Source: Gemmatimonas aurantiaca T-27
Lineage (GTDB): Bacteria > Gemmatimonadota > Gemmatimonadetes > Gemmatimonadales > Gemmatimonadaceae
NCBI RefSeq assembly: GCF_000010305.1
Contig: NC_012489.1
Location: forward strand, 2,425,646 to 2,489,645
Direction of reading: 5' to 3'
Length of the DNA stretch: 64,000 nucleotides
In this document: one piece after another, positions 1-64,000 of the stretch
Layout of the letters: each line of letters starts with the position of its first letter
How positions within the stretch are numbered: the stretch's first letter is position 1
The notes under the pieces: generated by a model
Databases searched by the model: none
What the model saw: only the letters and a program-made list of their open reading frames with translations
What the model was told of the DNA's origin: nothing
Program-made: the position numbers and the translations under genes

Positions 1-1
1 C

Positions 2-376
2 GACGCCCGCTTGCAGAAGGCGCTGCGTCAGGCGATCACCGAAGAGAAGGCACGCTGGCCGCAGAGCAAGGCGGCGCTCGATCTGGTGATCGACACCATC
101 GGCATCCGGCCAGCCGGCTCCACGCCGGACACATCGCTGATCGTGCGCACCTCACTCGCCGCAGCGCGTACGATGAACGTGTACACGCCGCTCACCACGT
201 CCAGCACCGACGCCAACGTGCCGATGAATCTTGGCCGACCGGCAGTCACGCTCGATGGGGGTGGCGTGGGTCGTGGTGCACACTCGCTTGATGAGAGCTA
301 CGACGACCGCACCGATGGTTACAAGGGTCCGCAGTGGGTCATGCTGGTCGTGCTCGGCCTGCTGGGTGTGAAGTAA
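2..376 (+). CDS. M20-family metallopeptidase, C-terminal part
   Basis: This is the C-terminal ~124 residues of a gene that starts before the window; the reading frame is open back to base 2. The segment SSTDANVPMNLGRPAVTLDGG followed by GAHSLDE matches the C-terminal metal-binding half of M20 peptidases (peptidase T or tripeptide-aminopeptidase type). In that family this region holds the last metal ligand (a His, here in GAHSLDE) and the SSTD substrate loop. M20 enzymes are zinc or cobalt exopeptidases that release amino acids from short peptides. The last residues (WVMLVVLGLLGVK) are hydrophobic, as is common for the final helix. The exact substrate cannot be named without the N-terminal catalytic half. 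Confidence 0.8.
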   Translation, partial: DARLQKALRQAITEEKARWPQSKAALDLVIDTIGIRPAGSTPDTSLIVRTSLAAARTMNVYTPLTTSSTDANVPMNLGRPAVTLDGGGVGRGAHSLDESYDDRTDGYKGPQWVMLVVLGLLGVK

Positions 377-385
377 CAGCATTTT

Positions 386-483
386 TTGCCGCGGATAACA
401 CGGAAACGCGCGGAAACAACACGGATCAAAATACTTGTTGGCATCCGTGTCGTTTCCGCGCGTTTCCGTGTCATCCGCGGCAA
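386..483. repeat. Long near-perfect inverted repeat (41-nt arms)
   Basis: The arms at 386-426 and 443-483 are reverse complements at 39 of 41 positions, around a 16-nt AT-richer loop. In minus-strand RNA both mismatches become G-U pairs, so that transcript could form an uninterrupted 41-bp hairpin. It fills most of the gap between the convergent peptidase gene and gluQRS. It has no T-run of a normal terminator beyond the TTTTTT just left of the left arm, which would follow the hairpin in a minus transcript. It resembles the CGCGGAT/CACGGA-rich dispersed intergenic repeats seen in several phyla (inference). It may act as a bidirectional terminator. Confidence 0.75.
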
Positions 484-511
484 AGCCGTTCAGTGATCCG
501 CTCAGTCAGGC

Positions 512-1471
512 CTAGACGAACAAAGCTGGCACATCGAGCGCCGTCAGGGATCGGTGCGCCGACAGGAGTCCGGCACGCACGGCCGCTTCACCAAGGAGTG
601 CGGCAGCCGTAGCACCATCGGCCCGCAAATCACGCAGCGCCGTGTCACGATTGGCCTTGCTCAATTTGCTGCCATCGGCGTGCACGAGCAGCGTGTGATG
701 CAGGAAGAGTGGCGCGGTCTCTCTGCCCAGCAGCGACGCCAGTTGCAACTGACGCCCCGTGCTGGTGAGCAGATCCTCACCGCGGATGATCACATCCACA
801 TCATGTATCAGGTCGTCGACGACCACGGCAAACTGATACGTCCATTGACCGTGCCGATCGCGGACCAGCACATCGCCGCACTGCCGCCAAGGTGACTGGC
901 TCTGTGGTCCCAATCGCAGGTCATCAAAGCTGAATGTGGCGGGATCGAGCCGCACACGCCGCGCCCAACTCTCCGCGTCCGCCACACGGAGATCGCGGCA
1001 GATGCCCGGATAGCGCGGTTCTTCGCCGGGGGCGTGTGGCACCAATTGCGCGATGTCGCGCCTCGTGCAACGGCATGCGTACACACATCCGTCAGCGTCC
1101 AATCGGTGCAATGCGGATGCATAGCGGCCCCCTTGCTGCGATTGTCGCGCTGGGTGACTCAGCCCCTGCGGTGCGCCACGAAACGACGACACCGGATGGA
1201 TGTCCGCCTCGAAGCCCAGCCACTCGAGATCCTCCAGCAGGGCCGCCTCGTACTCCGGACGGCAGCGGGTACGGTCATGGTCTTCCACGCGCAACAACAC
1301 TTCGCCACCGTGCGCGCGCGCAATGCCCCACACGTGCATCGCGTTGACCAGATGTCCGAGATGCATGTAGCCCGTGGGGGCCGGCGCGAACCGGGTACGC
1401 CATGGACGCCCACCCTCGGCCTGGCCAAGACGAGCCGCCAACGATTCACACCAGACAGGTCGCAGGGACAT
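512..1471 (-). CDS. gluQ: Glutamyl-Q tRNA(Asp) synthetase
   Basis: GluQRS activates glutamate and attaches it to the queuosine base at the wobble position of tRNA-Asp. The 319-residue length fits this GluRS paralogue, which lacks the anticodon-binding domain. The class I signature appears as APAPTGYMHLGHL near residues 29-41 (HIGH variant HLGH) and the KMSKS-like loop as GSKLSKAN near 267-274. Between them, CVYACRC followed by YPGICR supplies the four cysteines of the family zinc site. A tRNA-Asp(GTC), a queuosine-type tRNA, lies in this window at 44403-44477. The gene reads away from the Rrf2 gene with a 64-bp gap and may be cotranscribed with it. It converges on the M20 gene across the long hairpin. 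Confidence 0.92.
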   Translation of the reverse strand: MSLRPVWCESLAARLGQAEGGRPWRTRFAPAPTGYMHLGHLVNAMHVWGIARAHGGEVLLRVEDHDRTRCRPEYEAALLEDLEWLGFEADIHPVSSFRGAPQGLSHPARQSQQGGRYASALHRLDADGCVYACRCTRRDIAQLVPHAPGEEPRYPGICRDLRVADAESWARRVRLDPATFSFDDLRLGPQSQSPWRQCGDVLVRDRHGQWTYQFAVVVDDLIHDVDVIIRGEDLLTSTGRQLQLASLLGRETAPLFLHHTLLVHADGSKLSKANRDTALRDLRADGATAAALLGEAAVRAGLLSAHRSLTALDVPALFV

Positions 1472-1535
1472 CCCCCACGCTACGCGCAGGGGGCTTCAAC
1501 TTCAACGCATGTCGGCGGACGGCTCGCAGCGGGCG

Positions 1536-1976
1536 TTAGAGCGTTCCCGCCAACTCCGGCTGCCCCGCACGTGCCGGGATATCGGACAGCAGATCTGCCA
1601 CCGTGGTCACGGCGAACTGCCGCCCGGCGTAACCCACGATGGCGTTCCAACGATCATGCAGCGCGCATGGATTGAGCGAATCACAGGCGTGATTGCGCAG
1701 CAGGCACGCAGGAACCCGGGAGTGATCATCAAACGGCGCGATGATCCGCTGTACCGTGAGCACATCGGGAGGCACGGCCAGTGTAAAACCACCCGCCGCT
1801 CCGCGTGCGCTGTGCACCACACCGGCCTTGGCCAGCGCGTTCAGCGTCTTCGCGAGATAGTTGCGGGGGGCGCCGAGCTGGTCGGCCATGGCATCGGCCG
1901 AGAGCGCCGTGGCGTTGCCGTGACGCGCGAGCAGCAACACGGCGCGCATGGCATGTTCAGCAGTCGCCGAAAGCAT
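1536..1976 (-). CDS. Rrf2-family transcriptional regulator
   Basis: This 146-residue protein has the Rrf2 layout: an N-terminal winged helix (about residues 1-60, with the family phrase LGAPRNYLAKTLNALAKAGVV) and a C-terminal helix preceded by a cysteine cluster. Cysteines at about 91, 98 and 104 (CLLRNHACDSLNPC) match the three Fe-S ligand positions of IscR, NsrR and RsrR members, so an iron-sulfur sensor is likely. Whether it senses NO, redox or cluster status cannot be told from sequence. It reads with gluQRS. Upstream, 2080-2094 holds a short inverted repeat (GTCGG-N5-CCGAC) that could be an operator; this is weak evidence only. Confidence 0.85.
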   Translation of the reverse strand: MLSATAEHAMRAVLLLARHGNATALSADAMADQLGAPRNYLAKTLNALAKAGVVHSARGAAGGFTLAVPPDVLTVQRIIAPFDDHSRVPACLLRNHACDSLNPCALHDRWNAIVGYAGRQFAVTTVADLLSDIPARAGQPELAGTL

Positions 1977-2157
1977 GGAGTTGATCGGGTGAAGGTCGAC
2001 AAACGCGTTGAATCCGCATGGTGCACTGAGATTCGTCGATTCCTTCGCTCGGCAAAGTCGGGGAACGGTGCGGATTTACGTCGGCAAACCCGACACACAT
2101 GTCAGGTATTTCCCCACACCTCAACCGTGTCCGCTACGGCCCCGCCGCTGTTTCCCG

Positions 2158-2637
2158 CTACTTCCAGCTCATCACGTCGGCGTTTTCCCCTTCGCCACCC
2201 GGGGTGCCATCGGCACCATACGACAGCAGATCGTAGGTGGACGGATTCACCAGCCCCGGCGCGAGATACACGTATGGTCGCCCCCAGGGATCATTGGGTG
2301 CCGCTTTGCGCAGGTACGGCGCCGTCCAGTTCATGGGCGGTTCGATCGTCGGCTTTTGCCACAACGCACCAAGTCCCTGTGCGGTCGTGGGGTATCGCCC
2401 ATTGTCGAGGCGATAGGCATCGAGCGCCGTCACCAGGCTTTCGATCTGTGCGCGAGCGGTGGTCACGCGCGCATCGTCTACATGACGGAAGAGATTGGGG
2501 GCCACCAGAGTGGCGAGGATGGCAATGACGACGATGACCACCAGGACTTCGATCAGCGTCAATCCACGTGGCGATCGGACCTGCGATATGCGAACCGGCG
2601 GTATGCGGAACAGCCGCATACGGCGCTTACTCACCAC
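2158..2637 (-). CDS. gspG: Type II secretion major pseudopilin GspG
   Basis: GspG is the main subunit of the type II secretion pseudopilus, cleaved and N-methylated by prepilin peptidase. The cleavage motif RG|LTLIEVLVVIVVIAIL lies near residues 24-40, with the required Glu at +5. The C-terminal part has the GspG calcium-loop signature (DPWGRPYVYLAPG, then SYGADGTPGGEGENADV), which separates it from type IV pilins. The 159 residues include a leader of about 25. The given start is GTG; an internal ATG at 2619 would give a shorter leader. Its first codons overlap the end of the upstream zinc-ribbon/SH3 gene by 11 nt, suggesting translational coupling. No other gsp genes are visible here. Confidence 0.9.
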   Translation of the reverse strand: MVSKRRMRLFRIPPVRISQVRSPRGLTLIEVLVVIVVIAILATLVAPNLFRHVDDARVTTARAQIESLVTALDAYRLDNGRYPTTAQGLGALWQKPTIEPPMNWTAPYLRKAAPNDPWGRPYVYLAPGLVNPSTYDLLSYGADGTPGGEGENADVMSWK

Positions 2638-3340
2638 GCGTGCGCAGGCTGTCCGGTTCGAACAGGCGCGGATCCACCCAACCGGTGACGTCGCTCAGGC
2701 GCACCTGACGCCAGCCCGCGCGATCAGTGCCGAGCATGGCCCGTGACGCCGGCTTGATGACGCCGACCACTTCACCGCCTCGGCTCGCATCACTGCGCAC
2801 GTTCACCCAGGTGCGCGCCACCGCGGGTGTCCACTGAATCGAATCAGCGGTGGTGAGCCCGTTGGCCACCATCGAGCTGTCTCCCATGTCGAGCACACCG
2901 GCCGAAGCATCCAATGCGGCCTCCAACGCGGCATCAGCAGCGATCGACTGACCAACGGCAACCGATGCCGCGTTCGTCGGGCCAGCGGCCACCGTGCGAA
3001 CGCGATCAGGCGCATGATCGATGGCGGTGGCCGCCAGGGCGGACGTGACATCACGCAAGGCCGGCCCGTAGCGCCACACACCGCCTGCAGCGGTCACAGT
3101 CAGGGCAATGGCCGCCGCACTGCGCAGCGCCGGTCCACTCAGGCGCCACGTCGACTTCACTTCGCCGCACCAATGACAGACCGCGTCGGGCCGATGCAGA
3201 ATTCCACATCCACGGCACGCCTTCAGCTTCACGCGTTCGCCACGCGCGTCATGGAGGTTGAACGGATGGGCGCATCGCGGGCACTGTGATGCCGCGCGCA
3301 ACGCTTTCGATCCGCACTCGGTGCAACGGAGATATGCCAT
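2627..3340 (-). CDS. Double zinc-ribbon, membrane-anchored SH3-like protein
   Basis: No specific function is known. From the ATG at 3340, the 237-residue product begins with two zinc ribbons (CxxC pairs at about C6/C9, C20/C23, C42/C45 and C55/C58). One hydrophobic segment follows near 71-89, then a low-complexity stretch, then a bacterial SH3 domain (about 165-237; TWVNVRSDASRGGEVVGVI and GWRQVRLSDVTGWVDPRLF). SH3b domains usually bind cell-wall or protein ligands outside the cytoplasm, while the ribbons would stay inside, giving an N-in topology. A longer reading to 3397 exists, but its extra 19 residues resemble nothing. It overlaps gspG, so a part in secretion or envelope assembly is possible (inference). 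Confidence 0.7.
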   Translation of the reverse strand: MAYLRCTECGSKALRAASQCPRCAHPFNLHDARGERVKLKACRGCGILHRPDAVCHWCGEVKSTWRLSGPALRSAAAIALTVTAAGGVWRYGPALRDVTSALAATAIDHAPDRVRTVAAGPTNAASVAVGQSIAADAALEAALDASAGVLDMGDSSMVANGLTTADSIQWTPAVARTWVNVRSDASRGGEVVGVIKPASRAMLGTDRAGWRQVRLSDVTGWVDPRLFEPDSLRTRGE

Positions 3341-3614
3341 GGACCCTGAAGCCGTGACGACGCCGGACTGCGCCACCCGTGATGAGACGGTTTTCACACC
3401 GTGCCGTAACTATTGATCAGTGGCTCACTTGGCGCTACGTGTCAGCGAGCAAGCCTCCACAGCGGTCTCGTCACACGGCGAAGGGCTTCGTCCCCGGATA
3501 GCAGCGTGAAAGACCGGTTGTACGTATCGTTCCCGAGTTATTTGCCACGCGCGCCCGTGCCACCCCTCCCCGCCGGCCTCCACCCGGTCGTTCGCTCTCC
3601 ACCACCCCTCCCAC

Positions 3615-6038
3615 GTGGTCACCTCTCTGTTCCTGCTGGCATTGGCCAAGGCGGCGCCATTGGCCGTTCCCGGTGTGCCCGTCCCCCCGGTAGCCGTTGC
3701 CGCACCCGCCACCCCTGAACCTGGCCCGATTTACGATGGACGCCGCGGGGCCGTGGCCGTCGCCATCCCGCGTCTCGAAGGCACCAACACGGTAGACGGC
3801 GTCCTGAACGAACCGGTCTGGCAGCAGGCCGCGACGCTCACCGGCTTCTCGCAGTTCTTCCCGAACGATGGCATCGCTGCGCAGGACAGCACCGAGGTAC
3901 TGGTGTGGTACACCGGCACCGCCTTGCACGTCGGCGTACGGGCGTATGCCCCCAAGGGCACCGTGCGCGCCACTCTGGCCGATCGCGACAAGATCACCCA
4001 GGACGACAACATTCAGCTCTTCCTGGGCACCTACAACGACAGCCGGCAAGCCATGGTGTTTGCCGTGAACCCGTTTGGCATCCAGAGCGATGGCGTGCTG
4101 ACCGAAACGGGCGCCTCGTCGGGCGGTGGCTTCCTCAGCAGTGCGTCTCGTGGCCGCGAATCCAATGATCTCGCGCCCGACTACGTGTGGCGCTCCAAGG
4201 GACAGCTCACCGACTTCGGTTTCGAAGTGGAAATCACCATCCCGTTCAAGAGCCTCCGGTACCGGGCTGGTGATCAGCAGACCTGGCAGCTCAACGTGGT
4301 GCGCACGGTACAGGCCACAGGGCATGAGCAGACCTGGACGGCCACACGTCGATCCAATGCCAGCTTCCTCGCGCAGTCCGGCACCCTCACGGGCCTCAAG
4401 AACCTGCAGCGTGGCCTGACGGTCGACCTGATCCCCACCATCACGTCGAGTGCCACCGGCGCCCCAAACCCCGCTGGGCCAGGTAACGGTGCCACCTGGA
4501 AGTACAGCGCGGAGAACCCGGAGATCGGCGGCAGTGCCCGCTGGGGCATCACCAGCAACCTGACGCTGTCCGGCACCGCCAACCCCGATTTCTCACAAGT
4601 CGAAGCCGACGCCACGCAGTACTCGCTCGATCCGCGTGCAGCGGTGTACTTCGCGGAACGTCGACCGTTCTTTCTGGAGTCGCAGGAGCAGTTTCAGACG
4701 CCCAATCGGCTGATCTACACGCGCCGTATCGCGCAGCCCGTGTTTGCCACGAAACTCACGGGCAAACATCAGGGCTTCGATATCGGCGTGCTCTCGGCCG
4801 TGGACAGCCGCGACGTCTCCGCCACGGGGGACCATTCGCCCATGTACAACATCGTGCGTCTGCAGCGCGACATGGGCAAGCAGAGCCGCCTCGGCATGGT
4901 CTACACCGACAAGGCCGACGGCAAGGCGTGGAACCGGGTACTGGGCGTGGACGGTCGCCTCGTGCGTGGCGTGTACAGCCTGCAGGGGCAGCTCGCGTCG
5001 AGCTTCACGGGCGGCAACACGGAAAGCACGAATGCCCCGCTGTGGGACGTGTCCCTGCTCCGCAACGGACGTGAGTTTTATGCACGCTACGGATTCAGCG
5101 CGATCTCCGACGGCTTCGATGCACAAAGCGGGTTCATTGCCCGCACGGGCGTGTCGCTGATCAACGCCACCCATCGGGTGAACATCTTCCCCAAGCGTGG
5201 TGGGCTGATCGAAGTGTTCAGCCCCGAAATTTACATGCTCGGCCGCTACCGCTATGCCGATCTCGTCACCCGCCGGCCCGCGCAGGACGTGCAACTGCAT
5301 TTGCGCACCAACACACGCTTCAAGGGCGGCTGGCAGGTAGGCGCGCAGTTCCTGCGTGAGGAGTTCGGTTACGACAAGGCGCTGTACAGCAACTACTACC
5401 TGTTCCGTCCGCGCACGGGCGGTGGTGTGGATACGGTGGCCTACACCGGCACGCCCTATCTGCCCAACTACGACGGGGTGATCTCGGTGGGCACGCCGGA
5501 GTTCCGGCGCTTCAGCTTCAGCAGCGTGGCCGTGTTCGGACAGGACGAGAATTTTCAGGAGTGGAGTTCGGCCAACATCCTGAATCTCAATCAGACGCTC
5601 ACCCTGCGTCCCACCGAACAGATCCGCATTGCCGGTACGTGGGTCTATGAGGAATTCAACCGCAAGACCGATGGCTCGAGCGTGCTGCGTCGCAGCACCC
5701 CACGCCTGCGCCTCGAGTATCAGCTCACGCGTCAGTTCTTCATTCGGACCATTGGCGAATACGCCAAGGTGAAGCAGGACAGTCTGCGTGACGATTCGCG
5801 TACCGAGCTGCCCATCTACCTGCGCGCCGCCAACGGCACCTTCTCGCGGGCGGCCGGCTTCGAGCGCACGCGGGCCCGTATCGACGTGTTGTTCTCGTAC
5901 CTGCCGAATCCGGGCACCGTGTTCTATGTGGGTTACGGCGATGCGCTGGCGGCCAACAGCCCGCAGGGGCCCGAGTCACTGCGTCGTACGTCGGATGTGT
6001 TCTTCGCGAAGCTGAGTTATCTGTTCCGATTGCAATAA
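3615..6038 (+). CDS. DUF5916 outer-membrane protein with CBM9-like N-terminus
   Basis: This is an 807-residue exported protein starting at GTG. A hydrophobic leader (about 1-30) precedes a carbohydrate-binding CBM9-like domain (about 50-230; VDGVLNEPVWQQA is its usual opening). The remaining ~570 residues are the DUF5916 region, rich in alternating aromatic and polar residues and ending in SYLFRLQ. A C-terminal aromatic residue in that position is typical of outer-membrane beta-barrels. The family is common next to TonB or SusCD loci in Bacteroidota and Gemmatimonadota; its substrate is unknown. It converges with susD, separated by a 21-bp hairpin. The 274-bp region upstream, shared with the divergent zinc-ribbon gene, shows no clear promoter to me. 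Confidence 0.8.
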   Translation: MVTSLFLLALAKAAPLAVPGVPVPPVAVAAPATPEPGPIYDGRRGAVAVAIPRLEGTNTVDGVLNEPVWQQAATLTGFSQFFPNDGIAAQDSTEVLVWYTGTALHVGVRAYAPKGTVRATLADRDKITQDDNIQLFLGTYNDSRQAMVFAVNPFGIQSDGVLTETGASSGGGFLSSASRGRESNDLAPDYVWRSKGQLTDFGFEVEITIPFKSLRYRAGDQQTWQLNVVRTVQATGHEQTWTATRRSNASFLAQSGTLTGLKNLQRGLTVDLIPTITSSATGAPNPAGPGNGATWKYSAENPEIGGSARWGITSNLTLSGTANPDFSQVEADATQYSLDPRAAVYFAERRPFFLESQEQFQTPNRLIYTRRIAQPVFATKLTGKHQGFDIGVLSAVDSRDVSATGDHSPMYNIVRLQRDMGKQSRLGMVYTDKADGKAWNRVLGVDGRLVRGVYSLQGQLASSFTGGNTESTNAPLWDVSLLRNGREFYARYGFSAISDGFDAQSGFIARTGVSLINATHRVNIFPKRGGLIEVFSPEIYMLGRYRYADLVTRRPAQDVQLHLRTNTRFKGGWQVGAQFLREEFGYDKALYSNYYLFRPRTGGGVDTVAYTGTPYLPNYDGVISVGTPEFRRFSFSSVAVFGQDENFQEWSSANILNLNQTLTLRPTEQIRIAGTWVYEEFNRKTDGSSVLRRSTPRLRLEYQLTRQFFIRTIGEYAKVKQDSLRDDSRTELPIYLRAANGTFSRAAGFERTRARIDVLFSYLPNPGTVFYVGYGDALAANSPQGPESLRRTSDVFFAKLSYLFRLQ

Positions 6039-6064
6039 CGTCTCCACGCTTCATCGCGAACCAC

Positions 6065-6109
6065 AAACACAACGCCCCCCGATCCAGTGGATCGGGGGGC
6101 GTTGTGTTT
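6065..6109. terminator. Bidirectional rho-independent terminator
   Basis: A perfect 21-bp stem (6065-6085 with 6089-6109) closes a 3-nt loop. The stem is GC-rich in the middle, with AAA at one end and TTT at the other, so it gives a U-tract in either direction. It lies between the convergent DUF5916 and SusD genes and would stop both transcripts. Confidence 0.9.
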
Positions 6110-6128
6110 TCCACGGTCCTTCAGGAGA

Positions 6129-7517
6129 TCACGGCGCGCGATCCGTGCAGCCCTTGAAGTTGGTGTTGTTCTGCTCGGCCTGCGTGATCGGGAGATTCAC
6201 GTCAACGCCGTAGTTGCCGCCCTTGTAGTGCACACCCTGCGGGAACACCTGCTGCTGGGTGCGGCCATACTGCTTGATCAGGCGGCGCATGTCGCCCAGG
6301 CGCTGGCCGCGGCTGAACGTCCAGAACGCCTTCTCGCGGAAGTGCAGCGAGACGCGGCCGGCTTCCGTGCCCGGATCGACCAGCGCCGGCATCGCGGCGG
6401 GCTGGATTTCATGGAGCTTGGGCGGCGCGGCGCGCAGCGCGTTGTGAATCGCCAGCCACTGCGTGACGTTGCCGGCACGCAGCGCCACTTCTGCTTCGAT
6501 CATGCGGGCATCAACGCCCATGGCCACGTCGACCGTGGTGAACTGCCCCCACATCGCCGTGGTACGGGTGTACGTCTGACCGTCCTGACCGTTGATCGCA
6601 CCCGAAGTCGGGATCGTGACCGGCAAGCGCGGATCGCGGGCCGACGCAAACGGAAGCGCGTTGGTCACCAGGATGTCGCGCGAATTGCCTTCCACGCTGT
6701 CACCAACGCTGTAGCGACGCTGGCTGAGCGGCTGTGACCACAGAATGTTGGCGCCCGCCACCGACGAGAACGAGTGCCGGTAAGCAAACGTGCTCGGGAT
6801 ACCGGCCACAAACGGCGCCGCTTCGGTGAATGCCCCCAGTGCCAGCGCCGTGCGGGCACGCGCAATGCGAGCCGCCCGGTTCACCGCAACGCTCGTTGCG
6901 TCGGTGCCATTCGCCATGGCAATCGCGCTATCGAGCGAGGCCGCAGCATACTGGAACACCTGCTGGGTGGTCTTCGGTGTTTCATCCACCGGATCCGACA
7001 AGCCCGAGTTGCTCATCGGGATGCCGTTGCAGAAGTCCGACGCCACCTGCAGCTCGGCATAGCCCCGGGCGAGATACAGCTCGCCCATGAGGGTACGCGA
7101 GTCCGGGCTGAGTTGCCGGAGCGAGGTCAACGCTTCGTTGGCACGCGTGCGGGTGCGGTAGATCGTGCGAAGCATGCCCGTCACCGAGGAGTTGTTCTCG
7201 GCGATACGACGCTGATCGGTCTCGTCGTTCTGGATGAACGTGGAGCTGGTCGACCATTCGTCGGCCAACAGACCACCGAACAACCATGTGCTTTCATTCC
7301 CGCCCGTGATGCGACGGAACTGGTCCAGCGCGCCGTTGCCGAGGGCAATCGCGCTGGCGGCGTTGGTGATGTCGGCCGGATTGATGATATCGGGGTCCAC
7401 TACACCGAGCAGCCGCTCGTTGGCAGACGAGCACGCACTCAGCGTGAGCGCAAGCGTCGCTCCAGCACCAACCACACGGCGGAACGGGCGCCGGCCCGAA
7501 AGTCGAAATGATGTCAT
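6129..7517 (-). CDS. SusD/RagB-family outer-membrane lipoprotein
   Basis: SusD-type proteins form the hinged lid over a SusC TonB-dependent channel and bind oligosaccharide or peptide ligands at the cell surface. The 462-residue product has a lipoprotein signal ending LTLSACSS (lipid-modified Cys near 29). The mature protein is alpha-helical with TPR-like repeats; ARGYAELQVASDFCNGIPMS and FWTFSRGQRLGDMRRLIKQYG are typical of the family. It lies 14 nt downstream of the susC-type gene on the same strand, the classic susC-susD order. The ligand cannot be predicted, and no glycoside hydrolase is adjacent. Transcription ends at the hairpin at 6065-6109. Confidence 0.9.
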   Translation of the reverse strand: MTSFRLSGRRPFRRVVGAGATLALTLSACSSANERLLGVVDPDIINPADITNAASAIALGNGALDQFRRITGGNESTWLFGGLLADEWSTSSTFIQNDETDQRRIAENNSSVTGMLRTIYRTRTRANEALTSLRQLSPDSRTLMGELYLARGYAELQVASDFCNGIPMSNSGLSDPVDETPKTTQQVFQYAAASLDSAIAMANGTDATSVAVNRAARIARARTALALGAFTEAAPFVAGIPSTFAYRHSFSSVAGANILWSQPLSQRRYSVGDSVEGNSRDILVTNALPFASARDPRLPVTIPTSGAINGQDGQTYTRTTAMWGQFTTVDVAMGVDARMIEAEVALRAGNVTQWLAIHNALRAAPPKLHEIQPAAMPALVDPGTEAGRVSLHFREKAFWTFSRGQRLGDMRRLIKQYGRTQQQVFPQGVHYKGGNYGVDVNLPITQAEQNNTNFKGCTDRAP

Positions 7518-7531
7518 GGGTCGGGGTGTCC

Positions 7532-10500
7532 TCAGTATCCGATGTTGACGCGCATGATGAAGAAGCTCGGCGGAGCGATCGTCTGGAACTCGCTCGGCGC
7601 GTCCGACGCGTTGTTCGTCGCCGTCGTGTTGAAGCCCGATTCCGGATCGCTACCGCGATACTTCGTCCACAACGCCAGGTTACGCGCGGTCAGGATGAGC
7701 GACAGCGAGCGGCCACGAATGAGCTTGCGCGTCACTTCCGGCGAGAAGGTGTACTGGGCTGACGCTTCACGCAGACGGACAAACGAACCTGGCTGGAAGA
7801 AGCCATCGAGCGTGCGCTGCGAATGTTCGTTGGCCGCGATGTTCATGGCCTGCTCTTCGAACGATGCACCCGTGTTCAGACGGCCGTTGCAGTTCGGGCG
7901 CGTGCAGCGAATGCGCTCCGTGTTGTTGTACCAGCGGCTGCCGCTGCGCCAGTCGAGCATGGTCTGCAGGCGGAGCTTGCGGTTGAACAGGTCGATGCCG
8001 TTCGTGAGCGTGGTGTTGTAGCGCGGCGTGGCATAACCACGGAAGATCGTGTCGTTGGCCACGAACACTTCGTTGCGCGCTGCGTCCGCGTAATACGTGA
8101 GCAGTCCGTCGCCGTTCTTGTCTTCCCAGCCGGTGATCGGCGCAGCCCAGAGGCCCTGCACCGGGTAACCCGCCACCGTGCGCGAGCTCGTGCCGATCTG
8201 CGGCGGCGTGTTGCCGAGCGACACAACCTTGTTGTCGTTACCCGCCACAGCAAGGTTGATGTCCCAGCCCAACGCATTCTTCTGCACGAGCTGCGCCGTG
8301 ATGCCGAGTTCCATACCGGCATTCTTCACGGAGCCCAGGTTGCGATACTGGTTCGCCACCGTGCCGTAGGACGGCGGCAGCACGGCCTGGATGAGCGCGT
8401 CGGTCGTGATCTTGCTGTAGTACGTGTAGTCGAAGGTCACACGCGACCCGAAGAGCTGGGCTTCGAAGCCCATTTCGTGTTCCGCCGACCGTTCCGGCTT
8501 GAGGTCCGGGTTGCCCAGCGCCGCCTGTTCGATGATCGGCTCGTCCACGCCATTGAGGTTCGTGGTACCTGCCGAGTAGTATCGCGGGGCATCATTCGGG
8601 CCTGGCTGCACGCCCGACTGACCGTACGCGTACCGGAGACGCATGGAGTTCACAAACGACGGTGCCTTCCACCAGTCCTCTTCCGAAACCAGGTAGGACA
8701 TGGAGGCCTTCGGATACAGAATGCTCTGGAAGTTCGTGCCAAACGCCGAGTTCTGGTCGGAGCGCACCGCGGCCGTCAGGAACAGGCGATCCTGCCACGC
8801 CAGCGACTGTTCGATGAAAGCACCGAATGTGCGCTGATCGGTGGTCGCTTCGCTCACCGTGAGGATCTTGCCGGCGTCCACCGTGATGCCACCAGGGGCA
8901 AGCTGCTGGGAACCGGTGTTGGCACGCGTGTTCTTGTAGCCGATGTACTGCGCGCCAACCGTGGTCTTCTGCTGGAAGCCCAGGAAGCCATACTGCGCGG
9001 TGGCGCCCACGTCAGCCGACAGCGTGTTGATCTGCCGACGGACAAGACCACGGGCACCCAACCGGGTGGTCGCCGAGAGCGGCGGACCTTCACCACGACG
9101 CAGCAGGTTTTCGTTGTTCTCGCCACTCCAGTCGTTACCGATCGTAGCGCGGGTCGACAGCCAGCTCGTCGGGCGGTAGTTGGCCTGGCTCGACCAGATA
9201 AAGCGATTCACTTCCTGGGCCGTGAGCTCCTGCCACATCAAACCCGGCGTCCAGCCGCGATAGCCGTTGAGCGGCACACCGGGCAGGCCGGACACCGTAC
9301 CGTTGTTGCGCGTACCCGGACCACCAAACACGTGGGAGCCCAAGCCGGCCGTGGCGTTCGATTCCAGCGAATAGCGCTGATTGATGTTCATGAAGCTGCC
9401 CGTCATACCGATATCGAGCTTCGGCGAGAACGTGGCATTCACATTCGACCGCAGGGACCGCTTCCCCAACTGATTGGGACGATCCGTCCAGCGATAGATC
9501 TTCGAACCTTCCGCGTTCATGCGGTTGCGTTCGAACTCCGGCAGTTCGAGCACGCCGACTTCGAGTTCATCCTCGCCAGACATGAAATAGCGCACCGACT
9601 CCGAGCCGCCGGCCACCTGCAGGCCGATCTGGCGGCGGTTGCCAGTGCCTACGGGGGTCAGGTCCTTTTCGTCGAAGATGTTCAGCGTGCTGACCGAGTC
9701 CACGGAGCACTGGCCCAGGCCCACGCGCTGCAGATTGCAGAAGTCGCGCGCCGACACCGTCTGGCCGGTACGCTTGCCCCACAGGGAGTAGGCGGTCGGG
9801 TACCAGTTCTTGTCGAACACCGTGCCGTTTTCGCCGTAGATCGTCCACCGGGGCGCACCCGCACGTCCCTTCTTGGTGGTCACCAGGATCACGCCGTTGG
9901 CGGCGTCGGTGCCGTACAGCGTGGCCGCCGACGGGCCCTTCACGATCTCGATGCTTTCGATTTCTTCCGGGTTGAGGTCACCCGTGCGGCTCGGATTGTT
10001 GCCGCCTGTGGTGGTGCCCGAACCAGTCGCCGTGGTGAAGCTGCCACGATCGCTGGTCATGCGAACACCATCGATGATCCAGATCGGCTCGTTGGACAAG
10101 CTCACCGAGTTGGTGCCACGCACACGGATGCGCGCGCCGGTACCGGTCTGTGAACCGCTGGTCACCTGTACGCCAGGCGCGCGGGAGTTGAGCAGATCGC
10201 TCACGTTGCTGACCGCGGCCGCTTCCGTGACCTTCGATGCGTCGATGTTCGCTGTGGCATTGCCGATTTCCACGCGACGCTGTTCACCTGTGGCCGTCGT
10301 CACGACGGCCGCGAGGTTCACGGCAGCCGTCGCGAGGGCGACGTCCACCGTCGCGACCTGTCCAGCCGCGATCGTGACGCGACGCGACAGTTCCGTATAC
10401 CCCACGCGCAGGACACGAATGGTGTGCTCACCAGCCGGCAGATTCCGCAAGGCCAGTTTGCCTTCCGTCGACGTCTGACCACCGAACGAGGTTCCGACCA

Positions 10501-10654
10501 CGAACACTCGTGCAGCTTCGACCGGCCGCTGATTGGCCGCATCGGTCACCGTGACGGACAGAGAACCGACCGACGACTGTTGGGCCTGTGCCGGCGCACC
10601 GGCCAAAGCCAACAGTCCCGCGAGCGCCAACACTGGGCGCCAGGAGTGGAGCAT
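7532..10654 (-). CDS. SusC/RagA-family TonB-linked outer-membrane protein
   Basis: This is the TonB-dependent channel partner of the SusD lipoprotein. The ATG at 10654 is preferred because a strong Shine-Dalgarno (TGAGGAGA) sits 8-9 nt before it and a signal peptide follows at once (ending APAQAQQ); a longer reading to 10705 lacks both. The ~1040-residue product has a carboxypeptidase-regulatory-like beta-sandwich (about 30-110), then the plug domain (RVRGTNSVSLSNEPIWIIDG, then VKGPSAATLYGTDAANGVIL), then the barrel ending in FFIMRVNIGY with a terminal aromatic. The presence of both the sandwich and the SusC-type plug separates it from simple siderophore receptors. A divergent 294-bp region separates it from the flavin operon. 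Confidence 0.93.
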   Translation of the reverse strand: MLHSWRPVLALAGLLALAGAPAQAQQSSVGSLSVTVTDAANQRPVEAARVFVVGTSFGGQTSTEGKLALRNLPAGEHTIRVLRVGYTELSRRVTIAAGQVATVDVALATAAVNLAAVVTTATGEQRRVEIGNATANIDASKVTEAAAVSNVSDLLNSRAPGVQVTSGSQTGTGARIRVRGTNSVSLSNEPIWIIDGVRMTSDRGSFTTATGSGTTTGGNNPSRTGDLNPEEIESIEIVKGPSAATLYGTDAANGVILVTTKKGRAGAPRWTIYGENGTVFDKNWYPTAYSLWGKRTGQTVSARDFCNLQRVGLGQCSVDSVSTLNIFDEKDLTPVGTGNRRQIGLQVAGGSESVRYFMSGEDELEVGVLELPEFERNRMNAEGSKIYRWTDRPNQLGKRSLRSNVNATFSPKLDIGMTGSFMNINQRYSLESNATAGLGSHVFGGPGTRNNGTVSGLPGVPLNGYRGWTPGLMWQELTAQEVNRFIWSSQANYRPTSWLSTRATIGNDWSGENNENLLRRGEGPPLSATTRLGARGLVRRQINTLSADVGATAQYGFLGFQQKTTVGAQYIGYKNTRANTGSQQLAPGGITVDAGKILTVSEATTDQRTFGAFIEQSLAWQDRLFLTAAVRSDQNSAFGTNFQSILYPKASMSYLVSEEDWWKAPSFVNSMRLRYAYGQSGVQPGPNDAPRYYSAGTTNLNGVDEPIIEQAALGNPDLKPERSAEHEMGFEAQLFGSRVTFDYTYYSKITTDALIQAVLPPSYGTVANQYRNLGSVKNAGMELGITAQLVQKNALGWDINLAVAGNDNKVVSLGNTPPQIGTSSRTVAGYPVQGLWAAPITGWEDKNGDGLLTYYADAARNEVFVANDTIFRGYATPRYNTTLTNGIDLFNRKLRLQTMLDWRSGSRWYNNTERIRCTRPNCNGRLNTGASFEEQAMNIAANEHSQRTLDGFFQPGSFVRLREASAQYTFSPEVTRKLIRGRSLSLILTARNLALWTKYRGSDPESGFNTTATNNASDAPSEFQTIAPPSFFIMRVNIGY

Positions 10655-10948
10655 AGAGCGTATCTCCTCAGGATGAAAAGAGGTGCGCTGAGGCCCCGAC
10701 ACCACGCCCGGGTCTCACCGTCACCATGCAGCGACGAGCATTGACCAGCGCGACATTAGCCCTGCAGTACGACAACCACCATCACCAACCGATCGTCCCG
10801 CGACCGTCCATATCGAATCCGTACAGTTCGTCGGACTCTCCCCGTCCGTTCGGGGTACTGGCACACCGGATACGCGCTGGACACGAACACCGGGCGCGGC
10901 TCGCACGTAGAGCGAAGAGAGAACGACCTGCCCCCTTTCCATCCCGCC

Positions 10949-11905
10949 GTGTCCCACGCTGACCGTCCACCTGCGCGACACACCAACAACAGGCCATCCC
11001 CGCGGGCCGTCACTGGTCCAACACCACGCCTCCTGGCGCTGGGATCAGCCGCCGTGCTTTCCGTCTATGCCGCCGGGTTCAACCGGACCCGCGCCATCGC
11101 CGAATCGCTCGACGCACAGGACACGGCGCGCCGCCGACCAATTGCCAGTGCACCGCTGCAACACGGCGACGCCGGCACGGTCGTCCCAGCAGCAGCGAAT
11201 ACGGCGCCACGACCGGACAGCCCCCAGTCCATCGGTCCCGAAGACATCACGGGACAGCCCCAGGCCACGCGACAGACCGCTTCCGGCACATCCAACAGTC
11301 CACGTGCCGACTCCGTCGCCGGCAAGAAACAGCTCGATGAAACGCTCAGCCGTGAGGTACCAGCCGAACGTACGGATATGGTAACACAAACGTTCGGTGC
11401 TGAGACATCCCTGCAGAAAGCGCCAACGGTAGTGGCCGGGACCAGCGTCCGACAGGAGTCATCCCTGGGACAAGCCGCACTCACCGCGCCCACCAGAATC
11501 GTCGCGGTCAATCCCTCCATCATTGCCGCGCCCAGCGCGCCGGCCCCGGTGCCGGCGCCCCCGGCAGCCAAGCCGGTCGCCACCGCGGCCCCCAAGGCCG
11601 CAGCGCCAGCCGCCAAAGCGGCCGATTCCGTACCGGCGCCGGCCGGCTGGCAGGACGGGACTTATATCGGCTACGGGGCTTCGCGGCACGGCGATGTGGA
11701 GTCCACCGTGATGGTCGAAAAAGGCAAGATCGTCGCCGCGGCCATCAGCCGGTGCCTCACGCAATACTCCTGCTCGTGGATTGCCCACCTGCAACAGCAG
11801 GTCGTGACGCGCCAGAGCCCCGACGTGGACAATGTCTCCGGGGCCACCCACAGTGCCAACGCGTTCTACTATTCCGTGATCGACGCGCTCAACAAGGCCA
11901 AGTGA
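10949..11905 (+). CDS. Membrane-anchored FMN-binding domain protein
   Basis: The 318-residue protein has a basic N-terminus, one hydrophobic segment (about 27-45, LLALGSAAVLSVYAAGF), a long Ala/Pro-rich linker (about 60-225) and a C-terminal FMN-binding domain (about 227-318) of the NqrC/RnfG type. It ends with the flavinylation motif DNVSGATHSANAF, where Thr ~300 in SGAT is the expected site of covalent FMN. Arginines before the hydrophobic segment predict that the FMN domain faces outward. The ApbE gene that would attach the FMN starts 8 nt downstream, followed by an RnfD/NqrB-like membrane protein. A role as a one-electron carrier is therefore likely (inference). It is the first gene of a six-gene operon. 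Confidence 0.85.
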   Translation: MSHADRPPARHTNNRPSPRAVTGPTPRLLALGSAAVLSVYAAGFNRTRAIAESLDAQDTARRRPIASAPLQHGDAGTVVPAAANTAPRPDSPQSIGPEDITGQPQATRQTASGTSNSPRADSVAGKKQLDETLSREVPAERTDMVTQTFGAETSLQKAPTVVAGTSVRQESSLGQAALTAPTRIVAVNPSIIAAPSAPAPVPAPPAAKPVATAAPKAAAPAAKAADSVPAPAGWQDGTYIGYGASRHGDVESTVMVEKGKIVAAAISRCLTQYSCSWIAHLQQQVVTRQSPDVDNVSGATHSANAFYYSVIDALNKAK

Positions 11906-11912
11906 AGCGCGC

Positions 11913-12779
11913 GTGACGGAGCTCGTCGAACATGCGGTATCGGCCATGGGCACGGTGGTGTCCATTCAGTTGGTCGGTGATGACGGCCCCACGCTGCTCG
12001 AACGCGCCAAAGAGGCCATGCTGTGGGTGGGTGAAGTCGAACGCACCTGCTCACGCTTCGACGCCACCAGCGAACTCTCCCGGCTCACCACACAACACGG
12101 GCAGGCCGTTCCGGTGAGCGCGATGCTCGGCCAGCTTCTGGCGCTGGCCTGCGCCACGGCGGCCGCATCCGACGGGGCGTTCGATCCGACCGTGGGCAGT
12201 GTTCCCGCCGCCCGATGGCAGGATATCGCCATCGATGATGTGCGCGGCACCGTCACACTCCATCGGCCGATGCGGCTCGATCTGGGCGCGATCGCCAAAG
12301 GGTTTGCCGTGGACCTGCTCGCCCGCGCGCTCGCCGATCTGCCCCACGTGGCCATCAATGCCGGAGGAGACCTCTATTGCCGTGGCCACAATCTGCGCGG
12401 TGAACCGTGGTCGGTTGGCATTCGCGACCCGTTCTCAGACGGGGGCCTGTTGTTGCAACTCGCCGTAGACGGACTGTCCGTGTGCACCAGCGGGTCATAT
12501 GAACGCCGGCTGCCCGATGGTGGCCACCATCTGATCGATCCCGCCCTCGGCAAGTCATCGCGTGGCCTCGTGAGTTGCACGGTGGTGTGCGAAGGCACCG
12601 CCGTCGCCGACGGTCTGGCGACCGCGGCGTTCATCATGGGCGCAGAACGGGGCACATCGTTTCTGGCCGATCAGCAAGTCGACGCGCTGCTCGTAGATGA
12701 AGGGGGCCGTTGGCACACCGTGCATGCTGGTGCCCGCGTCCGCTTTCCCGATCAGGGCCCCGCCCTGCCCTCCGCATGA
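11913..12779 (+). CDS. apbE: FAD:protein FMN transferase
   Basis: ApbE transfers FMN from FAD to a Thr or Ser in SGAT-type motifs. The 288-residue product carries the family hallmarks: MGTVVSIQL near the start, FDPTVG (about 90), LDLGAIAKGFAVD (about 128), NAGGDLY (about 150), SGSYERR (about 192) and HHLIDPALGK (about 203), then DGLATAAFIMG. The start is GTG, 7 nt after the upstream stop. Most Gram-negative ApbE proteins carry a lipoprotein or Sec signal; none is visible here, and the frame upstream offers no alternative start with one. The neighbouring FMN-binding protein is the obvious substrate. Confidence 0.92.
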   Translation: MTELVEHAVSAMGTVVSIQLVGDDGPTLLERAKEAMLWVGEVERTCSRFDATSELSRLTTQHGQAVPVSAMLGQLLALACATAAASDGAFDPTVGSVPAARWQDIAIDDVRGTVTLHRPMRLDLGAIAKGFAVDLLARALADLPHVAINAGGDLYCRGHNLRGEPWSVGIRDPFSDGGLLLQLAVDGLSVCTSGSYERRLPDGGHHLIDPALGKSSRGLVSCTVVCEGTAVADGLATAAFIMGAERGTSFLADQQVDALLVDEGGRWHTVHAGARVRFPDQGPALPSA

Positions 12780-12792
12780 CTTTCCCCACCCC

Positions 12793-13644
12793 GTGACGAG
12801 CCACCTGCGCGCCGATTGGCCTCATCTTTTTCGCTGGTTGCGATCGCCCAAAGGGCTGTTCACCGGTGTGCTGTTGGTCCTGAGTGTGCCAGCCGTGTTG
12901 CATGCAGGCTGGGCATTGGTCTGGCCCTCCTTGCTCGCCGCCATCGTGACCGCAGCGTTATGCGATCTGCCGCTGCTGCGATGGCGCGACGACTCGTGGA
13001 GTGTTCCCGATGGTGCCATGCTCACCGGATGGCTGGTGGCGCTGGTCTTGAGCCCACACCAACCGTGGTATGTGGCTGCCGCCGCGTCGGCCATCGGCAT
13101 CGGTGCCAAACACGCCCTACGTGTCAAACGGGCCAATGTGCTGAATCCGGCCGCCGCCGGCGTGGTCGCCACCTACTTCCTGTTCGGCTCCGGCCAGAGC
13201 TGGTGGGGCGCACTGCCGGAAATGCCCACACCGTGGATCGCGCTCCTGCTGATCACCGGCGTCTTCATGACCTGGCGTCTGCACAAGGCACCGCTCGCAC
13301 TCAGCTTTCTCGGAGTGTACTACCTGATTGCGACCGGGCTCGCCTTCGTGGGCGAACCGGCACGTGTGGTCGCGCTCTACCGGGCTCCCGACGTCCACAT
13401 GGCACTGTTCTTCGCGGGGTTCATGGCCACCGATCCGCCAACCTCTCCGCCACGCTATGGTGACCAATTGAAGTACGGCGCCATCGCCGCCGTGGTCAGC
13501 ATGGTGCTCTACATGACCGTGGGTGCGGTGTATTTCCTGTTGGGCGGCCTGCTGGCGGCCAATCTTTGGGAAGGCTGGCGCAAGTGGCAGCAGGCACGCC
13601 AACATCGACGAGCCACTCCGACAACCTCGGCCATCACGACCTGA
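12793..13644 (+). CDS. RnfD/NqrB-family integral membrane protein
   Basis: RnfD and NqrB are membrane subunits of ion-translocating ferredoxin or quinone oxidoreductases. From the GTG at 12793 (13 nt after apbE) the 283-residue product is almost entirely hydrophobic, with about eight to ten membrane spans. Family motifs include the NPAA segment in KRANVLNPAAAGVVATY and the FMATDPPTSPP loop near the C-terminus. The canonical covalent-FMN motif (SGAT) of RnfD/NqrB is absent, and the protein is shorter than either (about 350-410 residues). It may pass electrons to or from the flavinylated neighbour without carrying FMN itself (inference). No rnfA/B/C/E or nqrA/F genes are present in the window. 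Confidence 0.8.
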   Translation: MTSHLRADWPHLFRWLRSPKGLFTGVLLVLSVPAVLHAGWALVWPSLLAAIVTAALCDLPLLRWRDDSWSVPDGAMLTGWLVALVLSPHQPWYVAAAASAIGIGAKHALRVKRANVLNPAAAGVVATYFLFGSGQSWWGALPEMPTPWIALLLITGVFMTWRLHKAPLALSFLGVYYLIATGLAFVGEPARVVALYRAPDVHMALFFAGFMATDPPTSPPRYGDQLKYGAIAAVVSMVLYMTVGAVYFLLGGLLAANLWEGWRKWQQARQHRRATPTTSAITT

Positions 13645-13646
13645 GC

Positions 13647-14081
13647 ATGGACCAGCCATTGGCGCGCACGGCGTTTGTCCATCACACCACCATCGACACC
13701 CGATGGATGGACAACGATGCGTATGGTCATGTGAACAATGTCGTCTACTACAGTTTCTTCGACACCGCCGTCAATCGCTGGCTGATCGAACGTGGTCTGT
13801 TGGATGTGGAGCACAGTCCGGTGATTGGCCTGGTGGTGGAAACCGGATGCCGCTACTTCGCACCGCTCGCATTTCCCGACCGCATCACGGCGGGGCTGCG
13901 TGTCAGTCGTATTGGCACCTCCAGCGTGCGCTACGAAATCGCGCTCTTTCGCAACGACGACGAAACAGCTTCCGCCGCCGGCCACTTCACGCATGTGTAC
14001 GTCGACCGCGCCACCCGTCGCCCCGCGCCCATTCCAGCGGCCACGCGCGACGCGCTCGCCACCTTGCTGGTCGAGTCATGA
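13647..14081 (+). CDS. Acyl-CoA thioesterase (hotdog, 4HBT family)
   Basis: This 144-residue single-hotdog protein probably hydrolyses acyl-CoA thioesters. The signature DTRWMDNDAYGHVNNVVYYS (about 18-37) contains the catalytic Asp of the 4-hydroxybenzoyl-CoA thioesterase/YbgC class. The motif RYFAPLAFPDRI and a C-terminal strand (FTHVYVD) complete the fold. The ATG at 13647 is 2 nt after the upstream stop. Its last codon overlaps the start of the DUF4159 gene (ATGA), so it is embedded in the flavin operon. Why a thioesterase belongs to a redox operon is unclear; it may only share regulation. Its acyl substrate cannot be assigned. Confidence 0.85.
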   Translation: MDQPLARTAFVHHTTIDTRWMDNDAYGHVNNVVYYSFFDTAVNRWLIERGLLDVEHSPVIGLVVETGCRYFAPLAFPDRITAGLRVSRIGTSSVRYEIALFRNDDETASAAGHFTHVYVDRATRRPAPIPAATRDALATLLVES

Positions 14082-14818
14082 TGCACCGCCGCCCGCTGCG
14101 CGCCTGGTTGTGCGGACTGCTGCTGCTCATCGGCAGCGCCGCCGTCGTGCAATCGCAGCGGTGGGTACGTGTGGAACCCAATGTGCCGTACGACGGGCGT
14201 TTCGCGTTTGTCCGCCTCCGGTACATCGAATACGGACCACCAGGGTGGTCGTACGACTATCCGGCGATGGAACGCAACTTCATGACCATCGTGCAGGACC
14301 TCACCACAATGCGAGTCCATGCCCGTGGCAGCAATGTGCACGACATGGACGACCCACAATTGTCGCGCTATCCCATCGCCTATCTCTCCGAACCCGGGTA
14401 CTGGCGCCCCACCGACAAAGAAGCGGCGGGGCTGCGCACCTGGTTGCAGAAAGGCGGCTTTCTCATCGTCGATGACTTTTACTTCCGGCAATGGGAGAAC
14501 TTCGTGTTCTCCATGCGCCAGGTGCTGCCCGATGCGCAGTTCATCCGCCTCGAGGCATCGCATCCGATTTTCGACGCGTTCTTTCGCATCCCCTCGCTGG
14601 ACGGCATGACGCACCCGGACAATCGGTCGGCGCGGGCCGAGTACTACGGCATCTTCGAAGACAATGATCCGGCCAAGCGCATGCTGGCGATCGTGAACTA
14701 CAACAACGACATTGGCGACTACATGGAGTGGTCCGGACAGGGGTGGTACGCGGTGAATCTCACCAACGACGCCTACAAGTTCGCCACCAACTATCTCGTC
14801 TACGCCCTGACACACTGA
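14078..14818 (+). CDS. DUF4159 exported protein
   Basis: The function is unknown. The 246-residue product has a signal peptide (about 1-26, LCGLLLLIGSAAVVQS) and then the DUF4159 domain, recognisable by RLRYIEYGPPGWSYDYPAMERN near the N-terminus, LSRYPIAYLSEPGYW, and GFLIVDDFYFRQWENF. DUF4159 has a class I glutamine-amidotransferase-like fold without the usual nucleophile. Family members are often near MoxR/Bat-type or membrane-complex genes, but no MoxR or VWA gene is here. The start overlaps the thioesterase stop by 4 nt, and the next gene starts 2 nt after its stop, so all three are cotranslated. It probably acts in the periplasm beside the FMN-binding domain. Confidence 0.8.
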   Translation: MMHRRPLRAWLCGLLLLIGSAAVVQSQRWVRVEPNVPYDGRFAFVRLRYIEYGPPGWSYDYPAMERNFMTIVQDLTTMRVHARGSNVHDMDDPQLSRYPIAYLSEPGYWRPTDKEAAGLRTWLQKGGFLIVDDFYFRQWENFVFSMRQVLPDAQFIRLEASHPIFDAFFRIPSLDGMTHPDNRSARAEYYGIFEDNDPAKRMLAIVNYNNDIGDYMEWSGQGWYAVNLTNDAYKFATNYLVYALTH

Positions 14819-14820
14819 GC

Positions 14821-16491
14821 ATGCCTGCCCCCGTCGCCGAATCCGCAGCCGATATCATCGTCGCCGGTGCGGGTCTGGCCGGACTGGTGGCCGCCGCGGA
14901 AGCCGCTGACGCGGGTCGCCGGGTGCTGTTGCTCGATCAGGAAGCCGAACAGAATCTGGGCGGCCAGGCATTCTGGTCGCTGGGTGGGCTGTTGTTCGTG
15001 AATTCGCCCGAGCAGCGCCGACTGGGCATCCGCGACTCCCACGAGCTCGCACTGCGTGACTGGATGACCACCGCCGGATTTGATCGTGATGAAGACGCCT
15101 GGCCCAGGCGCTGGGCGGAAGCCTATGTGGACTTCGCGGCGGGCGAGAAGCGAGCATGGTTGCATGCGCAGGGCATGCGCTGGTTTCCGATTGTGGGGTG
15201 GGCGGAACGGGGTGGCGCCGGCGCCGCGGCATCGGGCAATAGCGTCCCGCGCTTTCATCTCACATGGGGCACCGGTCCGGGCGTGTTGGAGCCGTTTCTT
15301 CGGCGGGTGCAGGCGCACGTGAACAGTGGACGTATTGCGCTGCGGTTTCGTCATCGCATACGCGGGCTGCACTTCACCGACGGTCGCGTCAGCGGTGTGC
15401 ATGGCGACGTACTGGAGTCCACCACCGTCGCGCGCGGAGAGAGCAGTTCCCGCGTGGTGGTTGCTGACTTCACGCTCAACGCATCGGCGGTGATCATCAC
15501 CTCCGGCGGCATCGGCGGCAATCACGATCTGGTGCGTCGTTACTGGCCCACCGATCGACTTGGCGCGGCGCCGAAGCACATGATCACCGGCGTCCCGGCG
15601 CACGTGGATGGTTTGCTGCAACAGGAAGTGGCGCACGCGGGGGCACAGTTGATCAATCCGGATCGCATGTGGCACTACACCGAAGGCATCCACAACTGGG
15701 CGCCGATCTGGCCACAGCACGCCATCCGCATTCTCCCCGGCCCGAGCAGTCTCTGGCTCGATCCCACCGGCGCACGGCTGCCCTTCCCCAACGTGCCGGG
15801 CTCGGACAGCCTTGGCACCCTGCAGTACATCACCACCAACGGATTTACACACACCTGGTTTCTGCTCAACCGCGCCATCATCAAGCGTGAATTTGCCCTC
15901 TCGGGTAGTGAGCAGAATCCGGACCTCACAGGGCGCAACATCCCACTCGTGCTCAAGCGCCTCGGCAAGTCCCCACCAGGACCTGTGCAGGCGTTCATGG
16001 ACAAGGGCGCGGATTTCGTGGTGCGTGATTCGTTGCGTGCTTTGGTGGACGGTATGAATGCGCTCACGGAGCAGCCGCAGGTGCGCTTCGAGACCGTCGA
16101 ACGGGTCGTGCGCGACCGCGATCTGCAGCTCACGCAGGGCGGTGGCAAAGATCCTCAACTCGCCATCATTCACAGTGCTCGTCGGTATTTCAGCGAACGG
16201 GTGATGCGTATTGCCACGCCTGCCCCGCTGCTCGATCCCGCCAATGGTCCACTCGTCGCCGTGAAGCTGAACATTCTCACGCGCAAATCACTCGGGGGGC
16301 TCGCCACCGATCTCGATGCGCGTGTGCTCAATCAGGACGGCGCGCCCATCCCGGGCCTCTATGCCGCCGGTGAGGTGGCGGGCTTTGGTGGCGGCGGCAT
16401 GCACGGCTATCGCGCGCTCGAAGGCACCTTCTTGGGGGGATGCCTCTTCAGCGGGAGAACCGCCGGCCGGGCGGCCAGCAAGGCGGTCTGA
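14821..16491 (+). CDS. FAD-dependent dehydrogenase (FAD_binding_2, KstD/fumarate-reductase-like)
   Basis: The 556-residue flavoprotein begins with the Rossmann FAD motif IIVAGAGLAGLVAAAEAAD (about 12-30) and the family phrase GGQAFWSLGGLLFV. It ends with the second FAD contact GLYAAGEVAGFGGGGMHGYR and EGTFLGGCLFSG. This places it among the FAD-binding dehydrogenases related to 3-ketosteroid dehydrogenase and fumarate-reductase flavoproteins, which add or remove hydrogen at an activated C-C bond. The substrate is not predictable. No signal or Tat peptide is seen, so it is cytoplasmic. It is the last gene of the operon and could be the electron source or sink for the membrane flavin module (inference). 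Confidence 0.85.
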   Translation: MPAPVAESAADIIVAGAGLAGLVAAAEAADAGRRVLLLDQEAEQNLGGQAFWSLGGLLFVNSPEQRRLGIRDSHELALRDWMTTAGFDRDEDAWPRRWAEAYVDFAAGEKRAWLHAQGMRWFPIVGWAERGGAGAAASGNSVPRFHLTWGTGPGVLEPFLRRVQAHVNSGRIALRFRHRIRGLHFTDGRVSGVHGDVLESTTVARGESSSRVVVADFTLNASAVIITSGGIGGNHDLVRRYWPTDRLGAAPKHMITGVPAHVDGLLQQEVAHAGAQLINPDRMWHYTEGIHNWAPIWPQHAIRILPGPSSLWLDPTGARLPFPNVPGSDSLGTLQYITTNGFTHTWFLLNRAIIKREFALSGSEQNPDLTGRNIPLVLKRLGKSPPGPVQAFMDKGADFVVRDSLRALVDGMNALTEQPQVRFETVERVVRDRDLQLTQGGGKDPQLAIIHSARRYFSERVMRIATPAPLLDPANGPLVAVKLNILTRKSLGGLATDLDARVLNQDGAPIPGLYAAGEVAGFGGGGMHGYRALEGTFLGGCLFSGRTAGRAASKAV

Positions 16492-16516
16492 TCAGGCGCC
16501 GACGGCTGCACATCGC

Positions 16517-16951
16517 TCAAGGTCGCGCATTGCAGTGGGTCCAGGCCTGCTGATAGCGCTCCCGCGCACTGTCCGGGAGTGCCGCCTCCACCAGTATGTC
16601 ACTCAACGTACCGGCATATCCGGCGCGCGGTCCGGCCGTGTCGCCATCGGCACGCAGATAGTACTCCCCGCACACATACACGACACCACCGACCTCGCGG
16701 CGCTTGTTTGACCGATAGATGAGCGGCCGGCCGTTGTTCACCTGGGATTCCACGACGCCGCGCACCACATCTTGCTCCACGCGCTCTGCCCAGTGTTCGT
16801 CGTGAGGCCATCCGGGAGCACCGAGGTACCACCATGCAGCTCCCGCAAGAATCAGCAGGGCACCCAGGGCCTTGATCGCGATACCCAGTCGAGAGCGAAC
16901 GGGAGAGGTCATGATGACAGTGTTGGTGGTGGTCAGCGCGATGGTGGTCAT
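16517..16951 (-). CDS. Small membrane-anchored hypothetical protein
   Basis: I do not recognise this protein. From the ATG at 16951 it has 144 residues (131 if the internal ATG at 16912 is used; neither has a clear ribosome-binding site). It has one hydrophobic segment (IAIKALGALLILAGAAWWYL) followed by a soluble domain with three cysteines (CGEYY and CNARP visible) and a helix-rich tail (SARERYQQAWTHC). A much longer reading to 17617 runs antisense to the Ig-repeat gene and is discarded. It converges on the flavin operon with a 25-bp gap, and is divergent from the Ig-repeat lipoprotein. Confidence 0.55.
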   Translation of the reverse strand: MTTIALTTTNTVIMTSPVRSRLGIAIKALGALLILAGAAWWYLGAPGWPHDEHWAERVEQDVVRGVVESQVNNGRPLIYRSNKRREVGGVVYVCGEYYLRADGDTAGPRAGYAGTLSDILVEAALPDSARERYQQAWTHCNARP

Positions 16952-17018
16952 CAGGACACGCGCAACACGCCCACTTTCCCCCTCATGCACACACCGTGAC
17001 ACCCTTGTCCCGGCCTGT

Positions 17019-17039
17019 GTTGGTCCTGTGTCGACCAAC
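17019..17039. promoter_or_regulatory. Inverted repeat in a divergent intergenic region
   Basis: Seven-base arms GTTGGTC and GACCAAC are separated by 7 nt. The site lies between the divergent small membrane protein and the Ig-repeat gene, where a shared operator would be expected. No flanking -35/-10 pair is convincing, so it is a candidate only. Confidence 0.3.
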
Positions 17040-17113
17040 CACTGCAGAAGCACAGCATGCTGGCCCGATACTTGGTACCGGATGATGTGGCGCCCCGTGC
17101 GCGACCGGCATGA

Positions 17114-18826
17114 ATGGTGACTGTCTTCGGAGATCGGATGCGAAGGGCTCGGATGTATGGGCGGTACCTCGCCGGCTGCCTGGCGATGACAATGATGGCG
17201 GCATGTGCCGCAGAACATCCGTCCACCGTTGAACCGGACTTGCCGGTCACACCTGCAGCATCCGTAGCGAGCGCGCTGCCCACCTCCGGCAGCGTCGCGT
17301 CGGCGTTCGGCTCGGTGGGTATCCTGCGCCTCGAAGCGAGCACCGATACCCTCATTGACGGGGTCCTCGGCGGTCAGGCGGCCATCAAGGTCGTCGTATC
17401 GGATACGGCCGGACGGCTGATCCACAATGCCGTCGTGAGCTTTCAGCCTGCGGCGGGGCACGGCGCCATGACACGCGCCACGGTGAACTCCACGCTGCGC
17501 GGCGAAGCAGCGAACATCTGGCGCTTCGGTCCGTCGGTGGGTGAACAGATCCTGCGTGTGTGGGTGCAGGGCGCTCCGGATACGCTCATTTTTACGGCCA
17601 CACTCCCCGGTCCCCACGATGTGAGCGCCGTGAGCGCCACCACGTTGAACGGCGCGTATGCCGGCAATGCCCTCGTGACCGTGCTCGTGACCGATTCGTC
17701 GGGCAGTCCGTTCCAGTCAGCCAGTGTGACCTTTGCCCCCGATTCCGACGCCGGCACGGTGAGCTATCCCGTGGTGCGCACGAACAACCGCGGCGAAGCC
17801 AAAGTGACGTGGAGCTTCGGTACGGCCAGCGCCGGCACGCAACGCCTGCGGGTGCGTGTGGACGGGCTCACCGACACCCTCGTATTCACGGCCACCGTGG
17901 ACGGTCCTCCAGTGGCCGTGGCATTGCAGACGGTCACCGACAGTTCACTCACCGGCATCACCGGCAGCAGTCGTACGCTGAGTGTGTTGGTGCGCGATCA
18001 GCGTGGACAGCCCATGCCTCGCGCCGCGGTGACATTCCGCGCGCTCGACAACAGTGGCAGTGTGTTGCCCTCGCCCGCGGTATCAGGCAAGACAGGTGTT
18101 GCCAATGCCACGTGGACCTTTGGACGTCAGGCCGGCACGCAGACCGTGCTCGTGACGGCGCAGGGAGTCGACGACACACTGCGTTTCGTGGCCACGGTGA
18201 AGGCACCGCCGACCGCCACAGAGATCGTGGCGGTCAGCGACACCGTGATATCCGGGCGCAGCGGGGAAAGCGCCGTGCTGCAGGTCCGGGTGCTCGACGC
18301 CGATGGTGATCCATTTCCCAACGCGGCGGTGAAGTTCAAAGCCATCACAGGTCGCGGCAGCATGCAGATCAGTGTGGTCAAGTCGGGCCGAGATGGTATC
18401 GCTCGAGGTACCTGGGCGTATGGTGGTGTGCTTGGCGAGCAGGAAGCCACCGCAGAACTCGTGGGAGTTGCCGGCACCACACAGACGTTCGTGAGCACCG
18501 TGACCGTTGGCGCGCCCAAGGTCGTGGTGGCGGCCAGCGCCACCACAGGCCGAGCCGATGTTGGTGATACGCTCAGCACGGAACCCGCCGTGAAGGTCAC
18601 CGACAACTACGGCAATCCGGTGGAAGGGGTGACCGTGATCTTTCGGGTGACCGCCGGTGGCGGCGCCATCGAATCCACCAGCGTGCTCACCGACGAAAAC
18701 GGGATCGCATCGGGTGGTGCATGGGTGATGGGTCAGACGCCCGGTATCAATCGCCTCACGGCCACGGTGCAAGCACCGATCGCGCGTGGCAATCCGGTGC
18801 AGTTTTCCGCCAACGGGATGCCGTGA
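17114..18826 (+). CDS. Lipoprotein with tandem Big-1/invasin-like Ig domains
   Basis: The 570-residue product has a lipoprotein-type signal ending in MMAACAAE (Cys near 32) and about five tandem domains of roughly 95-100 residues. Each repeats the same phrases: V..D..G.P...A.V.F......G, then G.A...W.FG...G.Q.L.V...G..DTL.F.ATV. This is the bacterial Ig-like Big-1 pattern of invasins and other surface adhesins. The repeats differ enough to be old. It is probably a surface or periplasmic spacer or adhesin; no catalytic domain follows. The GTG start is the longest option, and an ATG inside the first 15 residues could replace it. A related protein with two such domains is at 43109-43903. Confidence 0.75.
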   Translation: MVTVFGDRMRRARMYGRYLAGCLAMTMMAACAAEHPSTVEPDLPVTPAASVASALPTSGSVASAFGSVGILRLEASTDTLIDGVLGGQAAIKVVVSDTAGRLIHNAVVSFQPAAGHGAMTRATVNSTLRGEAANIWRFGPSVGEQILRVWVQGAPDTLIFTATLPGPHDVSAVSATTLNGAYAGNALVTVLVTDSSGSPFQSASVTFAPDSDAGTVSYPVVRTNNRGEAKVTWSFGTASAGTQRLRVRVDGLTDTLVFTATVDGPPVAVALQTVTDSSLTGITGSSRTLSVLVRDQRGQPMPRAAVTFRALDNSGSVLPSPAVSGKTGVANATWTFGRQAGTQTVLVTAQGVDDTLRFVATVKAPPTATEIVAVSDTVISGRSGESAVLQVRVLDADGDPFPNAAVKFKAITGRGSMQISVVKSGRDGIARGTWAYGGVLGEQEATAELVGVAGTTQTFVSTVTVGAPKVVVAASATTGRADVGDTLSTEPAVKVTDNYGNPVEGVTVIFRVTAGGGAIESTSVLTDENGIASGGAWVMGQTPGINRLTATVQAPIARGNPVQFSANGMP

Positions 18827-18925
18827 TCACGGCAGTGACCGCCACGGTGACCTGATCGCGCGACCAGAGGTTGTTACAGGACGATCATGTGATGTCCTGA
18901 CGATTCTCTGAACAGTGGAGCATTC

Positions 18926-19414
18926 ATGCGCAGCGCTTCCCACGCAATCATTGCTCTGACTGGTATGTTGGTGGCCTGCGGGGATGGGGGAACGGCACCA
19001 GAGGTTTCCTCTCCGCTTGCGCTGTCGATTGTCACCGCGACGCGCATCTCCATCAGCGACTCGGCGGTCCTGACCATGTCGTTGAAGAACAGTTCGGCAT
19101 CGGCATACGCTGCGCGAATCCCGGGTAGTCTGGAATGGCCGCATTTCAGAGTATTGGTGCGCAATGAAACGGGCGACACGCTCTGGTTTCATCCCGGCGG
19201 TGTGCTGCCACTGCTCTCCGACAAGACATTTGCGCCGCAGGAGAGCGTGCAAATGACCTTGGTGTGGCCGCTGAAGAATCGGACTGGCGCTCCGGTGGAT
19301 GCGGGCACGTATCGTGTGAGCGCGACGATCGAGACATTCGAATCCGACCTCGAACGACCGGTGGTGGTTCGCTCCGACGAAATCCGGATCGTGGTGGCGA
19401 ACAACCTCCGATAG
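18926..19414 (+). CDS. BsuPI-like lipoprotein
   Basis: The 162-residue product has a short lipoprotein signal ending TGMLVACGD (Cys ~18) and one beta-sandwich-like domain. The run FRVLVRNETGDTLWFHPGG, then LAPQES-like FAPQESVQMTLVWPL and AGTYRVSATIE resembles the BsuPI (intracellular proteinase inhibitor) fold, which occurs in many exported bacterial proteins of unknown role. The assignment is by pattern only. It follows the Ig-repeat gene by about 100 nt on the same strand and may be cotranscribed with it. No inhibitor activity should be assumed. Confidence 0.65.
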   Translation: MRSASHAIIALTGMLVACGDGGTAPEVSSPLALSIVTATRISISDSAVLTMSLKNSSASAYAARIPGSLEWPHFRVLVRNETGDTLWFHPGGVLPLLSDKTFAPQESVQMTLVWPLKNRTGAPVDAGTYRVSATIETFESDLERPVVVRSDEIRIVVANNLR

Positions 19415-19571
19415 CACGCCCGCCCGTCCCGACCGAGCGAACAACGCGAAAGGCGACAGAGGAACGAAGTCACAGAGAGCATTCCACTACATTGCTCTGA
19501 TCGGTCCGATACACGGTGACCGAGACGACAGGGTAAGTGGCATCTCCAAACTCCGTATCCGAGGCCGTCCG

Positions 19572-20891
19572 ATGGGCGCGATTGTGAACGAGGTCATTGT
19601 CATCCTGATTCTGCTGGTCCTGAATGGAGTGTTCTCCATGTCGGAGCTGGCGATCATGACCGCCAAGCGTTCACGACTGGAGTACCGGGCGGAAGAAGAT
19701 GGTGACGATGGTGCGCGGGCCGCGCTGGAGCTCGCCGCACAACCCACCGCGTTTTTGTCCACCGTGCAGGTGGGCATCACGCTGGTGGGTGTACTGGCCG
19801 GCGCCTTCGGTGGTGCGGGGATTTCCGCCGTATTGGCGGCGCAGCTCGCGACCATCGGATGGATGGCGCCCTATGCATCGACCCTGTCCTTCGCACTCGT
19901 CGTTGCGGCTATCACGTATCTCTCGCTGATCTTTGGCGAGTTGGTACCGAAGAACATCGCGCTGAGCAATCCGGAGCGCGTCGCATCTCTGGTCGCACGT
20001 CCGATGCGGGTGATCGCACGTGTGGGCGGACCCGTGGTCCGGTTTCTCACCAACTCCACGAATCTCATTCTGCGCATGTTGGGGTTGGGCACCGTCTCGG
20101 AGCCTGGTGTGACCGAGCAGGACATTCGCGCGCTGGTGGAACAGGGCGCCGAAACCGGCGTGGTGCAGTCGGCGGAACAGGAGATCGTCGAAAACACCTT
20201 CCGACTCGGCGATCGCACGGTCGAGTCGATCATGACACCGCGCCCCGATGTGCTCTGGGTGGATCTCGCCGATTCAGCAGACGCCGTGCGGGATCAGATT
20301 GCCGACGCGGCGCGTGAACGATTCCTGGTCTGCAATGGCGAAATCGACAATGTGATCGGTGTGGTCTTCGCCGAGGATCTGGTGCTCGAGGCGGTGAAGG
20401 GTGTCAGGATCGACGACGCCGATGCGATGCGGCGCCTTGCCCGGACGCCCATCTACGTGCCCACGATGATGCCTGTCTACGAGCTCCTGGCCACGTTCCG
20501 TTCCGCGCGCCTGCATTCTGCGGTGGTGCTCGACGAGTATGGTGGTGTGGCGGGCTTGGTGGCGCTCGATGACTTGTTGTCGGCGTTGGTGGGTGATGTG
20601 CCCAGTGCACCGGGCGACATCGCGCCGTTCGTGAAGCGACCCGATGCCTCGTGGGATATCGACGGAACCACGCCGCTCGATGAGATCGAAGCGCGACTCG
20701 ATCTCGAAGTGCCAGAACGGGAGCGCGCGGAGATTCTCACGCTTGGAGGTTGGGTGATGAACCGTCTCGGACGTCTACCGCGTGAAGGCGATGAGTTCCA
20801 GTGGGATGGGCGCCGTGTCAGCGTGCTGCGGATGAAGGGGCGGCGCGTAGACCGGGTGCTCATTGGGCCGTTGCCGAAGGTCAACCAATGA
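19572..20891 (+). CDS. CNNM/CorC-HlyC family transporter (hemolysin-related)
   Basis: Members of this family are magnesium or divalent-cation transporters or their regulators. The 439-residue product has the DUF21/CNNM membrane domain (about 1-190, with LNGVFSMSELAIM at the start and LIFGELVPKNIAL in the third span), a CBS pair (about 205-330; VESIMTPRPDVLWVD and HSAVVLDEYGGVAGLVALDD) and a CorC_HlyC C-terminal domain (about 345-435). All parts are present and in the usual order and length. The last base pairs overlap the ATG at 20888 upstream of the RCC1 gene, so that gene may be coupled to it. Confidence 0.9.
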   Translation: MGAIVNEVIVILILLVLNGVFSMSELAIMTAKRSRLEYRAEEDGDDGARAALELAAQPTAFLSTVQVGITLVGVLAGAFGGAGISAVLAAQLATIGWMAPYASTLSFALVVAAITYLSLIFGELVPKNIALSNPERVASLVARPMRVIARVGGPVVRFLTNSTNLILRMLGLGTVSEPGVTEQDIRALVEQGAETGVVQSAEQEIVENTFRLGDRTVESIMTPRPDVLWVDLADSADAVRDQIADAARERFLVCNGEIDNVIGVVFAEDLVLEAVKGVRIDDADAMRRLARTPIYVPTMMPVYELLATFRSARLHSAVVLDEYGGVAGLVALDDLLSALVGDVPSAPGDIAPFVKRPDASWDIDGTTPLDEIEARLDLEVPERERAEILTLGGWVMNRLGRLPREGDEFQWDGRRVSVLRMKGRRVDRVLIGPLPKVNQ

Positions 20892-20962
20892 AAGCGGACG
20901 CATGGCGGCCCGACACCGGAAAGCCGTGCGCCACAACGGGTGCTGGCGTGGTCAACACCTCG

Positions 20963-22168
20963 ATGCGGTTGAGCATTGTGATGGTGCTGGCGTTTTTGGT
21001 ACTCGCCTGTGGTGATGCGACCACTGAACCCCCACGTTCGGACGCGCCCCCGAAGAACAGCCTGGCTGCAACCGCAACGCAAACGTGCCTGATCGAGCTG
21101 GGCGGTGGAATCGTCTGCTGGGGTTGGGTGGGTAGTACGAGCGGGTCAGGCCTCGAAGAAACCCCGCCTCGTCGATTGATCTTCCCGGACGCGAATCTCC
21201 GGTTCTCCGATATCAGTGCTGGCGCCAGCAGCATGTGCGCGATTGCTGGCAGCCAAAAACTGTATTGCTGGGGATCGAACATTTACGGCGAACTGGGTGA
21301 TGGCACACGGACCCCACGATCAACGCCTGTGGCAGTGGCGTCCGAGGCACGGTTCACAGAGGTCGGCGTAGGCGTCTACAGTGTGTGTGGTCGCACCGTG
21401 GCCAACGAGCTGCATTGTTGGGGACGGAATGATCATGGACACATCGCGTCAGGTTCGGCACGGGAAGGCGAAGTGCAGTTGCTTCCTGCCAGGGTGAATA
21501 CGTCCTTGCAGTTCAGCGAGCTGTCGCCGGGTTGGATGTTCTGCGGGCTGGTGAACAATGGCGCCGTCTATTGCTGGGGTGCGATTTCGGGGTCATTCGA
21601 TCCGCTGGCGCATGTGGAGCCCGGCAGTTGTGCGGACTACTACGTCATGCGGTTTGTCGACGCGCCGTGTTCGACGCCTACACGAGTCAGAACCAACATG
21701 ACCTTCGCTTCACTTGGTCGTACCGTAGGTCCGACCAAGTGTGCTTTGGATCGAGAAGGTGCTGCCTATTGCTGGGGAGAAGGACGACTTGGGACGCTGG
21801 GAAATGGAACGGCCGGCGACGGCGTGCACGCCATAGACCCGGTGCCAGTGAGCGGGGGGCTCCGGTTTCGCCAAGTCCATTCGGGAGGAGCTCTCGTGTG
21901 CGGGCTTACCGAAGGCGGAGCGGCCTATTGCTGGGGCAACAACTACCGCGGACAACTTGGAAGCGGTCGCACCGATATCGCACTGAGCACGCTTCCCATT
22001 GCGGTGGCGGGCGGTCATCGGTTCGTGGAGATCACCGTAGGCAACGCCCATGGCTGTGGGCTCACCGAGGACCGCACGGTGTGGTGTTGGGGAGTTGGCA
22101 CCGAAGGCCAGTTGGGGCGCGCCGGCGCAGAGGGCGACGCGGCAACACCCGTACGAGTCGCCCGCTGA
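20963..22168 (+). CDS. RCC1-repeat lipoprotein, seven CX9C blades
   Basis: From the ATG at 20963 the 401-residue product has a lipoprotein signal ending LAFLVLACGD and a full RCC1 beta-propeller. The blade core C-x9-C-W-G appears exactly seven times (for example CAIAGSQKLYCWG, CALDREGAAYCWG, CGLTEDRTVWCWG), which would give one disulfide per blade. Such disulfide-stapled RCC1 proteins are common on the surface of Gemmatimonadota and Myxococcota; their ligands are unknown. An earlier in-frame ATG at 20888 overlaps the transporter stop, but would put about 25 non-signal residues before the signal peptide. It is followed by the tRNA-Pro terminator read from the other strand. Confidence 0.8.
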   Translation: MRLSIVMVLAFLVLACGDATTEPPRSDAPPKNSLAATATQTCLIELGGGIVCWGWVGSTSGSGLEETPPRRLIFPDANLRFSDISAGASSMCAIAGSQKLYCWGSNIYGELGDGTRTPRSTPVAVASEARFTEVGVGVYSVCGRTVANELHCWGRNDHGHIASGSAREGEVQLLPARVNTSLQFSELSPGWMFCGLVNNGAVYCWGAISGSFDPLAHVEPGSCADYYVMRFVDAPCSTPTRVRTNMTFASLGRTVGPTKCALDREGAAYCWGEGRLGTLGNGTAGDGVHAIDPVPVSGGLRFRQVHSGGALVCGLTEGGAAYCWGNNYRGQLGSGRTDIALSTLPIAVAGGHRFVEITVGNAHGCGLTEDRTVWCWGVGTEGQLGRAGAEGDAATPVRVAR

Positions 22169-22198
22169 GACTCCACCACATCAGGTTCCGAAACGACA

Positions 22199-22232
22199 AA
22201 AGCCAGCCAACGATAACTCGTTGACTGGCTTT
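22199..22232 (-). terminator. Terminator of tRNA-Pro (also serves the RCC1 gene)
   Basis: Two 15-nt arms (22199-22213 and 22218-22232) pair with a 4-nt loop. The only mismatch becomes a G-U pair in minus-strand RNA, followed by a short T-rich run. It lies 12 nt beyond the 3' end of tRNA-Pro and 31 nt past the RCC1 stop, so it can end both convergent transcripts. Confidence 0.8.
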
Positions 22233-22243
22233 CGTTTATACAG

Positions 22244-22317
22244 TCGGGACGGCGGGATTCGAACCCGCGACCCCCTGAACCCCATTCAGGTGCGCTACCG
22301 GGCTGCGCTACGTCCCG
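22244..22317 (-). tRNA. tRNA-Pro(GGG)
   Basis: The minus strand folds as a complete cloverleaf: 7-bp acceptor (CGGGACG/CGTCCCG), a 4-bp D stem, anticodon stem CCTGA/TCAGG with loop ATGGGGT giving anticodon GGG, and T arm GCGGGTTCGAATCCCGC. The discriminator base is A. The CCA end is not encoded. Confidence 0.95.
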
Positions 22318-22532
22318 TCAACTGCCCTGCCCGCTCCGTCTCCAGCCCGGCGCGAACAGACTGAAGAACGTAACCCGCTCCACACCCGCGGACCAGTCCC
22401 CAGGCCCATCCACACGCCGTCGCACGTCCCGAACACATCCCAACCGCATCCCAAGCACATCCCCAGCCCACCCCATCACACTTTCCCCACATTTCGTTTG
22501 ACTTCTACGGCCGGTCCCGCAGGTTTCATCTC

Positions 22533-23315
22533 ATGCCTACCCTGCTCGCACTGGCCCTGCTGGCTCTCGGGCTCCTCCCCGCTCCGACCGGTCCCTCCGC
22601 TGCCCCCGCTCGCAAGACGGTGGCCGTCCTCGCCTTCGACAACAACACGGGCAAGACGGACTACGACCATCTCGGGCAAGGCATGGCCGCCATGATGACC
22701 ACCGATCTGGCGGCCGTCGACGAGATCCAGCTACTCGAGCGGCAACGTCTCGCCGACGTGACCAAAGAAATCGACAACCAGCGCTCGCAGTACTTCGACT
22801 CCACCACCGCGGTGAAGGTCGGACGATTGGCCGGCGCGCAGTACATCATCGTCGGTTCACTCGCCGCGGTCGAACCGCAAGTGCGCATCGACACTCGCAT
22901 CGTGCGCGTGGAAACCGGCGCGATTGTGAAAACCGCCAAGGTGTCGGGCAAGCAGGAAGAATTTTTCGACCTGCAGAAGCGGCTCACCAAGCAGCTCGTG
23001 AAGGACCTCGACATCGCGCTCAGCCCCGAAGGCGAAGCCAAGCTGGATGCACGTCAGCAGGCCAATCGGGTGGACGACATGGACGCCATGGTGAAAGTGT
23101 CCAACGCCATGAGCATGGCCGATGCCGGCGACTACGGTGGCGCCACCTTCAAGATCGCCCCGGTAGTGGCCAAATATCCGAACAGCGCCTTCGTGAAAAT
23201 GACGTCCGACGAAATCAAGCAGCGGGCGTCGAAGAAGACCGAGCAGAAGGCCAAGGATGGGATCAACAAGGGCATCAACAAGTTGATCAAAAAGAAGTGG
23301 CCGGGCGGCAACTGA
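22533..23315 (+). CDS. CsgG/FlgO-like exported protein
   Basis: The 260-residue product has a signal peptide (about 1-25) and the CsgG/HfaB/FlgO-type domain (KTVAVLAFDNNTGKTDYDHLG, LLERQRLADV, and ARLAGAQYIIVGSL-like GRLAGAQYIIVGSLAAV). Such domains bind or assemble at the outer membrane. A Lys-rich tail (KDGINKGINKLIKKKWPGGN) ends it. There is no curli or flagellar gene nearby, so no system can be assigned; a TolB-like periplasmic role is an alternative. Upstream, TTGACT (22498-22503) and AGGTTT (22521-22526) are 17 nt apart and only 6 nt separate the latter from the ATG. AGGT may instead be a weak Shine-Dalgarno. Confidence 0.75.
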   Translation: MPTLLALALLALGLLPAPTGPSAAPARKTVAVLAFDNNTGKTDYDHLGQGMAAMMTTDLAAVDEIQLLERQRLADVTKEIDNQRSQYFDSTTAVKVGRLAGAQYIIVGSLAAVEPQVRIDTRIVRVETGAIVKTAKVSGKQEEFFDLQKRLTKQLVKDLDIALSPEGEAKLDARQQANRVDDMDAMVKVSNAMSMADAGDYGGATFKIAPVVAKYPNSAFVKMTSDEIKQRASKKTEQKAKDGINKGINKLIKKKWPGGN

Positions 23316-23337
23316 CCGGCCACGTCGTCACACGTGT

Positions 23338-24156
23338 TTACTTGAAGTCCCTGGCCGCCTCACGCACCTCGTCGTCGATGCGCGGATACTCGAGCGGCAG
23401 CGATTCCAGCGTCTCCACCAGCATGCGCGCCACGAGGTAGTTCCGCACCGACTTCCGATCGGATGGCACCACATACCACGGCGCCACATCGGATGTGCAG
23501 CGCGTCAATGCATCGCGGTACGCTTCCGTGTAGGCATCCCAACGCGCCCGGTCTTCGAGATCGTCCAGTCGGAACTTCCAGTTCTTCGTCGGATCGTCGA
23601 GCCGCTCCTGCAACTGCGCGCGCTGTTCATCGCGTGACACATGCAGGAAACACTTCCGGATGATCACCCGATTCTGTGCCAGCATCTGCTCGAACGCATT
23701 GATCTGATCGTATCGCGCCCGCCACACATCCTCCGGCGCCAGTCCTCGCACCCGCACGGCCAACACATCCTCGTAGTGCGACCGGTTGAACACCCCGATC
23801 ACGCCACGTGGTGGCACGACCTGATGCACCCGCCACAGGAAGTCGTGCCGTAGTTCGAGCGCCGTGGGCGGCCCGAATGCCGACACCTGCACGCCGGTGG
23901 GATTGAAGGCACCACACACCGTGCGGATCACGCCGTCCTTGCCTGACGCATCGCGCCCCTGAAACACGACCAGCAGCGCATAGCGCCCATCAGCATGGAA
24001 GAGGTCCTGCAACTCGTGCAGCCGTTCGAGCAGTTGTGCCGTCGCCGCTTCGAGCACCGCCTTGGCTGGCGCGTCCTTCACCTCCGCCGCCTTGCTCCCT
24101 AGCGACAATCGTGCGTCCGGGTCCACCGGTTCGAGACGCAATCCATCGAGCAACAT
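23338..24156 (-). CDS. Polyphosphate kinase 2 family protein
   Basis: PPK2 enzymes move phosphate between polyphosphate and nucleotides. The ATG at 24156 has GAAGG about 10 nt upstream and opens with the family start MLLDGLRL, giving 272 residues as in single-domain class I or III PPK2. Walker A is FQGRDASGKDG (about 65-75), the lid region contains WRVHQVVPPRG, and the Walker-B-like segment is GVFNRSHYEDV. The tail WYVVPSDRKSVRNYL is also typical. Whether it phosphorylates NDP, NMP or AMP cannot be told here. It is the last gene of a PNPOx/CDF/PPK2 operon, 31 nt after the PNPOx stop. Confidence 0.93.
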   Translation of the reverse strand: MLLDGLRLEPVDPDARLSLGSKAAEVKDAPAKAVLEAATAQLLERLHELQDLFHADGRYALLVVFQGRDASGKDGVIRTVCGAFNPTGVQVSAFGPPTALELRHDFLWRVHQVVPPRGVIGVFNRSHYEDVLAVRVRGLAPEDVWRARYDQINAFEQMLAQNRVIIRKCFLHVSRDEQRAQLQERLDDPTKNWKFRLDDLEDRARWDAYTEAYRDALTRCTSDVAPWYVVPSDRKSVRNYLVARMLVETLESLPLEYPRIDDEVREAARDFK

Positions 24157-24187
24157 CGCGGCACGACCTTCCTTGCGGCTCACGCGT

Positions 24188-24676
24188 TCATACTCCGGAT
24201 GCAGGGTCGGAAACAGGCACGGTATCGGCGCCATCATCGGTAGCGGCACGTCCCGTCATCTCGTGCGTAGGCAACCGAAAGAGAATGTCGCGAAGTGGGC
24301 TCGGGTCGTCGAGCGTCAACGCGGCGGGGGACAACGAACGCACGGCAGCGAGCCCGATCTCGTATCGCTCGCGATCCGGCGGTGTGCCATCCGGATCGAG
24401 CATCTCGATGCGGCCATGCACCACCACACTGCGCCAGCGGTACAACGCATCCACTTCGTCGACCTCGAACGCGACCCAGGGATGATGCGCCAGCACGTCC
24501 ACCTTGGCGCCCGAACCGGTACGTCCGTAGATCCACCCTTCGCGATAGACGTAGTGCACCGGCGCGATATCCACCCGATCACGGAACGTGTACGCCAATC
24601 GTCCGACATGATGAGCCGCGAGCAATGCCTCACACTCGGCCACGTTGAGGATATGAAACTGCGGATTGATGCTCAT
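24188..24676 (-). CDS. PNPOx-fold flavin/heme-binding protein
   Basis: The 162-residue product belongs to the pyridoxamine 5'-phosphate oxidase-like split-barrel proteins (NimA/heme-utilisation type), with HVGRLAYTFRDRVDIAPVHYVY (its middle) and VAFEVDEVDALYRWRSVVVHG as family phrases. These bind FMN, F420 or heme and usually reduce or bind small molecules; the exact role is not predictable. The ATG at 24676 has a good GGAGGG upstream and overlaps the stop of the CDF gene (ATGA), so the two are translationally coupled. A longer reading to 24811 runs antisense to the CDF end and is rejected. Confidence 0.85.
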   Translation of the reverse strand: MSINPQFHILNVAECEALLAAHHVGRLAYTFRDRVDIAPVHYVYREGWIYGRTGSGAKVDVLAHHPWVAFEVDEVDALYRWRSVVVHGRIEMLDPDGTPPDRERYEIGLAAVRSLSPAALTLDDPSPLRDILFRLPTHEMTGRAATDDGADTVPVSDPASGV

Positions 24677-25647
24677 GTGCCCTCCCTCGGAGCGGGTCGT
24701 GTGCCAAGCTCTCTGGTACCCGCCGGAGCGTGCACAGGTTCGTAGGGCTCCATATGAATCAGCACACCGGCCGCCGAGGGAATGCGCGCGCGGATGGCGG
24801 TCTTCACGCACCCGGACAGGATATGCGCGTCGTGCAGCGACATCGTCGGGTCGGCCTGTACGTGAATGTCCACATAGTAGGCCATACCGGATTTCCGGAT
24901 CTTGAGTTTTTCGATGGCCAGCACACCGTCCGTGGACAGTGCTGCCTGCGCCACGTCTTCCTGCACCGTACGCGCGGGCGCACCATCCATCAGGTCATGG
25001 GCGGCGGTGCGAAACAGCAGGAGAGCGTTCACGGTGATCACCCCGGCCGCCACCAGCGCGGCCCAATCGTCGGCGGGCTCCCACCCCGGTCCACCGATCA
25101 AGGCCACGGAGATGCCGATGAAGGCGGCCGCCGACGTGATCGCATCCGCCCGGTGATGCCAGGCATCCGCGGCCACGGCCACACTGCCCGTGGCTTCACT
25201 CGCCTTCAAGACGCGCTTGGCGAGCAGTTCCTTGATCACGATCACCAGCACCAGCACGCCTAGCGTCCACGGCGCGGGTGCGTCATGTGGCGTGCGAATC
25301 TCGGCGATGGCTTCGATGGAGATGCCGGCCGCCGCCCCCAGCATCAATGCGCCCACCACCGCGCCCGCAATGGCCTCGGCGCGGCCATAACCAAACGGGT
25401 AGCGCTCGTCGGGATCACGACTCGCGATCCGCAGACCACCCCACACGACCAGCGACCCCACCATATCGATCGAACTTTCGATCGCGTCCGCCACCAGCGC
25501 GTAGGCATTGCCCAGCAATCCGGCCACCAGCTTCACCACGGCCAGCAGGGCATTCACCACCAGCCCGAGTTGCGCCAGCCGTTGGACGGATGCGTGGCCG
25601 CGTCCCGGTGCTCCCGGAACGCCATGGGCGGGCGTAGGCGTGCTCAT
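24673..25647 (-). CDS. Cation diffusion facilitator (CDF) transporter
   Basis: CDF proteins export divalent metals such as Zn, Co, Fe or Mn by proton antiport. The 324-residue product has six membrane segments with the usual two metal-site motifs: LVADAIESSIDMVGSLVVW (D and D in TM2) and AADAWHHRADAITSAAAF (H/D site in TM5). A cytoplasmic C-terminal dimerisation domain follows (VLAIEKLKIRKSGMAYYVDIHVQADPT). The metal is not predictable. The ATG at 25647 is chosen because a longer reading to 25692 adds 15 residues without signal or conserved sequence. It starts an operon with the PNPOx and PPK2 genes, diverging from the acyltransferase over 75 bp. Confidence 0.9.
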   Translation of the reverse strand: MSTPTPAHGVPGAPGRGHASVQRLAQLGLVVNALLAVVKLVAGLLGNAYALVADAIESSIDMVGSLVVWGGLRIASRDPDERYPFGYGRAEAIAGAVVGALMLGAAAGISIEAIAEIRTPHDAPAPWTLGVLVLVIVIKELLAKRVLKASEATGSVAVAADAWHHRADAITSAAAFIGISVALIGGPGWEPADDWAALVAAGVITVNALLLFRTAAHDLMDGAPARTVQEDVAQAALSTDGVLAIEKLKIRKSGMAYYVDIHVQADPTMSLHDAHILSGCVKTAIRARIPSAAGVLIHMEPYEPVHAPAGTRELGTRPAPREGT

Positions 25648-25722
25648 GACCGAAATATGATACGGGTATCGACGTGAGGGACTACAGGGCACACCGGCGA
25701 TGTCACGTTACATTCCCCGTCG

Positions 25723-26661
25723 ATGACTGAGTCCACTGCCCCGCGTGTCCCGACACTCTCCCACCGCCTCGAATACGCCCTCACACGTCTCGTCGTGGGC
25801 GCGCTTCGTTTGCTGCCCTGGCGCGCCGCGAGCTGGATCGGCGGACAGATCGCCCGCCTCGCCTATTGGCCACTGGGTATTCGGCGTGGCGTGACCACGA
25901 GACAAATTGCGGCGGCGTTCCCGGACCGGTCGCCCGCCGAGGTGGCGGATTTGGCCGTGCGCTCGTTCGACAGTCTTGGACGCACGTCGATCGAGACGGC
26001 GGTGCTGCCCGGCACCAGTCGTGAAGAGATCCTCGCGCGGTACGAGCGTGTGGAAGGGTGGGAATACGTCGAGCAGGCCGTCGCCGGTGGCAAGGGTCTC
26101 GTGATCACCACCGGTCACATCGGCAATTGGGAGCTCGGCGGCGCCTATGTCGGAGCCCGTGGACTGGCCTTCGATGCGGTCGTGCGTGGCATGGGCAATC
26201 CGCTCTTCGAAGCGTATGTGAATCGCACCCGCCGGGAGATCGGCATGGAGGTGATTCACGATCGTGATGCCGTACGACGCACGCCGCGGTCGTTGAAGGA
26301 GAATCGCGCGGTGGTGTTCGTGGCCGATCATGATGCGCTGGGTCTGGCCAGTACCTTTGTGCCGTTCTTCGGGCGCCCCGCCAAAACCCCACGCGGGCCG
26401 GCGGTGTTTGCCCTGCGCTTCGACGCGCCGGTGGTATTCATCGCGTCGGTGCGCCAACCAAGCGGACGCTACGCGCTACTGATCGAACCGGTGGAAGTCA
26501 CACGCACCGGAGACCGCGAGGCCGATGTCGACGCCATCGTGCTGCGGTTCACGCAGATGCTCGAGGCGCGGGTGCGTGAGTACCCGGACCAGTATTTCTG
26601 GCAGCACCGGCGTTGGCGCCGACAGCCGCCCGATACACCGGCCCACTTGCGCGAACCCTGA
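25723..26661 (+). CDS. LpxL/HtrB-family lipid A acyltransferase
   Basis: This enzyme adds a secondary acyl chain to lipid A at the inner-membrane cytoplasmic face. The 312-residue product has an N-terminal membrane segment and the catalytic H-x4-E motif as HIGNWE (about 128-133), then VVRGMGNPLFEAYVNRTR and FVADHDALGLASTFVPFFGR (its donor-binding loop). LpxL, LpxM and LpxP cannot be told apart by eye. It overlaps the mtgA start by 1 nt (TGATG), linking LPS and peptidoglycan synthesis in one transcript. Its presence supports a Gram-negative type envelope. Confidence 0.88.
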   Translation: MTESTAPRVPTLSHRLEYALTRLVVGALRLLPWRAASWIGGQIARLAYWPLGIRRGVTTRQIAAAFPDRSPAEVADLAVRSFDSLGRTSIETAVLPGTSREEILARYERVEGWEYVEQAVAGGKGLVITTGHIGNWELGGAYVGARGLAFDAVVRGMGNPLFEAYVNRTRREIGMEVIHDRDAVRRTPRSLKENRAVVFVADHDALGLASTFVPFFGRPAKTPRGPAVFALRFDAPVVFIASVRQPSGRYALLIEPVEVTRTGDREADVDAIVLRFTQMLEARVREYPDQYFWQHRRWRRQPPDTPAHLREP

Positions 26662-27416
26662 TGGGCCGCGCGAAAGGGTGGTTCCGCGCCCGCCGCTGGT
26701 GGCAGCAGATCGCACTGGTGATGCTTTGCATCGTCCTTGCACCAATCCCCTGCATCCTGCTGCTGGGTGTGGTCAACCCGCCCATCACCATGGTGATGCT
26801 GGGACGCGTGACCGATCGATTGCTGAGCGGTGAACGCCCCGTGTGGCCGGCCCACGATCCGGTCTCGCGCGCGGAATTCTCGCCCTATCTGCGCCGCGCC
26901 GTGCTGGCGTCGGAAGACGATCGGTTCTATCTGCATCGCGGCATCGACTTCGTGGAGCTCGAGAAGGCGCTCGAACGCCGCCGTCAGGGAGGTCGCCTGC
27001 GTGGGGCGTCGACACTCACGCAGCAAGTGGTGAAGAACGTGTTCCTCTGGAACGGACGGTCATTCATCCGCAAAGGCTTCGAAGCCTATCTTGCGCTGTG
27101 CATGGATTTCCTGCTCAGCAAAGAACGCATTCTCGATCTCTATCTCAACCTGGCCGAGTGGGGCCCGAACGCGTTTGGCGCCGAAGCGGGTGCGCGCTAT
27201 CAGTTCGGCAAGAGCGCGCGCAATCTGACGCGTGAAGAGGCGGCGCGTATGGCCGCCATCCTGCCGGCACCACGTCGTTGGCCAGCCAAGGGGCGTGTCG
27301 CCAGCCAGCGTGTCGGCACCATTCTCGCCCGCATGCAGTACCCGGCACCCAAGGTGGCCCCGGAGGTTACGTCCCGATCACCAGCCCCCCGTCGACGCCC
27401 AGCACCGCCCCGTTGA
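26661..27416 (+). CDS. mtgA: Monofunctional peptidoglycan glycosyltransferase
   Basis: MtgA polymerises lipid II into glycan strands (GT51) without a transpeptidase domain. The 251-residue product has one N-terminal membrane anchor (about 20-42) and the GT51 motifs: ASEDDRFYLHRGID (catalytic Glu), RGASTLTQQVVKNVFLW, and KERILDLYLNLAEWG. The ATG at 26661 overlaps the acyltransferase stop. Its last 50 nt overlap the 3' end of the convergent SDR gene, which is unusual; the extra C-terminal Pro/Arg-rich tail comes from that overlap. The glycosyltransferase core is intact. Confidence 0.92.
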   Translation: MGRAKGWFRARRWWQQIALVMLCIVLAPIPCILLLGVVNPPITMVMLGRVTDRLLSGERPVWPAHDPVSRAEFSPYLRRAVLASEDDRFYLHRGIDFVELEKALERRRQGGRLRGASTLTQQVVKNVFLWNGRSFIRKGFEAYLALCMDFLLSKERILDLYLNLAEWGPNAFGAEAGARYQFGKSARNLTREEAARMAAILPAPRRWPAKGRVASQRVGTILARMQYPAPKVAPEVTSRSPAPRRRPAPPR

Positions 27417-28146
27417 TGAAGCCGGCCTGCTCGGAGACGAGAAAGCAGTAGGCATTGGCCACATCGTCCGGAGTGCCCAGGCGCGAGAGCGGCGTGGCGT
27501 CTTTCATGGTCTGCAGCACAGTGGGAGGGATGGCCTCGGTCATGGCCGTAGCGATGAACCCCGGTGCAATGGCGTTCACGGTGATACCGCGTCGCCCCAG
27601 TTCCCGGGCCCAGACCTTGGTCATGCCGATGACACCGGCCTTCGCCGCCACATAGTTGGTCTGCCCGAAGTTCCCGTTGGCCGCCACGACCGACGTGGCA
27701 TTCACGATGCGCCCCCAGCGCCGGGTCAGCATGTGGGGCACCACCGCCTGGGTGCACGTGTACACTCCCTTCAGGTTCACGGACATCACGGCGTCGAAAT
27801 CGGCCTCGCTCATGCCTCCCGTGACCACGCCGTCGCGTACTTTCACTAGCTGCGCATCGCGGACAATTCCTGCATTGTTGATGAGGATATCCAGCCGACC
27901 GAATCGGGTCATTGTCTCGGCCACGGCGTGTTGTACACCGGCAGTGTCAGTGACGTCCACTTCGACGAAGATCACGTCCAGCCCCGCGTCCACGAGCGAC
28001 TGTACGGCTGCTGTCCCCACTGCGGCGACGCGATCCCAGATCGCCACCCGTGCTCCACTGGTTGCCAAACGACGGGCCGTCGCCAGGCCGATCCCATTTG
28101 CGCCGCCGGTCACGACGGCGCTTCGCTGAGTCAGGTCGATTTGCAT
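27367..28146 (-). CDS. SDR-family oxidoreductase (FabG/PhaB-like)
   Basis: The 259-residue short-chain dehydrogenase has TGGANGIG (13-20) for NAD(P) binding, NNAG (90-93), and the catalytic Ser152-Tyr165-Lys169. PGFIATAMTEAIP and DGGLVIGT at the end fit 3-oxoacyl-ACP or acetoacetyl-CoA reductases. Without a phaC/phaA or fab cluster nearby, neither role is certain. The start codon overlaps the ATG of the divergent DUF4403 gene (CATG). Minus-strand bases before it read TTGCTC-N17-AGGTTG-N7-ATG, so a leaderless or very short-leader mRNA is possible. The 3' end overlaps mtgA. Confidence 0.88.
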   Translation of the reverse strand: MQIDLTQRSAVVTGGANGIGLATARRLATSGARVAIWDRVAAVGTAAVQSLVDAGLDVIFVEVDVTDTAGVQHAVAETMTRFGRLDILINNAGIVRDAQLVKVRDGVVTGGMSEADFDAVMSVNLKGVYTCTQAVVPHMLTRRWGRIVNATSVVAANGNFGQTNYVAAKAGVIGMTKVWARELGRRGITVNAIAPGFIATAMTEAIPPTVLQTMKDATPLSRLGTPDDVANAYCFLVSEQAGFINGAVLGVDGGLVIGT

Positions 28147-29680
28147 GAGCCGTCAACCTACGGTAGTCCCCGCAGTGAGCAAGCGCACTGCGCGAATGCT
28201 GGGCATGACGTTGTGGCTCCTCGCACTCCCGGCGCTCTACGGCTGCGGGTCGGACGCGCTCACCCCTGACCAGCCCAAGTCCCGCCCAGGCACCCGCATC
28301 ATTCCCACGCTGCCCACGCTCGATGCTTCGGTCGTGGACGCGCCAGTACGCTACGCGCTCGAGCCATTGATCACCGAACTGGAAAAGGCGGTACCGCGCA
28401 CCTTTGGTGATCGTGACAAGCGCATTCCGGCCGGCAGTGATCGCAAGCTGATCGCCTTCGAAGCCACGCGTACCCCGTTCACGGTGGGGGTGGAGAATGG
28501 CAAGGTGGTACTCGAGGCGGTCGTGTCGTATCAGGCCCGTGCCTGGTACCGCCCCTTCATCGGGCCCACCCTGAGCGCGGGGTGTGGAGAGCCCAAAGAC
28601 ACCAACAAGGACGGAAAGGCCGGCACCAATGAAGGGCGCCCGCGGGTGAAGGTGGTGCTGCACAGCGACGTGTCGCTCACACCGGAATGGAAGCTGGCCG
28701 CGCGCACACGGGTGGTGTCCGTCAAACCGCTCACCACGACCGAACGGGACATCTGCCGCGTGACCTTTGCAGGCATCGATGTCACCGATCACGTGGTCAA
28801 GGCGGTGATGCCGCAAATCAATTCGCGCATGCCGCGTGTCGACCGCAAAATGGCCACCATCGATGTGCGCACCCGGGTGACCAAGTGGTTCACCGCCATG
28901 CAGCGCAACATTCGGGTTACCGATAGCCTGTGGCTGCAACTCAAGCCGGAACTGATTCGCTTGGGCAAGCTCTCCATCGAGGACAGCATGCTCGTGGCCG
29001 ATGTGCGTCTGTGGGCACACCCTCGCATGATCACTGGCCCGGAACCGCAGCAGATGATCGTGCCACTGCCGCGGCTCACACCGGCCCTCAGTCAGATCGG
29101 GGACAGTGCCCGCCTCTTTATCGAGGGGTTGCTCGACTACGCAGACGCCTCGGCCCTGATGCAGAAGCAGCTTGGCTCCAAGCGTTTCTATCGTTTCGGT
29201 CGTGTGGTGGCGATCGATTCCGTGCGCCTGTATCCGCTCGACGATGGACGGGTGGTGCTGGCCGTCCAGGTGGGCGGCGGCGTACGGGGCACGGCCTACC
29301 TCGTGGGCACTCCGACCATCGATCACACCCGTCGCGCGCTCGTGGTGGCCGATCTCGATTTCGACGTGGCCACGAGTGATGCCCTGGTGGCCGGCCTGGC
29401 CTGGCTCAAGAAGGGTGATCTGCTGGAACGCCTGCGCGCGAGCGCCGAGTTCCCGCTCGACGATGCGCTGGAGCTCACACGGAACCGAGTGGAAGGCGCA
29501 TTGAACCGTGACCTCACTGAAGGGGTACGTCTATCGGGCACGGTAACCACGGGTCGTCTCATCGATGTGCTCGTGCATCCGCGATGGCTGGTCATCCGTG
29601 CTGAAGCGGCTGGAAAACTCGCGCTCGACATCGACCGCCCGATCCGTCGCGGGGTTGGTGCTGGGCCGTCACGACGCTAG
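28145..29680 (+). CDS. DUF4403 lipoprotein
   Basis: The function is unknown. The 511-residue product has a lipoprotein signal ending in LALPALYGCGSD (Cys ~34) and a long beta-rich region with DUF4403 features (VRYALEPLITELEKAVPRTF, then FTVGVENGKVVLEAVVSY). DUF4403 proteins resemble BPI/LBP-like lipid-binding folds. The ATG used overlaps the SDR start; GTG 28175 or ATG 28196 would give a more normal signal length and separate the two genes. It is followed 30 nt later by another exported protein on the same strand. Confidence 0.75.
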   Translation: MSRQPTVVPAVSKRTARMLGMTLWLLALPALYGCGSDALTPDQPKSRPGTRIIPTLPTLDASVVDAPVRYALEPLITELEKAVPRTFGDRDKRIPAGSDRKLIAFEATRTPFTVGVENGKVVLEAVVSYQARAWYRPFIGPTLSAGCGEPKDTNKDGKAGTNEGRPRVKVVLHSDVSLTPEWKLAARTRVVSVKPLTTTERDICRVTFAGIDVTDHVVKAVMPQINSRMPRVDRKMATIDVRTRVTKWFTAMQRNIRVTDSLWLQLKPELIRLGKLSIEDSMLVADVRLWAHPRMITGPEPQQMIVPLPRLTPALSQIGDSARLFIEGLLDYADASALMQKQLGSKRFYRFGRVVAIDSVRLYPLDDGRVVLAVQVGGGVRGTAYLVGTPTIDHTRRALVVADLDFDVATSDALVAGLAWLKKGDLLERLRASAEFPLDDALELTRNRVEGALNRDLTEGVRLSGTVTTGRLIDVLVHPRWLVIRAEAAGKLALDIDRPIRRGVGAGPSRR

Positions 29681-29710
29681 TCTGTAGCGTTCTTCCTTCA
29701 GCATATCCCG

Positions 29711-30787
29711 ATGCACGATATTACTCAGGCCGCGCGCCGCGTACTCACGACGGCGCTCGGCATGACGCTCGGCGCGACCCTGTTGGCGCCCAATACGTCC
29801 GCCGCACAGAGCGCTCCGCCCACGCCCCCGAAACCGGCGTCCGCCAAACCCGCTGCCCCGAAGCCCGCGACGGCCAGTCAGGACACGACCAAACGTCGTC
29901 CGTCCGGTGCCCTCGGATCACAGGCCGGCGATCGACATCTCGCATTCCGTGGCACCGGTAGCGATCTGGATTCGCTCTGGCCGCCGAAGATGCCCACGTA
30001 TGCGGCCAACGCGCTGCTGCCCAACAAGCGCATCATTGCCTTCTACGGCAATCCGCTCAGCACCCGCATGGGTATCCTCGGCGAGTTCGAACCGCAGGAG
30101 ATGCTGCGCAAGCTCGACGAAGAAGTGGCCGAGTGGAACAAGCTCGATCCCAAAACGCCGGTGCAGCCGGCATTGCATCTCATCGCTGAAGTCGCCAACC
30201 CACATCCCGGTCCCAGCGGCAAGTATCGCACGCGCATGGACAGCGCGATGATCGAGAAGGTGTACGGCTGGGCGAAGAGCCGGAATGCCGTGCTGTTTCT
30301 CGATATCCAAATCGGCACCAGCACCCTGCAGGAAGAGCTGCCGTGGATCGAGAAGTTCCTGATGCGTCCTGATGTGCACCTCGGCATCGATCCCGAATTT
30401 GCCATGAAGCGCACCGGTGGCATTCCCGGCAAGCGCGTGGGGAGCTACGACGCGGAGGACATCAACGTGGCCATCCGCTTCCTCGGCAACCTCGTGGAGA
30501 AACACAACCTGCCGCCCAAGGTGCTTGTGGTACATCGCTTTACACAGCGTGGCCTCACAAACTACAAGAACATCAAACTCGATCCGCGCGTGCAGGTGGT
30601 CATCCAGATGGATGGCTTCGGAGCTCCGTGGCTCAAGCGCGATTCGTACTACTCCTACGTGAAGAAGGAGCCCGTGCAGTTCGCCGGCTGGAAGCAGTTC
30701 ACCAAGCCCAAGAACGACAATCCGCGTACGTCGCGTGAAGCGATCTTGCGGTTGTGGCCGGTGCCGCTGTACATCCAGCTTCAGTAG
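29711..30787 (+). CDS. Exported hypothetical protein
   Basis: I do not recognise this 358-residue protein. It has a signal peptide (cleavage near TSAAQS, about residue 33), a low-complexity Pro/Ala/Lys linker (about 35-65) and a soluble domain of about 290 residues. The domain opens with KRIIAFYGNPLSTRMGILGE and contains HLIAEVANPHPGP, VLFLDIQIG, and IDPEFAMK. The alternating strand/helix pattern and several buried acidic residues after strands suggest a TIM barrel, possibly a hydrolase (inference). It precedes a TIM-barrel isomerase by 44 nt on the same strand. Confidence 0.75.
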   Translation: MHDITQAARRVLTTALGMTLGATLLAPNTSAAQSAPPTPPKPASAKPAAPKPATASQDTTKRRPSGALGSQAGDRHLAFRGTGSDLDSLWPPKMPTYAANALLPNKRIIAFYGNPLSTRMGILGEFEPQEMLRKLDEEVAEWNKLDPKTPVQPALHLIAEVANPHPGPSGKYRTRMDSAMIEKVYGWAKSRNAVLFLDIQIGTSTLQEELPWIEKFLMRPDVHLGIDPEFAMKRTGGIPGKRVGSYDAEDINVAIRFLGNLVEKHNLPPKVLVVHRFTQRGLTNYKNIKLDPRVQVVIQMDGFGAPWLKRDSYYSYVKKEPVQFAGWKQFTKPKNDNPRTSREAILRLWPVPLYIQLQ

Positions 30788-30831
30788 TCACCCACCCTGC
30801 CCCGCGCCGTTTCCCCACCGAGGCCCGTGCG

Positions 30832-31734
30832 ATGGAACAGTCTCCTCCGGCATCCCGCTCGCGTCGCGATGCGCTCTCCGCACTGGGCCTTTCGGCAGTG
30901 GCCACCGCCATCGGCACGACACCGCTATCGGCCGCCGGCATCGCAGCAGGCACCAACCATTCCGCGCCATCACTCCCCGCCGGGCGACTGCATCAATCAG
31001 TCGCCCGGTGGTGTTTCTCCAAGACCCCCATCGCGGAATTGTGCGGGACCGCGAAGTCGCTCGGGTTGGTCGGTGTGGACTTGCTTGGGCCGGACGAATG
31101 GAGCGTGCCTGCGCAGCACGGCCTCCTCTGCACCATGGGCAACAGCTTCGGCGCCATCCCCGTGGGGTTCAATCGCGTCGACCACCACGACAAGCTGGTG
31201 GCCGATGGCGAGAACTACATCCCACGCGCCGCAGCAGCCGGTGTGAAGAAGATCGTGGTATTCAGTGGCAATCGCGCCGGGCTGAGCGACGCGGAGGGTA
31301 TTGCCAACTGTATCACCGGATTGCGCCGCCTCATGCCCACTGCGGAACGCCATGGCGTGGTGCTGTGCATGGAAATGCTCAACAGCAAAGTGGATCACAA
31401 GGACTATCACGCGGACCACACGGCATGGGCCGTGGAGGTCGCCAAGGGCCTGAACAGTCCATCGTTCCGGTTGTTGTATGACATCTACCACATGCAGGTG
31501 ATGGAGGGCGACGTGATGGCCACCATCAAGGCCAACCTGCCGTGGATCGCCCACTTTCACACCGCCGGCGTGCCCGGGCGCAACGAGATCGACAACGCCC
31601 AGGAGCTCAACTATCGCGGCATCGCCAGCTACATCGCCGGCAGTGGCTATCAAGGCGTGTTCGCCCACGAGTTCATCCCGCGCCGCGACGGCATGACGTC
31701 CCTGCGCGAAGCTGTCGAGCTCTGCACCGTCTGA
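30832..31734 (+). CDS. Tat-exported hydroxypyruvate isomerase-like TIM-barrel protein
   Basis: The 300-residue product matches the hydroxypyruvate isomerase/xylose-isomerase-like TIM barrel family (CMEMLNSKVDHKDYHADH, LLYDIYHMQVMEGD, HFHTAGVPGRNEID). A Glu-x-x-N..., Asp and His set in those motifs would bind the metal and sugar. The start ATG at 30832 leads into SRSRRDALSALGLSAVATA, a twin-arginine signal, so the enzyme is exported folded. Several exported members exist in soil bacteria; their sugar substrate is unknown. It is separated from the BlaI regulator by a strong promoter at 31785-31813. Confidence 0.85.
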   Translation: MEQSPPASRSRRDALSALGLSAVATAIGTTPLSAAGIAAGTNHSAPSLPAGRLHQSVARWCFSKTPIAELCGTAKSLGLVGVDLLGPDEWSVPAQHGLLCTMGNSFGAIPVGFNRVDHHDKLVADGENYIPRAAAAGVKKIVVFSGNRAGLSDAEGIANCITGLRRLMPTAERHGVVLCMEMLNSKVDHKDYHADHTAWAVEVAKGLNSPSFRLLYDIYHMQVMEGDVMATIKANLPWIAHFHTAGVPGRNEIDNAQELNYRGIASYIAGSGYQGVFAHEFIPRRDGMTSLREAVELCTV

Positions 31735-31784
31735 CCAGCCGCCCCGATCGTGCCTTCGCATATCGCCAACTACTGAAAAAGCCG

Positions 31785-31828
31785 TTGACAAACGGAAGCT
31801 GCGGCCAGATACTACGGACAATTCAGTA
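31785..31828 (+). promoter_or_regulatory. Promoter and candidate operator of the blaI-M56 operon
   Basis: TTGACA (31785-31790), a 17-nt spacer and GATACT (31808-31813) form a near-consensus housekeeping promoter. A dyad TACT...AGTA (31810-31813 and 31825-31828) overlaps the -10 and the start site; BlaI/MecI boxes are built from TACTACA-like half sites. This would allow autorepression (inference). The start of BlaI is about 30 nt after the predicted transcription start. Confidence 0.7.
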
Positions 31829-31849
31829 CATGACGCTTTCTCCCCGCCG

Positions 31850-32224
31850 ATGACTGACTACCACTTCCCCCCCAGAGAGCTCGCCGTCATGGCCGTGCTG
31901 TGGCGACTCGGTTCCGCCACGGTCGCCGATGTACGCTCCGGCCTCGACGAAGACCTGGCCTACACCTCGGTGCTCTCGGCCCTGCAGACGCTCGAGGACA
32001 AGGGCTACGTACGCCACGAACCTGAAGGGCGCGCCTATCGCTACTTCCCCACCGTCGCCGCCGAACGTGCCGGTGACAGCGCCATCAGCCGCATTCGCGA
32101 CGCCATCTTTCAGGGGTCGTCCGAGCGGATGTTTGCGCAACTGGTCAGCGACCGCAAACTGAGTCGCGCGGAACTCGAGCGCATGCACGCGATGCTCGCC
32201 GAACGGCTGGGAGACGAATCATGA
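31850..32224 (+). CDS. BlaI/MecI-family transcriptional repressor
   Basis: The 124-residue repressor has the BlaI winged helix (about 1-75; ELAVMAVLWRLGSATVADVRSGL, then AYTSVLSALQTLEDKGYVRHE) and a C-terminal dimer helix (about 80-124). In BlaI/MecI the partner sensor M56 protease triggers its cleavage. The M56 gene follows and its ATG overlaps this stop by 4 nt. No beta-lactamase gene is in the window, so the regulon is unknown. The pair probably controls itself through the dyad at 31810-31828. Confidence 0.9.
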   Translation: MTDYHFPPRELAVMAVLWRLGSATVADVRSGLDEDLAYTSVLSALQTLEDKGYVRHEPEGRAYRYFPTVAAERAGDSAISRIRDAIFQGSSERMFAQLVSDRKLSRAELERMHAMLAERLGDES

Positions 32225-33750
32225 TGACGCTCTCACAGACCGCCGGACTCGTGGCAGCATGGGCTGGCACCAGCGCGATCGTGGGCGCGGTGTTGTTGCT
32301 GCTCGCACTCGCGGCGCAACCACTGGCCCGCAAGGCACTGCCCTCGCGACTGGTGTGGGCCACCAGCCTGGCCCTGACGCTGCTGGTGACGATCGGACTG
32401 CCGCTGCGGCAAGCAGACAATGCACCGGCATCCGGATCAACGACGAACCTGTCGTTGGTTGAACGTCCGGACGAGGCCACCGCATCGCTCACTTGGAGCG
32501 AGCGGGCCATGCGCGCGACACAATCGGCCGCGCGTTCCGCCGAAACCACCTTGCAAACGGCCGCCACGTGGAGCGCCGGGCGCGCATCACGTGCGCCGAT
32601 CGCTGTACAGTGGGCGCTGGTGTTGGCCTGGCCCGTCGCCTCGCTCACCCTGCTCGTGGTCTTCGGATTCAGCTATCGGCGTCAATCACGCGTGCTCCGT
32701 GACGCAACCCGCGTGAGCCTGCACGGTGTGCCGGTACATGTCTGTGCAGTCAGTGGCCCGGTGGTCTTTGGTGTGATGGCCCCACGCATCGCCGTGCCCG
32801 AGTGGTTGCTCTCCCGCGAGCGCGAAGAACAGGCGTTGGTCGTGCGGCACGAACAGTCGCACATCGAAGCCCGCGACCCGCTCCTGTTGCTGGCGGCATG
32901 TGGCACCGCGATCCTGCTGCCCTGGAATCTCGCGGTGTGGTACATGCTGTCCCGCTTGCGCCTCGCCATCGAGCTCGATTGTGACGCCCGCGTGCTGGCA
33001 CACGGAGTGTCCGCGCGCAGCTACGGCAAACTGCTCATTGATCTCTCCGCCGAGCCTTCGATGCTCGGCAACCCGGCCGCGATGCCGATGTCGGCAACGG
33101 CTTTCTCGTATCGCGCTTCCCACCTCGAACGGAGACTCCGTACCATGACCGCACGCACGACCAGGTTCCTCGTCCTCCGCCGCCTGTCCGTTGTGGGACT
33201 CGGGGCCGTGGGCGCGCTCGCCGCCTGTGGCACCGAACTGCCAACCGCGGCGGAGTTGCAAGCCATGGATGTCGCGAAAGCCGAGCAGCAGATCGGTCGC
33301 GTCGTGACGCTCGATGAAGCCTCCGCCGAGTATTACATCGATGGCAAGCGTGTCGACCGGGATGAAGCCACGGGGCTCAGCGCCGACCGCATCGCCACCA
33401 TCGATGTGCGCAAGCAGGACGGCAAGCAGCAGATTTTCGTGGTCCGTTCAGATTCTGCGGCCCGGGCTTCCGGTCAGACGTCCCAGATCCGCCTTCGTCG
33501 TCCAGACTCATTGGGCCTGATCGTCGCCGACCGTCCCACCGCCGCGCCTGGGAACGGTTTTGCGACGGGGAACCGGAAGCCGTTCGACGGCATCGTCATC
33601 CTGAACGGTAAGCGCAGCACCGAAACCGCCCTCAGCAAGCTCGATCCCAGCACCATCGAAAGCGTGGAGATCGTGAAGGGTCAGGCCGCGATCGCACAGT
33701 ACGGTGCCGATGGCGCCAACGGCGTGATTCGCGTGCTCACGAAGAAGTAG
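32221..33750 (+). CDS. M56 (BlaR1-like) membrane peptidase with TonB-plug-like C-terminus
   Basis: The 509-residue protein has four N-terminal membrane spans (about 11-33, 44-62, 129-150, 222-244), the zinc site HEQSH (210-214) plus ELDCD (E ~251), and a fifth span near 325-340. The last part is not the usual penicillin-sensor domain of BlaR1. Instead it ends with STIESVEIVKGQAAIAQYGA followed by DGANGVIRVLTKK, which mirrors the plug loop of TonB-dependent receptors (compare VKGPSAATLYGTDAANGVIL in the SusC protein here). M56 peptidases with plug-like tails are known in Bacteroidota; the tail's role is unresolved. It forms an operon with the BlaI repressor. Confidence 0.88.
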   Translation: MMTLSQTAGLVAAWAGTSAIVGAVLLLLALAAQPLARKALPSRLVWATSLALTLLVTIGLPLRQADNAPASGSTTNLSLVERPDEATASLTWSERAMRATQSAARSAETTLQTAATWSAGRASRAPIAVQWALVLAWPVASLTLLVVFGFSYRRQSRVLRDATRVSLHGVPVHVCAVSGPVVFGVMAPRIAVPEWLLSREREEQALVVRHEQSHIEARDPLLLLAACGTAILLPWNLAVWYMLSRLRLAIELDCDARVLAHGVSARSYGKLLIDLSAEPSMLGNPAAMPMSATAFSYRASHLERRLRTMTARTTRFLVLRRLSVVGLGAVGALAACGTELPTAAELQAMDVAKAEQQIGRVVTLDEASAEYYIDGKRVDRDEATGLSADRIATIDVRKQDGKQQIFVVRSDSAARASGQTSQIRLRRPDSLGLIVADRPTAAPGNGFATGNRKPFDGIVILNGKRSTETALSKLDPSTIESVEIVKGQAAIAQYGADGANGVIRVLTKK

Positions 33751-33762
33751 ACAGGGCGCCGG

Positions 33763-33784
33763 CCGGCTCGCCAATGCGAGCCGG
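33763..33784. terminator. Weak hairpin between M56 and VapC genes
   Basis: A 9-bp perfect stem (33763-33771 with 33776-33784) closes a CAAT loop, right up to the last base before the VapC stop. There is no T-run on either side, so termination would be inefficient or factor-dependent. Confidence 0.4.
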
Positions 33785-34177
33785 TCAGATCGCGACGCGT
33801 TCGATATCGGTGCGTGTGAACTGATCGCCCGCACCGAGCACGGGCTCTCCCGTCGCTCCCGCCAGCGCGTAGGCAATGCAATCGCCAAATGTGAGACCAG
33901 CCGCATGGCGTCCTCGGCCATAGGTGCGGGCAGCTTCTCTCGCCCGGTGCGCATGGTCTTCCGTGAACGGCACCACCGTGACCTCGAGCTCCCGCAGCAA
34001 CGCATCGAGCTCCAGATCACTGCCACCGCGCCGCTCCCCCATGAGCACCATGGCCGCTTCGACCACCGTCGCCGCAGAAATGAGCCGCATGGGTGACCGC
34101 ATGATCGCCGTGTGCAATGCGGACGCCTCGGCCGTATTCCGCCAGAGTGCGACCAACGAAGACGTGGTCAGGATCAT
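33785..34177 (-). CDS. PIN-domain VapC-like toxin with altered first catalytic residue
   Basis: VapC toxins are Mg-dependent RNases. The 130-residue protein has the PIN fold of the family, with the conserved Glu in ISAATVVEAAMV (about 41), Asp in LTFGDCIAYALA (about 98) and Asp in VLGAGDQFTRTDI (about 117). The first invariant Asp, which normally gives MILDTSALVA, is Thr here (MILTTSSLVA, residue 4). The rest is intact with no frameshift, so this is either a catalytically weakened protein, a PIN variant, or an early step in decay. Its ATG overlaps the VapB stop (ATGA). It converges on the M56 gene. Confidence 0.85.
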   Translation of the reverse strand: MILTTSSLVALWRNTAEASALHTAIMRSPMRLISAATVVEAAMVLMGERRGGSDLELDALLRELEVTVVPFTEDHAHRAREAARTYGRGRHAAGLTFGDCIAYALAGATGEPVLGAGDQFTRTDIERVAI

Positions 34178-34449
34178 CGGGCCACCCCCTGATCGTCGTA
34201 TCCGATCACGGATTCGGTGGTGACGTCGCTGGCGGCCGCGCCTCCCGCGATGCGCTCCTGAATGCGTTGCACCCGAGACCAGGACCGCTCGACGGCTCCA
34301 AGCTTTCTCAGACGTTCACGCGTAAGTCTTTCACGGACAGCGTGTTGTATCGCGTCAGTGATGCTCTCTCCCGTCAGCTCGGCGAGTTCGCGCACAAGCT
34401 TTTCCGCTTCCGGACTCTTGATATTGATGGCCATTGAAGAAGTGTTCAA
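34174..34449 (-). CDS. VapB-like antitoxin
   Basis: The 91-residue protein opens with MAINIKSPEAEKLVRELAEL, then GESITDAIQHAVRERLTRERL, the pattern of Rv0623/VapB-type antitoxins with an N-terminal DNA-binding strand and helices. A C-terminal tail would wrap the toxin. A TTG start at 34449 has GGAAG 6 nt before it; the ATG at 34434 is where the conserved domain begins but has no ribosome-binding site. The gene is divergent from the small-protein operon at 34547 across about 100 bp. VapB usually represses its own promoter, which would lie in that region. Confidence 0.85.
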   Translation of the reverse strand: MNTSSMAINIKSPEAEKLVRELAELTGESITDAIQHAVRERLTRERLRKLGAVERSWSRVQRIQERIAGGAAASDVTTESVIGYDDQGVAR

Positions 34450-34509
34450 CCATATCTTCCATTACACAAGAGCCGGATTCTTCTGTTTCATGATTTTCAG
34501 GAAACCGTA

Positions 34510-34538
34510 TTGACAACGGCGACCTTCGTGCCGAGACT
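34510..34538 (+). promoter_or_regulatory. Near-consensus promoter of a small-protein operon
   Basis: TTGACA (34510-34515), 17-nt spacer and GAGACT (34533-34538). It closely resembles the blaI promoter (same -35, same spacing, GATACT -10). The predicted transcription start falls at 34544-34547, at or next to the ATG of the following 41-codon gene, so its mRNA may be leaderless. Confidence 0.65.
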
Positions 34539-34546
34539 AGAAAAAG

Positions 34547-34672
34547 ATGAACGCGCCCACCATGTCCCCGACGCGACTTAGCCGGCCCCTTGCGGTCGTC
34601 GTAGCCATTCTGGTTACGACGATTCTTGTCGTACGCACCCCGGGAGAGCTGAGCCGCATCGTCGCCATGTGA
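34547..34672 (+). CDS. Small (41-aa) membrane protein
   Basis: I do not recognise this protein. It has 41 residues with a basic N-terminus (SPTRLSRP) and one hydrophobic helix (LAVVVAILVTTILVV), then a short polar tail, so it is probably an N-in single-span membrane peptide. It starts 9 nt after a near-consensus -10, without a Shine-Dalgarno; a leaderless start or initiation at the second ATG (34562) are options. The promoter, size and topology make it more likely real than chance. It could be a small membrane regulator or a type I toxin-like peptide (speculative). A hairpin-rich leader separates it from the next small gene. Confidence 0.5.
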   Translation: MNAPTMSPTRLSRPLAVVVAILVTTILVVRTPGELSRIVAM

Positions 34673-34682
34673 CGCCATCGCC

Positions 34683-34752
34683 GCCTCTCCCGATCACGTT
34701 CGGGAGGGGCGACCTGGTCGGAGTTTCCGGCAGGCCCCTCCCAGGAGGGGCC
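34683..34752 (+). promoter_or_regulatory. Attenuator-like leader with mutually exclusive hairpins
   Basis: Hairpin 1 pairs 34683-34693 with 34700-34710 (11 bp, one G-U). Hairpin 2 pairs 34733-34740 with 34745-34752 (8 bp, loop CCAG), followed by TTCTTC. The 3' arm of hairpin 1 (GGGAGGGGC, 34702-34710) is an exact complement of the segment GCCCCTCCC (34734-34742) that forms the 5' arm of hairpin 2, so only one arrangement can form at a time. CCTCC at 34737-34741 is also complementary to the Shine-Dalgarno at 34765-34769. This suggests attenuation or riboregulation of the next gene; it is inferred from sequence only. Confidence 0.45.
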
Positions 34753-34774
34753 TTCTTCATATCCGGAGGTTCCG

Positions 34775-34936
34775 ATGTTCATGCCATTCGATCGCACCAA
34801 ACAGCCGACCACCCGCAGTCACCAGCACGCCGAGTACCAGAAATCGCCGTTCGTGGAACGGGCACCACATGCCGCGGCACCGGCGGCCATGCGGGATCAT
34901 CCGGACTTTCGTGAACAGGCGGACGGTGCGCCGTGA
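34775..34936 (+). CDS. Small (53-aa) Pro/His/Ala-rich protein
   Basis: I do not recognise this protein. A perfect GGAGG (34765-34769) sits 5 nt before the ATG, the strongest ribosome-binding site in this part of the window. The 53-residue product starts MFMPFDRTKQPTTRSHQH, is soluble, and is rich in His, Pro and Ala with a net basic first half and an acidic tail (DHPDFREQADGAP). It has no membrane segment and no recognisable domain. It lies downstream of the small membrane gene and the hairpin leader, so its expression may depend on the hairpin choice. Confidence 0.55.
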   Translation: MFMPFDRTKQPTTRSHQHAEYQKSPFVERAPHAAAPAAMRDHPDFREQADGAP

Positions 34937-35030
34937 ACGGAGACCGTGTGTTTCTCCGACCGAGCTCGCAGCGTGGGGGGCGCCATGCCGGCGTCCCCCA
35001 ACCACCCGTCGACCATCCCGATCGACACGG

Positions 35031-36080
35031 TCAGTCGCAATGCGCCGGGCTGCGCGAAGGGAGCGGGATGTCCGGTGGGAGCGCATCACGGAGGCGGATC
35101 GCATACACGTTTTCCGCCACAATGGGCGGTCCACCGGCGGCTCCCCGCTGCATGCGCGCAAAGAAAAGCCATTCGCCGTCCGGCGAAAATGCGGGCGCGA
35201 ACTCTGCGGCCGCCGTGTTCACCGCTCGCAATGGCATCGGTTCCGTCCACGACTCCCCTGCCCGGCGGCTCACGTACAGGTCGGAATCACCCAAGCCGTC
35301 GGAGCGCTGGTCCACGAGAATGATCAGCGATTCGTCCGCCGCGATAGCCGCATTGCTCGCCCGACCTGTGGTGTTGACCACTGACAGCGTTTCCGGCGCT
35401 GCGTAGCCTCCGGCATCGAGCGAACGGGCGCGCATGATGACCGATTTGCGCGGCGGCCCGGCAGCCGCACGCGCAAAGTAGAGCGTGCCGCGGCAGCTCA
35501 CGGTGGCGAAGTAGTCGTCGTCCGGACCGTTGATCGGTGCCTCCAGCCGATGTGGCGCACCCCAGCCGCCCACCGTACGCGGGGCGAGCCAGATGTCAAA
35601 ATCAGACCGGTTGGCCGCCCGACCGACGGCCGCGCGCGTGGAGTTGAACAACAGGTCCCCGGTACGGGGCACCACCACCGGATCGATCTCGAGTGCAGAC
35701 GTGTCTGCCCAGGTGAACGGTTTGGGGATCTCCCAAGTCCTACCGGTGCGTGACGCATGGACGAGCTGGATGTGGCGCTCGAATTGAGGGCCGGAAAATG
35801 TGCGGCGCGACAGCACCGCTTCGCGGCCGTCCAGTGAGAGGGCCACGATGAACTCACGATCCCGCGAAAGAATGCCCGGGGCGACCAGCCGCTCGATCGT
35901 ACCCGATGCCGGAGTGGCCAGCGTGACATCCGGCCAGGCGGCGCGGTGGCAGGCCATGAGCCCGACCGCCAACGCCGGGAGTATCGATCGCCGCCATGCG
36001 TGCCCCGCACGTGCAACCCGTGCGCGGTCAGCGGAGTAGAGTTGGATCACGAGCCGATGGTTGGAGGTGAAGAGTCGCAT
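35031..36080 (-). CDS. PD40 (TolB-like propeller) lipoprotein
   Basis: The 349-residue protein carries a lipoprotein-type signal after a basic start (AVGLMACHRA, Cys ~44; an internal start would shorten the leader) and a propeller built from PD40 repeats. The repeats are typical: DREFIVALSLDGREAVL, DLLFNSTRAA-type (VVPRTGDLLFNSTR), DDDYFATVSCRGTLYFAR, AAFAPAFSPDGEWLFFAR-type (EFAPAFSPDGEWLFFAR). PD40 proteins with OmpA domains are common; this one has no such domain. A scaffolding or sensor role in the periplasm is likely (inference). It diverges from the LytTR gene over 213 bp containing three 13-nt repeats. Confidence 0.8.
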   Translation of the reverse strand: MRLFTSNHRLVIQLYSADRARVARAGHAWRRSILPALAVGLMACHRAAWPDVTLATPASGTIERLVAPGILSRDREFIVALSLDGREAVLSRRTFSGPQFERHIQLVHASRTGRTWEIPKPFTWADTSALEIDPVVVPRTGDLLFNSTRAAVGRAANRSDFDIWLAPRTVGGWGAPHRLEAPINGPDDDYFATVSCRGTLYFARAAAGPPRKSVIMRARSLDAGGYAAPETLSVVNTTGRASNAAIAADESLIILVDQRSDGLGDSDLYVSRRAGESWTEPMPLRAVNTAAAEFAPAFSPDGEWLFFARMQRGAAGGPPIVAENVYAIRLRDALPPDIPLPSRSPAHCD

Positions 36081-36099
36081 CCATTCCCCTGACCATCGA

Positions 36100-36138
36100 C
36101 GTACCGTGTCCGCGTACCCTGTCCGCGTACCGTGGCCG
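36100..36138. repeat. Three 13-nt direct repeats in a divergent promoter region
   Basis: CGTACCGTGTCCG, CGTACCCTGTCCG and CGTACCGTGGCCG follow one another without gaps at 36100-36138. They lie between the PD40 and LytTR genes. The units agree at 11 of 13 positions. LytTR-family proteins bind direct repeats, so these are plausible autoregulatory sites, although the 13-nt period is shorter than most described LytTR sites (about 20-21). Confidence 0.45.
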
Positions 36139-36293
36139 ACGCCCAGGAGTGGAGCGCATCATTCCGACCTCACAGATTCTCGACAACCGCACGGTGACGA
36201 ATCCGCTGTTTTATGGGGCGGGTGTCCCCATGTTGCCATTGGTCATGGGACCGCCGCCCACATGAGCACCGAACCACACCTGAGCGAATCCCC

Positions 36294-37172
36294 ATGCGTG
36301 CCCTGACCGCCATCGCGCGATGGCCGCACCTCATGCAACTGGGGGTGCTGGCCATCGTGCTGATCACGACCCAGACGCTGATCCTGCACGGCGCCACGGG
36401 GAGGCACACCCCAACGCCCATGGCCTTCGCGTGGTCGTTGGCCACCGTCGCCGCGTGGGGCCTCGCGCTGATGCCGGCCCTCTTCGCCTTGCGTCGCTGG
36501 TCTGACCGTGTTCGCCATCGACGCATCATGGGTGCGTTGATCGCAGTCGTCGGCACGATGCTCGTCATCGCTGTGGCTGGCGCACTACGCGCCGCGATCG
36601 ATCCTTGGATCCCGACCCTCGCGCCGCCGGAATGGATCGCCGAGCGGTCTTTCATGGTGCGGGCCCGCGACTATTGGTTGCGCTGGCTGGGTCCGGGGAC
36701 GCTCTTCTGCATGCTGCTCCTGGTGCTGCGCCTGCGCGCCGAGGCGGCCCCGCAGGCGCACACCGCCTCGTCACCATCCGACGCTCGCCCAGCCGACACT
36801 TCTGCCGACACCTCTGCCACGTTCCCTTCGCACATCACTGTCCGGGTGGGGGAGAGTCAGCTGGTGGTGCCAACAGCCTCCATCGCGTGGTGTGAAGCCG
36901 ATGGGAATTACGTGCGATTGCATCTGATGGACCAGCCAGCCGATCAGCGGCCGATCATCGCACGCATTCCGTTGGGTCAATTGGCCGCCATGCTCGATCC
37001 GCATCGGTTTGTGCGTGTGCACCGATCCATCGTGGTTGCGGTCGATCAGGTCGTGGAGCTGCGATCGCCACGAGATCGCGGGGCCACCGTCGTACTGCGC
37101 TCGGGCGCCATCGCGCCGGTCAGTCGTGATGGCCGTCGCCTGTTGCGCCTGAACCTCGGCCCCTCCAACTGA
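36294..37172 (+). CDS. Membrane-bound LytTR-family transcriptional regulator
   Basis: The 292-residue product has four predicted membrane segments (about 12-30, 45-65, 80-100 and 135-150) and a cytoplasmic LytTR DNA-binding domain (about 190-288), with VPTASIAWCEADGNYVRLHL and DPHRFVRVHRSIVVAVDQVV as hallmarks. There is no receiver domain and no partner histidine kinase, so it is a one-component membrane regulator of the kind common in Bacteroidota and Gemmatimonadota. The ATG at 36294 is chosen over a longer reading that lacks conserved sequence. A hairpin at 37196-37230 ends it. Confidence 0.85.
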   Translation: MRALTAIARWPHLMQLGVLAIVLITTQTLILHGATGRHTPTPMAFAWSLATVAAWGLALMPALFALRRWSDRVRHRRIMGALIAVVGTMLVIAVAGALRAAIDPWIPTLAPPEWIAERSFMVRARDYWLRWLGPGTLFCMLLLVLRLRAEAAPQAHTASSPSDARPADTSADTSATFPSHITVRVGESQLVVPTASIAWCEADGNYVRLHLMDQPADQRPIIARIPLGQLAAMLDPHRFVRVHRSIVVAVDQVVELRSPRDRGATVVLRSGAIAPVSRDGRRLLRLNLGPSN

Positions 37173-37195
37173 CGGCGCGCAGGGGCGCTTCGACA

Positions 37196-37230
37196 AAACG
37201 GCGGGCCACTCCAGAGAGTGCCCGCCGTTT
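37196..37230. terminator. Terminator between LytTR and IcmF genes
   Basis: Arms 37196-37211 and 37216-37230 form a 15-bp stem with one bulged base and a 4-nt loop, with AAA/TTT at the ends. It lies between the convergent LytTR and icmF genes and can act in both directions. Confidence 0.8.
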
Positions 37231-37262
37231 GTGTCATGGCCGCCGGTTGGCGTCAATGGCTG

Positions 37263-40200
37263 TTACATGTTGCGACGATACTGGCCACCCACGGTGAACA
37301 ACGCCTGACTGATCTGTCCCAGCGTGCACACCTTGGTCGTTTCCATGAGTTCCTCGAACAGATTGCCATTGCGCAGTGCCGCCTTGCGCAGGCGTTCGAG
37401 TGCCGCCTTGCCCTTTTCCGCATTGCGCGCCTGCACCGCCTGCGCCGTGCCGATCTGCTGTTCCTTCTCCTCGGTCGTGGAGCGGATCACTTCCTTCGGC
37501 AACATCGTGGGTGAGCCGTCGGCCGACAGGAAGGTGTTCACGCCGATCACCGGCAACTCACCGGTGTGCTTCAGCGTCTCGTAGTACAGCGATTCTTCCT
37601 GGATCTTGCCGCGCTGGTACATGGTCTCCATGGCACCCAGCACGCCACCACGCTCGCTGATCCGATCGAATTCCTGCAGCACGGCCTCTTCCACCAGGTC
37701 GGTCAGCTTCTCGATGATGAACGATCCCTGGATGGGATTCTGGTTCTTCGCGAGCCCGAACTCGTGATTGATGATCAACTGAATGGCCATCGCACGACGC
37801 ACACTCTCTTCGGTGGGCGTGGTGATGGCTTCGTCGTAGGCGTTCGTGTGCAGCGAATTGCAATTGTCGAAGATGGCGTACAGCGCCTGCAGCGTGGTGC
37901 GAATGTCGTTGAACGAAATTTCCTGCGCGTGCAACGACCGTCCGCTGGTCTGCACGTGGTACTTGAGCATCTGCGACCGTGGCGCACCCTCGTAGCGCAG
38001 CTTGAGCGCCTTGGCCCAGATACGCCGCGCCACACGACCGATCACGGCGTACTCGGGGTCGGTACCATTCGAGAAGAAGAACGACAGGTTCGGCGCAAAG
38101 CTGTCGATGGGCAGGCCTCGCGCGAGGTAGTACTCCACGTATGTGAAGCCGTTGGCCAGCGTGAACGCCAACTGCGACACCGGAGTAGCTCCGGCCTCGG
38201 CGATGTGATAGCCCGAGATCGACACGGAATAGAAATTCCGCACGTCGTTCTTCGTGAAGTACTCCTGCACATCGCCCATCAGCTTGAGCGAAAACTCGGT
38301 GGAGAAGATGCAGGTGTTCTGCGCCTGATCTTCCTTCAGGATGTCGGCCTGCACCGTACCACGCACCTTCGTGATCGTTTCCCGCTTGATGCGATCATAC
38401 ACCTCGGCCGGCAGTACCATGTCGCCCGTCACGCCCAGCAACATGAGGCCCAGGCCATCGTTGCCGGCCGGCAGCGGTCCCGCGTAGGTCGGGCGCGCCT
38501 GTCCCACCGACGCGAAGTGCGCCTCGATCTTCGCGTTCACCTCCGCTTCGAGTCCTTCGGCCCGGATGTACTTCTCGCACTGCTGATCGATGGCCGCGTT
38601 CATGAAGAAGCCGGTGAGCATCGGCGCCGGGCCGTTGATCGTCATCGACACCGACGTCTTCGCATCCGCGAGATCGAAGCCGGAGTACAGCTTCTTGGCG
38701 TCGTCGAGGCAGCAGATGGACACACCGGAGTTGCCGATCTTGCCGTAGATGTCGGGCCGTGTGGCCGGATCGTTGCCGTACAGCGTCACCGAGTCGAAGG
38801 CGGTGGACAGGCGATGCGCCGGCTGCCCCTGCGACACGTAGTGGAAACGACGGTTCGTACGCTCCGGTCCCCCTTCACCGGCAAACATGCGCGTGGGGTC
38901 TTCACCTTCGCGCTTGAACGGGAACACACCCGCGGTGAACGGGAACTCACCCGGCACATTCTCCTGCAGCACCCAGCGCAGCACATCGCCCCACCCCTGG
39001 TACGATGGCAACGCCACCTTGGGCACCTGCTGGTGCGACAACGATTCCGTGGTGAGCGGCACCGTGATGTCCTTGCCGCGCACCTGGTACGTGAACGTGT
39101 TGCCGTCGTACCGCTGATGCTGCGTGGGCCACTGCTCGAGGATGCGACGATTCTCGCCATCGAGCTTGAGACCGATCTTGTCCTTGGCGTCGGCGATGGC
39201 CGCATTGTCTTCGACCAACCGCTCGGCTTCGGTAAGCGCCTGCAGCTTGTTGGCCACGTCCGACTGCGTGCCCACCCAGGCATTGTAGCGACGCACCGAC
39301 TCGCTGATCTCAGCGAGATAGCGCACGCGCTCGGGCGGGATGATGTTGATCTTCTCCGACTCGTCGTCACCGGCATCGAGCTGTGACCGCAACGGCGCCT
39401 GGCACTTCTCCGCGATGCGATCCATCAACGTGCGATAGAGACGCGTGGTGCCCGGATCGTTGAACTGCGACGCGATCGTGCCCACCACGGGCATCTGATC
39501 CACGGCGCGATCGAACTGCCGATGATTGCGCTGATACTGCTTGCGCACATCACGCAGTGCATCCAGTGCGCCACGCTTGTCGAACTTGTTCAGCGCGACC
39601 ACATCGGCGAAGTCGAGCATGTCGATCTTTTCGAGCTGCGTGGCCGCACCATACTCGGGCGTCATCACGTACAGCGCAACATCGGAGTGGTTCGTGATGG
39701 CCGTGTCCGACTGACCGATACCCGCCGTTTCCAGGATGATCAGGTCGAAGCCTGCCATCTTGAGGACCGCTACGGCGTCCTGCACATACGACGACAACGC
39801 GAGGTTGGCCTGACGTGTGGCCAGCGAGCGCATGTAGACACGTGGATTGTTGATCGCGTTCATGCGGATGCGATCACCGAGCAACGCACCACCCGTCTTG
39901 CGCTTGGACGGATCCACCGAGATGATGCCGATGGTCTTGTCGCTGAAATCCAGCAGGTAGCGACGCACCAGTTCATCCACCAACGACGACTTGCCCGCAC
40001 CACCGGTGCCCGTGATGCCCAACACCGGTGTACGACGCGTGGCCGCATCGGCGCGGATCTGGTCGAACAATCCCAGATGTTCGTCGCGGAAGTTTTCGGC
40101 GGCGGAAATGAGGCGTCCGATGGAACGGGCATCACGCCCGGCGGCCTTCTCCACATCGTCCTGCGTGACATCGCGGCCCGTCGGGAAATCGCAGCGACGC

Positions 40201-40661
40201 AGGAGGTCATTGATCATGCCCTGCAGCCCCATCGCACGCCCATCGTCCGGCGAGTACACGTGTTCGATGCCGTACGCATGCAACTCGGCGATCTCGTCGG
40301 GCAGAATCACCCCACCACCGCCCGCGAAGATGCGGATGTGCCCGCAACCCGCCTCCTGCAGCCGGTCGTGCATGTACTTGAGGTACTCGACATGCCCACC
40401 CTGGTACGACGTCATCGCAATCGCGTTGACGTCTTCCTGGATCGCACAGTTCACGACCTCGTCCACCGAGCGATCATGTCCGAGGTGAATGACCTCGGCG
40501 CCGCTCGCCTGGATGATGCGTCGCATCACATTGATCGCGGCATCGTGGCCGTCGAACAGGGACGCGGCCGTCACGATCCGGATCTTGTGCTGGGCCGAAT
40601 AGATGCCCGAATCCGTCGGCGCGGGCCGGGACTGGGGAGCAGGAGAGATCGTTGTCGCCAT
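37263..40661 (-). CDS. icmF: Fused acyl-CoA mutase IcmF (isobutyryl-CoA mutase with MeaB-like GTPase)
   Basis: IcmF interconverts isobutyryl-CoA and n-butyryl-CoA with adenosylcobalamin, and can act on isovaleryl-/pivalyl-CoA. From the ATG at 40661 the 1132-residue protein has the IcmF order. First a B12-binding domain (about 25-160, with [17 protein letters not shown] and [13 protein letters not shown]). Next comes a MeaB-like G-protein (P-loop [34 protein letters not shown]). The mutase barrel follows (TINGPAP-type [29 protein letters not shown]). A longer reading to 40820 runs into the small CWC gene and is rejected. The fused G domain protects the cofactor. The Phe/Gln residues that tell isobutyryl from methylmalonyl specificity cannot be placed by eye. 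Confidence 0.93.
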
Positions 40662-40678
40662 GAGGATTGGACCTGATA

Positions 40679-40927
40679 TCAGGAGAGCCGGGTCGCCCCG
40701 CGTGCGCGAATGGCCGACAGGCACGGTTCGCAGTAGCAGGACATCGGTTCTGGCGCGGCAGAAGGGGCTGGACGTTCGGTTGTCAGCAACCCCGGAAGAT
40801 AAGCCACTGCCCGGCTGCACCAGCAGGCCGACGCATCACACGCGCCGGCCGCCATGGTGCACCCGTTCTCCACGCCGCAGGAGGGGCAGCGGCGTGGATC
40901 CGTGGACAGGGCGGGAGGAAAGGACAC
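40679..40927 (-). CDS. Cysteine-rich CWC family protein
   Basis: This 82-residue protein has [13 protein letters not shown] and [12 protein letters not shown] in order, the pattern of the Cys-rich CWC family (C-P-x-C-G ... C-W-C ... C-x-C-x-x-C-L). The spacing supports a zinc or metal-binding fold; the function is unknown. The start is uncertain: GTG at 40927 follows AAGGGAG closely, and no ATG is available before the motif except further upstream (41047). The stop is 17 nt before the icmF start, so the two may be cotranscribed. Confidence 0.7.
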
Positions 40928-40973
40928 ACTCCCTTTACGTTGTCGGCCCCGGGATGCTGAAGAGGTCGCGGCG

Positions 40974-42584
40974 TCAGCCAGAGGTGGGGAGATACATCCG
41001 GAAAACACTCCCCTGCCCCGGTACGCTCTCCACATGGATCGCCGCATCGTGGGTCCGGGCGATCCCCAGCGTCATCGGGAGCCCCAGCCCCCGGCCCACA
41101 AACTTGGTGGTGTAAAACGGATCAAAAATCCGATCGATGTCCGGCGCTTCGATGCCAACCCCCCGATCGGTGACCCGCACGCAGACGTACCGACCGGACT
41201 GCGGCACAAAATCGCGGGGGAAGATGTGTGTGTTCGGCACCTCGCGGCCGTCCACCATTTCCACGGCGATTTCGATCTCGTGCGGCGTGACACGCGCCGA
41301 TTCCCAGGCATTCGACAGCAAGGCGAGCAGGGCTTGCTGCAACTGGGCTTCGCTGGCGGTGACTTTCGGTACCGAGGTGGGCAAGGAGGTGGTGAGCCGG
41401 ACACCGGCCGGCGCGGAAGCCTGCAGAATGGGCACCATGCGTCGACAGATATCCGCCATGTCGAGCGACTTCATGGTGGCATGCGACAGTCCCAGGTAAG
41501 TGAGCAACTTGGTGCTCACTTCCGCGGCATTGGCGGCGGCCTGACGCGCCGAATCGATCAGTCGGGTGACTTCGGTCAGCCGCGGGAGTTCATCCGCCGC
41601 GATGTGCAGCGACAGCATGACCACATGGAGCTGGTTGTTGAAGTGGTGGGCAATAGCCCCCGCCATGCGATCGAGGCTTTGCGAGCGTTCGAGATGGTGG
41701 GTGAGGGTCTCGAGACGAGCCCGTTCCCGCTCGGCATCGCGGCGCGGCGTGCGATCGACTCCGTACACCACGTTCCGCTTTCCCACCGAGAGAAAGCCCC
41801 ACTCGATGTCCCTCACCGACCCATCGGCACACGTCACCCGCGTTTCCATGGGCTCGATACGTCCCTGCGTGCGTATGGCCGCATTCACACGCGCCGTCCA
41901 ATCGTTTGCCACCTTGGCGCGATACACCGGGTCCGGATAAGCCAGCGGCCACCAGGAGGCTGCGTCGGAGAAATCGGCCGCCGTGTATCCGAGAATCTCG
42001 GTGAGGTGGCTGTTGACGGTGACCGTGGTCTGCTCTTCCCCTTCGGAGAGCAGCACAATCATGGGCGTGCCTTCCACCATCACCCGGAAGTCGACCTCCC
42101 GCTCCCGCAGCATCGATTCGAGATGCTTGCGTTCGGTGACGTCGTAGTTGTGCCACACCCGGCAGTTGATGCGACCATCCACCTGCAGGGGCGTCCAGTC
42201 CATCGCGATGACACGCCCGTCGGTGAGCACCACCTCCATGCTGCGTCGCGCCCGGCTACGGGCCTGCCAGTCACGCACGCGCTGCTGCTCGTAGAGCGGA
42301 TCGAACCAGCGCGAGCGGATCATCTGCAGGATGTCCGATGCGGAGTGCCCCAAGAGGGCGGCGGGGGGAATCATGAGGCCGTACAGATCGCAAAACGCCT
42401 GATTGGCGAACTCGACACCGTGACTGTCACTCACCACCAGAATGCCATGCGGCAGCATCCGCACCATCTGCTCGAGGACCGCAAACGACTGGAAATCTCT
42501 GGCGTGTTGCAGAGGCGGTCGATCGCGCGCGGCCATCTCGAGCGCCTCTTCCAGCTCCATGTTGCGATCGCTGCCTATGGTCAC
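40974..42584 (-). CDS. PAS-domain sensor histidine kinase
   Basis: The 536-residue protein has no membrane segment. It carries two or three PAS domains (about 35-145, 170-290, with LPHGILVVSDSHGVEFANQAF and VNSHLTEILGYTAADF), the H-box MAGAIAHHFNNQLHVVML (His ~306, HisKA_7-like pattern) and an HATPase_c domain (N box LLALLSNAWESA, G1 DRGVGI, G2 GRGLGLPMTLGI). It is a cytoplasmic sensor kinase. No response regulator is in the window, so its partner is elsewhere. It could be cotranscribed with the CWC/icmF pair downstream (46-nt gap). Confidence 0.88.
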   Translation of the reverse strand: MTIGSDRNMELEEALEMAARDRPPLQHARDFQSFAVLEQMVRMLPHGILVVSDSHGVEFANQAFCDLYGLMIPPAALLGHSASDILQMIRSRWFDPLYEQQRVRDWQARSRARRSMEVVLTDGRVIAMDWTPLQVDGRINCRVWHNYDVTERKHLESMLREREVDFRVMVEGTPMIVLLSEGEEQTTVTVNSHLTEILGYTAADFSDAASWWPLAYPDPVYRAKVANDWTARVNAAIRTQGRIEPMETRVTCADGSVRDIEWGFLSVGKRNVVYGVDRTPRRDAERERARLETLTHHLERSQSLDRMAGAIAHHFNNQLHVVMLSLHIAADELPRLTEVTRLIDSARQAAANAAEVSTKLLTYLGLSHATMKSLDMADICRRMVPILQASAPAGVRLTTSLPTSVPKVTASEAQLQQALLALLSNAWESARVTPHEIEIAVEMVDGREVPNTHIFPRDFVPQSGRYVCVRVTDRGVGIEAPDIDRIFDPFYTTKFVGRGLGLPMTLGIARTHDAAIHVESVPGQGSVFRMYLPTSG

Positions 42585-42946
42585 TCAACCTCCCATCACC
42601 GAGGGGATTGTGCGCAGCCGGCAGCCGATGAATCGGCGGACGTCGACGATTGGCCCTAACCACAGACTGACAGCGCGCCGTGCAGTGATTGCTGCGCGGT
42701 GCTGGACACGGTCACGTCGACGGCAAGACCCGCTGGACACTCGACTTCCGCGAGGAGGCGAGTCGCCACATGGGCGCACATGTTCTCTGGTACATGTATT
42801 GCGTATGCGACAAAACCCGTCAAGCACCCCTTAGGGGCCATATTCTCCACGAAGGGCAGCAATAAAAAAAAAACGGTGTCGGCCCCGAGGGCACCGACAC
42901 CGTTCAGCACGACACACGCAAACACTGGTGATACGGAAAGACACAG
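42585..42946. other. Region without a convincing gene
   Basis: Between the histidine kinase and tRNA-Gly I see no supported gene. A plus-strand frame from a TTG near 42689 to 42859 (57 codons, with EEASRHMGAHVLW and several Cys) has no promoter, and a GAGGAGG lies in front of its internal ATG at 42770; I regard it as unproven. The tRNA-Gly terminator occupies 42861-42904. Confidence 0.5.
42872..42904 (-). terminator. Strong terminator of tRNA-Gly
   Basis: Arms 42872-42882 and 42894-42904 (11 bp, GC-rich, with a further pairable GC-rich centre) are followed on the minus strand by ten T residues, a classic rho-independent terminator. It lies 42 nt downstream of tRNA-Gly. Confidence 0.92.
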
Positions 42947-43019
<73 letters not shown>

Positions 43020-43108
43020 AAACAACACGGCAGCCCTGCGGCCGTCACGTCAACGCAACTTAGTGGTCGCGTGAGACCGAAGTAAGGGGATGCCGTGTGC
43101 GACGACGA

Positions 43109-43903
43109 CTACTGACCGCGCACGTTGAACGTCAGCGACGCACCGGTGGCCAGACGCGCGGTCACGACCTGCGCACCCATCGCCGGCTGCAGCGTGACCG
43201 AGGCCACGCCATTGGTTCCGGTGGTGTTCTGCAGGGCGCTCAGTGTCCCCGCCGTGGTGCTCCAGGTGACGGCCAGCGACGGCACCACATTGCCGTACTG
43301 ATCGAGCGCCCGCACCTGCAGCGGCGCACTGGTCTGCCCGACCGTCACCGTTTGGTTGTCGCCATCGACCAGTGCAAACACCGCCGCGGCGCCGGCCGTG
43401 CCGATGGCAATGATGGTGTCGGACACGCCACTCACCAGCGTCGCGGTCACCCGCTGCACACCGGCCGTGCGGCCGAGGGTCCACACGGTCGCAGCTTCCC
43501 CGTTGGCCGCCGAGGCAGAGATTCCGAGGCTGACGGACCCACCACCGGACAACACGGCCCACGCGACCGGAGCGCCTTCGAGCAAGGCACCGTTCTGGTC
43601 ACGCACCAGAGCACCGATCGGACTCGCCAAGGTGGTGGTCACGCCGGCGCGCTGGCTGTCCGTGGCTGGTGTGGCCACGATCGTCGTGGCCACGGGGCCA
43701 TTGCTGGCCACCGACTCGCTGCTCCCACAGGCACTGACACCGACCATGCCGGCAATGCCAAGAGCGCAGAGGACCGCGAGCCGTGTAGCGGCCCGACGAG
43801 GCGACCCCGATGGCGACCCCGATGGCGACCCAGATGGCGACCCAGATGGCGACGACGTGGCGGCCAGTGGCTTGAACGACTGCGGTTTGCACGACAACGA
43901 CAT
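43109..43903 (-). CDS. Lipoprotein with Big-type Ig-like domains and GSPS repeat
   Basis: From the ATG at 43903 (GGAG about 6 nt upstream) the 264-residue product has a 16-20 residue stretch, five SPSG units encoded by a 12-nt repeat, a signal with lipobox MVGVSACGSS (Cys ~62), then about two Ig-like domains (VGQTSAPLQVRALDQYGNVV, GTNGVASVTLQPAMGAQVV). It resembles the larger five-domain protein at 17114-18826. A long cytoplasmic segment before a lipoprotein signal is atypical, so the true start may be further in. It sits between tRNA-Gly and the tRNA array. Confidence 0.7.
   Translation of the reverse strand: MSLSCKPQSFKPLAATSSPSGSPSGSPSGSPSGSPRRAATRLAVLCALGIAGMVGVSACGSSESVASNGPVATTIVATPATDSQRAGVTTTLASPIGALVRDQNGALLEGAPVAWAVLSGGGSVSLGISASAANGEAATVWTLGRTAGVQRVTATLVSGVSDTIIAIGTAGAAAVFALVDGDNQTVTVGQTSAPLQVRALDQYGNVVPSLAVTWSTTAGTLSALQNTTGTNGVASVTLQPAMGAQVVTARLATGASLTFNVRGQ
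43801..43854. repeat. 12-nt tandem repeat in an Ig-protein gene
   Basis: Four full copies of GCGACCCCGATG or GCGACCCAGATG (one base changes between the first and second pair), then a partial copy. Each unit encodes four residues (GSPS) on the minus strand. Length changes by slipped-strand events would keep the frame. Confidence 0.8.
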
Positions 43904-44092
43904 CAGCGTCTCCGAACTAGAGGCACGGGGCATTCGATCATCAGCAGGGGCCTGCACGCGGAACACGTACCCCAGAATACCCGGGCGGATGCAACGGGGT
44001 CACTGCGCTGACACACGCGGGCGCGTCTCCCCTACGCCCAACAGACACAGATCGACCACCCCTGCGTCGCGACCGCAGATCCCACAAAAACG

Positions 44093-44116
44093 AAAAGGCG
44101 CCGTTGGGCGCCTTTT
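44093..44116 (-). terminator. Terminator of the seven-tRNA array
   Basis: A perfect 10-bp stem (44093-44102 with 44107-44116) with loop GTTG, followed on the minus strand by TTTTCGTTTTT. It lies 35 nt downstream of tRNA-Thr. Confidence 0.92.
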
Positions 44117-44151
44117 CGGAATCGCGAGGTACTTGATGCAACCTCGATAAG

Positions 44152-44223
44152 AGCCACAGATCGGGATTGAACCGATGACCGCCCGATTACGAATCGGGTG
44201 CTCTACCACTGAGCTACTGTGGC
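44152..44223 (-). tRNA. tRNA-Thr(CGT)
   Basis: Acceptor GCCACAG/CTGTGGC, anticodon stem CCCGA/TCGGG with loop TTCGTAA (anticodon CGT). It is the last tRNA of the array and lies just before its terminator. No encoded CCA. Confidence 0.95.
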
Positions 44224-44260
44224 ATACGGTGAAACCCAACTCACCGCGTACAACGGACCA

Positions 44261-44342
44261 TGCCCTGGCGCGGACTCGAACCGCGAAGCCTTTCGGCACC
44301 ACCCCCTCAAGATGGCGTGTCTACCAATTTCACCACCAGGGC
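44261..44342 (-). tRNA. tRNA-Leu(GAG)
   Basis: At 82 nt with a long variable arm this is a class II tRNA. The anticodon stem CCATC/GGTGG closes loop TTGAGGG (anticodon GAG). Acceptor GCCCTGG/CCAGGGC, discriminator A. Confidence 0.95.
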
Positions 44343-44402
44343 GAGGGGCTCGGCCGAACAGACCGAGAACCTACGACTACACGTACTGAGCCCATACAAC
44401 TA

Positions 44403-44477
44403 CGGGAGCGACGGGGCTCGAACCCGCGACCTCTCGAGTGACAGTCGAGTGCTCTAACCAAACTGAGCTACGCCCCC
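44403..44477 (-). tRNA. tRNA-Asp(GTC)
   Basis: Acceptor GGGGGCG/CGCTCCC, anticodon stem CTCGA/TCGAG with loop CTGTCAC (anticodon GTC), discriminator G. It is a likely substrate for queuosine and then GluQRS, whose gene is at 512-1471. Confidence 0.95.
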
Positions 44478-44529
44478 AACACCGATACACCACCTGCACC
44501 TGCGTCCTACACGACTCATACTGAGCCGA

Positions 44530-44601
44530 TAGCTCCAACGGGAGTCGAACCCGTCTCTCGACCTTGAAAGGGTCGCGTCCTAACCGATAGACGATGGAGC
44601 C
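44530..44601 (-). tRNA. tRNA-Glu(TTC)
   Basis: Anticodon stem CGACC/GGTCG with loop CTTTCAA (anticodon TTC). The first acceptor pair is G1-U72. Discriminator A. No encoded CCA. Confidence 0.95.
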
Positions 44602-44633
44602 GTTGGAACTCCGACCGTACCCAGCACCTTCAG

Positions 44634-44706
44634 TAGCGGTAACGGGATTCGAACCCGTGTTCCAGCCTTGAGAGGGCCGTGTCCTAGTCCCCTAGACGAT
44701 ACCGCC
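44634..44706 (-). tRNA. tRNA-Glu(CTC)
   Basis: Second Glu isoacceptor. Anticodon stem CGGCC/GGCTG with loop CTCTCAA (anticodon CTC), acceptor starting GGCGGTA. It is separated from tRNA-Glu(TTC) by 32 nt; the two are similar enough to be a duplication. Confidence 0.95.
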
Positions 44707-44727
44707 AAACGCCCAACACATCCTAGA

Positions 44728-44800
44728 CAGGCCCGGAGGGAATCGAACCCCCAACCGCCGGTTTTGGAGACCGGTGCTCTACCAATTGAGCTACGGACCT
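44728..44800 (-). tRNA. tRNA-Trp(CCA)
   Basis: Acceptor AGGTCCG/CGGGCCT, anticodon stem CCGGT/ACCGG with loop CTCCAAA (anticodon CCA), discriminator G as usual for Trp. Confidence 0.95.
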
Positions 44801-44849
44801 CCGGTGGGCGGCAGTGCTTCGCGCCCCCCAGTGATACTGTGTGACTCAG

Positions 44850-44924
44850 GGTGACCGACGGGAATCGAACCCGCAACCCCCGGAACCACAATCCGGTGCT
44901 CTAACCGATTGAGCTACGGCCACC
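44850..44924 (-). tRNA. tRNA-His(GTG)
   Basis: First tRNA of the array. Anticodon stem CCGGA/TCCGG with loop TTGTGGT (anticodon GTG). It has the extra G(-1) opposite C73, needed for recognition by HisRS, encoded in the gene. Confidence 0.95.
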
Positions 44925-45031
44925 ATGGACGATCGAGCAGCGGCACCGGGAACGAGATCCCAGTCGTTTCAGCACAATCGGCACTCCCGTTGGTCCACAC
45001 CGTCGAGCGGCGCATTCCCCGGGAGACGCAA

Positions 45032-45060
45032 ACGGTAACCGGTCGAACGATCGATTTCAA
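45032..45060 (-). promoter_or_regulatory. Candidate promoter of the tRNA array
   Basis: On the minus strand TTGAAA (45060-45055), 17-nt spacer, TACCGT (45037-45032). The -35 is good and the -10 weak. It is the best pair I find upstream of tRNA-His and would leave a leader of about 100 nt. Confidence 0.35.
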
Positions 45061-45129
45061 GCGGTGGTGCGAAGGAAATTGCGCAAAACGTTCACGAAAT
45101 ATCCACGCACCACGAGATCACCGATGTGA

Positions 45130-45696
45130 TCAGTCCTTCGCGCGATCGAGATACTCACCGGTGCTCGGATTCACGCGCACACGGGTCCCCTGCTCCACGA
45201 ATTCCGGCACGTTCACCGTCACGCCGTTTTCGAGCTTCGCCGGCTTCGAAGACGCCGTCTTCGTGGCACCACGCACCACCGGCGCCGTCTCGACAATCTC
45301 GAACACCAACGAGTTCGGCAACTGAATGCCGATCGGACGCCCGTTGTAGTACTCGGCCAGAATCTTGAGGCCGGGCTGCATCCACGGTGCCGAGTCGCCA
45401 AGCGCTTCGTCGTCGAGCTCGAGCTGGTCGTAGTTCTCGCTGTTCATGAAGTGGTACGTATCACCACCCTGATACATGAACTCCAGCTCGTGCGTTTCCA
45501 TGTCCGCCTTCACGATCGTATCCGCGGCACGGAAACGATGTTCGAAGTTGGAGCCGGTGCGGAGATTCTTCAGCTTCGCCTGCACCATCGCGCGCAGATT
45601 GCCCGGCGTATGGTGACGGAACTCGATGACGCGGCACGGATCTCCCTCGAAAACGAGGACCATGCCACGACGGATCTGGGTTGCGGAAAAAGCCAT
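45130..45696 (-). CDS. efp: Elongation factor P
   Basis: EF-P relieves ribosome stalling at polyproline stretches. The 188-residue protein has the three usual domains: KOW-like N-terminus (MAFSATQIRRGMVLVFEG), an OB domain and a C-terminal OB domain with EFVEQGTRVRVNPSTGEYLDR. The tip loop reads HHTPGNLRA. The residue aligned with the modified Lys34 of E. coli (or Arg32 of the EarP type) is Asn33. So neither EpmA lysylation nor EarP rhamnosylation is expected. It is downstream of the tRNA array's opposite end and on the same strand as the SGNH gene. Upstream, CATAAC preceded by TG may be a -10, and AGGT a Shine-Dalgarno. Confidence 0.93.
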   Translation of the reverse strand: MAFSATQIRRGMVLVFEGDPCRVIEFRHHTPGNLRAMVQAKLKNLRTGSNFEHRFRAADTIVKADMETHELEFMYQGGDTYHFMNSENYDQLELDDEALGDSAPWMQPGLKILAEYYNGRPIGIQLPNSLVFEIVETAPVVRGATKTASSKPAKLENGVTVNVPEFVEQGTRVRVNPSTGEYLDRAKD

Positions 45697-45847
45697 ATCG
45701 ATCGACCTGCGAACAGGTTATGCCACGTGAAAATGCCTGACGGAACACCAGTCTCAGCCAGAGCCCGGATAGTCAAGCCTTGATACATAGCGCGTCCTAC
45801 CGCGCTCCGGAAGTGACAGCCCCACCGGCGCGCCGAAGGACCACGCC

Positions 45848-46660
45848 TCAGGGTGTCGCGGGCGGCGTACCAGACGGCATACCAGACGGCGCGGCCTGGA
45901 GTGCCGCCAAGGCCGGTCCCAGTGACCGCCACACGGTCTCGGCCACACGCTGGGAGCCCACCACGTTGGGGTGAATGCCATCAGCCTGATTCAACGTCGC
46001 GTCACCCGCCACCCCGTCCAGCAGGAAGGGCCAGAGCGGGATGCCCGTCTCACGGGCCGCTCTTTCGTAGGCGGTATGAAAGCGCGTCGTGTAGCTCCGT
46101 CCGAGATTCGTGGGAGCCTCCATCTGGACCAAAGCCAGCGACACACCCGGCTGACCGGCCCGCACGGCCGCCACCAGCTTCACCAGATTGGCATAGGTGG
46201 AATCGGGATCCACGCCGCGCAGCCCGTCATTGGCCCCCACTTCCAGGACCACCATGGCGGCGGGTTGGTCCAACACCCACCCCGCCCGACGCAGCGCCCC
46301 GGCCGAGGTCTCACCGCTCAAGCCGGCGTTCACGATCCGCACCGCATACCCGGCCGAATCGGCCTTGGCCTGCAGCAGTGCGGGATACGCCTTTTCGGGA
46401 TCGAGTCCCAGACCGGCCGTGAGGCTGGTGCCCAGGAAAACCACCCGCTGCACACGCCGCGCACCGCCCGCCGAAGACGAAGCGGCGCCATCTGTGCCCT
46501 CGGGTGTATTCTCCGCCACGGACGCCGGAGCCGCCGCTGAATCCGCCGCCCCCGTACTGCCGTTGGTGGATGCACGATCCGCGCTGCAGGCCGCGACCAG
46601 CACCACAGCCGCGCCCCACAGTCCCTGTCCGATCCGTCGAACCTCTGATTGCCAACGCAT
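45848..46660 (-). CDS. SGNH-hydrolase lipoprotein (arylesterase/TesA-like)
   Basis: TesA-like enzymes hydrolyse esters and thioesters in the periplasm. From the ATG at 46660 the 270-residue product has a lipoprotein signal ending AAVVLVAACSAD (Cys ~24), a low-complexity linker, and the SGNH core: block I VVFLGTSLTAGLG (Ser nucleophile, with GTS in place of GDS), block II NAGLSGETS, block III VGANDGLRG, block V DGIHPN (Asp-His). The start codon overlaps that of the divergent ABC ATPase (GCATGC). This head-to-head pairing with a YbbA/YbbP transporter is the same as the E. coli tesA-ybbA-ybbP locus. Confidence 0.9.
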   Translation of the reverse strand: MRWQSEVRRIGQGLWGAAVVLVAACSADRASTNGSTGAADSAAAPASVAENTPEGTDGAASSSAGGARRVQRVVFLGTSLTAGLGLDPEKAYPALLQAKADSAGYAVRIVNAGLSGETSAGALRRAGWVLDQPAAMVVLEVGANDGLRGVDPDSTYANLVKLVAAVRAGQPGVSLALVQMEAPTNLGRSYTTRFHTAYERAARETGIPLWPFLLDGVAGDATLNQADGIHPNVVGSQRVAETVWRSLGPALAALQAAPSGMPSGTPPATP

Positions 46661-47354
46661 GCTTGTTGCCCGTGGCCTTACCAAGGAGTACCTGAGCGGT
46701 TCGCAGCCCCTGACGGTGCTGCGCGATGTGACCTTCGATGTGCCGGCCGGCGCGTTCGTGTCCATCGTCGGCCCCTCCGGCAGCGGCAAGACTACCCTAC
46801 TCGGTCTGCTCGCCGGACTCGATACCCCGTCACGGGGAACAGTGTCCCTCGACGGCGTCGATTTTGGTGTGCTCGATGAAGACCGGCGCGCCAAACTGCG
46901 CGGAGAGAAAGTTGGGTTCGTGTTCCAGAGCTTTCAATTGATCCCGACGCTGACCGCCCTCGAAAATGTGCAGGTGCCACTGGAACTGGCCGGCCGCGTG
47001 AACGTGCGCGAAGCGGCATCACGGGCCCGTGACCTGCTGGGACGTGTGGGACTCGGTGATCGGGTGCATCACTTCCCACAGCAGCTCTCGGGCGGCGAAC
47101 AACAGCGCGTGGCACTGGCACGGGCCTTCGTGAATGACCCGCGCATCCTGTTTGCCGATGAACCCACCGGCAATCTGGATGGCGCCACGGGTGAACGCAT
47201 CGTCGAGCTGCTGCAGGAGCTCAATCGCGAGCGCGGCTGCACCATCGTGCTCGTCACGCACGACGCCTCCCTGGCGGCCCGTACACAGCGTACGATCCGT
47301 TTGCGCGACGGTGTCATCGTCGAAGACATCCGTCACGACCAGAGCCCGGCATGA
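46659..47354 (+). CDS. ABC transporter ATP-binding protein (YbbA-like)
   Basis: The 231-residue ATPase has Walker A GPSGSGKTT (38-46), Q loop (FVFQSFQLIPTLTALENV), signature LSGGEQQR (143-150) and Walker B ILFADEP (163-169), with the MacB/LolD-type start LTKEYLSGSQPLTVLRDV. Members of this clade power FtsX-type permeases. Its ATG is overlapped by the divergent SGNH start, and no Shine-Dalgarno is visible. Its stop overlaps the permease ATG by 4 nt, so the two are one unit. A lipoprotein- or lipid-handling role is usually inferred for this locus but is not proven. Confidence 0.93.
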   Translation: MLVARGLTKEYLSGSQPLTVLRDVTFDVPAGAFVSIVGPSGSGKTTLLGLLAGLDTPSRGTVSLDGVDFGVLDEDRRAKLRGEKVGFVFQSFQLIPTLTALENVQVPLELAGRVNVREAASRARDLLGRVGLGDRVHHFPQQLSGGEQQRVALARAFVNDPRILFADEPTGNLDGATGERIVELLQELNRERGCTIVLVTHDASLAARTQRTIRLRDGVIVEDIRHDQSPA

Positions 47355-50146
47355 GCACTCCGGGCATGTCCGCGGGCGCCATGCTGCGACTGGCCTGGCG
47401 GGAGAGCCGTTCCGCCAGGCGTCGTCTGGCCTTGTACATGTCGTCGATCGCGTTCGGCGTCGCGGCCCTCGTGGCCATCGATTCGTTTGCCAGCAACGTC
47501 ACCCGCTCCGTACGCGAGCAATCGCGCACGTTGTTGGGCGGAGACATGGCGCTGCAGGCACGCGCGGCCTTCCCTGCCGTGGTCGACACACTGGTCGATT
47601 CATTGGCCACGGTTGGCGTGCAACACGCCCGGGTGGCCAACTTCACCTCCATGGCTCTCATGGAGTCCACAGGCAACACGCGATTGGTGCAGGTGCGCGC
47701 GGTGTCGGTGGGCTATCCGTTCTACGGCGAGATCGAGACCGTCCCCGCCGAGGCGTGGCGACGGGTGCACGAAGACACCGTGGTGTTTGTCGATCCGTCG
47801 TTGTTGGTGTCGCTCGAAGCCAAGGTGGGCGATCAGCTACGTCTGGGCCAACAGGTCTTCACGATCGGCGGCACGCTGGGCAATGTGCCCGGTGACGCTG
47901 GCATCACGGCGGTGATCGGCCCGCGGATCTACGTGTCCGATCGATGGCTCGAGCGCACCCGTCTGCTCTCCTTCGGCAGCCGGGTGGAGCACGACCTCAT
48001 CCTGCGCTTGCCGGCACAACTGGCATCGACAGAAGGCGCGGAAACGCTCAAGCGGGATCTGCGTCGGCGCATCGACCCTCGTCAGGCAGCGCTCGACGAA
48101 GCCCGTGAAGCGCGTGGTGAAGAAGAGCGCCAGGGGGGCGACGACGAGGCCAGCGACAGCACCGGTGGCGCCACGCAGGCCGCGCCGAGTCGCGACATGC
48201 CCGTCACACTGTCGGCGACCGATACGTTGGCCGACAGCGCGTCGGCGGCCGCCGGACTCACCAGCTCCGCGCCGCGCACCCGCGTGCGAATCCGCACTGT
48301 CGCCGACACCGAAGAGGATTTCACGGAAGCCGTGTCGCGCTTGGCAGACTTCCTCTCGGTCATCGGCCTGATCGCGCTATTGCTGGGTGGCATCGGTGTG
48401 GCCAGCGGCGTGAACGCCTTTGTGTCGTCGAAGATCGACACGGTCGCTGTGCTGCGCTGTCTTGGGGCGACCAGCCGGCAAGTGCTCACGCTCTACGTGG
48501 TGCAGGCTGGCGCGATGGGATTTGTGGGCGCCACCGCAGGCGCTCTGCTTGGCGTGGCGGTGCAGTTTCTGCTGCCGGGCATCGTGTCGGACTTCCTGCC
48601 ACTCGATGTGAATGTGGCGCTCGAGCCATGGCCGTTACTCCTTGGCCTCGCCACCGGTGTGTGGGTATCGCTCGTCTTTGCCTTGCGCCCGCTGCTCGCC
48701 CTGCGACGTGTGTCTCCACTGCAGGCCATCCGTCGCAATGCCGATCCGTCGGCCCTGCCGAAGGAGTGGAAGGACATGGCGCGGCTGATCGTGGACGCGC
48801 TGCTCGTGGGCAGCATCGTCGCCATCGTCATCACACGCATCGGCAATGTGCGCGAAGGACTTGGCATCACCGCCGGCATCATCGGGGTGGTCGCCGTGTT
48901 GTGGGTGGCAGCGACGCTGCTCATTGCCGCCGCGCGGCGCAGCTCGCGCCCCTCGTGGCCGTTCGAATTGCGACAGGGTGTCGCCAATCTGCACCGCCCG
49001 GCCAATCAGACCCGTGCCGTCACGTTGGCCCTGGGCTTTGGCGCATTTCTGCTCAGCACCGTGTACCTCGTGCAGGCCAACCTGCTGAGTCGGGTGCAGG
49101 CGTCGGCCGAGGGCGCAGCGGGTAATCTGCTGTTCTTCGACGTGCAGGACGATCAGGCGGCGCCCATCGATTCCCTGCTCCGGGCCCGTGGCCATCCGGT
49201 GGCGCAGCAGACCGCCATCATCACGATGCGTCTCGATGCCATCAACGGTCGCAGCGTGAGTGCGCTGCTCGCCGACACGACGGTGCGTCGCGCGGGCTGG
49301 ACGCTGCGTCGTGAATTCCGCTCCACCTATCGCGACACACTGGTCTCGTCGGAGAAATTGGTGGGCGGTGCCTGGTTTGCCCCGGCGGCCGAGCGCGCGG
49401 CAGCGCGTGAAGCCAACCCCGATCTGCCGTTTGCCGTGTCACTCGAGCAAGAGCTCGCGCGCGACATGGCGGTGAACGTCGGTGACACGCTCACCTGGAA
49501 TGTGCAGGGCGTGCCGGTGCGTACCGTGATCGCCAATGTGCGCACGGTGAACTGGGCACGGTTCGAAGCCAACTTCTTTGCCGTCTTCGAATCGGCCGCC
49601 CTGCGTCGGGCCCCACAGCAGTTCGTGATCATGGCCAATGTGCCTGCGGGCGACGCCGTGGCCGCGATGCAACGCGATGTGGTGCGACGTTTCCCGAACG
49701 TATCGAGCGTCGACCTGTCGCTCGTGCGTCAGACGATCAATTCCATCGTCAACCGCGTCACACTGGCCATTCGATTCCTCGGGTTGTTCTCGCTGGCGAT
49801 GGGCATCCCGGTGCTCTTCAGCGCCGTTGCAGCCACACGGCGCGCGCGCCTGCGCGAAGGGGTGTTGCTGCGCACGCTGGGCGCCTCACAGGCGCAGGTG
49901 GCACGTGTCCTGTTGGCCGAGTACGGTGCGCTGGGTGCGTTGGGCGCACTCACGGGCATGCTGCTCTCGTTCGCGGGGGCCTGGGCACTCACCCACTTTG
50001 TTTTCGAGGAGACTTTCAACCCGGCCGTCGGTCCCACGTTCATCATCGCGGCAGGAATGCTGTTGCTGACCATGGCGATCGGCTTGCTCACCAGTCGCGA
50101 TGTCTATCGCGAGACGCCGATGATCGCGATCCGCGAATCGGCGTGA
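47351..50146 (+). CDS. Large FtsX-family ABC permease (YbbP-like)
   Basis: The 931-residue permease has two FtsX-like membrane modules. An N-terminal anchor (SSIAFGVAALVAIDSFASNV) precedes a large periplasmic domain (about 50-330), then three membrane spans (about 335-460), then further spans near 485-550, another periplasmic region (about 580-790), and a final three-span FtsX block (about 800-925, AIRFLGLFSLAMGIPVLFSAV). The layout and length match YbbP. A Ser/Ala-rich, charged insertion (about 255-310) is unusual. It follows the ATPase with a 4-nt overlap. A strong hairpin at 50161-50207 ends the operon. Confidence 0.9.
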   Translation: MSTPGMSAGAMLRLAWRESRSARRRLALYMSSIAFGVAALVAIDSFASNVTRSVREQSRTLLGGDMALQARAAFPAVVDTLVDSLATVGVQHARVANFTSMALMESTGNTRLVQVRAVSVGYPFYGEIETVPAEAWRRVHEDTVVFVDPSLLVSLEAKVGDQLRLGQQVFTIGGTLGNVPGDAGITAVIGPRIYVSDRWLERTRLLSFGSRVEHDLILRLPAQLASTEGAETLKRDLRRRIDPRQAALDEAREARGEEERQGGDDEASDSTGGATQAAPSRDMPVTLSATDTLADSASAAAGLTSSAPRTRVRIRTVADTEEDFTEAVSRLADFLSVIGLIALLLGGIGVASGVNAFVSSKIDTVAVLRCLGATSRQVLTLYVVQAGAMGFVGATAGALLGVAVQFLLPGIVSDFLPLDVNVALEPWPLLLGLATGVWVSLVFALRPLLALRRVSPLQAIRRNADPSALPKEWKDMARLIVDALLVGSIVAIVITRIGNVREGLGITAGIIGVVAVLWVAATLLIAAARRSSRPSWPFELRQGVANLHRPANQTRAVTLALGFGAFLLSTVYLVQANLLSRVQASAEGAAGNLLFFDVQDDQAAPIDSLLRARGHPVAQQTAIITMRLDAINGRSVSALLADTTVRRAGWTLRREFRSTYRDTLVSSEKLVGGAWFAPAAERAAAREANPDLPFAVSLEQELARDMAVNVGDTLTWNVQGVPVRTVIANVRTVNWARFEANFFAVFESAALRRAPQQFVIMANVPAGDAVAAMQRDVVRRFPNVSSVDLSLVRQTINSIVNRVTLAIRFLGLFSLAMGIPVLFSAVAATRRARLREGVLLRTLGASQAQVARVLLAEYGALGALGALTGMLLSFAGAWALTHFVFEETFNPAVGPTFIIAAGMLLLTMAIGLLTSRDVYRETPMIAIRESA

Positions 50147-50160
50147 GCAACACATCGTGA

Positions 50161-50207
50161 CCAAAAGACAACGGGCGCCCTGCACTGGGGCGCCCGTTGT
50201 CTTTTGG
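50161..50207. terminator. Bidirectional terminator after the ABC permease
   Basis: A perfect 20-bp stem (50161-50180 with 50188-50207), loop of 7 nt, with AAAA/TTTT near the ends, between the convergent permease and lipoprotein genes. Confidence 0.92.
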
Positions 50208-50223
50208 CTCAGATGTTGTTCGG

Positions 50224-51069
50224 TCAGCGCGATCCGATGACGCCGTAGTTCACCGCGACGCCGTCCCGCAACGCGATCCAGACACGCGCGCCCACATACG
50301 GGCGCAAGGTCGAAGGAACCGACACCCGGCGTGTGCCACTGCCGTCGGTCATTCTGAGCCCGCCCTCGGCGTCCAGCACACCATCGATGGCCGGCACGCC
50401 GTCGGCAGCTCGGACCACGTAGTTGGCCACGACGATATCGCGGGGCGTGACCTTCACCCCATGCACCACGACCTCCTTACCCACGAGCCGCGACATGCCG
50501 TTGGTGGCCATCCCACTCAACGCCACCGTTGCCTCGGCGGTTTTCAGGACGACCTGGCGGGCCGGCTCGTTGCCCTGAAAAGCCAACACACCGCGCAGCG
50601 AATCACTGCGACTGCGACTGGCTCCGGTGCCACCCACCAGGCGAGCGGCTGCGGCCCGCGCCATAGAGTCTCCCAGAGCCTGTGCCCGACGCGACATTTC
50701 CGCGCCCAGGCTGGAGGTTCGTGGCATCTCACGCGGCGCCGCTGCTGGCGTGGTGACCAACACCCCATCGCCAGCTCCCGTGGTCAACCCGCCCACGGCA
50801 CCTCCCGGCGTAACACCTGACGCCCCGCTGGCGAGCTGCGCTTCCACGGCGGCGCGCACGGAGTCGAGTGAGGTCGGTGCGCTGCGGCCCGCGCGGGCAA
50901 TCAACGAATCCCCTCGGAGCGCCAGCGAATCGAGACCGGCGACATCCCCCTTCACACTCACCGAGCCGTTGTCTCCCAGGCATCCCGCGAGCAGAGCGCT
51001 GGCCAACAGCACGGGGATCGTACCGGGTCGGACACTCGAATGACGGTGGGTAGGCATGCGATCGCGCAT
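50224..51069 (-). CDS. Hypothetical lipoprotein
   Basis: The function is unknown. The 281-residue product has a lipoprotein signal (LLASALLAGCLGDNG, Cys ~30) and a helical, Ala/Ser-rich stretch (about 40-160). A beta-rich C-terminal domain follows (VVLKTAEATVALSGMATNG and VVHGVKVTPRDIVVANYVVR). The ATG at 51069 or the one at 51057 may be used. A perfect 22-bp palindrome (51071-51092) ends 2 nt before the first ATG, and TTGACG lies 17 nt before its AGGTTC, so this gene looks tightly controlled at its start. Confidence 0.7.
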   Translation of the reverse strand: MRDRMPTHRHSSVRPGTIPVLLASALLAGCLGDNGSVSVKGDVAGLDSLALRGDSLIARAGRSAPTSLDSVRAAVEAQLASGASGVTPGGAVGGLTTGAGDGVLVTTPAAAPREMPRTSSLGAEMSRRAQALGDSMARAAAARLVGGTGASRSRSDSLRGVLAFQGNEPARQVVLKTAEATVALSGMATNGMSRLVGKEVVVHGVKVTPRDIVVANYVVRAADGVPAIDGVLDAEGGLRMTDGSGTRRVSVPSTLRPYVGARVWIALRDGVAVNYGVIGSR

Positions 51070-51070
51070 A

Positions 51071-51092
51071 CTGAGAACCTATGGGTTCTCAG
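51071..51092. promoter_or_regulatory. Perfect 9-bp-arm palindrome at the start of a lipoprotein gene
   Basis: CTGAGAACC-TATG-GGTTCTCAG, perfect arms of 9 bp around 4 nt. It lies one base from the ATG (51069) of the minus-strand lipoprotein. It either binds a dimeric regulator over the promoter or forms a hairpin that blocks the start codon. Confidence 0.5.
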
Positions 51093-51291
51093 GGCGCCGT
51101 CAACGTTACGATGCCGGTGTTGACCGAAGTGTGATCCGGAATGCGTCGATCCGTGTACTGGCGACCCCAACTGCACATTCTCCGCTGCCGCCATCGAGAG
51201 CGAAGCCGCATATTGCCGGGAAGGACAAGACACCCGGCTAGCCTGACAGGGGCGAAAGCGCTGTCACGTCCCCGGCCCACCTGCGCAGATC

Positions 51292-52713
51292 GTGGTGACA
51301 TTGTCCCGAATTGTGCGTCAACCTTGGATGGCAGACCCGCTCATGGATGTTGGCGACGTGCGTCGGTCGCACGAACGATGGCAAGATCACAATCGGCGCG
51401 GGCTGGCGTTCGCCGCGGCTGCCGATTGGGTGGAAGCCTCCGACGCCTTTGCTGCCGCAGCGGCGGCACTCGCCGACGATCCGACAGAGCCGACCCCGCA
51501 TGAACCGCTGGCGCTGGTACTTGGCAACCTCGCCCAGGCCTGCTTTCGGTCAGGTCGCGCCGAGGAAGCCCTGAGCCATGCGCAGCGTGCGTGCGCGTTG
51601 CGGGTGGCGCTGACAGGCGAAGACAGCATGTCCGCCGCACGTGCGCGCATGGACTTCGCCGTGATGCTGGCCACGGCCGGTCGCCGCGACGAAGCCATGC
51701 AGTTGGTGCAGCGTGCCATCGCTGCCGTGGAGAATCACGTGGGCGAGGAAGATCCGCGTCTCACAGTGGTGCTGGAGAATGCTGCTCGCATCGCGCTGTC
51801 TGCCGGTGCCGCAGGCAGCGCGGAGCCCTTCCTGCTGCGCTTGCACGCTCTGCTGTCGTTGCACGAGGAATCCACACAATCCGCCGATCACTTGCTGGCC
51901 CGCATTGCAGAGGTGCGCGCGATGCAGGCCGCGCCACCGCGGCTGCCTGACGACACAATCGGGTTGCCCGAGGTACCGGAAGAAGCCCCTGCGAGCGCTC
52001 CGGACATGCCCGACATGCCGGAGGTCGAGGCCAGCTTCGACACGACCGGCGAATGGGACGACCAACCGCTGCGGGATGCTGTGGCGTTGACTGATGTGCT
52101 GCTGCGGACCACACCATCCGGCGTGCCGGCGATCCCGGACCGCGCGCAGGTCGATACCGCAGACCTCACGCCGCTCTCATACTCCCTGTCCGAGCCGGCA
52201 CCTGCTGACGAGGAACCAGCGGCGCCGCTGGTCCTCGAGTTTTCCGTGCAGCACGGTCTGATCGACGACGAGTACCTCTCGAATTCGTCTGCGACCCCAA
52301 CGTTGGACCTGGTCGATCCGCCAACCGCGGAGCCACCAGCCGATGAGGCGGTGGTGGATATCGTACACCCTGTCGTGGTCGCGATGGAGGTGGACACGAC
52401 GATAGGAGCCCCCTCGACCGAGGAGGTGCCCATCGCCGAGATGCCGGTCCTGCAGGCGCCGATCACCACAGCGCCGAGTGCATCGCTCGCGGCCGCCACG
52501 CCGTCACGTGGTATGGCGGTGGTGCTTCCCACGCCCAATTCAGGTTCACGCGCGTTCGACAGCTCCGAACTGCCCGATCACGCGTCTCCGCCCTCGTCGC
52601 CCTTCGGAGATACGCGTGAAAAACCTGCGTCGTCGGGGCTGCCGTGGTTGCCGTTGGGTGGTGGAGTCGCCGCAGTCGCTGCCGCGGCAGCGTGGTGGTT
52701 TTTCCTGCGCTGA
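51292..52713 (+). CDS. TPR-domain protein with C-terminal membrane anchor
   Basis: The 473-residue product has a helical N-terminal half with about four TPR-like repeats (about 30-210: ALVLGNLAQACFRSGRAEEAL, ARARMDFAVMLATAGRRDEAM), a long acidic/Pro-rich region (about 220-440) and a single hydrophobic C-terminus (WLPLGGGVAAVAAAAAWWFFL) followed by Arg. It is a tail-anchored membrane protein with its TPR part in the cytoplasm. Its start is uncertain (GTG 51292, ATG 51328, ATG 51343). Its stop overlaps the next gene's ATG by 1 nt. The role is unknown. Confidence 0.75.
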   Translation: MVTLSRIVRQPWMADPLMDVGDVRRSHERWQDHNRRGLAFAAAADWVEASDAFAAAAAALADDPTEPTPHEPLALVLGNLAQACFRSGRAEEALSHAQRACALRVALTGEDSMSAARARMDFAVMLATAGRRDEAMQLVQRAIAAVENHVGEEDPRLTVVLENAARIALSAGAAGSAEPFLLRLHALLSLHEESTQSADHLLARIAEVRAMQAAPPRLPDDTIGLPEVPEEAPASAPDMPDMPEVEASFDTTGEWDDQPLRDAVALTDVLLRTTPSGVPAIPDRAQVDTADLTPLSYSLSEPAPADEEPAAPLVLEFSVQHGLIDDEYLSNSSATPTLDLVDPPTAEPPADEAVVDIVHPVVVAMEVDTTIGAPSTEEVPIAEMPVLQAPITTAPSASLAAATPSRGMAVVLPTPNSGSRAFDSSELPDHASPPSSPFGDTREKPASSGLPWLPLGGGVAAVAAAAAWWFFLR

Positions 52714-53657
52714 TGCGTGCCAGGATCGTGCTGCTCGGCCCCGGCTGGCTTGGGGCCGCCACAGCCAGGCATTTGTCCGCACGGGGCCATCAGGTGTGGA
52801 CGATTTCCCGGCGGGGATCCACCACGCCGACGACACCAACAACGTCACCGGCGGCCGACAGTGCGCGATCAGAGCCTGACGTGTCACCACTGGCACCCAT
52901 TGCCATTGCGGCCGACCTGCTCGCACCCACGGCGATGGAAATGCTCCACCACCTACTGCCCGAGACAGCGGATCATCTGGTGGTCTGTGTGGCACCGGCG
53001 TTCGCACGTGGCGAAGACGCGGCGGTGTATCCGCAGTTGGCGGCCAGCGCAGCGTTGCTGGCCACGCATCTGCGGGTACGGTCTGTTGTGTACGTTTCGA
53101 GCACCGGGATCTACGACCGGACCGACGGCAGCGACGTTGATGAATCGTCGACCATCACACCGGACTCTCCCCGAGTGCGTGCCTTGCACGACGCCGAGTT
53201 GGCCATACGACAGGCGAGTGGTCCGCACTGCGCCGTACAGATTCTGCGCGCCACGGGGCTCTATGGCCCGGGCCGCGATCCGGCCTCACGCTTCACGGCC
53301 ATGGCATCCCACATCGACGCCGCCGCAGACGGCGCGTGGTGCAACTTTGTCTGGCGCGATGACGTGGTCTCGGCCATCACCCACCTTATCAGCCGTCAAA
53401 CGCCCACGTTATTCGAGATCTTCAATTGCGCGGACGGTCACCCCGTGCGGGCGGGCGCAATCACCGCGGCACTGACTTCCGCCGTTCCTGTCATCGGCAT
53501 CTCTGCAACACCACGCCGAACGCGCAGCAACCAGCGTGTGCGCATCGACAGATTACAGGCGACCGGGTGGACACCGTCCGTGTCGAGCATCTTTCACGGA
53601 CTCGCACTGCTCGGTCATCATGTACAGCCATCTGCAGCACAGGAACCCACCACGTGA
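52713..53657 (+). CDS. NAD-dependent epimerase/dehydratase-like protein (YeeZ type)
   Basis: The 314-residue product opens with IVLLGPGWLGAATARHL, an NAD(P)-binding Rossmann motif, and continues with VVYVSSTGIYDRTDG, LRATGLYGPGRD and FNCADGHPVRAG. This is the atypical extended SDR group of E. coli YeeZ/YbjT. The usual YxxxK appears only weakly, so catalysis is unproven. The ATG at 52713 overlaps the TPR gene stop, and its own stop overlaps the next GTG start (GTGA), so three genes are coupled. Confidence 0.8.
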   Translation: MRARIVLLGPGWLGAATARHLSARGHQVWTISRRGSTTPTTPTTSPAADSARSEPDVSPLAPIAIAADLLAPTAMEMLHHLLPETADHLVVCVAPAFARGEDAAVYPQLAASAALLATHLRVRSVVYVSSTGIYDRTDGSDVDESSTITPDSPRVRALHDAELAIRQASGPHCAVQILRATGLYGPGRDPASRFTAMASHIDAAADGAWCNFVWRDDVVSAITHLISRQTPTLFEIFNCADGHPVRAGAITAALTSAVPVIGISATPRRTRSNQRVRIDRLQATGWTPSVSSIFHGLALLGHHVQPSAAQEPTT

Positions 53658-54085
53658 GCCAGACCACGCCTTCGTCGCTGCCCTATGGCCCTGCCACTCC
53701 GGCGATCCGTCGTTTTCTGGTACGGCTGGCAGCCTTGGGCGCGTCGGAACGGCAATCGGCCATCGCCAGCTACGGCACCGCTCGTGACACACGGGCCTGG
53801 CACATTGCCGAAACCGCGCTGGGCGAAGTGATCGATCGCAGTGGACGCAGTGGTGCGCAGGAAGCGCTGGCCGGTCCGCTCCTGCAACTCGTCCGACGTC
53901 CGCAGGCGCCGGCACAGGTACCCGAATCGGCCGAAGCGGCACTCGACACACTCGAACCAATGGCCGAACCGGCACTTGCCGCATTGTTGGCACTGGTGGT
54001 GCGCGATCTGCTCGAACCACGCGACTTTGCCACGCTGTACGAGCCGCTGGCTCACGTCATTCCACTCGATGCGCTCACGCCGTGA
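53654..54085 (+). CDS. Hypothetical protein
   Basis: I do not recognise this 143-residue protein. It is all-helical, without signal or membrane segments, with AIRRFLVRLAALGASERQS at the N-terminus and LAALLALVVRDLLEP near the end. GTG 53654 overlaps the epimerase stop (GTGA). It may act with the TPR and epimerase proteins, since all three are translationally coupled. It converges on apaG. Confidence 0.65.
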   Translation: MSQTTPSSLPYGPATPAIRRFLVRLAALGASERQSAIASYGTARDTRAWHIAETALGEVIDRSGRSGAQEALAGPLLQLVRRPQAPAQVPESAEAALDTLEPMAEPALAALLALVVRDLLEPRDFATLYEPLAHVIPLDALTP

Positions 54086-54106
54086 GCCGCGTGAGCGTAA
54101 CGAAGC

Positions 54107-54520
54107 TCAGGACACGGTGTCGGCGCGTGGTTCGGCCGCCAGCATGAAGCGCGGAATCACCGCGAGGAACGAGCTGCCGTCGTCACGCACAAAACGGTAG
54201 CTGCCTTCCATCCATCCGTTCGGCGCCTTGAGCACACAGAACGAACGGTATTCATGCACTTGCCCCGGCACGAGATGGGGCTGCTCGCCCACCACACCTT
54301 CACCTTCCACCACCGAATCACCCACCGATTCGTCGTGGATCAGCCAACGTCGCGTGCGGAGTTGGGCCGCCTGCTCTCCCACATTTTCGATGCGAATGTG
54401 ATAGGCAAACACGAACTGCCCGAGCAGCGGATTGGAGCGCTCGCGCAAGTACGACGGGCGCACGGTGATGCGGATACCCGACGTGATGCGGTAGTAGAAC
54501 GGCAATTGATCAGCGGCCAT
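54107..54520 (-). CDS. apaG: ApaG
   Basis: The 137-residue protein (ATG 54520) is ApaG-like: YYRITSGIRITVRPSYLRERS, then YHIRIENVGEQAAQLRTRRW and VVGEQPHLVPGQVHEYRSFC. ApaG has an FN3-like fold and is known in Enterobacteria as a Co2+/Mg2+ efflux-linked protein; the biochemical role remains open. Its first codons overlap the end of the GHL10 gene by 11 nt, so it is translated after it. E. coli ApaG is 125 residues, close to this length. Confidence 0.92.
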   Translation of the reverse strand: MAADQLPFYYRITSGIRITVRPSYLRERSNPLLGQFVFAYHIRIENVGEQAAQLRTRRWLIHDESVGDSVVEGEGVVGEQPHLVPGQVHEYRSFCVLKAPNGWMEGSYRFVRDDGSSFLAVIPRFMLAAEPRADTVS

Positions 54521-56216
54521 CGCGACGTCCCGACCTTGTAGGCGAAGAAGCAGGAGAAGTGGCGGGCGAAGTGCCTGATGGTAACACGAGCGGTATTGTA
54601 ACGGTGGAGCCTTCGGTACCAACACGATTGAGTGACGTCACCGCAATGGTGTTGGCACCAAGTGCGGGTGGCACCGTCCACTGGGTGGTGGTGCCCGGCA
54701 GAATCATGGTAACCCACGCCGAGTCCGTCCGCAGCCGGATCATCCACTGCCACGGTGTCGTGCGTCCCTCAGGGGCCAGCACCACGCGCCAGAGTCCGCC
54801 GTTCTGCGTGAGCCGCACGGAGGGCGCCGATGGGGGCGCGGCCGTCAGCCATGGCGAGGCCGGCGGAATGGCCAGCGCGGTGTAGGCATCGGCACGCAAG
54901 GTGTCGTTCATGCCCGCCTGATTGATCAGAAACGACTTCATGCTGAAGTGGACGTTCCCTGAGGCGGCCGCATTGAGGCGTGTCACCCGGATCTGCTCCA
55001 TCAGTTCTGCCACCGAAAACGCCCCCGACCCGCGGCCACCAGCACGGGACGTGAAATTGCCGGGCCAGAGATGGCGCGCGCGCTTGTTTTCGGTGGCCCA
55101 CCAGTCGAGCAGCACCGGGTATGCCTGTTCACGCTTGGTGGTAGGCCAGTACAACTGCGGCGTGAAGTAGTCGAGCCAACCTTCATGCAGCCACTTCCGC
55201 GCATCGGCGTACAGTTTTTCGTACGCATCGAGCCCCCGAATCTGCTCGGGGAACCCCGGACGCCAGATACCAAACGGGCTGATGCCAAAGCGCACCCACG
55301 GTTTGGTCTTGTGAATGCCGTCGTACAACTCTTCGACGAGCTTGTTCACATTGTCTCGCCGCCAGTCGCTGCGTGTCAGCTTGCCGCCGCTCTTCTGATA
55401 GCGGGTCCAACTACGCGTGTCCGGGAAGGCGATGGCCCGCCCGCGCCGATCGTTCTCCGGGTACGGATAGAAGTAGTCATCGATGTGCACACCATCGATG
55501 TCGTAGCGTTTCACCACATCGAGCACGACCCGCAGGGTGCGTGCGCGCACCGCCGGCTCGCCCGGATCCATCCACAGGTACCCCGCATAGGGCTTCACCA
55601 GCGCGGGGTTGGTGCGGGCGATATGCGAACGCGCCAACGGCGAGCGCGCATCCGTGTGGCGGGCCCGATAGGGGTTGAACCAGGCGTGCAGCTCCATGCC
55701 ACGCGCGTGGGCTTCCCGTATCACAAAGGCGAGCGGGTCCCAGAACGGTTCCGGACGACGTCCCTGCGCACCCGTGAGATACTCAGACCAGGGCTCGATG
55801 CTCGATTCGTACAAGGCATCCGCAGCCGGACGCACCTGGAAGATCACGGCATTGAGCTTGAGCTCTGCGGCCCGATCGAGCAGTGCGAGCAGTTCGGCCT
55901 GTTGCTCCGCCGTGCTCAGCGTGCGCTTGCTCGGCCAGTCGATGTTGGCCACGCTGGCCACCCAGACACCACGAAACTCGCGCAGCACCGGAGGCGGTTC
56001 TGCACTCACCACCTGCGGAGCGGGCTTGGCGGGGGTGCGTGGAGCCGGTGCGGCCGGTTTGGGCGCGGATGGTGTGGGCGTTGGCGACACCGTTGGAGCC
56101 GGCGCGGCCGCCACCGGTGGTGTGACCGGTGCCGGCGTTTCCGGCTTGGGGGAACGCCGTTGACAAGAGATCAGGACGGCGCCGATCGCGATCAGCGCAA
56201 AGCGCATCCCCTTCAC
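54510..56216 (-). CDS. GHL10 (DUF187) glycosidase-like lipoprotein
   Basis: The 568-residue protein has a lipoprotein signal (IGAVLISCQRR, Cys ~19) and a Pro/Ala-rich linker (about 25-75). Then comes the GHL10 TIM-barrel (about 78-430): REFRGVWVASVANIDWPS, NAVIFQVRPAADALYES, and DIDGVHIDDYFYPYP, with the acidic pair expected for catalysis. A Fn3/Ig-like tail (about 470-560) follows. Families of this type (DUF187/FenI) act on bacterial cell-wall or surface glycans, but substrates are mostly unknown. It overlaps apaG by 11 nt, and its start overlaps the aminotransferase stop (ATGA). Confidence 0.88.
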   Translation of the reverse strand: MKGMRFALIAIGAVLISCQRRSPKPETPAPVTPPVAAAPAPTVSPTPTPSAPKPAAPAPRTPAKPAPQVVSAEPPPVLREFRGVWVASVANIDWPSKRTLSTAEQQAELLALLDRAAELKLNAVIFQVRPAADALYESSIEPWSEYLTGAQGRRPEPFWDPLAFVIREAHARGMELHAWFNPYRARHTDARSPLARSHIARTNPALVKPYAGYLWMDPGEPAVRARTLRVVLDVVKRYDIDGVHIDDYFYPYPENDRRGRAIAFPDTRSWTRYQKSGGKLTRSDWRRDNVNKLVEELYDGIHKTKPWVRFGISPFGIWRPGFPEQIRGLDAYEKLYADARKWLHEGWLDYFTPQLYWPTTKREQAYPVLLDWWATENKRARHLWPGNFTSRAGGRGSGAFSVAELMEQIRVTRLNAAASGNVHFSMKSFLINQAGMNDTLRADAYTALAIPPASPWLTAAPPSAPSVRLTQNGGLWRVVLAPEGRTTPWQWMIRLRTDSAWVTMILPGTTTQWTVPPALGANTIAVTSLNRVGTEGSTVTIPLVLPSGTSPATSPASSPTRSGRRDGR

Positions 56217-57415
56217 TTCGCCACAGCCTCCACGCCTTCTCCAGCCACCATGGAGCGCAGTACGCGGCCGGCTCGCGCCGCCGCTTCGGCGATGCGCGCC
56301 GGCGACTGGATGAACGACACACGGAAGAACCCTTCGCCACCGGCGCCGAAGCCAGATCCCGGCATGACGATCACCCCTTCTTCTTCACGCAAGCGGTCGG
56401 CAAACGCCGCACTGGCGATCCCCCCCGGCAGCGGGATCCAGAGATACATGGTGGCCTTCGGCACATCACAGGCAAAACCGTTGGCGCGAAACGCCGCCAC
56501 CGACGCGTCACGACGCTCGGCAAAAATCGCCAGGTTCTGCGGCACAAATTCAGCCCAGCTTTCGATGGCGGCCACGCCAGCGGCCTGAATACCCATGTAC
56601 TGGCCAGTGTCGGTGAACGACTTCACCTTCGTCAGGGCCGACGCGATAGGCGGCGCGGCCACCGCCCATCCGCAGCGCCAGCCGGTCATGTTGTACGTCT
56701 TGGACAACGAATGGAACTCGATGGCCACATCGCGCGCGCCATCGATTTCGAAGATGCTCGGCGGCACATACCCGTCGAACCCCATCTCCGAATAGGCATT
56801 GTCGTACACCAGCAGAATGTCGCGTTCACGGCAGGTCCGCACCACGCGCTCGAGGTAGTCGCGCGGAGCAATCGCTGCCGTGGGATTGTTCGGATAGTTC
56901 AGGTACAACACCCGCGTGCGCGCCATGATGTCGGCCGGAATCTCGTCGAGATCGATGAGAAATTCCGTGCGCGGGCGCAGCGGGTATACATACGGCGTGG
57001 CGTCGCTCATGAGCGTGCCACCGATGTACGCCTGATAGGCCGGATCGGGGATGATGGCCACGTCACCAGGCCCCAGAAATGCAAACGCGATGTGCGCGAG
57101 CCCTTCCTTGCTGCCAAGCAACGGCACCACTTCACTGATCGGATCGACCGCCTGTGAGAAGCGGGTCTGCATCCACGCGGCAATGGCTTCGCGGTATGGC
57201 ACGTGGCCAAGCCCGAAGCCATACCGCTGCAGCGCCGGAACCTCGGCCGCTGCCTGGAGTGCCGCCACCGCCTTCGGTGGTGGCGGCACATCCGCATCGC
57301 CGGCCCCGAGATCGATCACATCCACACCGGCCACCAGCAGTGCCTTCTTGCGGGCCGGAATGTGTGCCAGTGGATAGATCGGGAACTCGTTGAATCGCTG
57401 GGAAAGTCGGGGCAT
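56213..57415 (-). CDS. PLP-dependent aminotransferase (DapL/AlaT-like)
   Basis: The 400-residue class I/II aminotransferase has the PLP Lys in FHSLSKTYNMTGWRCGWA (about 240), substrate-binding NYPNNPTAA, and AFAGFLG-type segments. The opening FPIYPLAHIPARKKALLVAG and DLGAGDADVPPPP fit LL-diaminopimelate aminotransferase-like or alanine/aspartate members. DapL would make LL-DAP from tetrahydrodipicolinate; this cannot be proved here. It overlaps the GHL10 gene by 4 nt. HmgA ends 28 nt upstream on the same strand, so a tyrosine aminotransferase role is another option. Confidence 0.88.
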   Translation of the reverse strand: MPRLSQRFNEFPIYPLAHIPARKKALLVAGVDVIDLGAGDADVPPPPKAVAALQAAAEVPALQRYGFGLGHVPYREAIAAWMQTRFSQAVDPISEVVPLLGSKEGLAHIAFAFLGPGDVAIIPDPAYQAYIGGTLMSDATPYVYPLRPRTEFLIDLDEIPADIMARTRVLYLNYPNNPTAAIAPRDYLERVVRTCRERDILLVYDNAYSEMGFDGYVPPSIFEIDGARDVAIEFHSLSKTYNMTGWRCGWAVAAPPIASALTKVKSFTDTGQYMGIQAAGVAAIESWAEFVPQNLAIFAERRDASVAAFRANGFACDVPKATMYLWIPLPGGIASAAFADRLREEEGVIVMPGSGFGAGGEGFFRVSFIQSPARIAEAAARAGRVLRSMVAGEGVEAVAK

Positions 57416-57443
57416 CGACGACGGAAGTGAAGGAGCGGATGAA

Positions 57444-58637
57444 TCAGGACGTCGGCGGATTGAACTGCGCGTGCTGCGCGTCGATCCAGCTCTGGTGATA
57501 GGCCTCGTCTTCGATGGGCATGGCCTGCTTCGCGACCTGGAGCGGACGGAAGCTGTCCATCATCACGGCGAGTTCGTTGGTGTGCGTGGCCCCGATACTG
57601 GCCTCTGCGCGACCCGGATGCGGCCCGTGTGGCAACCCATCCGGATGGTGCGTGATGGAGCCGTATTCGATGCCCTTGCGGCTCATGAACTCGCTCGAGG
57701 CATAGAACAGCACCTCATCGGAATCCACGTTGCTGTGGTTGTACGGCGCCGGGATCGCATTCGGATCGAAGTCGTACGGACGCGGGCAGAACGAGCAGAT
57801 CACGAAGCCATCACCTTGGAACGTCTGGTGCACTGGCGGCGGCTGGTGAATGCGTCCGACGATCGGCTCAAAATCGTGGATGCTGAAGATCCACGGATAG
57901 AAGTAGCCATCCCATCCCACCACATCGAGCGGGTGGTGATCAAGCACGAGTTCATTGATCTGGTCATACTGCTTGACCAGGATCGGGAAGTCGCCCTTCT
58001 CGTCGTGTGGGGCGAGTTGTTCCGGCCGGCGAATGTCCCGTTCGCAGTACGGCGCGCCTTCCAGCAACTGACCGAACTCGTTGCGATAGCGCTTGGGGAA
58101 TCGCACATGGCCGCGGCTTTCCATCACGAGCAGCTTGGTGGGCCCCTGCGACGGATCGAGACGCCAGCGGTGCGTGATGTTGCGGTGAATGACCACATAG
58201 TCACCAGCACGATACGCCTGTTCGCCGAACACCGATTCGAGCACCCCACTGCCTTCGGCCACATACACCACCTCATCCGCCTGTGAATTGCGGTAGAAGT
58301 GTGTGTCGGTGACGCTGGGCTCCACGTACAACATGCCGATATCGCTGTTGAACAACAGCGGAATACGATCGAGTGTGGCCGAACCGCCCTTCGCGGCACG
58401 TGCCGTGCGGAAGTGACGATGCCGTAGCGACGTTTCGGTGTCCGCTTCCCAGATCACATCGCGCACCTTGCGGGCCGACTTGACCGTAGTGGGCGGATGG
58501 ATGTGATAGAGCAATGACGACGTCCCCACGAAGCCTTCATGGCCCATGAGCTCTTCCGCGTACAGGCCGCCATCAGGGCGGCGGAAGACCGTGTGCCGCT
58601 TACGCGGCACCGTCCCCAACTGATGATAGATGGGCAT
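57444..58637 (-). CDS. hmgA: Homogentisate 1,2-dioxygenase
   Basis: HmgA opens the ring of homogentisate with O2 to maleylacetoacetate. From ATG 58637 the 397-residue protein is shorter than the human and Pseudomonas enzymes (about 430-445), but keeps the motifs MPIYHQLGTVPRKRHTVFR, NSDIGMLYVEPS, ITHRWRLD, YNHSNVDSDEVLFY (metal His/Glu) and HHPDGLPHGPHPG (His). A longer reading to 58934 is antisense-like and lacks homology. It is 7 nt downstream of hppD, giving the tyrosine catabolic pair. Confidence 0.9.
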   Translation of the reverse strand: MPIYHQLGTVPRKRHTVFRRPDGGLYAEELMGHEGFVGTSSLLYHIHPPTTVKSARKVRDVIWEADTETSLRHRHFRTARAAKGGSATLDRIPLLFNSDIGMLYVEPSVTDTHFYRNSQADEVVYVAEGSGVLESVFGEQAYRAGDYVVIHRNITHRWRLDPSQGPTKLLVMESRGHVRFPKRYRNEFGQLLEGAPYCERDIRRPEQLAPHDEKGDFPILVKQYDQINELVLDHHPLDVVGWDGYFYPWIFSIHDFEPIVGRIHQPPPVHQTFQGDGFVICSFCPRPYDFDPNAIPAPYNHSNVDSDEVLFYASSEFMSRKGIEYGSITHHPDGLPHGPHPGRAEASIGATHTNELAVMMDSFRPLQVAKQAMPIEDEAYHQSWIDAQHAQFNPPTS

Positions 58638-58644
58638 CGTCGGC

Positions 58645-59769
58645 TCAGAGGTTGCCGCGGAGTTCTTGCTCGCGCTCGATGGCCTCGAACAGGGCGCGGA
58701 AATTGCCCTTGCCAAAACTCGTGGCGCCCTTGCGCTGGATGATCTCGAAGAAGAGCGTCGGGCGATCTTCCACCGGCTTCGTGAAGATCTGCAGCAGGTA
58801 GCCGTCGGGATCGCGGTCCACGAGGATGCCCAGTGCGGCCAGTTCTTCGAGCTTCTCGTCGATCTTACCCACGCGCTCCTGCAGGTCCTCGTAGTACGAG
58901 GTTGGCACGGAGAGGAACTCCACGCCGCGATCACGCAGGGCCGTCACGGTCGCCAGGATGTCGTCGGTGGCCAGCGCGAGGTGTTGCGCGCCGGGGCCGC
59001 CGTAGAAATCGAGGTACTCCTCGATCTGCGACTTCTTCTTGCCCGATGCCGGCTCGTTGATCGGGAACTTGATGCGATCGTTGCCATTGGCCATCACCTT
59101 GGACATCAGCGACGAATACTCGGTGTTGATATCGGTATCGTCGAAGGTGATGAGATTGCGGAAGCCCAGCACGTCGGCGTAGTAGCCGACCCACTGATTC
59201 ATCTTGCCGAGTTCCACATTGCCGACGCAGTGGTCGATGTACTTGAGACCCACGTCGGACGGCTGATAGTGCGGCGTCACGGCCTTGAAGCCCGGCAGAA
59301 ACACGCCGTTGTAGTTTCGACGCTCGACCAGCGAGTGAATCGTGTCGCCATACGTGCCGATGGCGGCAATCACCACTTCGCCGTGTTCGTCGGAGTAGAC
59401 CTGCGGCTCCTGAATGGGAATGGCGCCACGGGCAATCGCCGTCTCGTAGGCAAGGCGGGCATCGTCCACCCAGAGTGCGTAGTCACGCACACCGTCGCCA
59501 TGACGGTGCACGTGTTCGGCGATGGGGGTGTCCGCCGTGATCGACGTGGTGAGCACCAGTCGGATCTTGCCCTGCTGCATCAGGTAGCTGGCGCGATCAC
59601 GCACACCCGTTTCCGGGCCGCGATACGCAACCAGTGAATAGCCAAAAGCGGCGCGGTAATAGTGACTCGCTTGCTTGGCATTGCCGACATAAAACTCGAC
59701 GTAGTCGGTGCCATTGATCGGAAAGGCATCCTGCTCGGTGCCGATCTCGGGGGTGGTCAACGTGGCCAT
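58645..59769 (-). CDS. hppD: 4-Hydroxyphenylpyruvate dioxygenase
   Basis: HppD converts 4-hydroxyphenylpyruvate to homogentisate. The 374-residue protein has two VOC-fold repeats. The C-terminal half holds the iron ligands: DHCVGNVELGKM (His), AQHLALATDDI (His) and FFEIIQRKG (Glu). The phrases FGKGNFRALFEAIEREQE and PTSYYEDLQERV are typical. A GAGGTG site precedes the ATG by about 7 nt. It is followed 7 nt later by hmgA, then the aminotransferase. The fumarylacetoacetase and maleylacetoacetate isomerase genes are not in the window. Confidence 0.95.
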   Translation of the reverse strand: MATLTTPEIGTEQDAFPINGTDYVEFYVGNAKQASHYYRAAFGYSLVAYRGPETGVRDRASYLMQQGKIRLVLTTSITADTPIAEHVHRHGDGVRDYALWVDDARLAYETAIARGAIPIQEPQVYSDEHGEVVIAAIGTYGDTIHSLVERRNYNGVFLPGFKAVTPHYQPSDVGLKYIDHCVGNVELGKMNQWVGYYADVLGFRNLITFDDTDINTEYSSLMSKVMANGNDRIKFPINEPASGKKKSQIEEYLDFYGGPGAQHLALATDDILATVTALRDRGVEFLSVPTSYYEDLQERVGKIDEKLEELAALGILVDRDPDGYLLQIFTKPVEDRPTLFFEIIQRKGATSFGKGNFRALFEAIEREQELRGNL

Positions 59770-60025
59770 GGGCGCACCTCAAGTGATGGAAGTGATCGAC
59801 GGCGCGCGCAGCCTGGGAAGGAAGTGGCTGGGCGCGACACACAACGCGATGCCGAACGCGGCACCGGGCGGGCGATCCTTCCGATCAGATGTGAGACCGC
59901 GGCAGCGCGGCGATCCAGGCGCGCTGCCGCTGATCCTCCGAGAGAGGCGAGAACAACATGAGAGGAAAGTTAGTGCAGGTGCAGGACGAGAGTCAGCGCG
60001 CGACGACCGAGTGTTTCCGGCGCGC

Positions 60026-60406
60026 CTACTGCTTCGCGATCAGACGGTCCTTGATCTTGTCGTACAGCCCCTGCGTCAGGATGCCCTTCTGGACGAGCTG
60101 TGCCTTGTTGGCGTACGGCCGCGCGGCGATGATGCGCGCCGCATAGGCCTTGCCGATCCCCGGCACGGTCTCGAGTTCGGCCGCCGAAGCGCGATTGATA
60201 TCGATCGGCACGGTCGCCTTGGGCGCGATCGCGGCGCTCGCGCCAGCCGCGGACGCCGCCGCAGCGGCCTTGCCGCCTGGTGTCGGAGACGCAGCCTTCG
60301 CGGCCGCCTGCGCGTCGGCCGACGGCAAGGAGACAAACACCGTGGCCACGGCCGCAGCGGTCACCGCCAACAGGCGCAGCATGGCACGAGGGGAAAACCG
60401 AAACAT
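60026..60406 (-). CDS. ComEA-like helix-hairpin-helix protein
   Basis: The 126-residue protein has an N-terminal signal (about 1-33) and a short Ala-rich linker. One HhH DNA-binding domain follows (about 70-126: VPIDINRASAAELETVPGIG, KAYAARIIAARPYANKAQL). ComEA uses the same domain to bind incoming DNA, but no ComEC is nearby. A very strong Shine-Dalgarno (AGGAGGA) lies 5 nt before the ATG. Divergent from the YncE gene over 273 bp, where a 7-bp hairpin (60460-60478) is the only structure I see. Confidence 0.85.
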   Translation of the reverse strand: MFRFSPRAMLRLLAVTAAAVATVFVSLPSADAQAAAKAASPTPGGKAAAAASAAGASAAIAPKATVPIDINRASAAELETVPGIGKAYAARIIAARPYANKAQLVQKGILTQGLYDKIKDRLIAKQ

Positions 60407-60679
60407 GGATTCCTCCTGGGAGAGCGGGCGGGATCACGCAGCGGACTACCTAACTTCTCGCGCCTCCCTGAGAGGCGCCAGCAGTCCCCTGGTCCTATCC
60501 GTCAGCGGCGCAATTGTTTCCCGACCCGGCCTGCCCCTTCCCAGACGCCCCTCCCCTCCGTATCAATTGGGAGTTGAACAGTCGGGATGCAGGGTAGAAC
60601 TTGTTCACGCACCAACTTCAGCTCCGCGGCATCCCGCTGCGGCGTCTCAGAAACTGTCCCCATCTGGATCTTTCGGAGC

Positions 60680-61738
60680 ATGTCTGTGATTCCCGCATTC
60701 AGGATCAGCGCCGGCGCCATCGCCAGCGCTCTGACCATCGGCGCGATCGCGCTTCCCGCCCAGCAGGCGGCCCATGCCGGCCATGGCGCAGCAAGCGTGG
60801 CCGCCCAGGCGCCTGCCGGCCCCGGAGTCTATGAACTGGCATCCGACGGCAAGGGTTCGCTGTTCGTGGCCTTTGCGGGCTCGCGCGACAAGCCCGGCGG
60901 CGGCCTGATCACCTATGACGCCGCCACGCTCAAGGAAAAGAAGCGTGTCGAACTCGGCAGCTCGGCGCCGTACGGCATGGGCATCAATTCCAAGACGGGC
61001 ATCCTCTACACCACGAACACGCGCGCCGGCAACATCACCGCCATCGAAGCGGCGTCGGGCAAGATCGTGGCGACCATCACCGATCCGACGGAAGCCAACG
61101 CGCACCTCTTCCGCGTGCTCGTGGACGAAGCGTCGAACACGGTCTACGCCTCGGTGACCGGCGGTCGGATCTGGGTGATCGACGGCAAGACCAACACGCT
61201 CACCCGTGTGCTCGAGAACATCGGCGCGACCACGATCGGTCTGGCGCTCGATCCGGCCAGCAACCAGTTGTACGCGGCCAACATGGGCCACAACCAGGTG
61301 GCGGTGATCGACCTCAAGTCGGGCCGTGTCACGCGTCGCATCAGCACCGATGGCAAGCGCTCCAGCATGCTGGCCCTCGATGCCGCCACGTCGCGCCTGT
61401 TCGTGTCCAACCAGGAGTCGGGCGACGTGTCCGTGATCGACCTGAAGGAGAACAAGGTCATCAAGACCATCCCGACCGGCGGTGGTGCGCTGGGCATGTC
61501 GTATGTGCCGCAGCACGGCCGCGTGTACGTGGCCAACCGTCAGGCGGGCACGGTGTCGATCATCGACGCGAAGACGCTCGACAAGGTTGCCGATGTGCCG
61601 GTGGCCGGCTATCCGAACACCGTGTTCGTGGACGCGAAGGGCGATGTGTTCGTGACCTCCAAGCTCAAGACGGCCAAGGATGCGCAGCCGGCTGGTGATC
61701 TGGTGGTTCGTATGAGCGCCCCGACGCTGGTTCCGTAA
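60680..61738 (+). CDS. YncE/YVTN-family beta-propeller exported protein
   Basis: The 352-residue product has a signal peptide (about 1-40; cleavage near AQQAAHA) and a seven-bladed YVTN/YncE propeller. Blades repeat D...TLYV.N...GTVSVID..T..V...I.VG, for example SRLFVSNQESGDVSVIDLKE and GRVYVANRQAGTVSIIDAKT. The role is unknown; related proteins bind DNA, metals or surface partners. The ATG at 60680 has CGGAG only 3 nt away, which is close, and a longer start at 60587 remains possible. TTGAAC-N15-TAGAAC near 60563-60590 is a weak promoter candidate. It ends at a hairpin (61757-61795). Confidence 0.82.
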   Translation: MSVIPAFRISAGAIASALTIGAIALPAQQAAHAGHGAASVAAQAPAGPGVYELASDGKGSLFVAFAGSRDKPGGGLITYDAATLKEKKRVELGSSAPYGMGINSKTGILYTTNTRAGNITAIEAASGKIVATITDPTEANAHLFRVLVDEASNTVYASVTGGRIWVIDGKTNTLTRVLENIGATTIGLALDPASNQLYAANMGHNQVAVIDLKSGRVTRRISTDGKRSSMLALDAATSRLFVSNQESGDVSVIDLKENKVIKTIPTGGGALGMSYVPQHGRVYVANRQAGTVSIIDAKTLDKVADVPVAGYPNTVFVDAKGDVFVTSKLKTAKDAQPAGDLVVRMSAPTLVP

Positions 61739-61756
61739 TACGGCATCATTTTCGGC

Positions 61757-61795
61757 ACAGAGCCCCCGGAATCTTCTTGATTCCGGGGGCTCTGT
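61757..61795. terminator. Bidirectional terminator between YncE and AacS genes
   Basis: A perfect 16-bp stem (61757-61772 with 61780-61795) and 7-nt loop, followed by CTTTG on the plus strand and by GCCGAAAAT on the minus strand. It is placed between two convergent genes. Confidence 0.88.
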
Positions 61796-61820
61796 CTTTG
61801 TCACCACTCCACCACGGCTC

Positions 61821-63839
61821 TCACGACACGGCCAGTTCCGGTCGATCGCGGAAGTAGGCCAGTGATTCCGGATTGGCCAGCGCATCCTGATTCTTCACGG
61901 GCCGCCCATGGATGGTCTCACGCACGGCCAGCTCCGTGATCTTGCCACTGATGGTGCGCGGGATATCGGGCACCGACACGATCACCCGGGGCACATGATG
62001 AGGACTGGTGTGTTCCCGAATGCGCCGGCCAATGGCCTGCTGCAGGGACGCATCCAGAACCTGCCCTTCGCGCAGCCGTACAAACAACACCACGCGCGAG
62101 TCCGGTCCGTCGGCGCTTTGGTAGCGCTGTTCCACCACGAGCGACTCGAGAACCTCGGGGATCTGTTCGACCTGACGGTAGATCTCCGCTGTGCCGATGC
62201 GCACCCCGCCAGGATTGAGCGTCGCGTCGCTGCGCCCATGAATGATGAGCCCATCATGAGCCGTGAGTTCCACCCAATCGCCGTGTCGCCACACACCGGG
62301 GAAATGCTCGAAGTAGGCAGCCCGATACACGGCGCCATCGGGATCATTCCAGAACGCCACCGGCATGCTCGGAAACGGTTTGGTGCACACCAACTCACCA
62401 GGTTCCTGCGTCACCGGCTGCCCCTCGTCGTTCCACACATCGACAGACATACCCAGCCCGCGCATCTGCAACTCGCCGCGATACACGGCCCCCGTGGGGT
62501 CACCCAGCGCGAAACAGCTCACGATGTCCGTGCCGCCACTGATGCTGCAGAGCCGAATCGACGGAGAAATATCCCGGTACACGAAGTCGTAGCTGTGTTC
62601 TGCCAACGGGCTGCCGGTGGAGAGGATGCTGCGCAACGCGCCGAGCTTCACACTCGTGCGCGGAGTCACGCCTTCCTTCTCCAACACCGCGAGATACTTG
62701 GCGCTGGTACCAAACACCGACACCCGCTCGGCCTCGGCCATCCGCCACAGAATGGCCGGATCGGGGGCCAGCGGCGCACCGTCGTACAGCACCACGGTCG
62801 CGCCGAGTGCGAGCCCGGAGACGAGCCAGTTCCACATCATCCACCCGCAGGTGGTGAAGTAGAACAACACGTCGTCGGCATGCAGGTCCGTGTGCAGCGC
62901 CAGTTCCTTCCAATGCTGCAACAGCGTGCCGCCGGCGCCGTGCACCATGCACTTGGGCAATCCGGTGGTGCCCGATGAATACATGACGTACAACGGATGA
63001 TCGAACGGCAGGCGCACGAACGACGGCTCCTGCGCGGCAGCATGGGCCGCCAGCACCTGATCGAACGTTTGTGCACCGGCAACACCACTGACATCGGGCG
63101 TCGTCTCGAGATACGGCACCACCCACACCGCCCGCAGCGATGGAATGGCCGCTGCGATCTCGGCGAGACGGGGCAGACAATCGATACGCTTGCCCGCGTA
63201 GCGATAGCCATCCGCTGCGATGAGCACGGTGGGGGTGATCTGTCCAAACCGATCGAGCACCCCCTTGGTGCCAAAATCGGGAGAGCAGCTCGACCACACG
63301 GCCCCCAATGATGCCGTGGCCAGCATGGCGATCACGGTCTCCGGGAGATTGGGCATCCAGCCGGCCACACGATCCCCGACGCCGACTCCCTGCGCGGCCA
63401 GGGCTGCCGCACACTGCGCCACGCGCGTCGCCAGTTCGGCAAACGTCAATCGTTGCTGTGCCCCCTGCTCGTTCCACGCGACAATGGCCAGCCCATCGTC
63501 CCGTCGGCGCAGAAGATGTTCGGCAAAGTTGAGTCGTGCCTCGGTGAACCAGCGCGGACCAAGCACCGGATCCGGCGGTGCCATGCGGTCCCCACCCACC
63601 AGGACCTCACGCCACGGCGCATCGGCAGGTCCGGGACCATCGGCCATGATATCGGCCGCACGCCACACTTCCTGCCAGAAACGTTCGGGATGTTCCACCG
63701 ACCATCGCTGCAACGCGTGCGCGTCACGTACGGCGGCAGGCACCACCTCGCGTTGCGTCAGATCCTGCAGAAACTGCTGCAAGCGTGTCGCGGCGACCGC
63801 GTCCGCGCTCGGCGTCCAGAGTGGCAAAGAATCAGTCAC
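61821..63839 (-). CDS. aacS: Acetoacetate-CoA ligase
   Basis: The 672-residue adenylate-forming enzyme activates acetoacetate to acetoacetyl-CoA. It has the P-loop YSSGTTGLPKCMVHGAGGTL, the typical opening (MADGPGPADAPW; GPRWFTEARLNFAEHLL), the A8 hinge GRSDATLNPGGVRIGTAEIY and the C-terminal lysine segment TISGKITELAVRE. The length matches acetoacetyl-CoA synthetase (about 650) rather than Acs or AcsM. The start is GTG at 63839 and no good Shine-Dalgarno is visible. Fumarylacetoacetate hydrolysis, the last step after HppD and HmgA, releases acetoacetate; this enzyme could feed it to central metabolism. Confidence 0.92.
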   Translation of the reverse strand: MTDSLPLWTPSADAVAATRLQQFLQDLTQREVVPAAVRDAHALQRWSVEHPERFWQEVWRAADIMADGPGPADAPWREVLVGGDRMAPPDPVLGPRWFTEARLNFAEHLLRRRDDGLAIVAWNEQGAQQRLTFAELATRVAQCAAALAAQGVGVGDRVAGWMPNLPETVIAMLATASLGAVWSSCSPDFGTKGVLDRFGQITPTVLIAADGYRYAGKRIDCLPRLAEIAAAIPSLRAVWVVPYLETTPDVSGVAGAQTFDQVLAAHAAAQEPSFVRLPFDHPLYVMYSSGTTGLPKCMVHGAGGTLLQHWKELALHTDLHADDVLFYFTTCGWMMWNWLVSGLALGATVVLYDGAPLAPDPAILWRMAEAERVSVFGTSAKYLAVLEKEGVTPRTSVKLGALRSILSTGSPLAEHSYDFVYRDISPSIRLCSISGGTDIVSCFALGDPTGAVYRGELQMRGLGMSVDVWNDEGQPVTQEPGELVCTKPFPSMPVAFWNDPDGAVYRAAYFEHFPGVWRHGDWVELTAHDGLIIHGRSDATLNPGGVRIGTAEIYRQVEQIPEVLESLVVEQRYQSADGPDSRVVLFVRLREGQVLDASLQQAIGRRIREHTSPHHVPRVIVSVPDIPRTISGKITELAVRETIHGRPVKNQDALANPESLAYFRDRPELAVS

Positions 63840-63863
63840 ACCACAAAAGGCAGGGGGAAACGA

Positions 63864-64000
63864 TCAGCGCACTTCGTGCTGGGCGAGCATCACGGCACGG
63901 CATCCTGGGCCGTGCGCTTCGCAGTACCAGCCGTGGCGATCGTGAAAAACCAGGTGGGGGGCGTCATTCGGCCGCAGTCGCACCCGCACAAGATGCTCCA
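63864..64000 (-). CDS. Unidentified protein, C-terminal part
   Basis: The reading frame enters from beyond the window and stops 24 nt before the aacS start. The ~44 visible residues include HLVFHDRHGWYCEAHGPGC and end MLAQHEVR. The two Cys and several His may bind a metal. Frame choice rests on its position directly upstream of aacS; two other frames are also partly open here. No function can be assigned. Confidence 0.45.
   Translation of the reverse strand, partial: EHLVRVRLRPNDAPHLVFHDRHGWYCEAHGPGCRAVMLAQHEVR

Follow-up and report, generated by a model that had tools for sequence, protein, structure and literature searches.

A putative ilv attenuator without its operon precedes a predicted microprotein with an IlvN-like tail in Gemmatimonas aurantiaca T-27

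Within a 64,000-nucleotide stretch of the Gemmatimonas aurantiaca T-27 genome (hereafter the window; the genome is a single contig of 4,636,964 bases) lies a compact unit of two small open reading frames, all features of which are on the plus strand. It opens with a promoter, TTGACA-N17-GAGACT, at 34510-34538 (TTGACA 34510-34515, GAGACT 34533-34538), which is recognised from its sequence, is predicted to be active and reads TTGAC[T]-N17-GANNCT in the orthologues (alignment of 15 loci). The first frame, sORF1 (34547-34672; 41 codons encoding 41 residues, MNAPTMSPTRLSRPLAVVVAILVTTILVVRTPGELSRIVAM), is identified from profile matches and codon rarity, and its ATG stands about 8 nt past the -10 element, so that the frame is probably leaderless. 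A structured leader then separates it from a Shine-Dalgarno sequence, GGAGG at 34765-34769 (GAGG or GGAG in orthologues), and from sORF2, a frame of 53 codons and 53 residues that starts with the ATG at 34775, ends at 34936 and is backed by 13 orthologues and purifying selection. The leader folds better than shuffled sequences (z = -5.9; none of 200 shuffles was as good). The gene 3' of sORF2 in the window is oppositely oriented, and no gene for branched-chain amino acid (BCAA) synthesis follows the leader. The original prediction had drawn the promoter abutting a 41-codon frame and a GGAGG-preceded 53-codon frame behind a hairpin leader, and both were found exactly at these coordinates.

This unannotated unit, with a promoter and structured leader as had been proposed, is evidently conserved in the genus and absent from the databases searched. 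Neither frame has a match in Pfam, NCBIfam or PADLOC, and an Rfam scan of the region gave chance matches only. The DNA at 34525-34794 is matched in 14 other genus members (E 1e-44 to 2e-13), and the copies of the module, which is present in about half of the 30 genus members, keep the promoter, the Shine-Dalgarno site, the hairpins and both frames. The sORF2 profile matches over most of its length in 14 of the 30; with that of sORF1, 16 genus members are recovered at E < 1e-13. Among 288 genomes of the order, clear sORF1 matches beyond the genus are confined to one other genus, two matches in further genera being weak, and no relatives of the module were found in the viral contigs searched. 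A second weak DNA match in the window genome, at 1436971, was rejected: it overlies an unrelated reading frame and has no leader features.

By its codons and its relatives, sORF1 is the leader peptide of a BCAA attenuator. Val, Leu and Ile account for 15 of its 41 codons (37%, against a background of 22%), mostly as the rare codons CTT, GTA, GTT and ATT; the rarity of its BCAA codons has a z of -4.8, and the 23 copies together range from -2.3 to -7.0. A run of Val/Leu/Ile codons with a preference for rare ones also occurs in 22 homologues of sORF1. Moreover, the same leader lies directly 5' of ilvB-ilvN-ilvC, which encode the acetolactate synthase large subunit, its small subunit and ketol-acid reductoisomerase, in five genomes (G005, G016, G021, G032 and G117). 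The anatomy common to 22 aligned copies is a Val/Leu/Ile-rich peptide and then hairpins in a set order, one inside the frame, one just past the stop codon and, ahead of the next start codon, a GC-rich one trailed by pyrimidines. Peptide, hairpins and codon bias are together what characterises ribosome-mediated ilv attenuators.

The hairpins add to this picture. Hairpin A (34595-34623), supported by covariation, amends the layout as first drawn, since it lies inside sORF1; it covers the Val-Val-Val-Ala-Ile-Leu-Val-Thr-Thr codons, and 7 of its 11 pairs are changed on both sides. Hairpin B (34682-34711), built of segments 2 and 3 directly 3' of the sORF1 stop and defined by its fold and by pairing across copies, is paired in 90.7% of cells with no two-sided changes; its candidate role is that of a pause or anti-antiterminator hairpin. 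Hairpin C, terminator-like in its predicted fold, comprises a 9-bp stem (34732-34753) followed by TTCTT (34732-34757 in all) and has two-sided changes in 4 of 10 pairs. Its stem is strong and GC-rich, its tail is TTCTTCAT and its U-tract is weak and short; a scan for consensus terminators did not call it. The strongest hairpin between the two frames looks like a terminator/antiterminator. Jointly, hairpins A, B and C exceed all slid controls and 500 of 500 shuffles, in paired cells as in covariation, the covariation signal coming mainly from A and C and none of it from B.

An alternative, antiterminator pairing (34702-34742) joins the 3' arm of hairpin B, GGGAGGGGC at 34702-34710, to the 5' arm of hairpin C, GCCCCTCCC at 34734-34742, and excludes both hairpins. 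It is paired in 92.8% of cells and has three two-sided pairs, and one shuffle in 500 attained its covariation score; hairpin B, hairpin C and this pairing are each more than 90% paired across the 22 copies and form a mutually exclusive set. Further upstream, segment 1 (CGGGAGAG, 34641-34648, at the end of sORF1) is complementary to segment 2 (CTCTCCCG, 34685-34692) and retains CGGGA in all 23 copies and CGGGAG in 21, in a reading frame that differs in the window genome. The pairing of the two segments is conserved with non-significant covariation, and segment 1 is a candidate partner of segment 2 when a ribosome stalls upstream. Under equilibrium folding, nearly all copies took the terminator form whichever state the ribosome was in, and no switch was reproduced; a switch would therefore need to be kinetic.

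The second frame is tied to the same pathway by its end. sORF2 is conserved at an N-terminal MFMxFDR and at a C-terminal D[FY]R[ED]QADGAP, the latter invariant, and comparison of profiles indicates that its C-terminus is homologous to the C-terminal tail of Gemmatimonadaceae IlvN. The sORF2 profile matches the IlvN C-terminus in G005, G016 and G021, 2.4 kb 3' of the leader; hhalign aligns the two tails with a probability of 96.9% (P 1.9e-10), and out of 200,000 random tails not one reached such a score. The earlier statement that neither peptide belongs to a known family stands for the databases searched and fails for this C-terminus. The tail is all that sORF2 has in common with IlvN. An origin of its N-terminus from the start of IlvB was rejected, the profile of the N-terminal half having no similarity to IlvB, and no source for that half was detectable. 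The AlphaFold model is of low confidence (pLDDT 63) and mostly unstructured with a short C-terminal helix, so that sORF2 is predicted to be a disordered microprotein. In the window genome, a search for QADG tails found sORF2 alone with one at its C-terminus. The IlvN tails of 25 loci (L085-L087, L105-L126), seen in full or in part, are nearly all of the aromatic-xx-QADG type ([FYW]xxQADG); one reads QGDG, a few are visible in part only, and the sequence around the motif is variable. This tail lies beyond the portion of IlvN that Pfam and solved structures cover (residues 160-183).

Substitutions in sORF2 point to a maintained protein. Its dN/dS is 0-0.18 in the closest pairs and 0.24-0.43 within the group of G017, G023 and G029; between G018 and G006 there are 12 synonymous and 2 non-synonymous differences (P 2e-7), and the pairs G017-G029 (0.24, P 1e-5) and G023-G029 (0.30, P 7e-5) come from genomes in which ilvN and ilvC were not found. 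Synonymous change is lower in sORF1 (pS 0.33) than in sORF2 (0.55), as one would predict for a sequence constrained in its codons and its RNA structure alike. By this pattern of change, sORF2 is under purifying selection at the protein level; with a dN/dS near 0.05-0.4 for sORF2 in close pairs and compensatory changes in the leader hairpin, the module is no dead remnant.

Searches of the window genome found no ilvB (E 0.001), ilvN (1e-8), ilvC (1e-10) or leuA (1e-50), and no leader 3' of ilvD. Nearly every genus member has ilvD, while only G005, G016 and G021 combine ilvB (at the strict family cut-off) with ilvN and ilvC; in G006, leuA lies at a contig edge, and the missing ilvBNC there may consequently be an assembly gap. 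In the window genome ilvD lies at G000:C1:1616590-1618200 (L096); nearly all members retain it despite missing ilvB, ilvC and mostly leuA. At the ilvD locus, G013 carries the leader with a partial ilvB, G007 the leader with a truncated IlvN that lacks the ACT domain, and G002 the leader with a 60-residue frame ending in SDFRTQADGCPHEDAA, in which the IlvN tail is retained; read side by side, these loci are intermediate steps in the loss of ilvBN. A counterpart of the promoter, TTGCGG-N17-GATGCT, lies within the 3' end of ilvD in G002 and G007 and also 5' of the leader in G032 and G117. At the loci L074 and L068, and likewise L065 and L066, this promoter-like element seems to lie within the final codons of ilvD.

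The window copy and its orthologues are found elsewhere, at a second locus with conserved synteny, where a BlaI/M56 gene pair precedes them wherever the contig reaches that far. The M56 gene of the window (32221-33750) encodes a BlaR1-type peptidase whose C-terminal domain is TonB plug-like, and it stands behind a BlaI-like gene. Four genomes (G005, G016, G021 and G013) have both the ilvD locus and the second locus, from which it follows that the second copy predates the loss of the operon in the others. The module copies at the second locus form one clade with moderate support (83/88). By synteny and phylogeny, then, the second-locus copy has a single origin within the genus and outlived the ilvBNC operon.

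Overall, the homology of both frames and the conserved alternative structures are established by comparison of the copies. The region is probably an orphan ilv attenuator that raises production of a disordered, IlvN-tailed microprotein under BCAA shortage. What we infer beyond that comparison is that ribosomes stall at BCAA codons, that antitermination follows, that sORF2 is induced and that its product has a target, and the course of events may be pictured as follows. A short transcript would start at or beside the sORF1 ATG. With Val, Leu and Ile ample, the ribosome would reach the stop codon, hairpins B and C would form, and transcription, or passage to sORF2, would end early. With charged tRNA-Val, tRNA-Leu or tRNA-Ile scarce, the ribosome would stall on the rare BCAA codons, segment 1 would capture segment 2, segment 3 would pair with the 5' arm of hairpin C, and sORF2 would be transcribed and translated. 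Its product may be a small, mostly disordered regulator that presents the IlvN-tail motif to the putative partner of that tail. In the window genome this partner cannot be IlvB, because IlvB is absent. A more tentative proposal, to which we give somewhat less than even credence, is that selection kept the attenuator after the operon was lost, and that it has become a starvation-signalling unit in amino-acid auxotrophs, in which it drives a microprotein that derives from the tail of the regulatory subunit of the lost enzyme and acts on a different partner.

Other readings of the same features deserve consideration. Hairpin C may control the translation of sORF2, not the end of transcription, making the unit a translational switch governed by the leader peptide. 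Its U-tract is weak next to that of a classical terminator, and in orthologues an outer stem, CTGGT...ACCAG, extends close to the GGAGG; however, this outer stem is poor in the window genome, and the layout is identical to that before ilvB in relatives. Given the weak U-tract and uncalled terminator, the fold that favours the terminator form and the non-significant covariation of the segments, the translational switch is a live alternative, although we consider it unlikely. The leader RNA or peptide could also be kept for its own sake and act in trans, with sORF2 secondary. The trp leader peptide sets a precedent (PMC7298713), sORF1 and the hairpins are the most conserved DNA, and both the leaderless start of sORF1 and its lower synonymous change relative to sORF2 would fit. 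Yet a cis-acting attenuator predicts low synonymous change as well, and a pure leader-RNA role would not need the protein-level selection on sORF2, which makes this reading distinctly improbable.

Decay is a further reading: the module could be what is left, without function, of an ilv operon that was translocated and internally deleted. The intermediates of ilvBN loss in G013, G007 and G002 and the lack of the pathway in the window genome speak for it. Against this, the frames are intact, base changes are compensatory, dN/dS is well below 1 in species without ilvBNC, and closed genomes conserve the module at one locus, so that a remnant appears very improbable. The original prediction had taken sORF1 for a membrane peptide and thought a toxin-antitoxin or stress module with sORF2 conceivable, a hydrophobic segment in sORF1 and the adjoining VapBC pair being suggestive. 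That hydrophobicity, however, results from the run of Val/Ile/Leu codons; the same peptide, with its rare BCAA codons and the overlapping covarying hairpin, is homologous to the leader peptides found 5' of ilvB; and neither frame matches a toxin or antitoxin family in Pfam, NCBIfam or PADLOC. In G000, G028, G006 and G013 the VapB/PIN pair (window 33785-34449) separates the M56 gene from the module, whereas VapBC is missing from the same syntenic locus in G029, G025, G021, G016, G005, G023 and G017 and is absent from most module loci; the pair is a separate insertion. A membrane peptide or toxin-antitoxin function is hardly credible on this evidence.

Attenuators are usually regarded as accessories of the operon downstream. 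The one described here has outlived its operon in several species, three closed genomes included, under purifying selection, with intermediates of the loss preserved in relatives. Since some of these species keep the operon and others lack it, they allow a direct test in nature of whether attenuator leaders do anything by themselves. Moreover, it draws attention to the conserved, unstudied tail of IlvN in Gemmatimonadaceae and points to a class of microproteins born from an enzyme operon via internal deletion. What is new is that an ilv leader lives on as an orphan alongside a microprotein that is based on the tail of IlvN; a literature search returned no description of such a combination, which is not proof of absence.

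Finally, the unit may be set beside known systems. The leader in the window is an ilv attenuator by descent from which one defining feature is missing, as it precedes no BCAA gene. Its closest counterparts are the ilvBNC leaders of G005, G016, G021, G032 and G117, whose peptide and hairpins are homologous to those of the window module; they differ in that a complete ilvB-ilvN-ilvC comes next and in a longer untranslated stretch before the leader frame, and within the genus they follow ilvD where checked, ilvD not being directly adjacent in G021. IlvN itself, with its PF22629 and PF10369 domains, shares with sORF2 the C-terminal tail D[FY]RxQADGAP, while both the ACT and the ALS_ss_C domain are missing from sORF2. 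The most thoroughly studied counterpart is in Corynebacterium glutamicum, where the ilvL leader of ilvBNC likewise encodes a Val/Leu/Ile-rich peptide, whose start is a single nucleotide away from +1; the three alternative hairpins after the peptide are an anti-antiterminator, an antiterminator and a terminator (PMC11857589). The likeness is one of layout, with no claim of sequence kinship: ilvL has 15 residues against 41 in the window and precedes ilvBNC, whereas the window copy precedes a 53-residue frame and no BCAA gene, and the covarying hairpin inside the leader frame sets the window module apart from ilvL. In Sinorhizobium meliloti, rnTrpL/peTrpL exemplifies an attenuator leader frame with roles beyond its own operon (PMC7298713); there trpL keeps its operon, whereas the window module has lost its operon and includes a second small protein.
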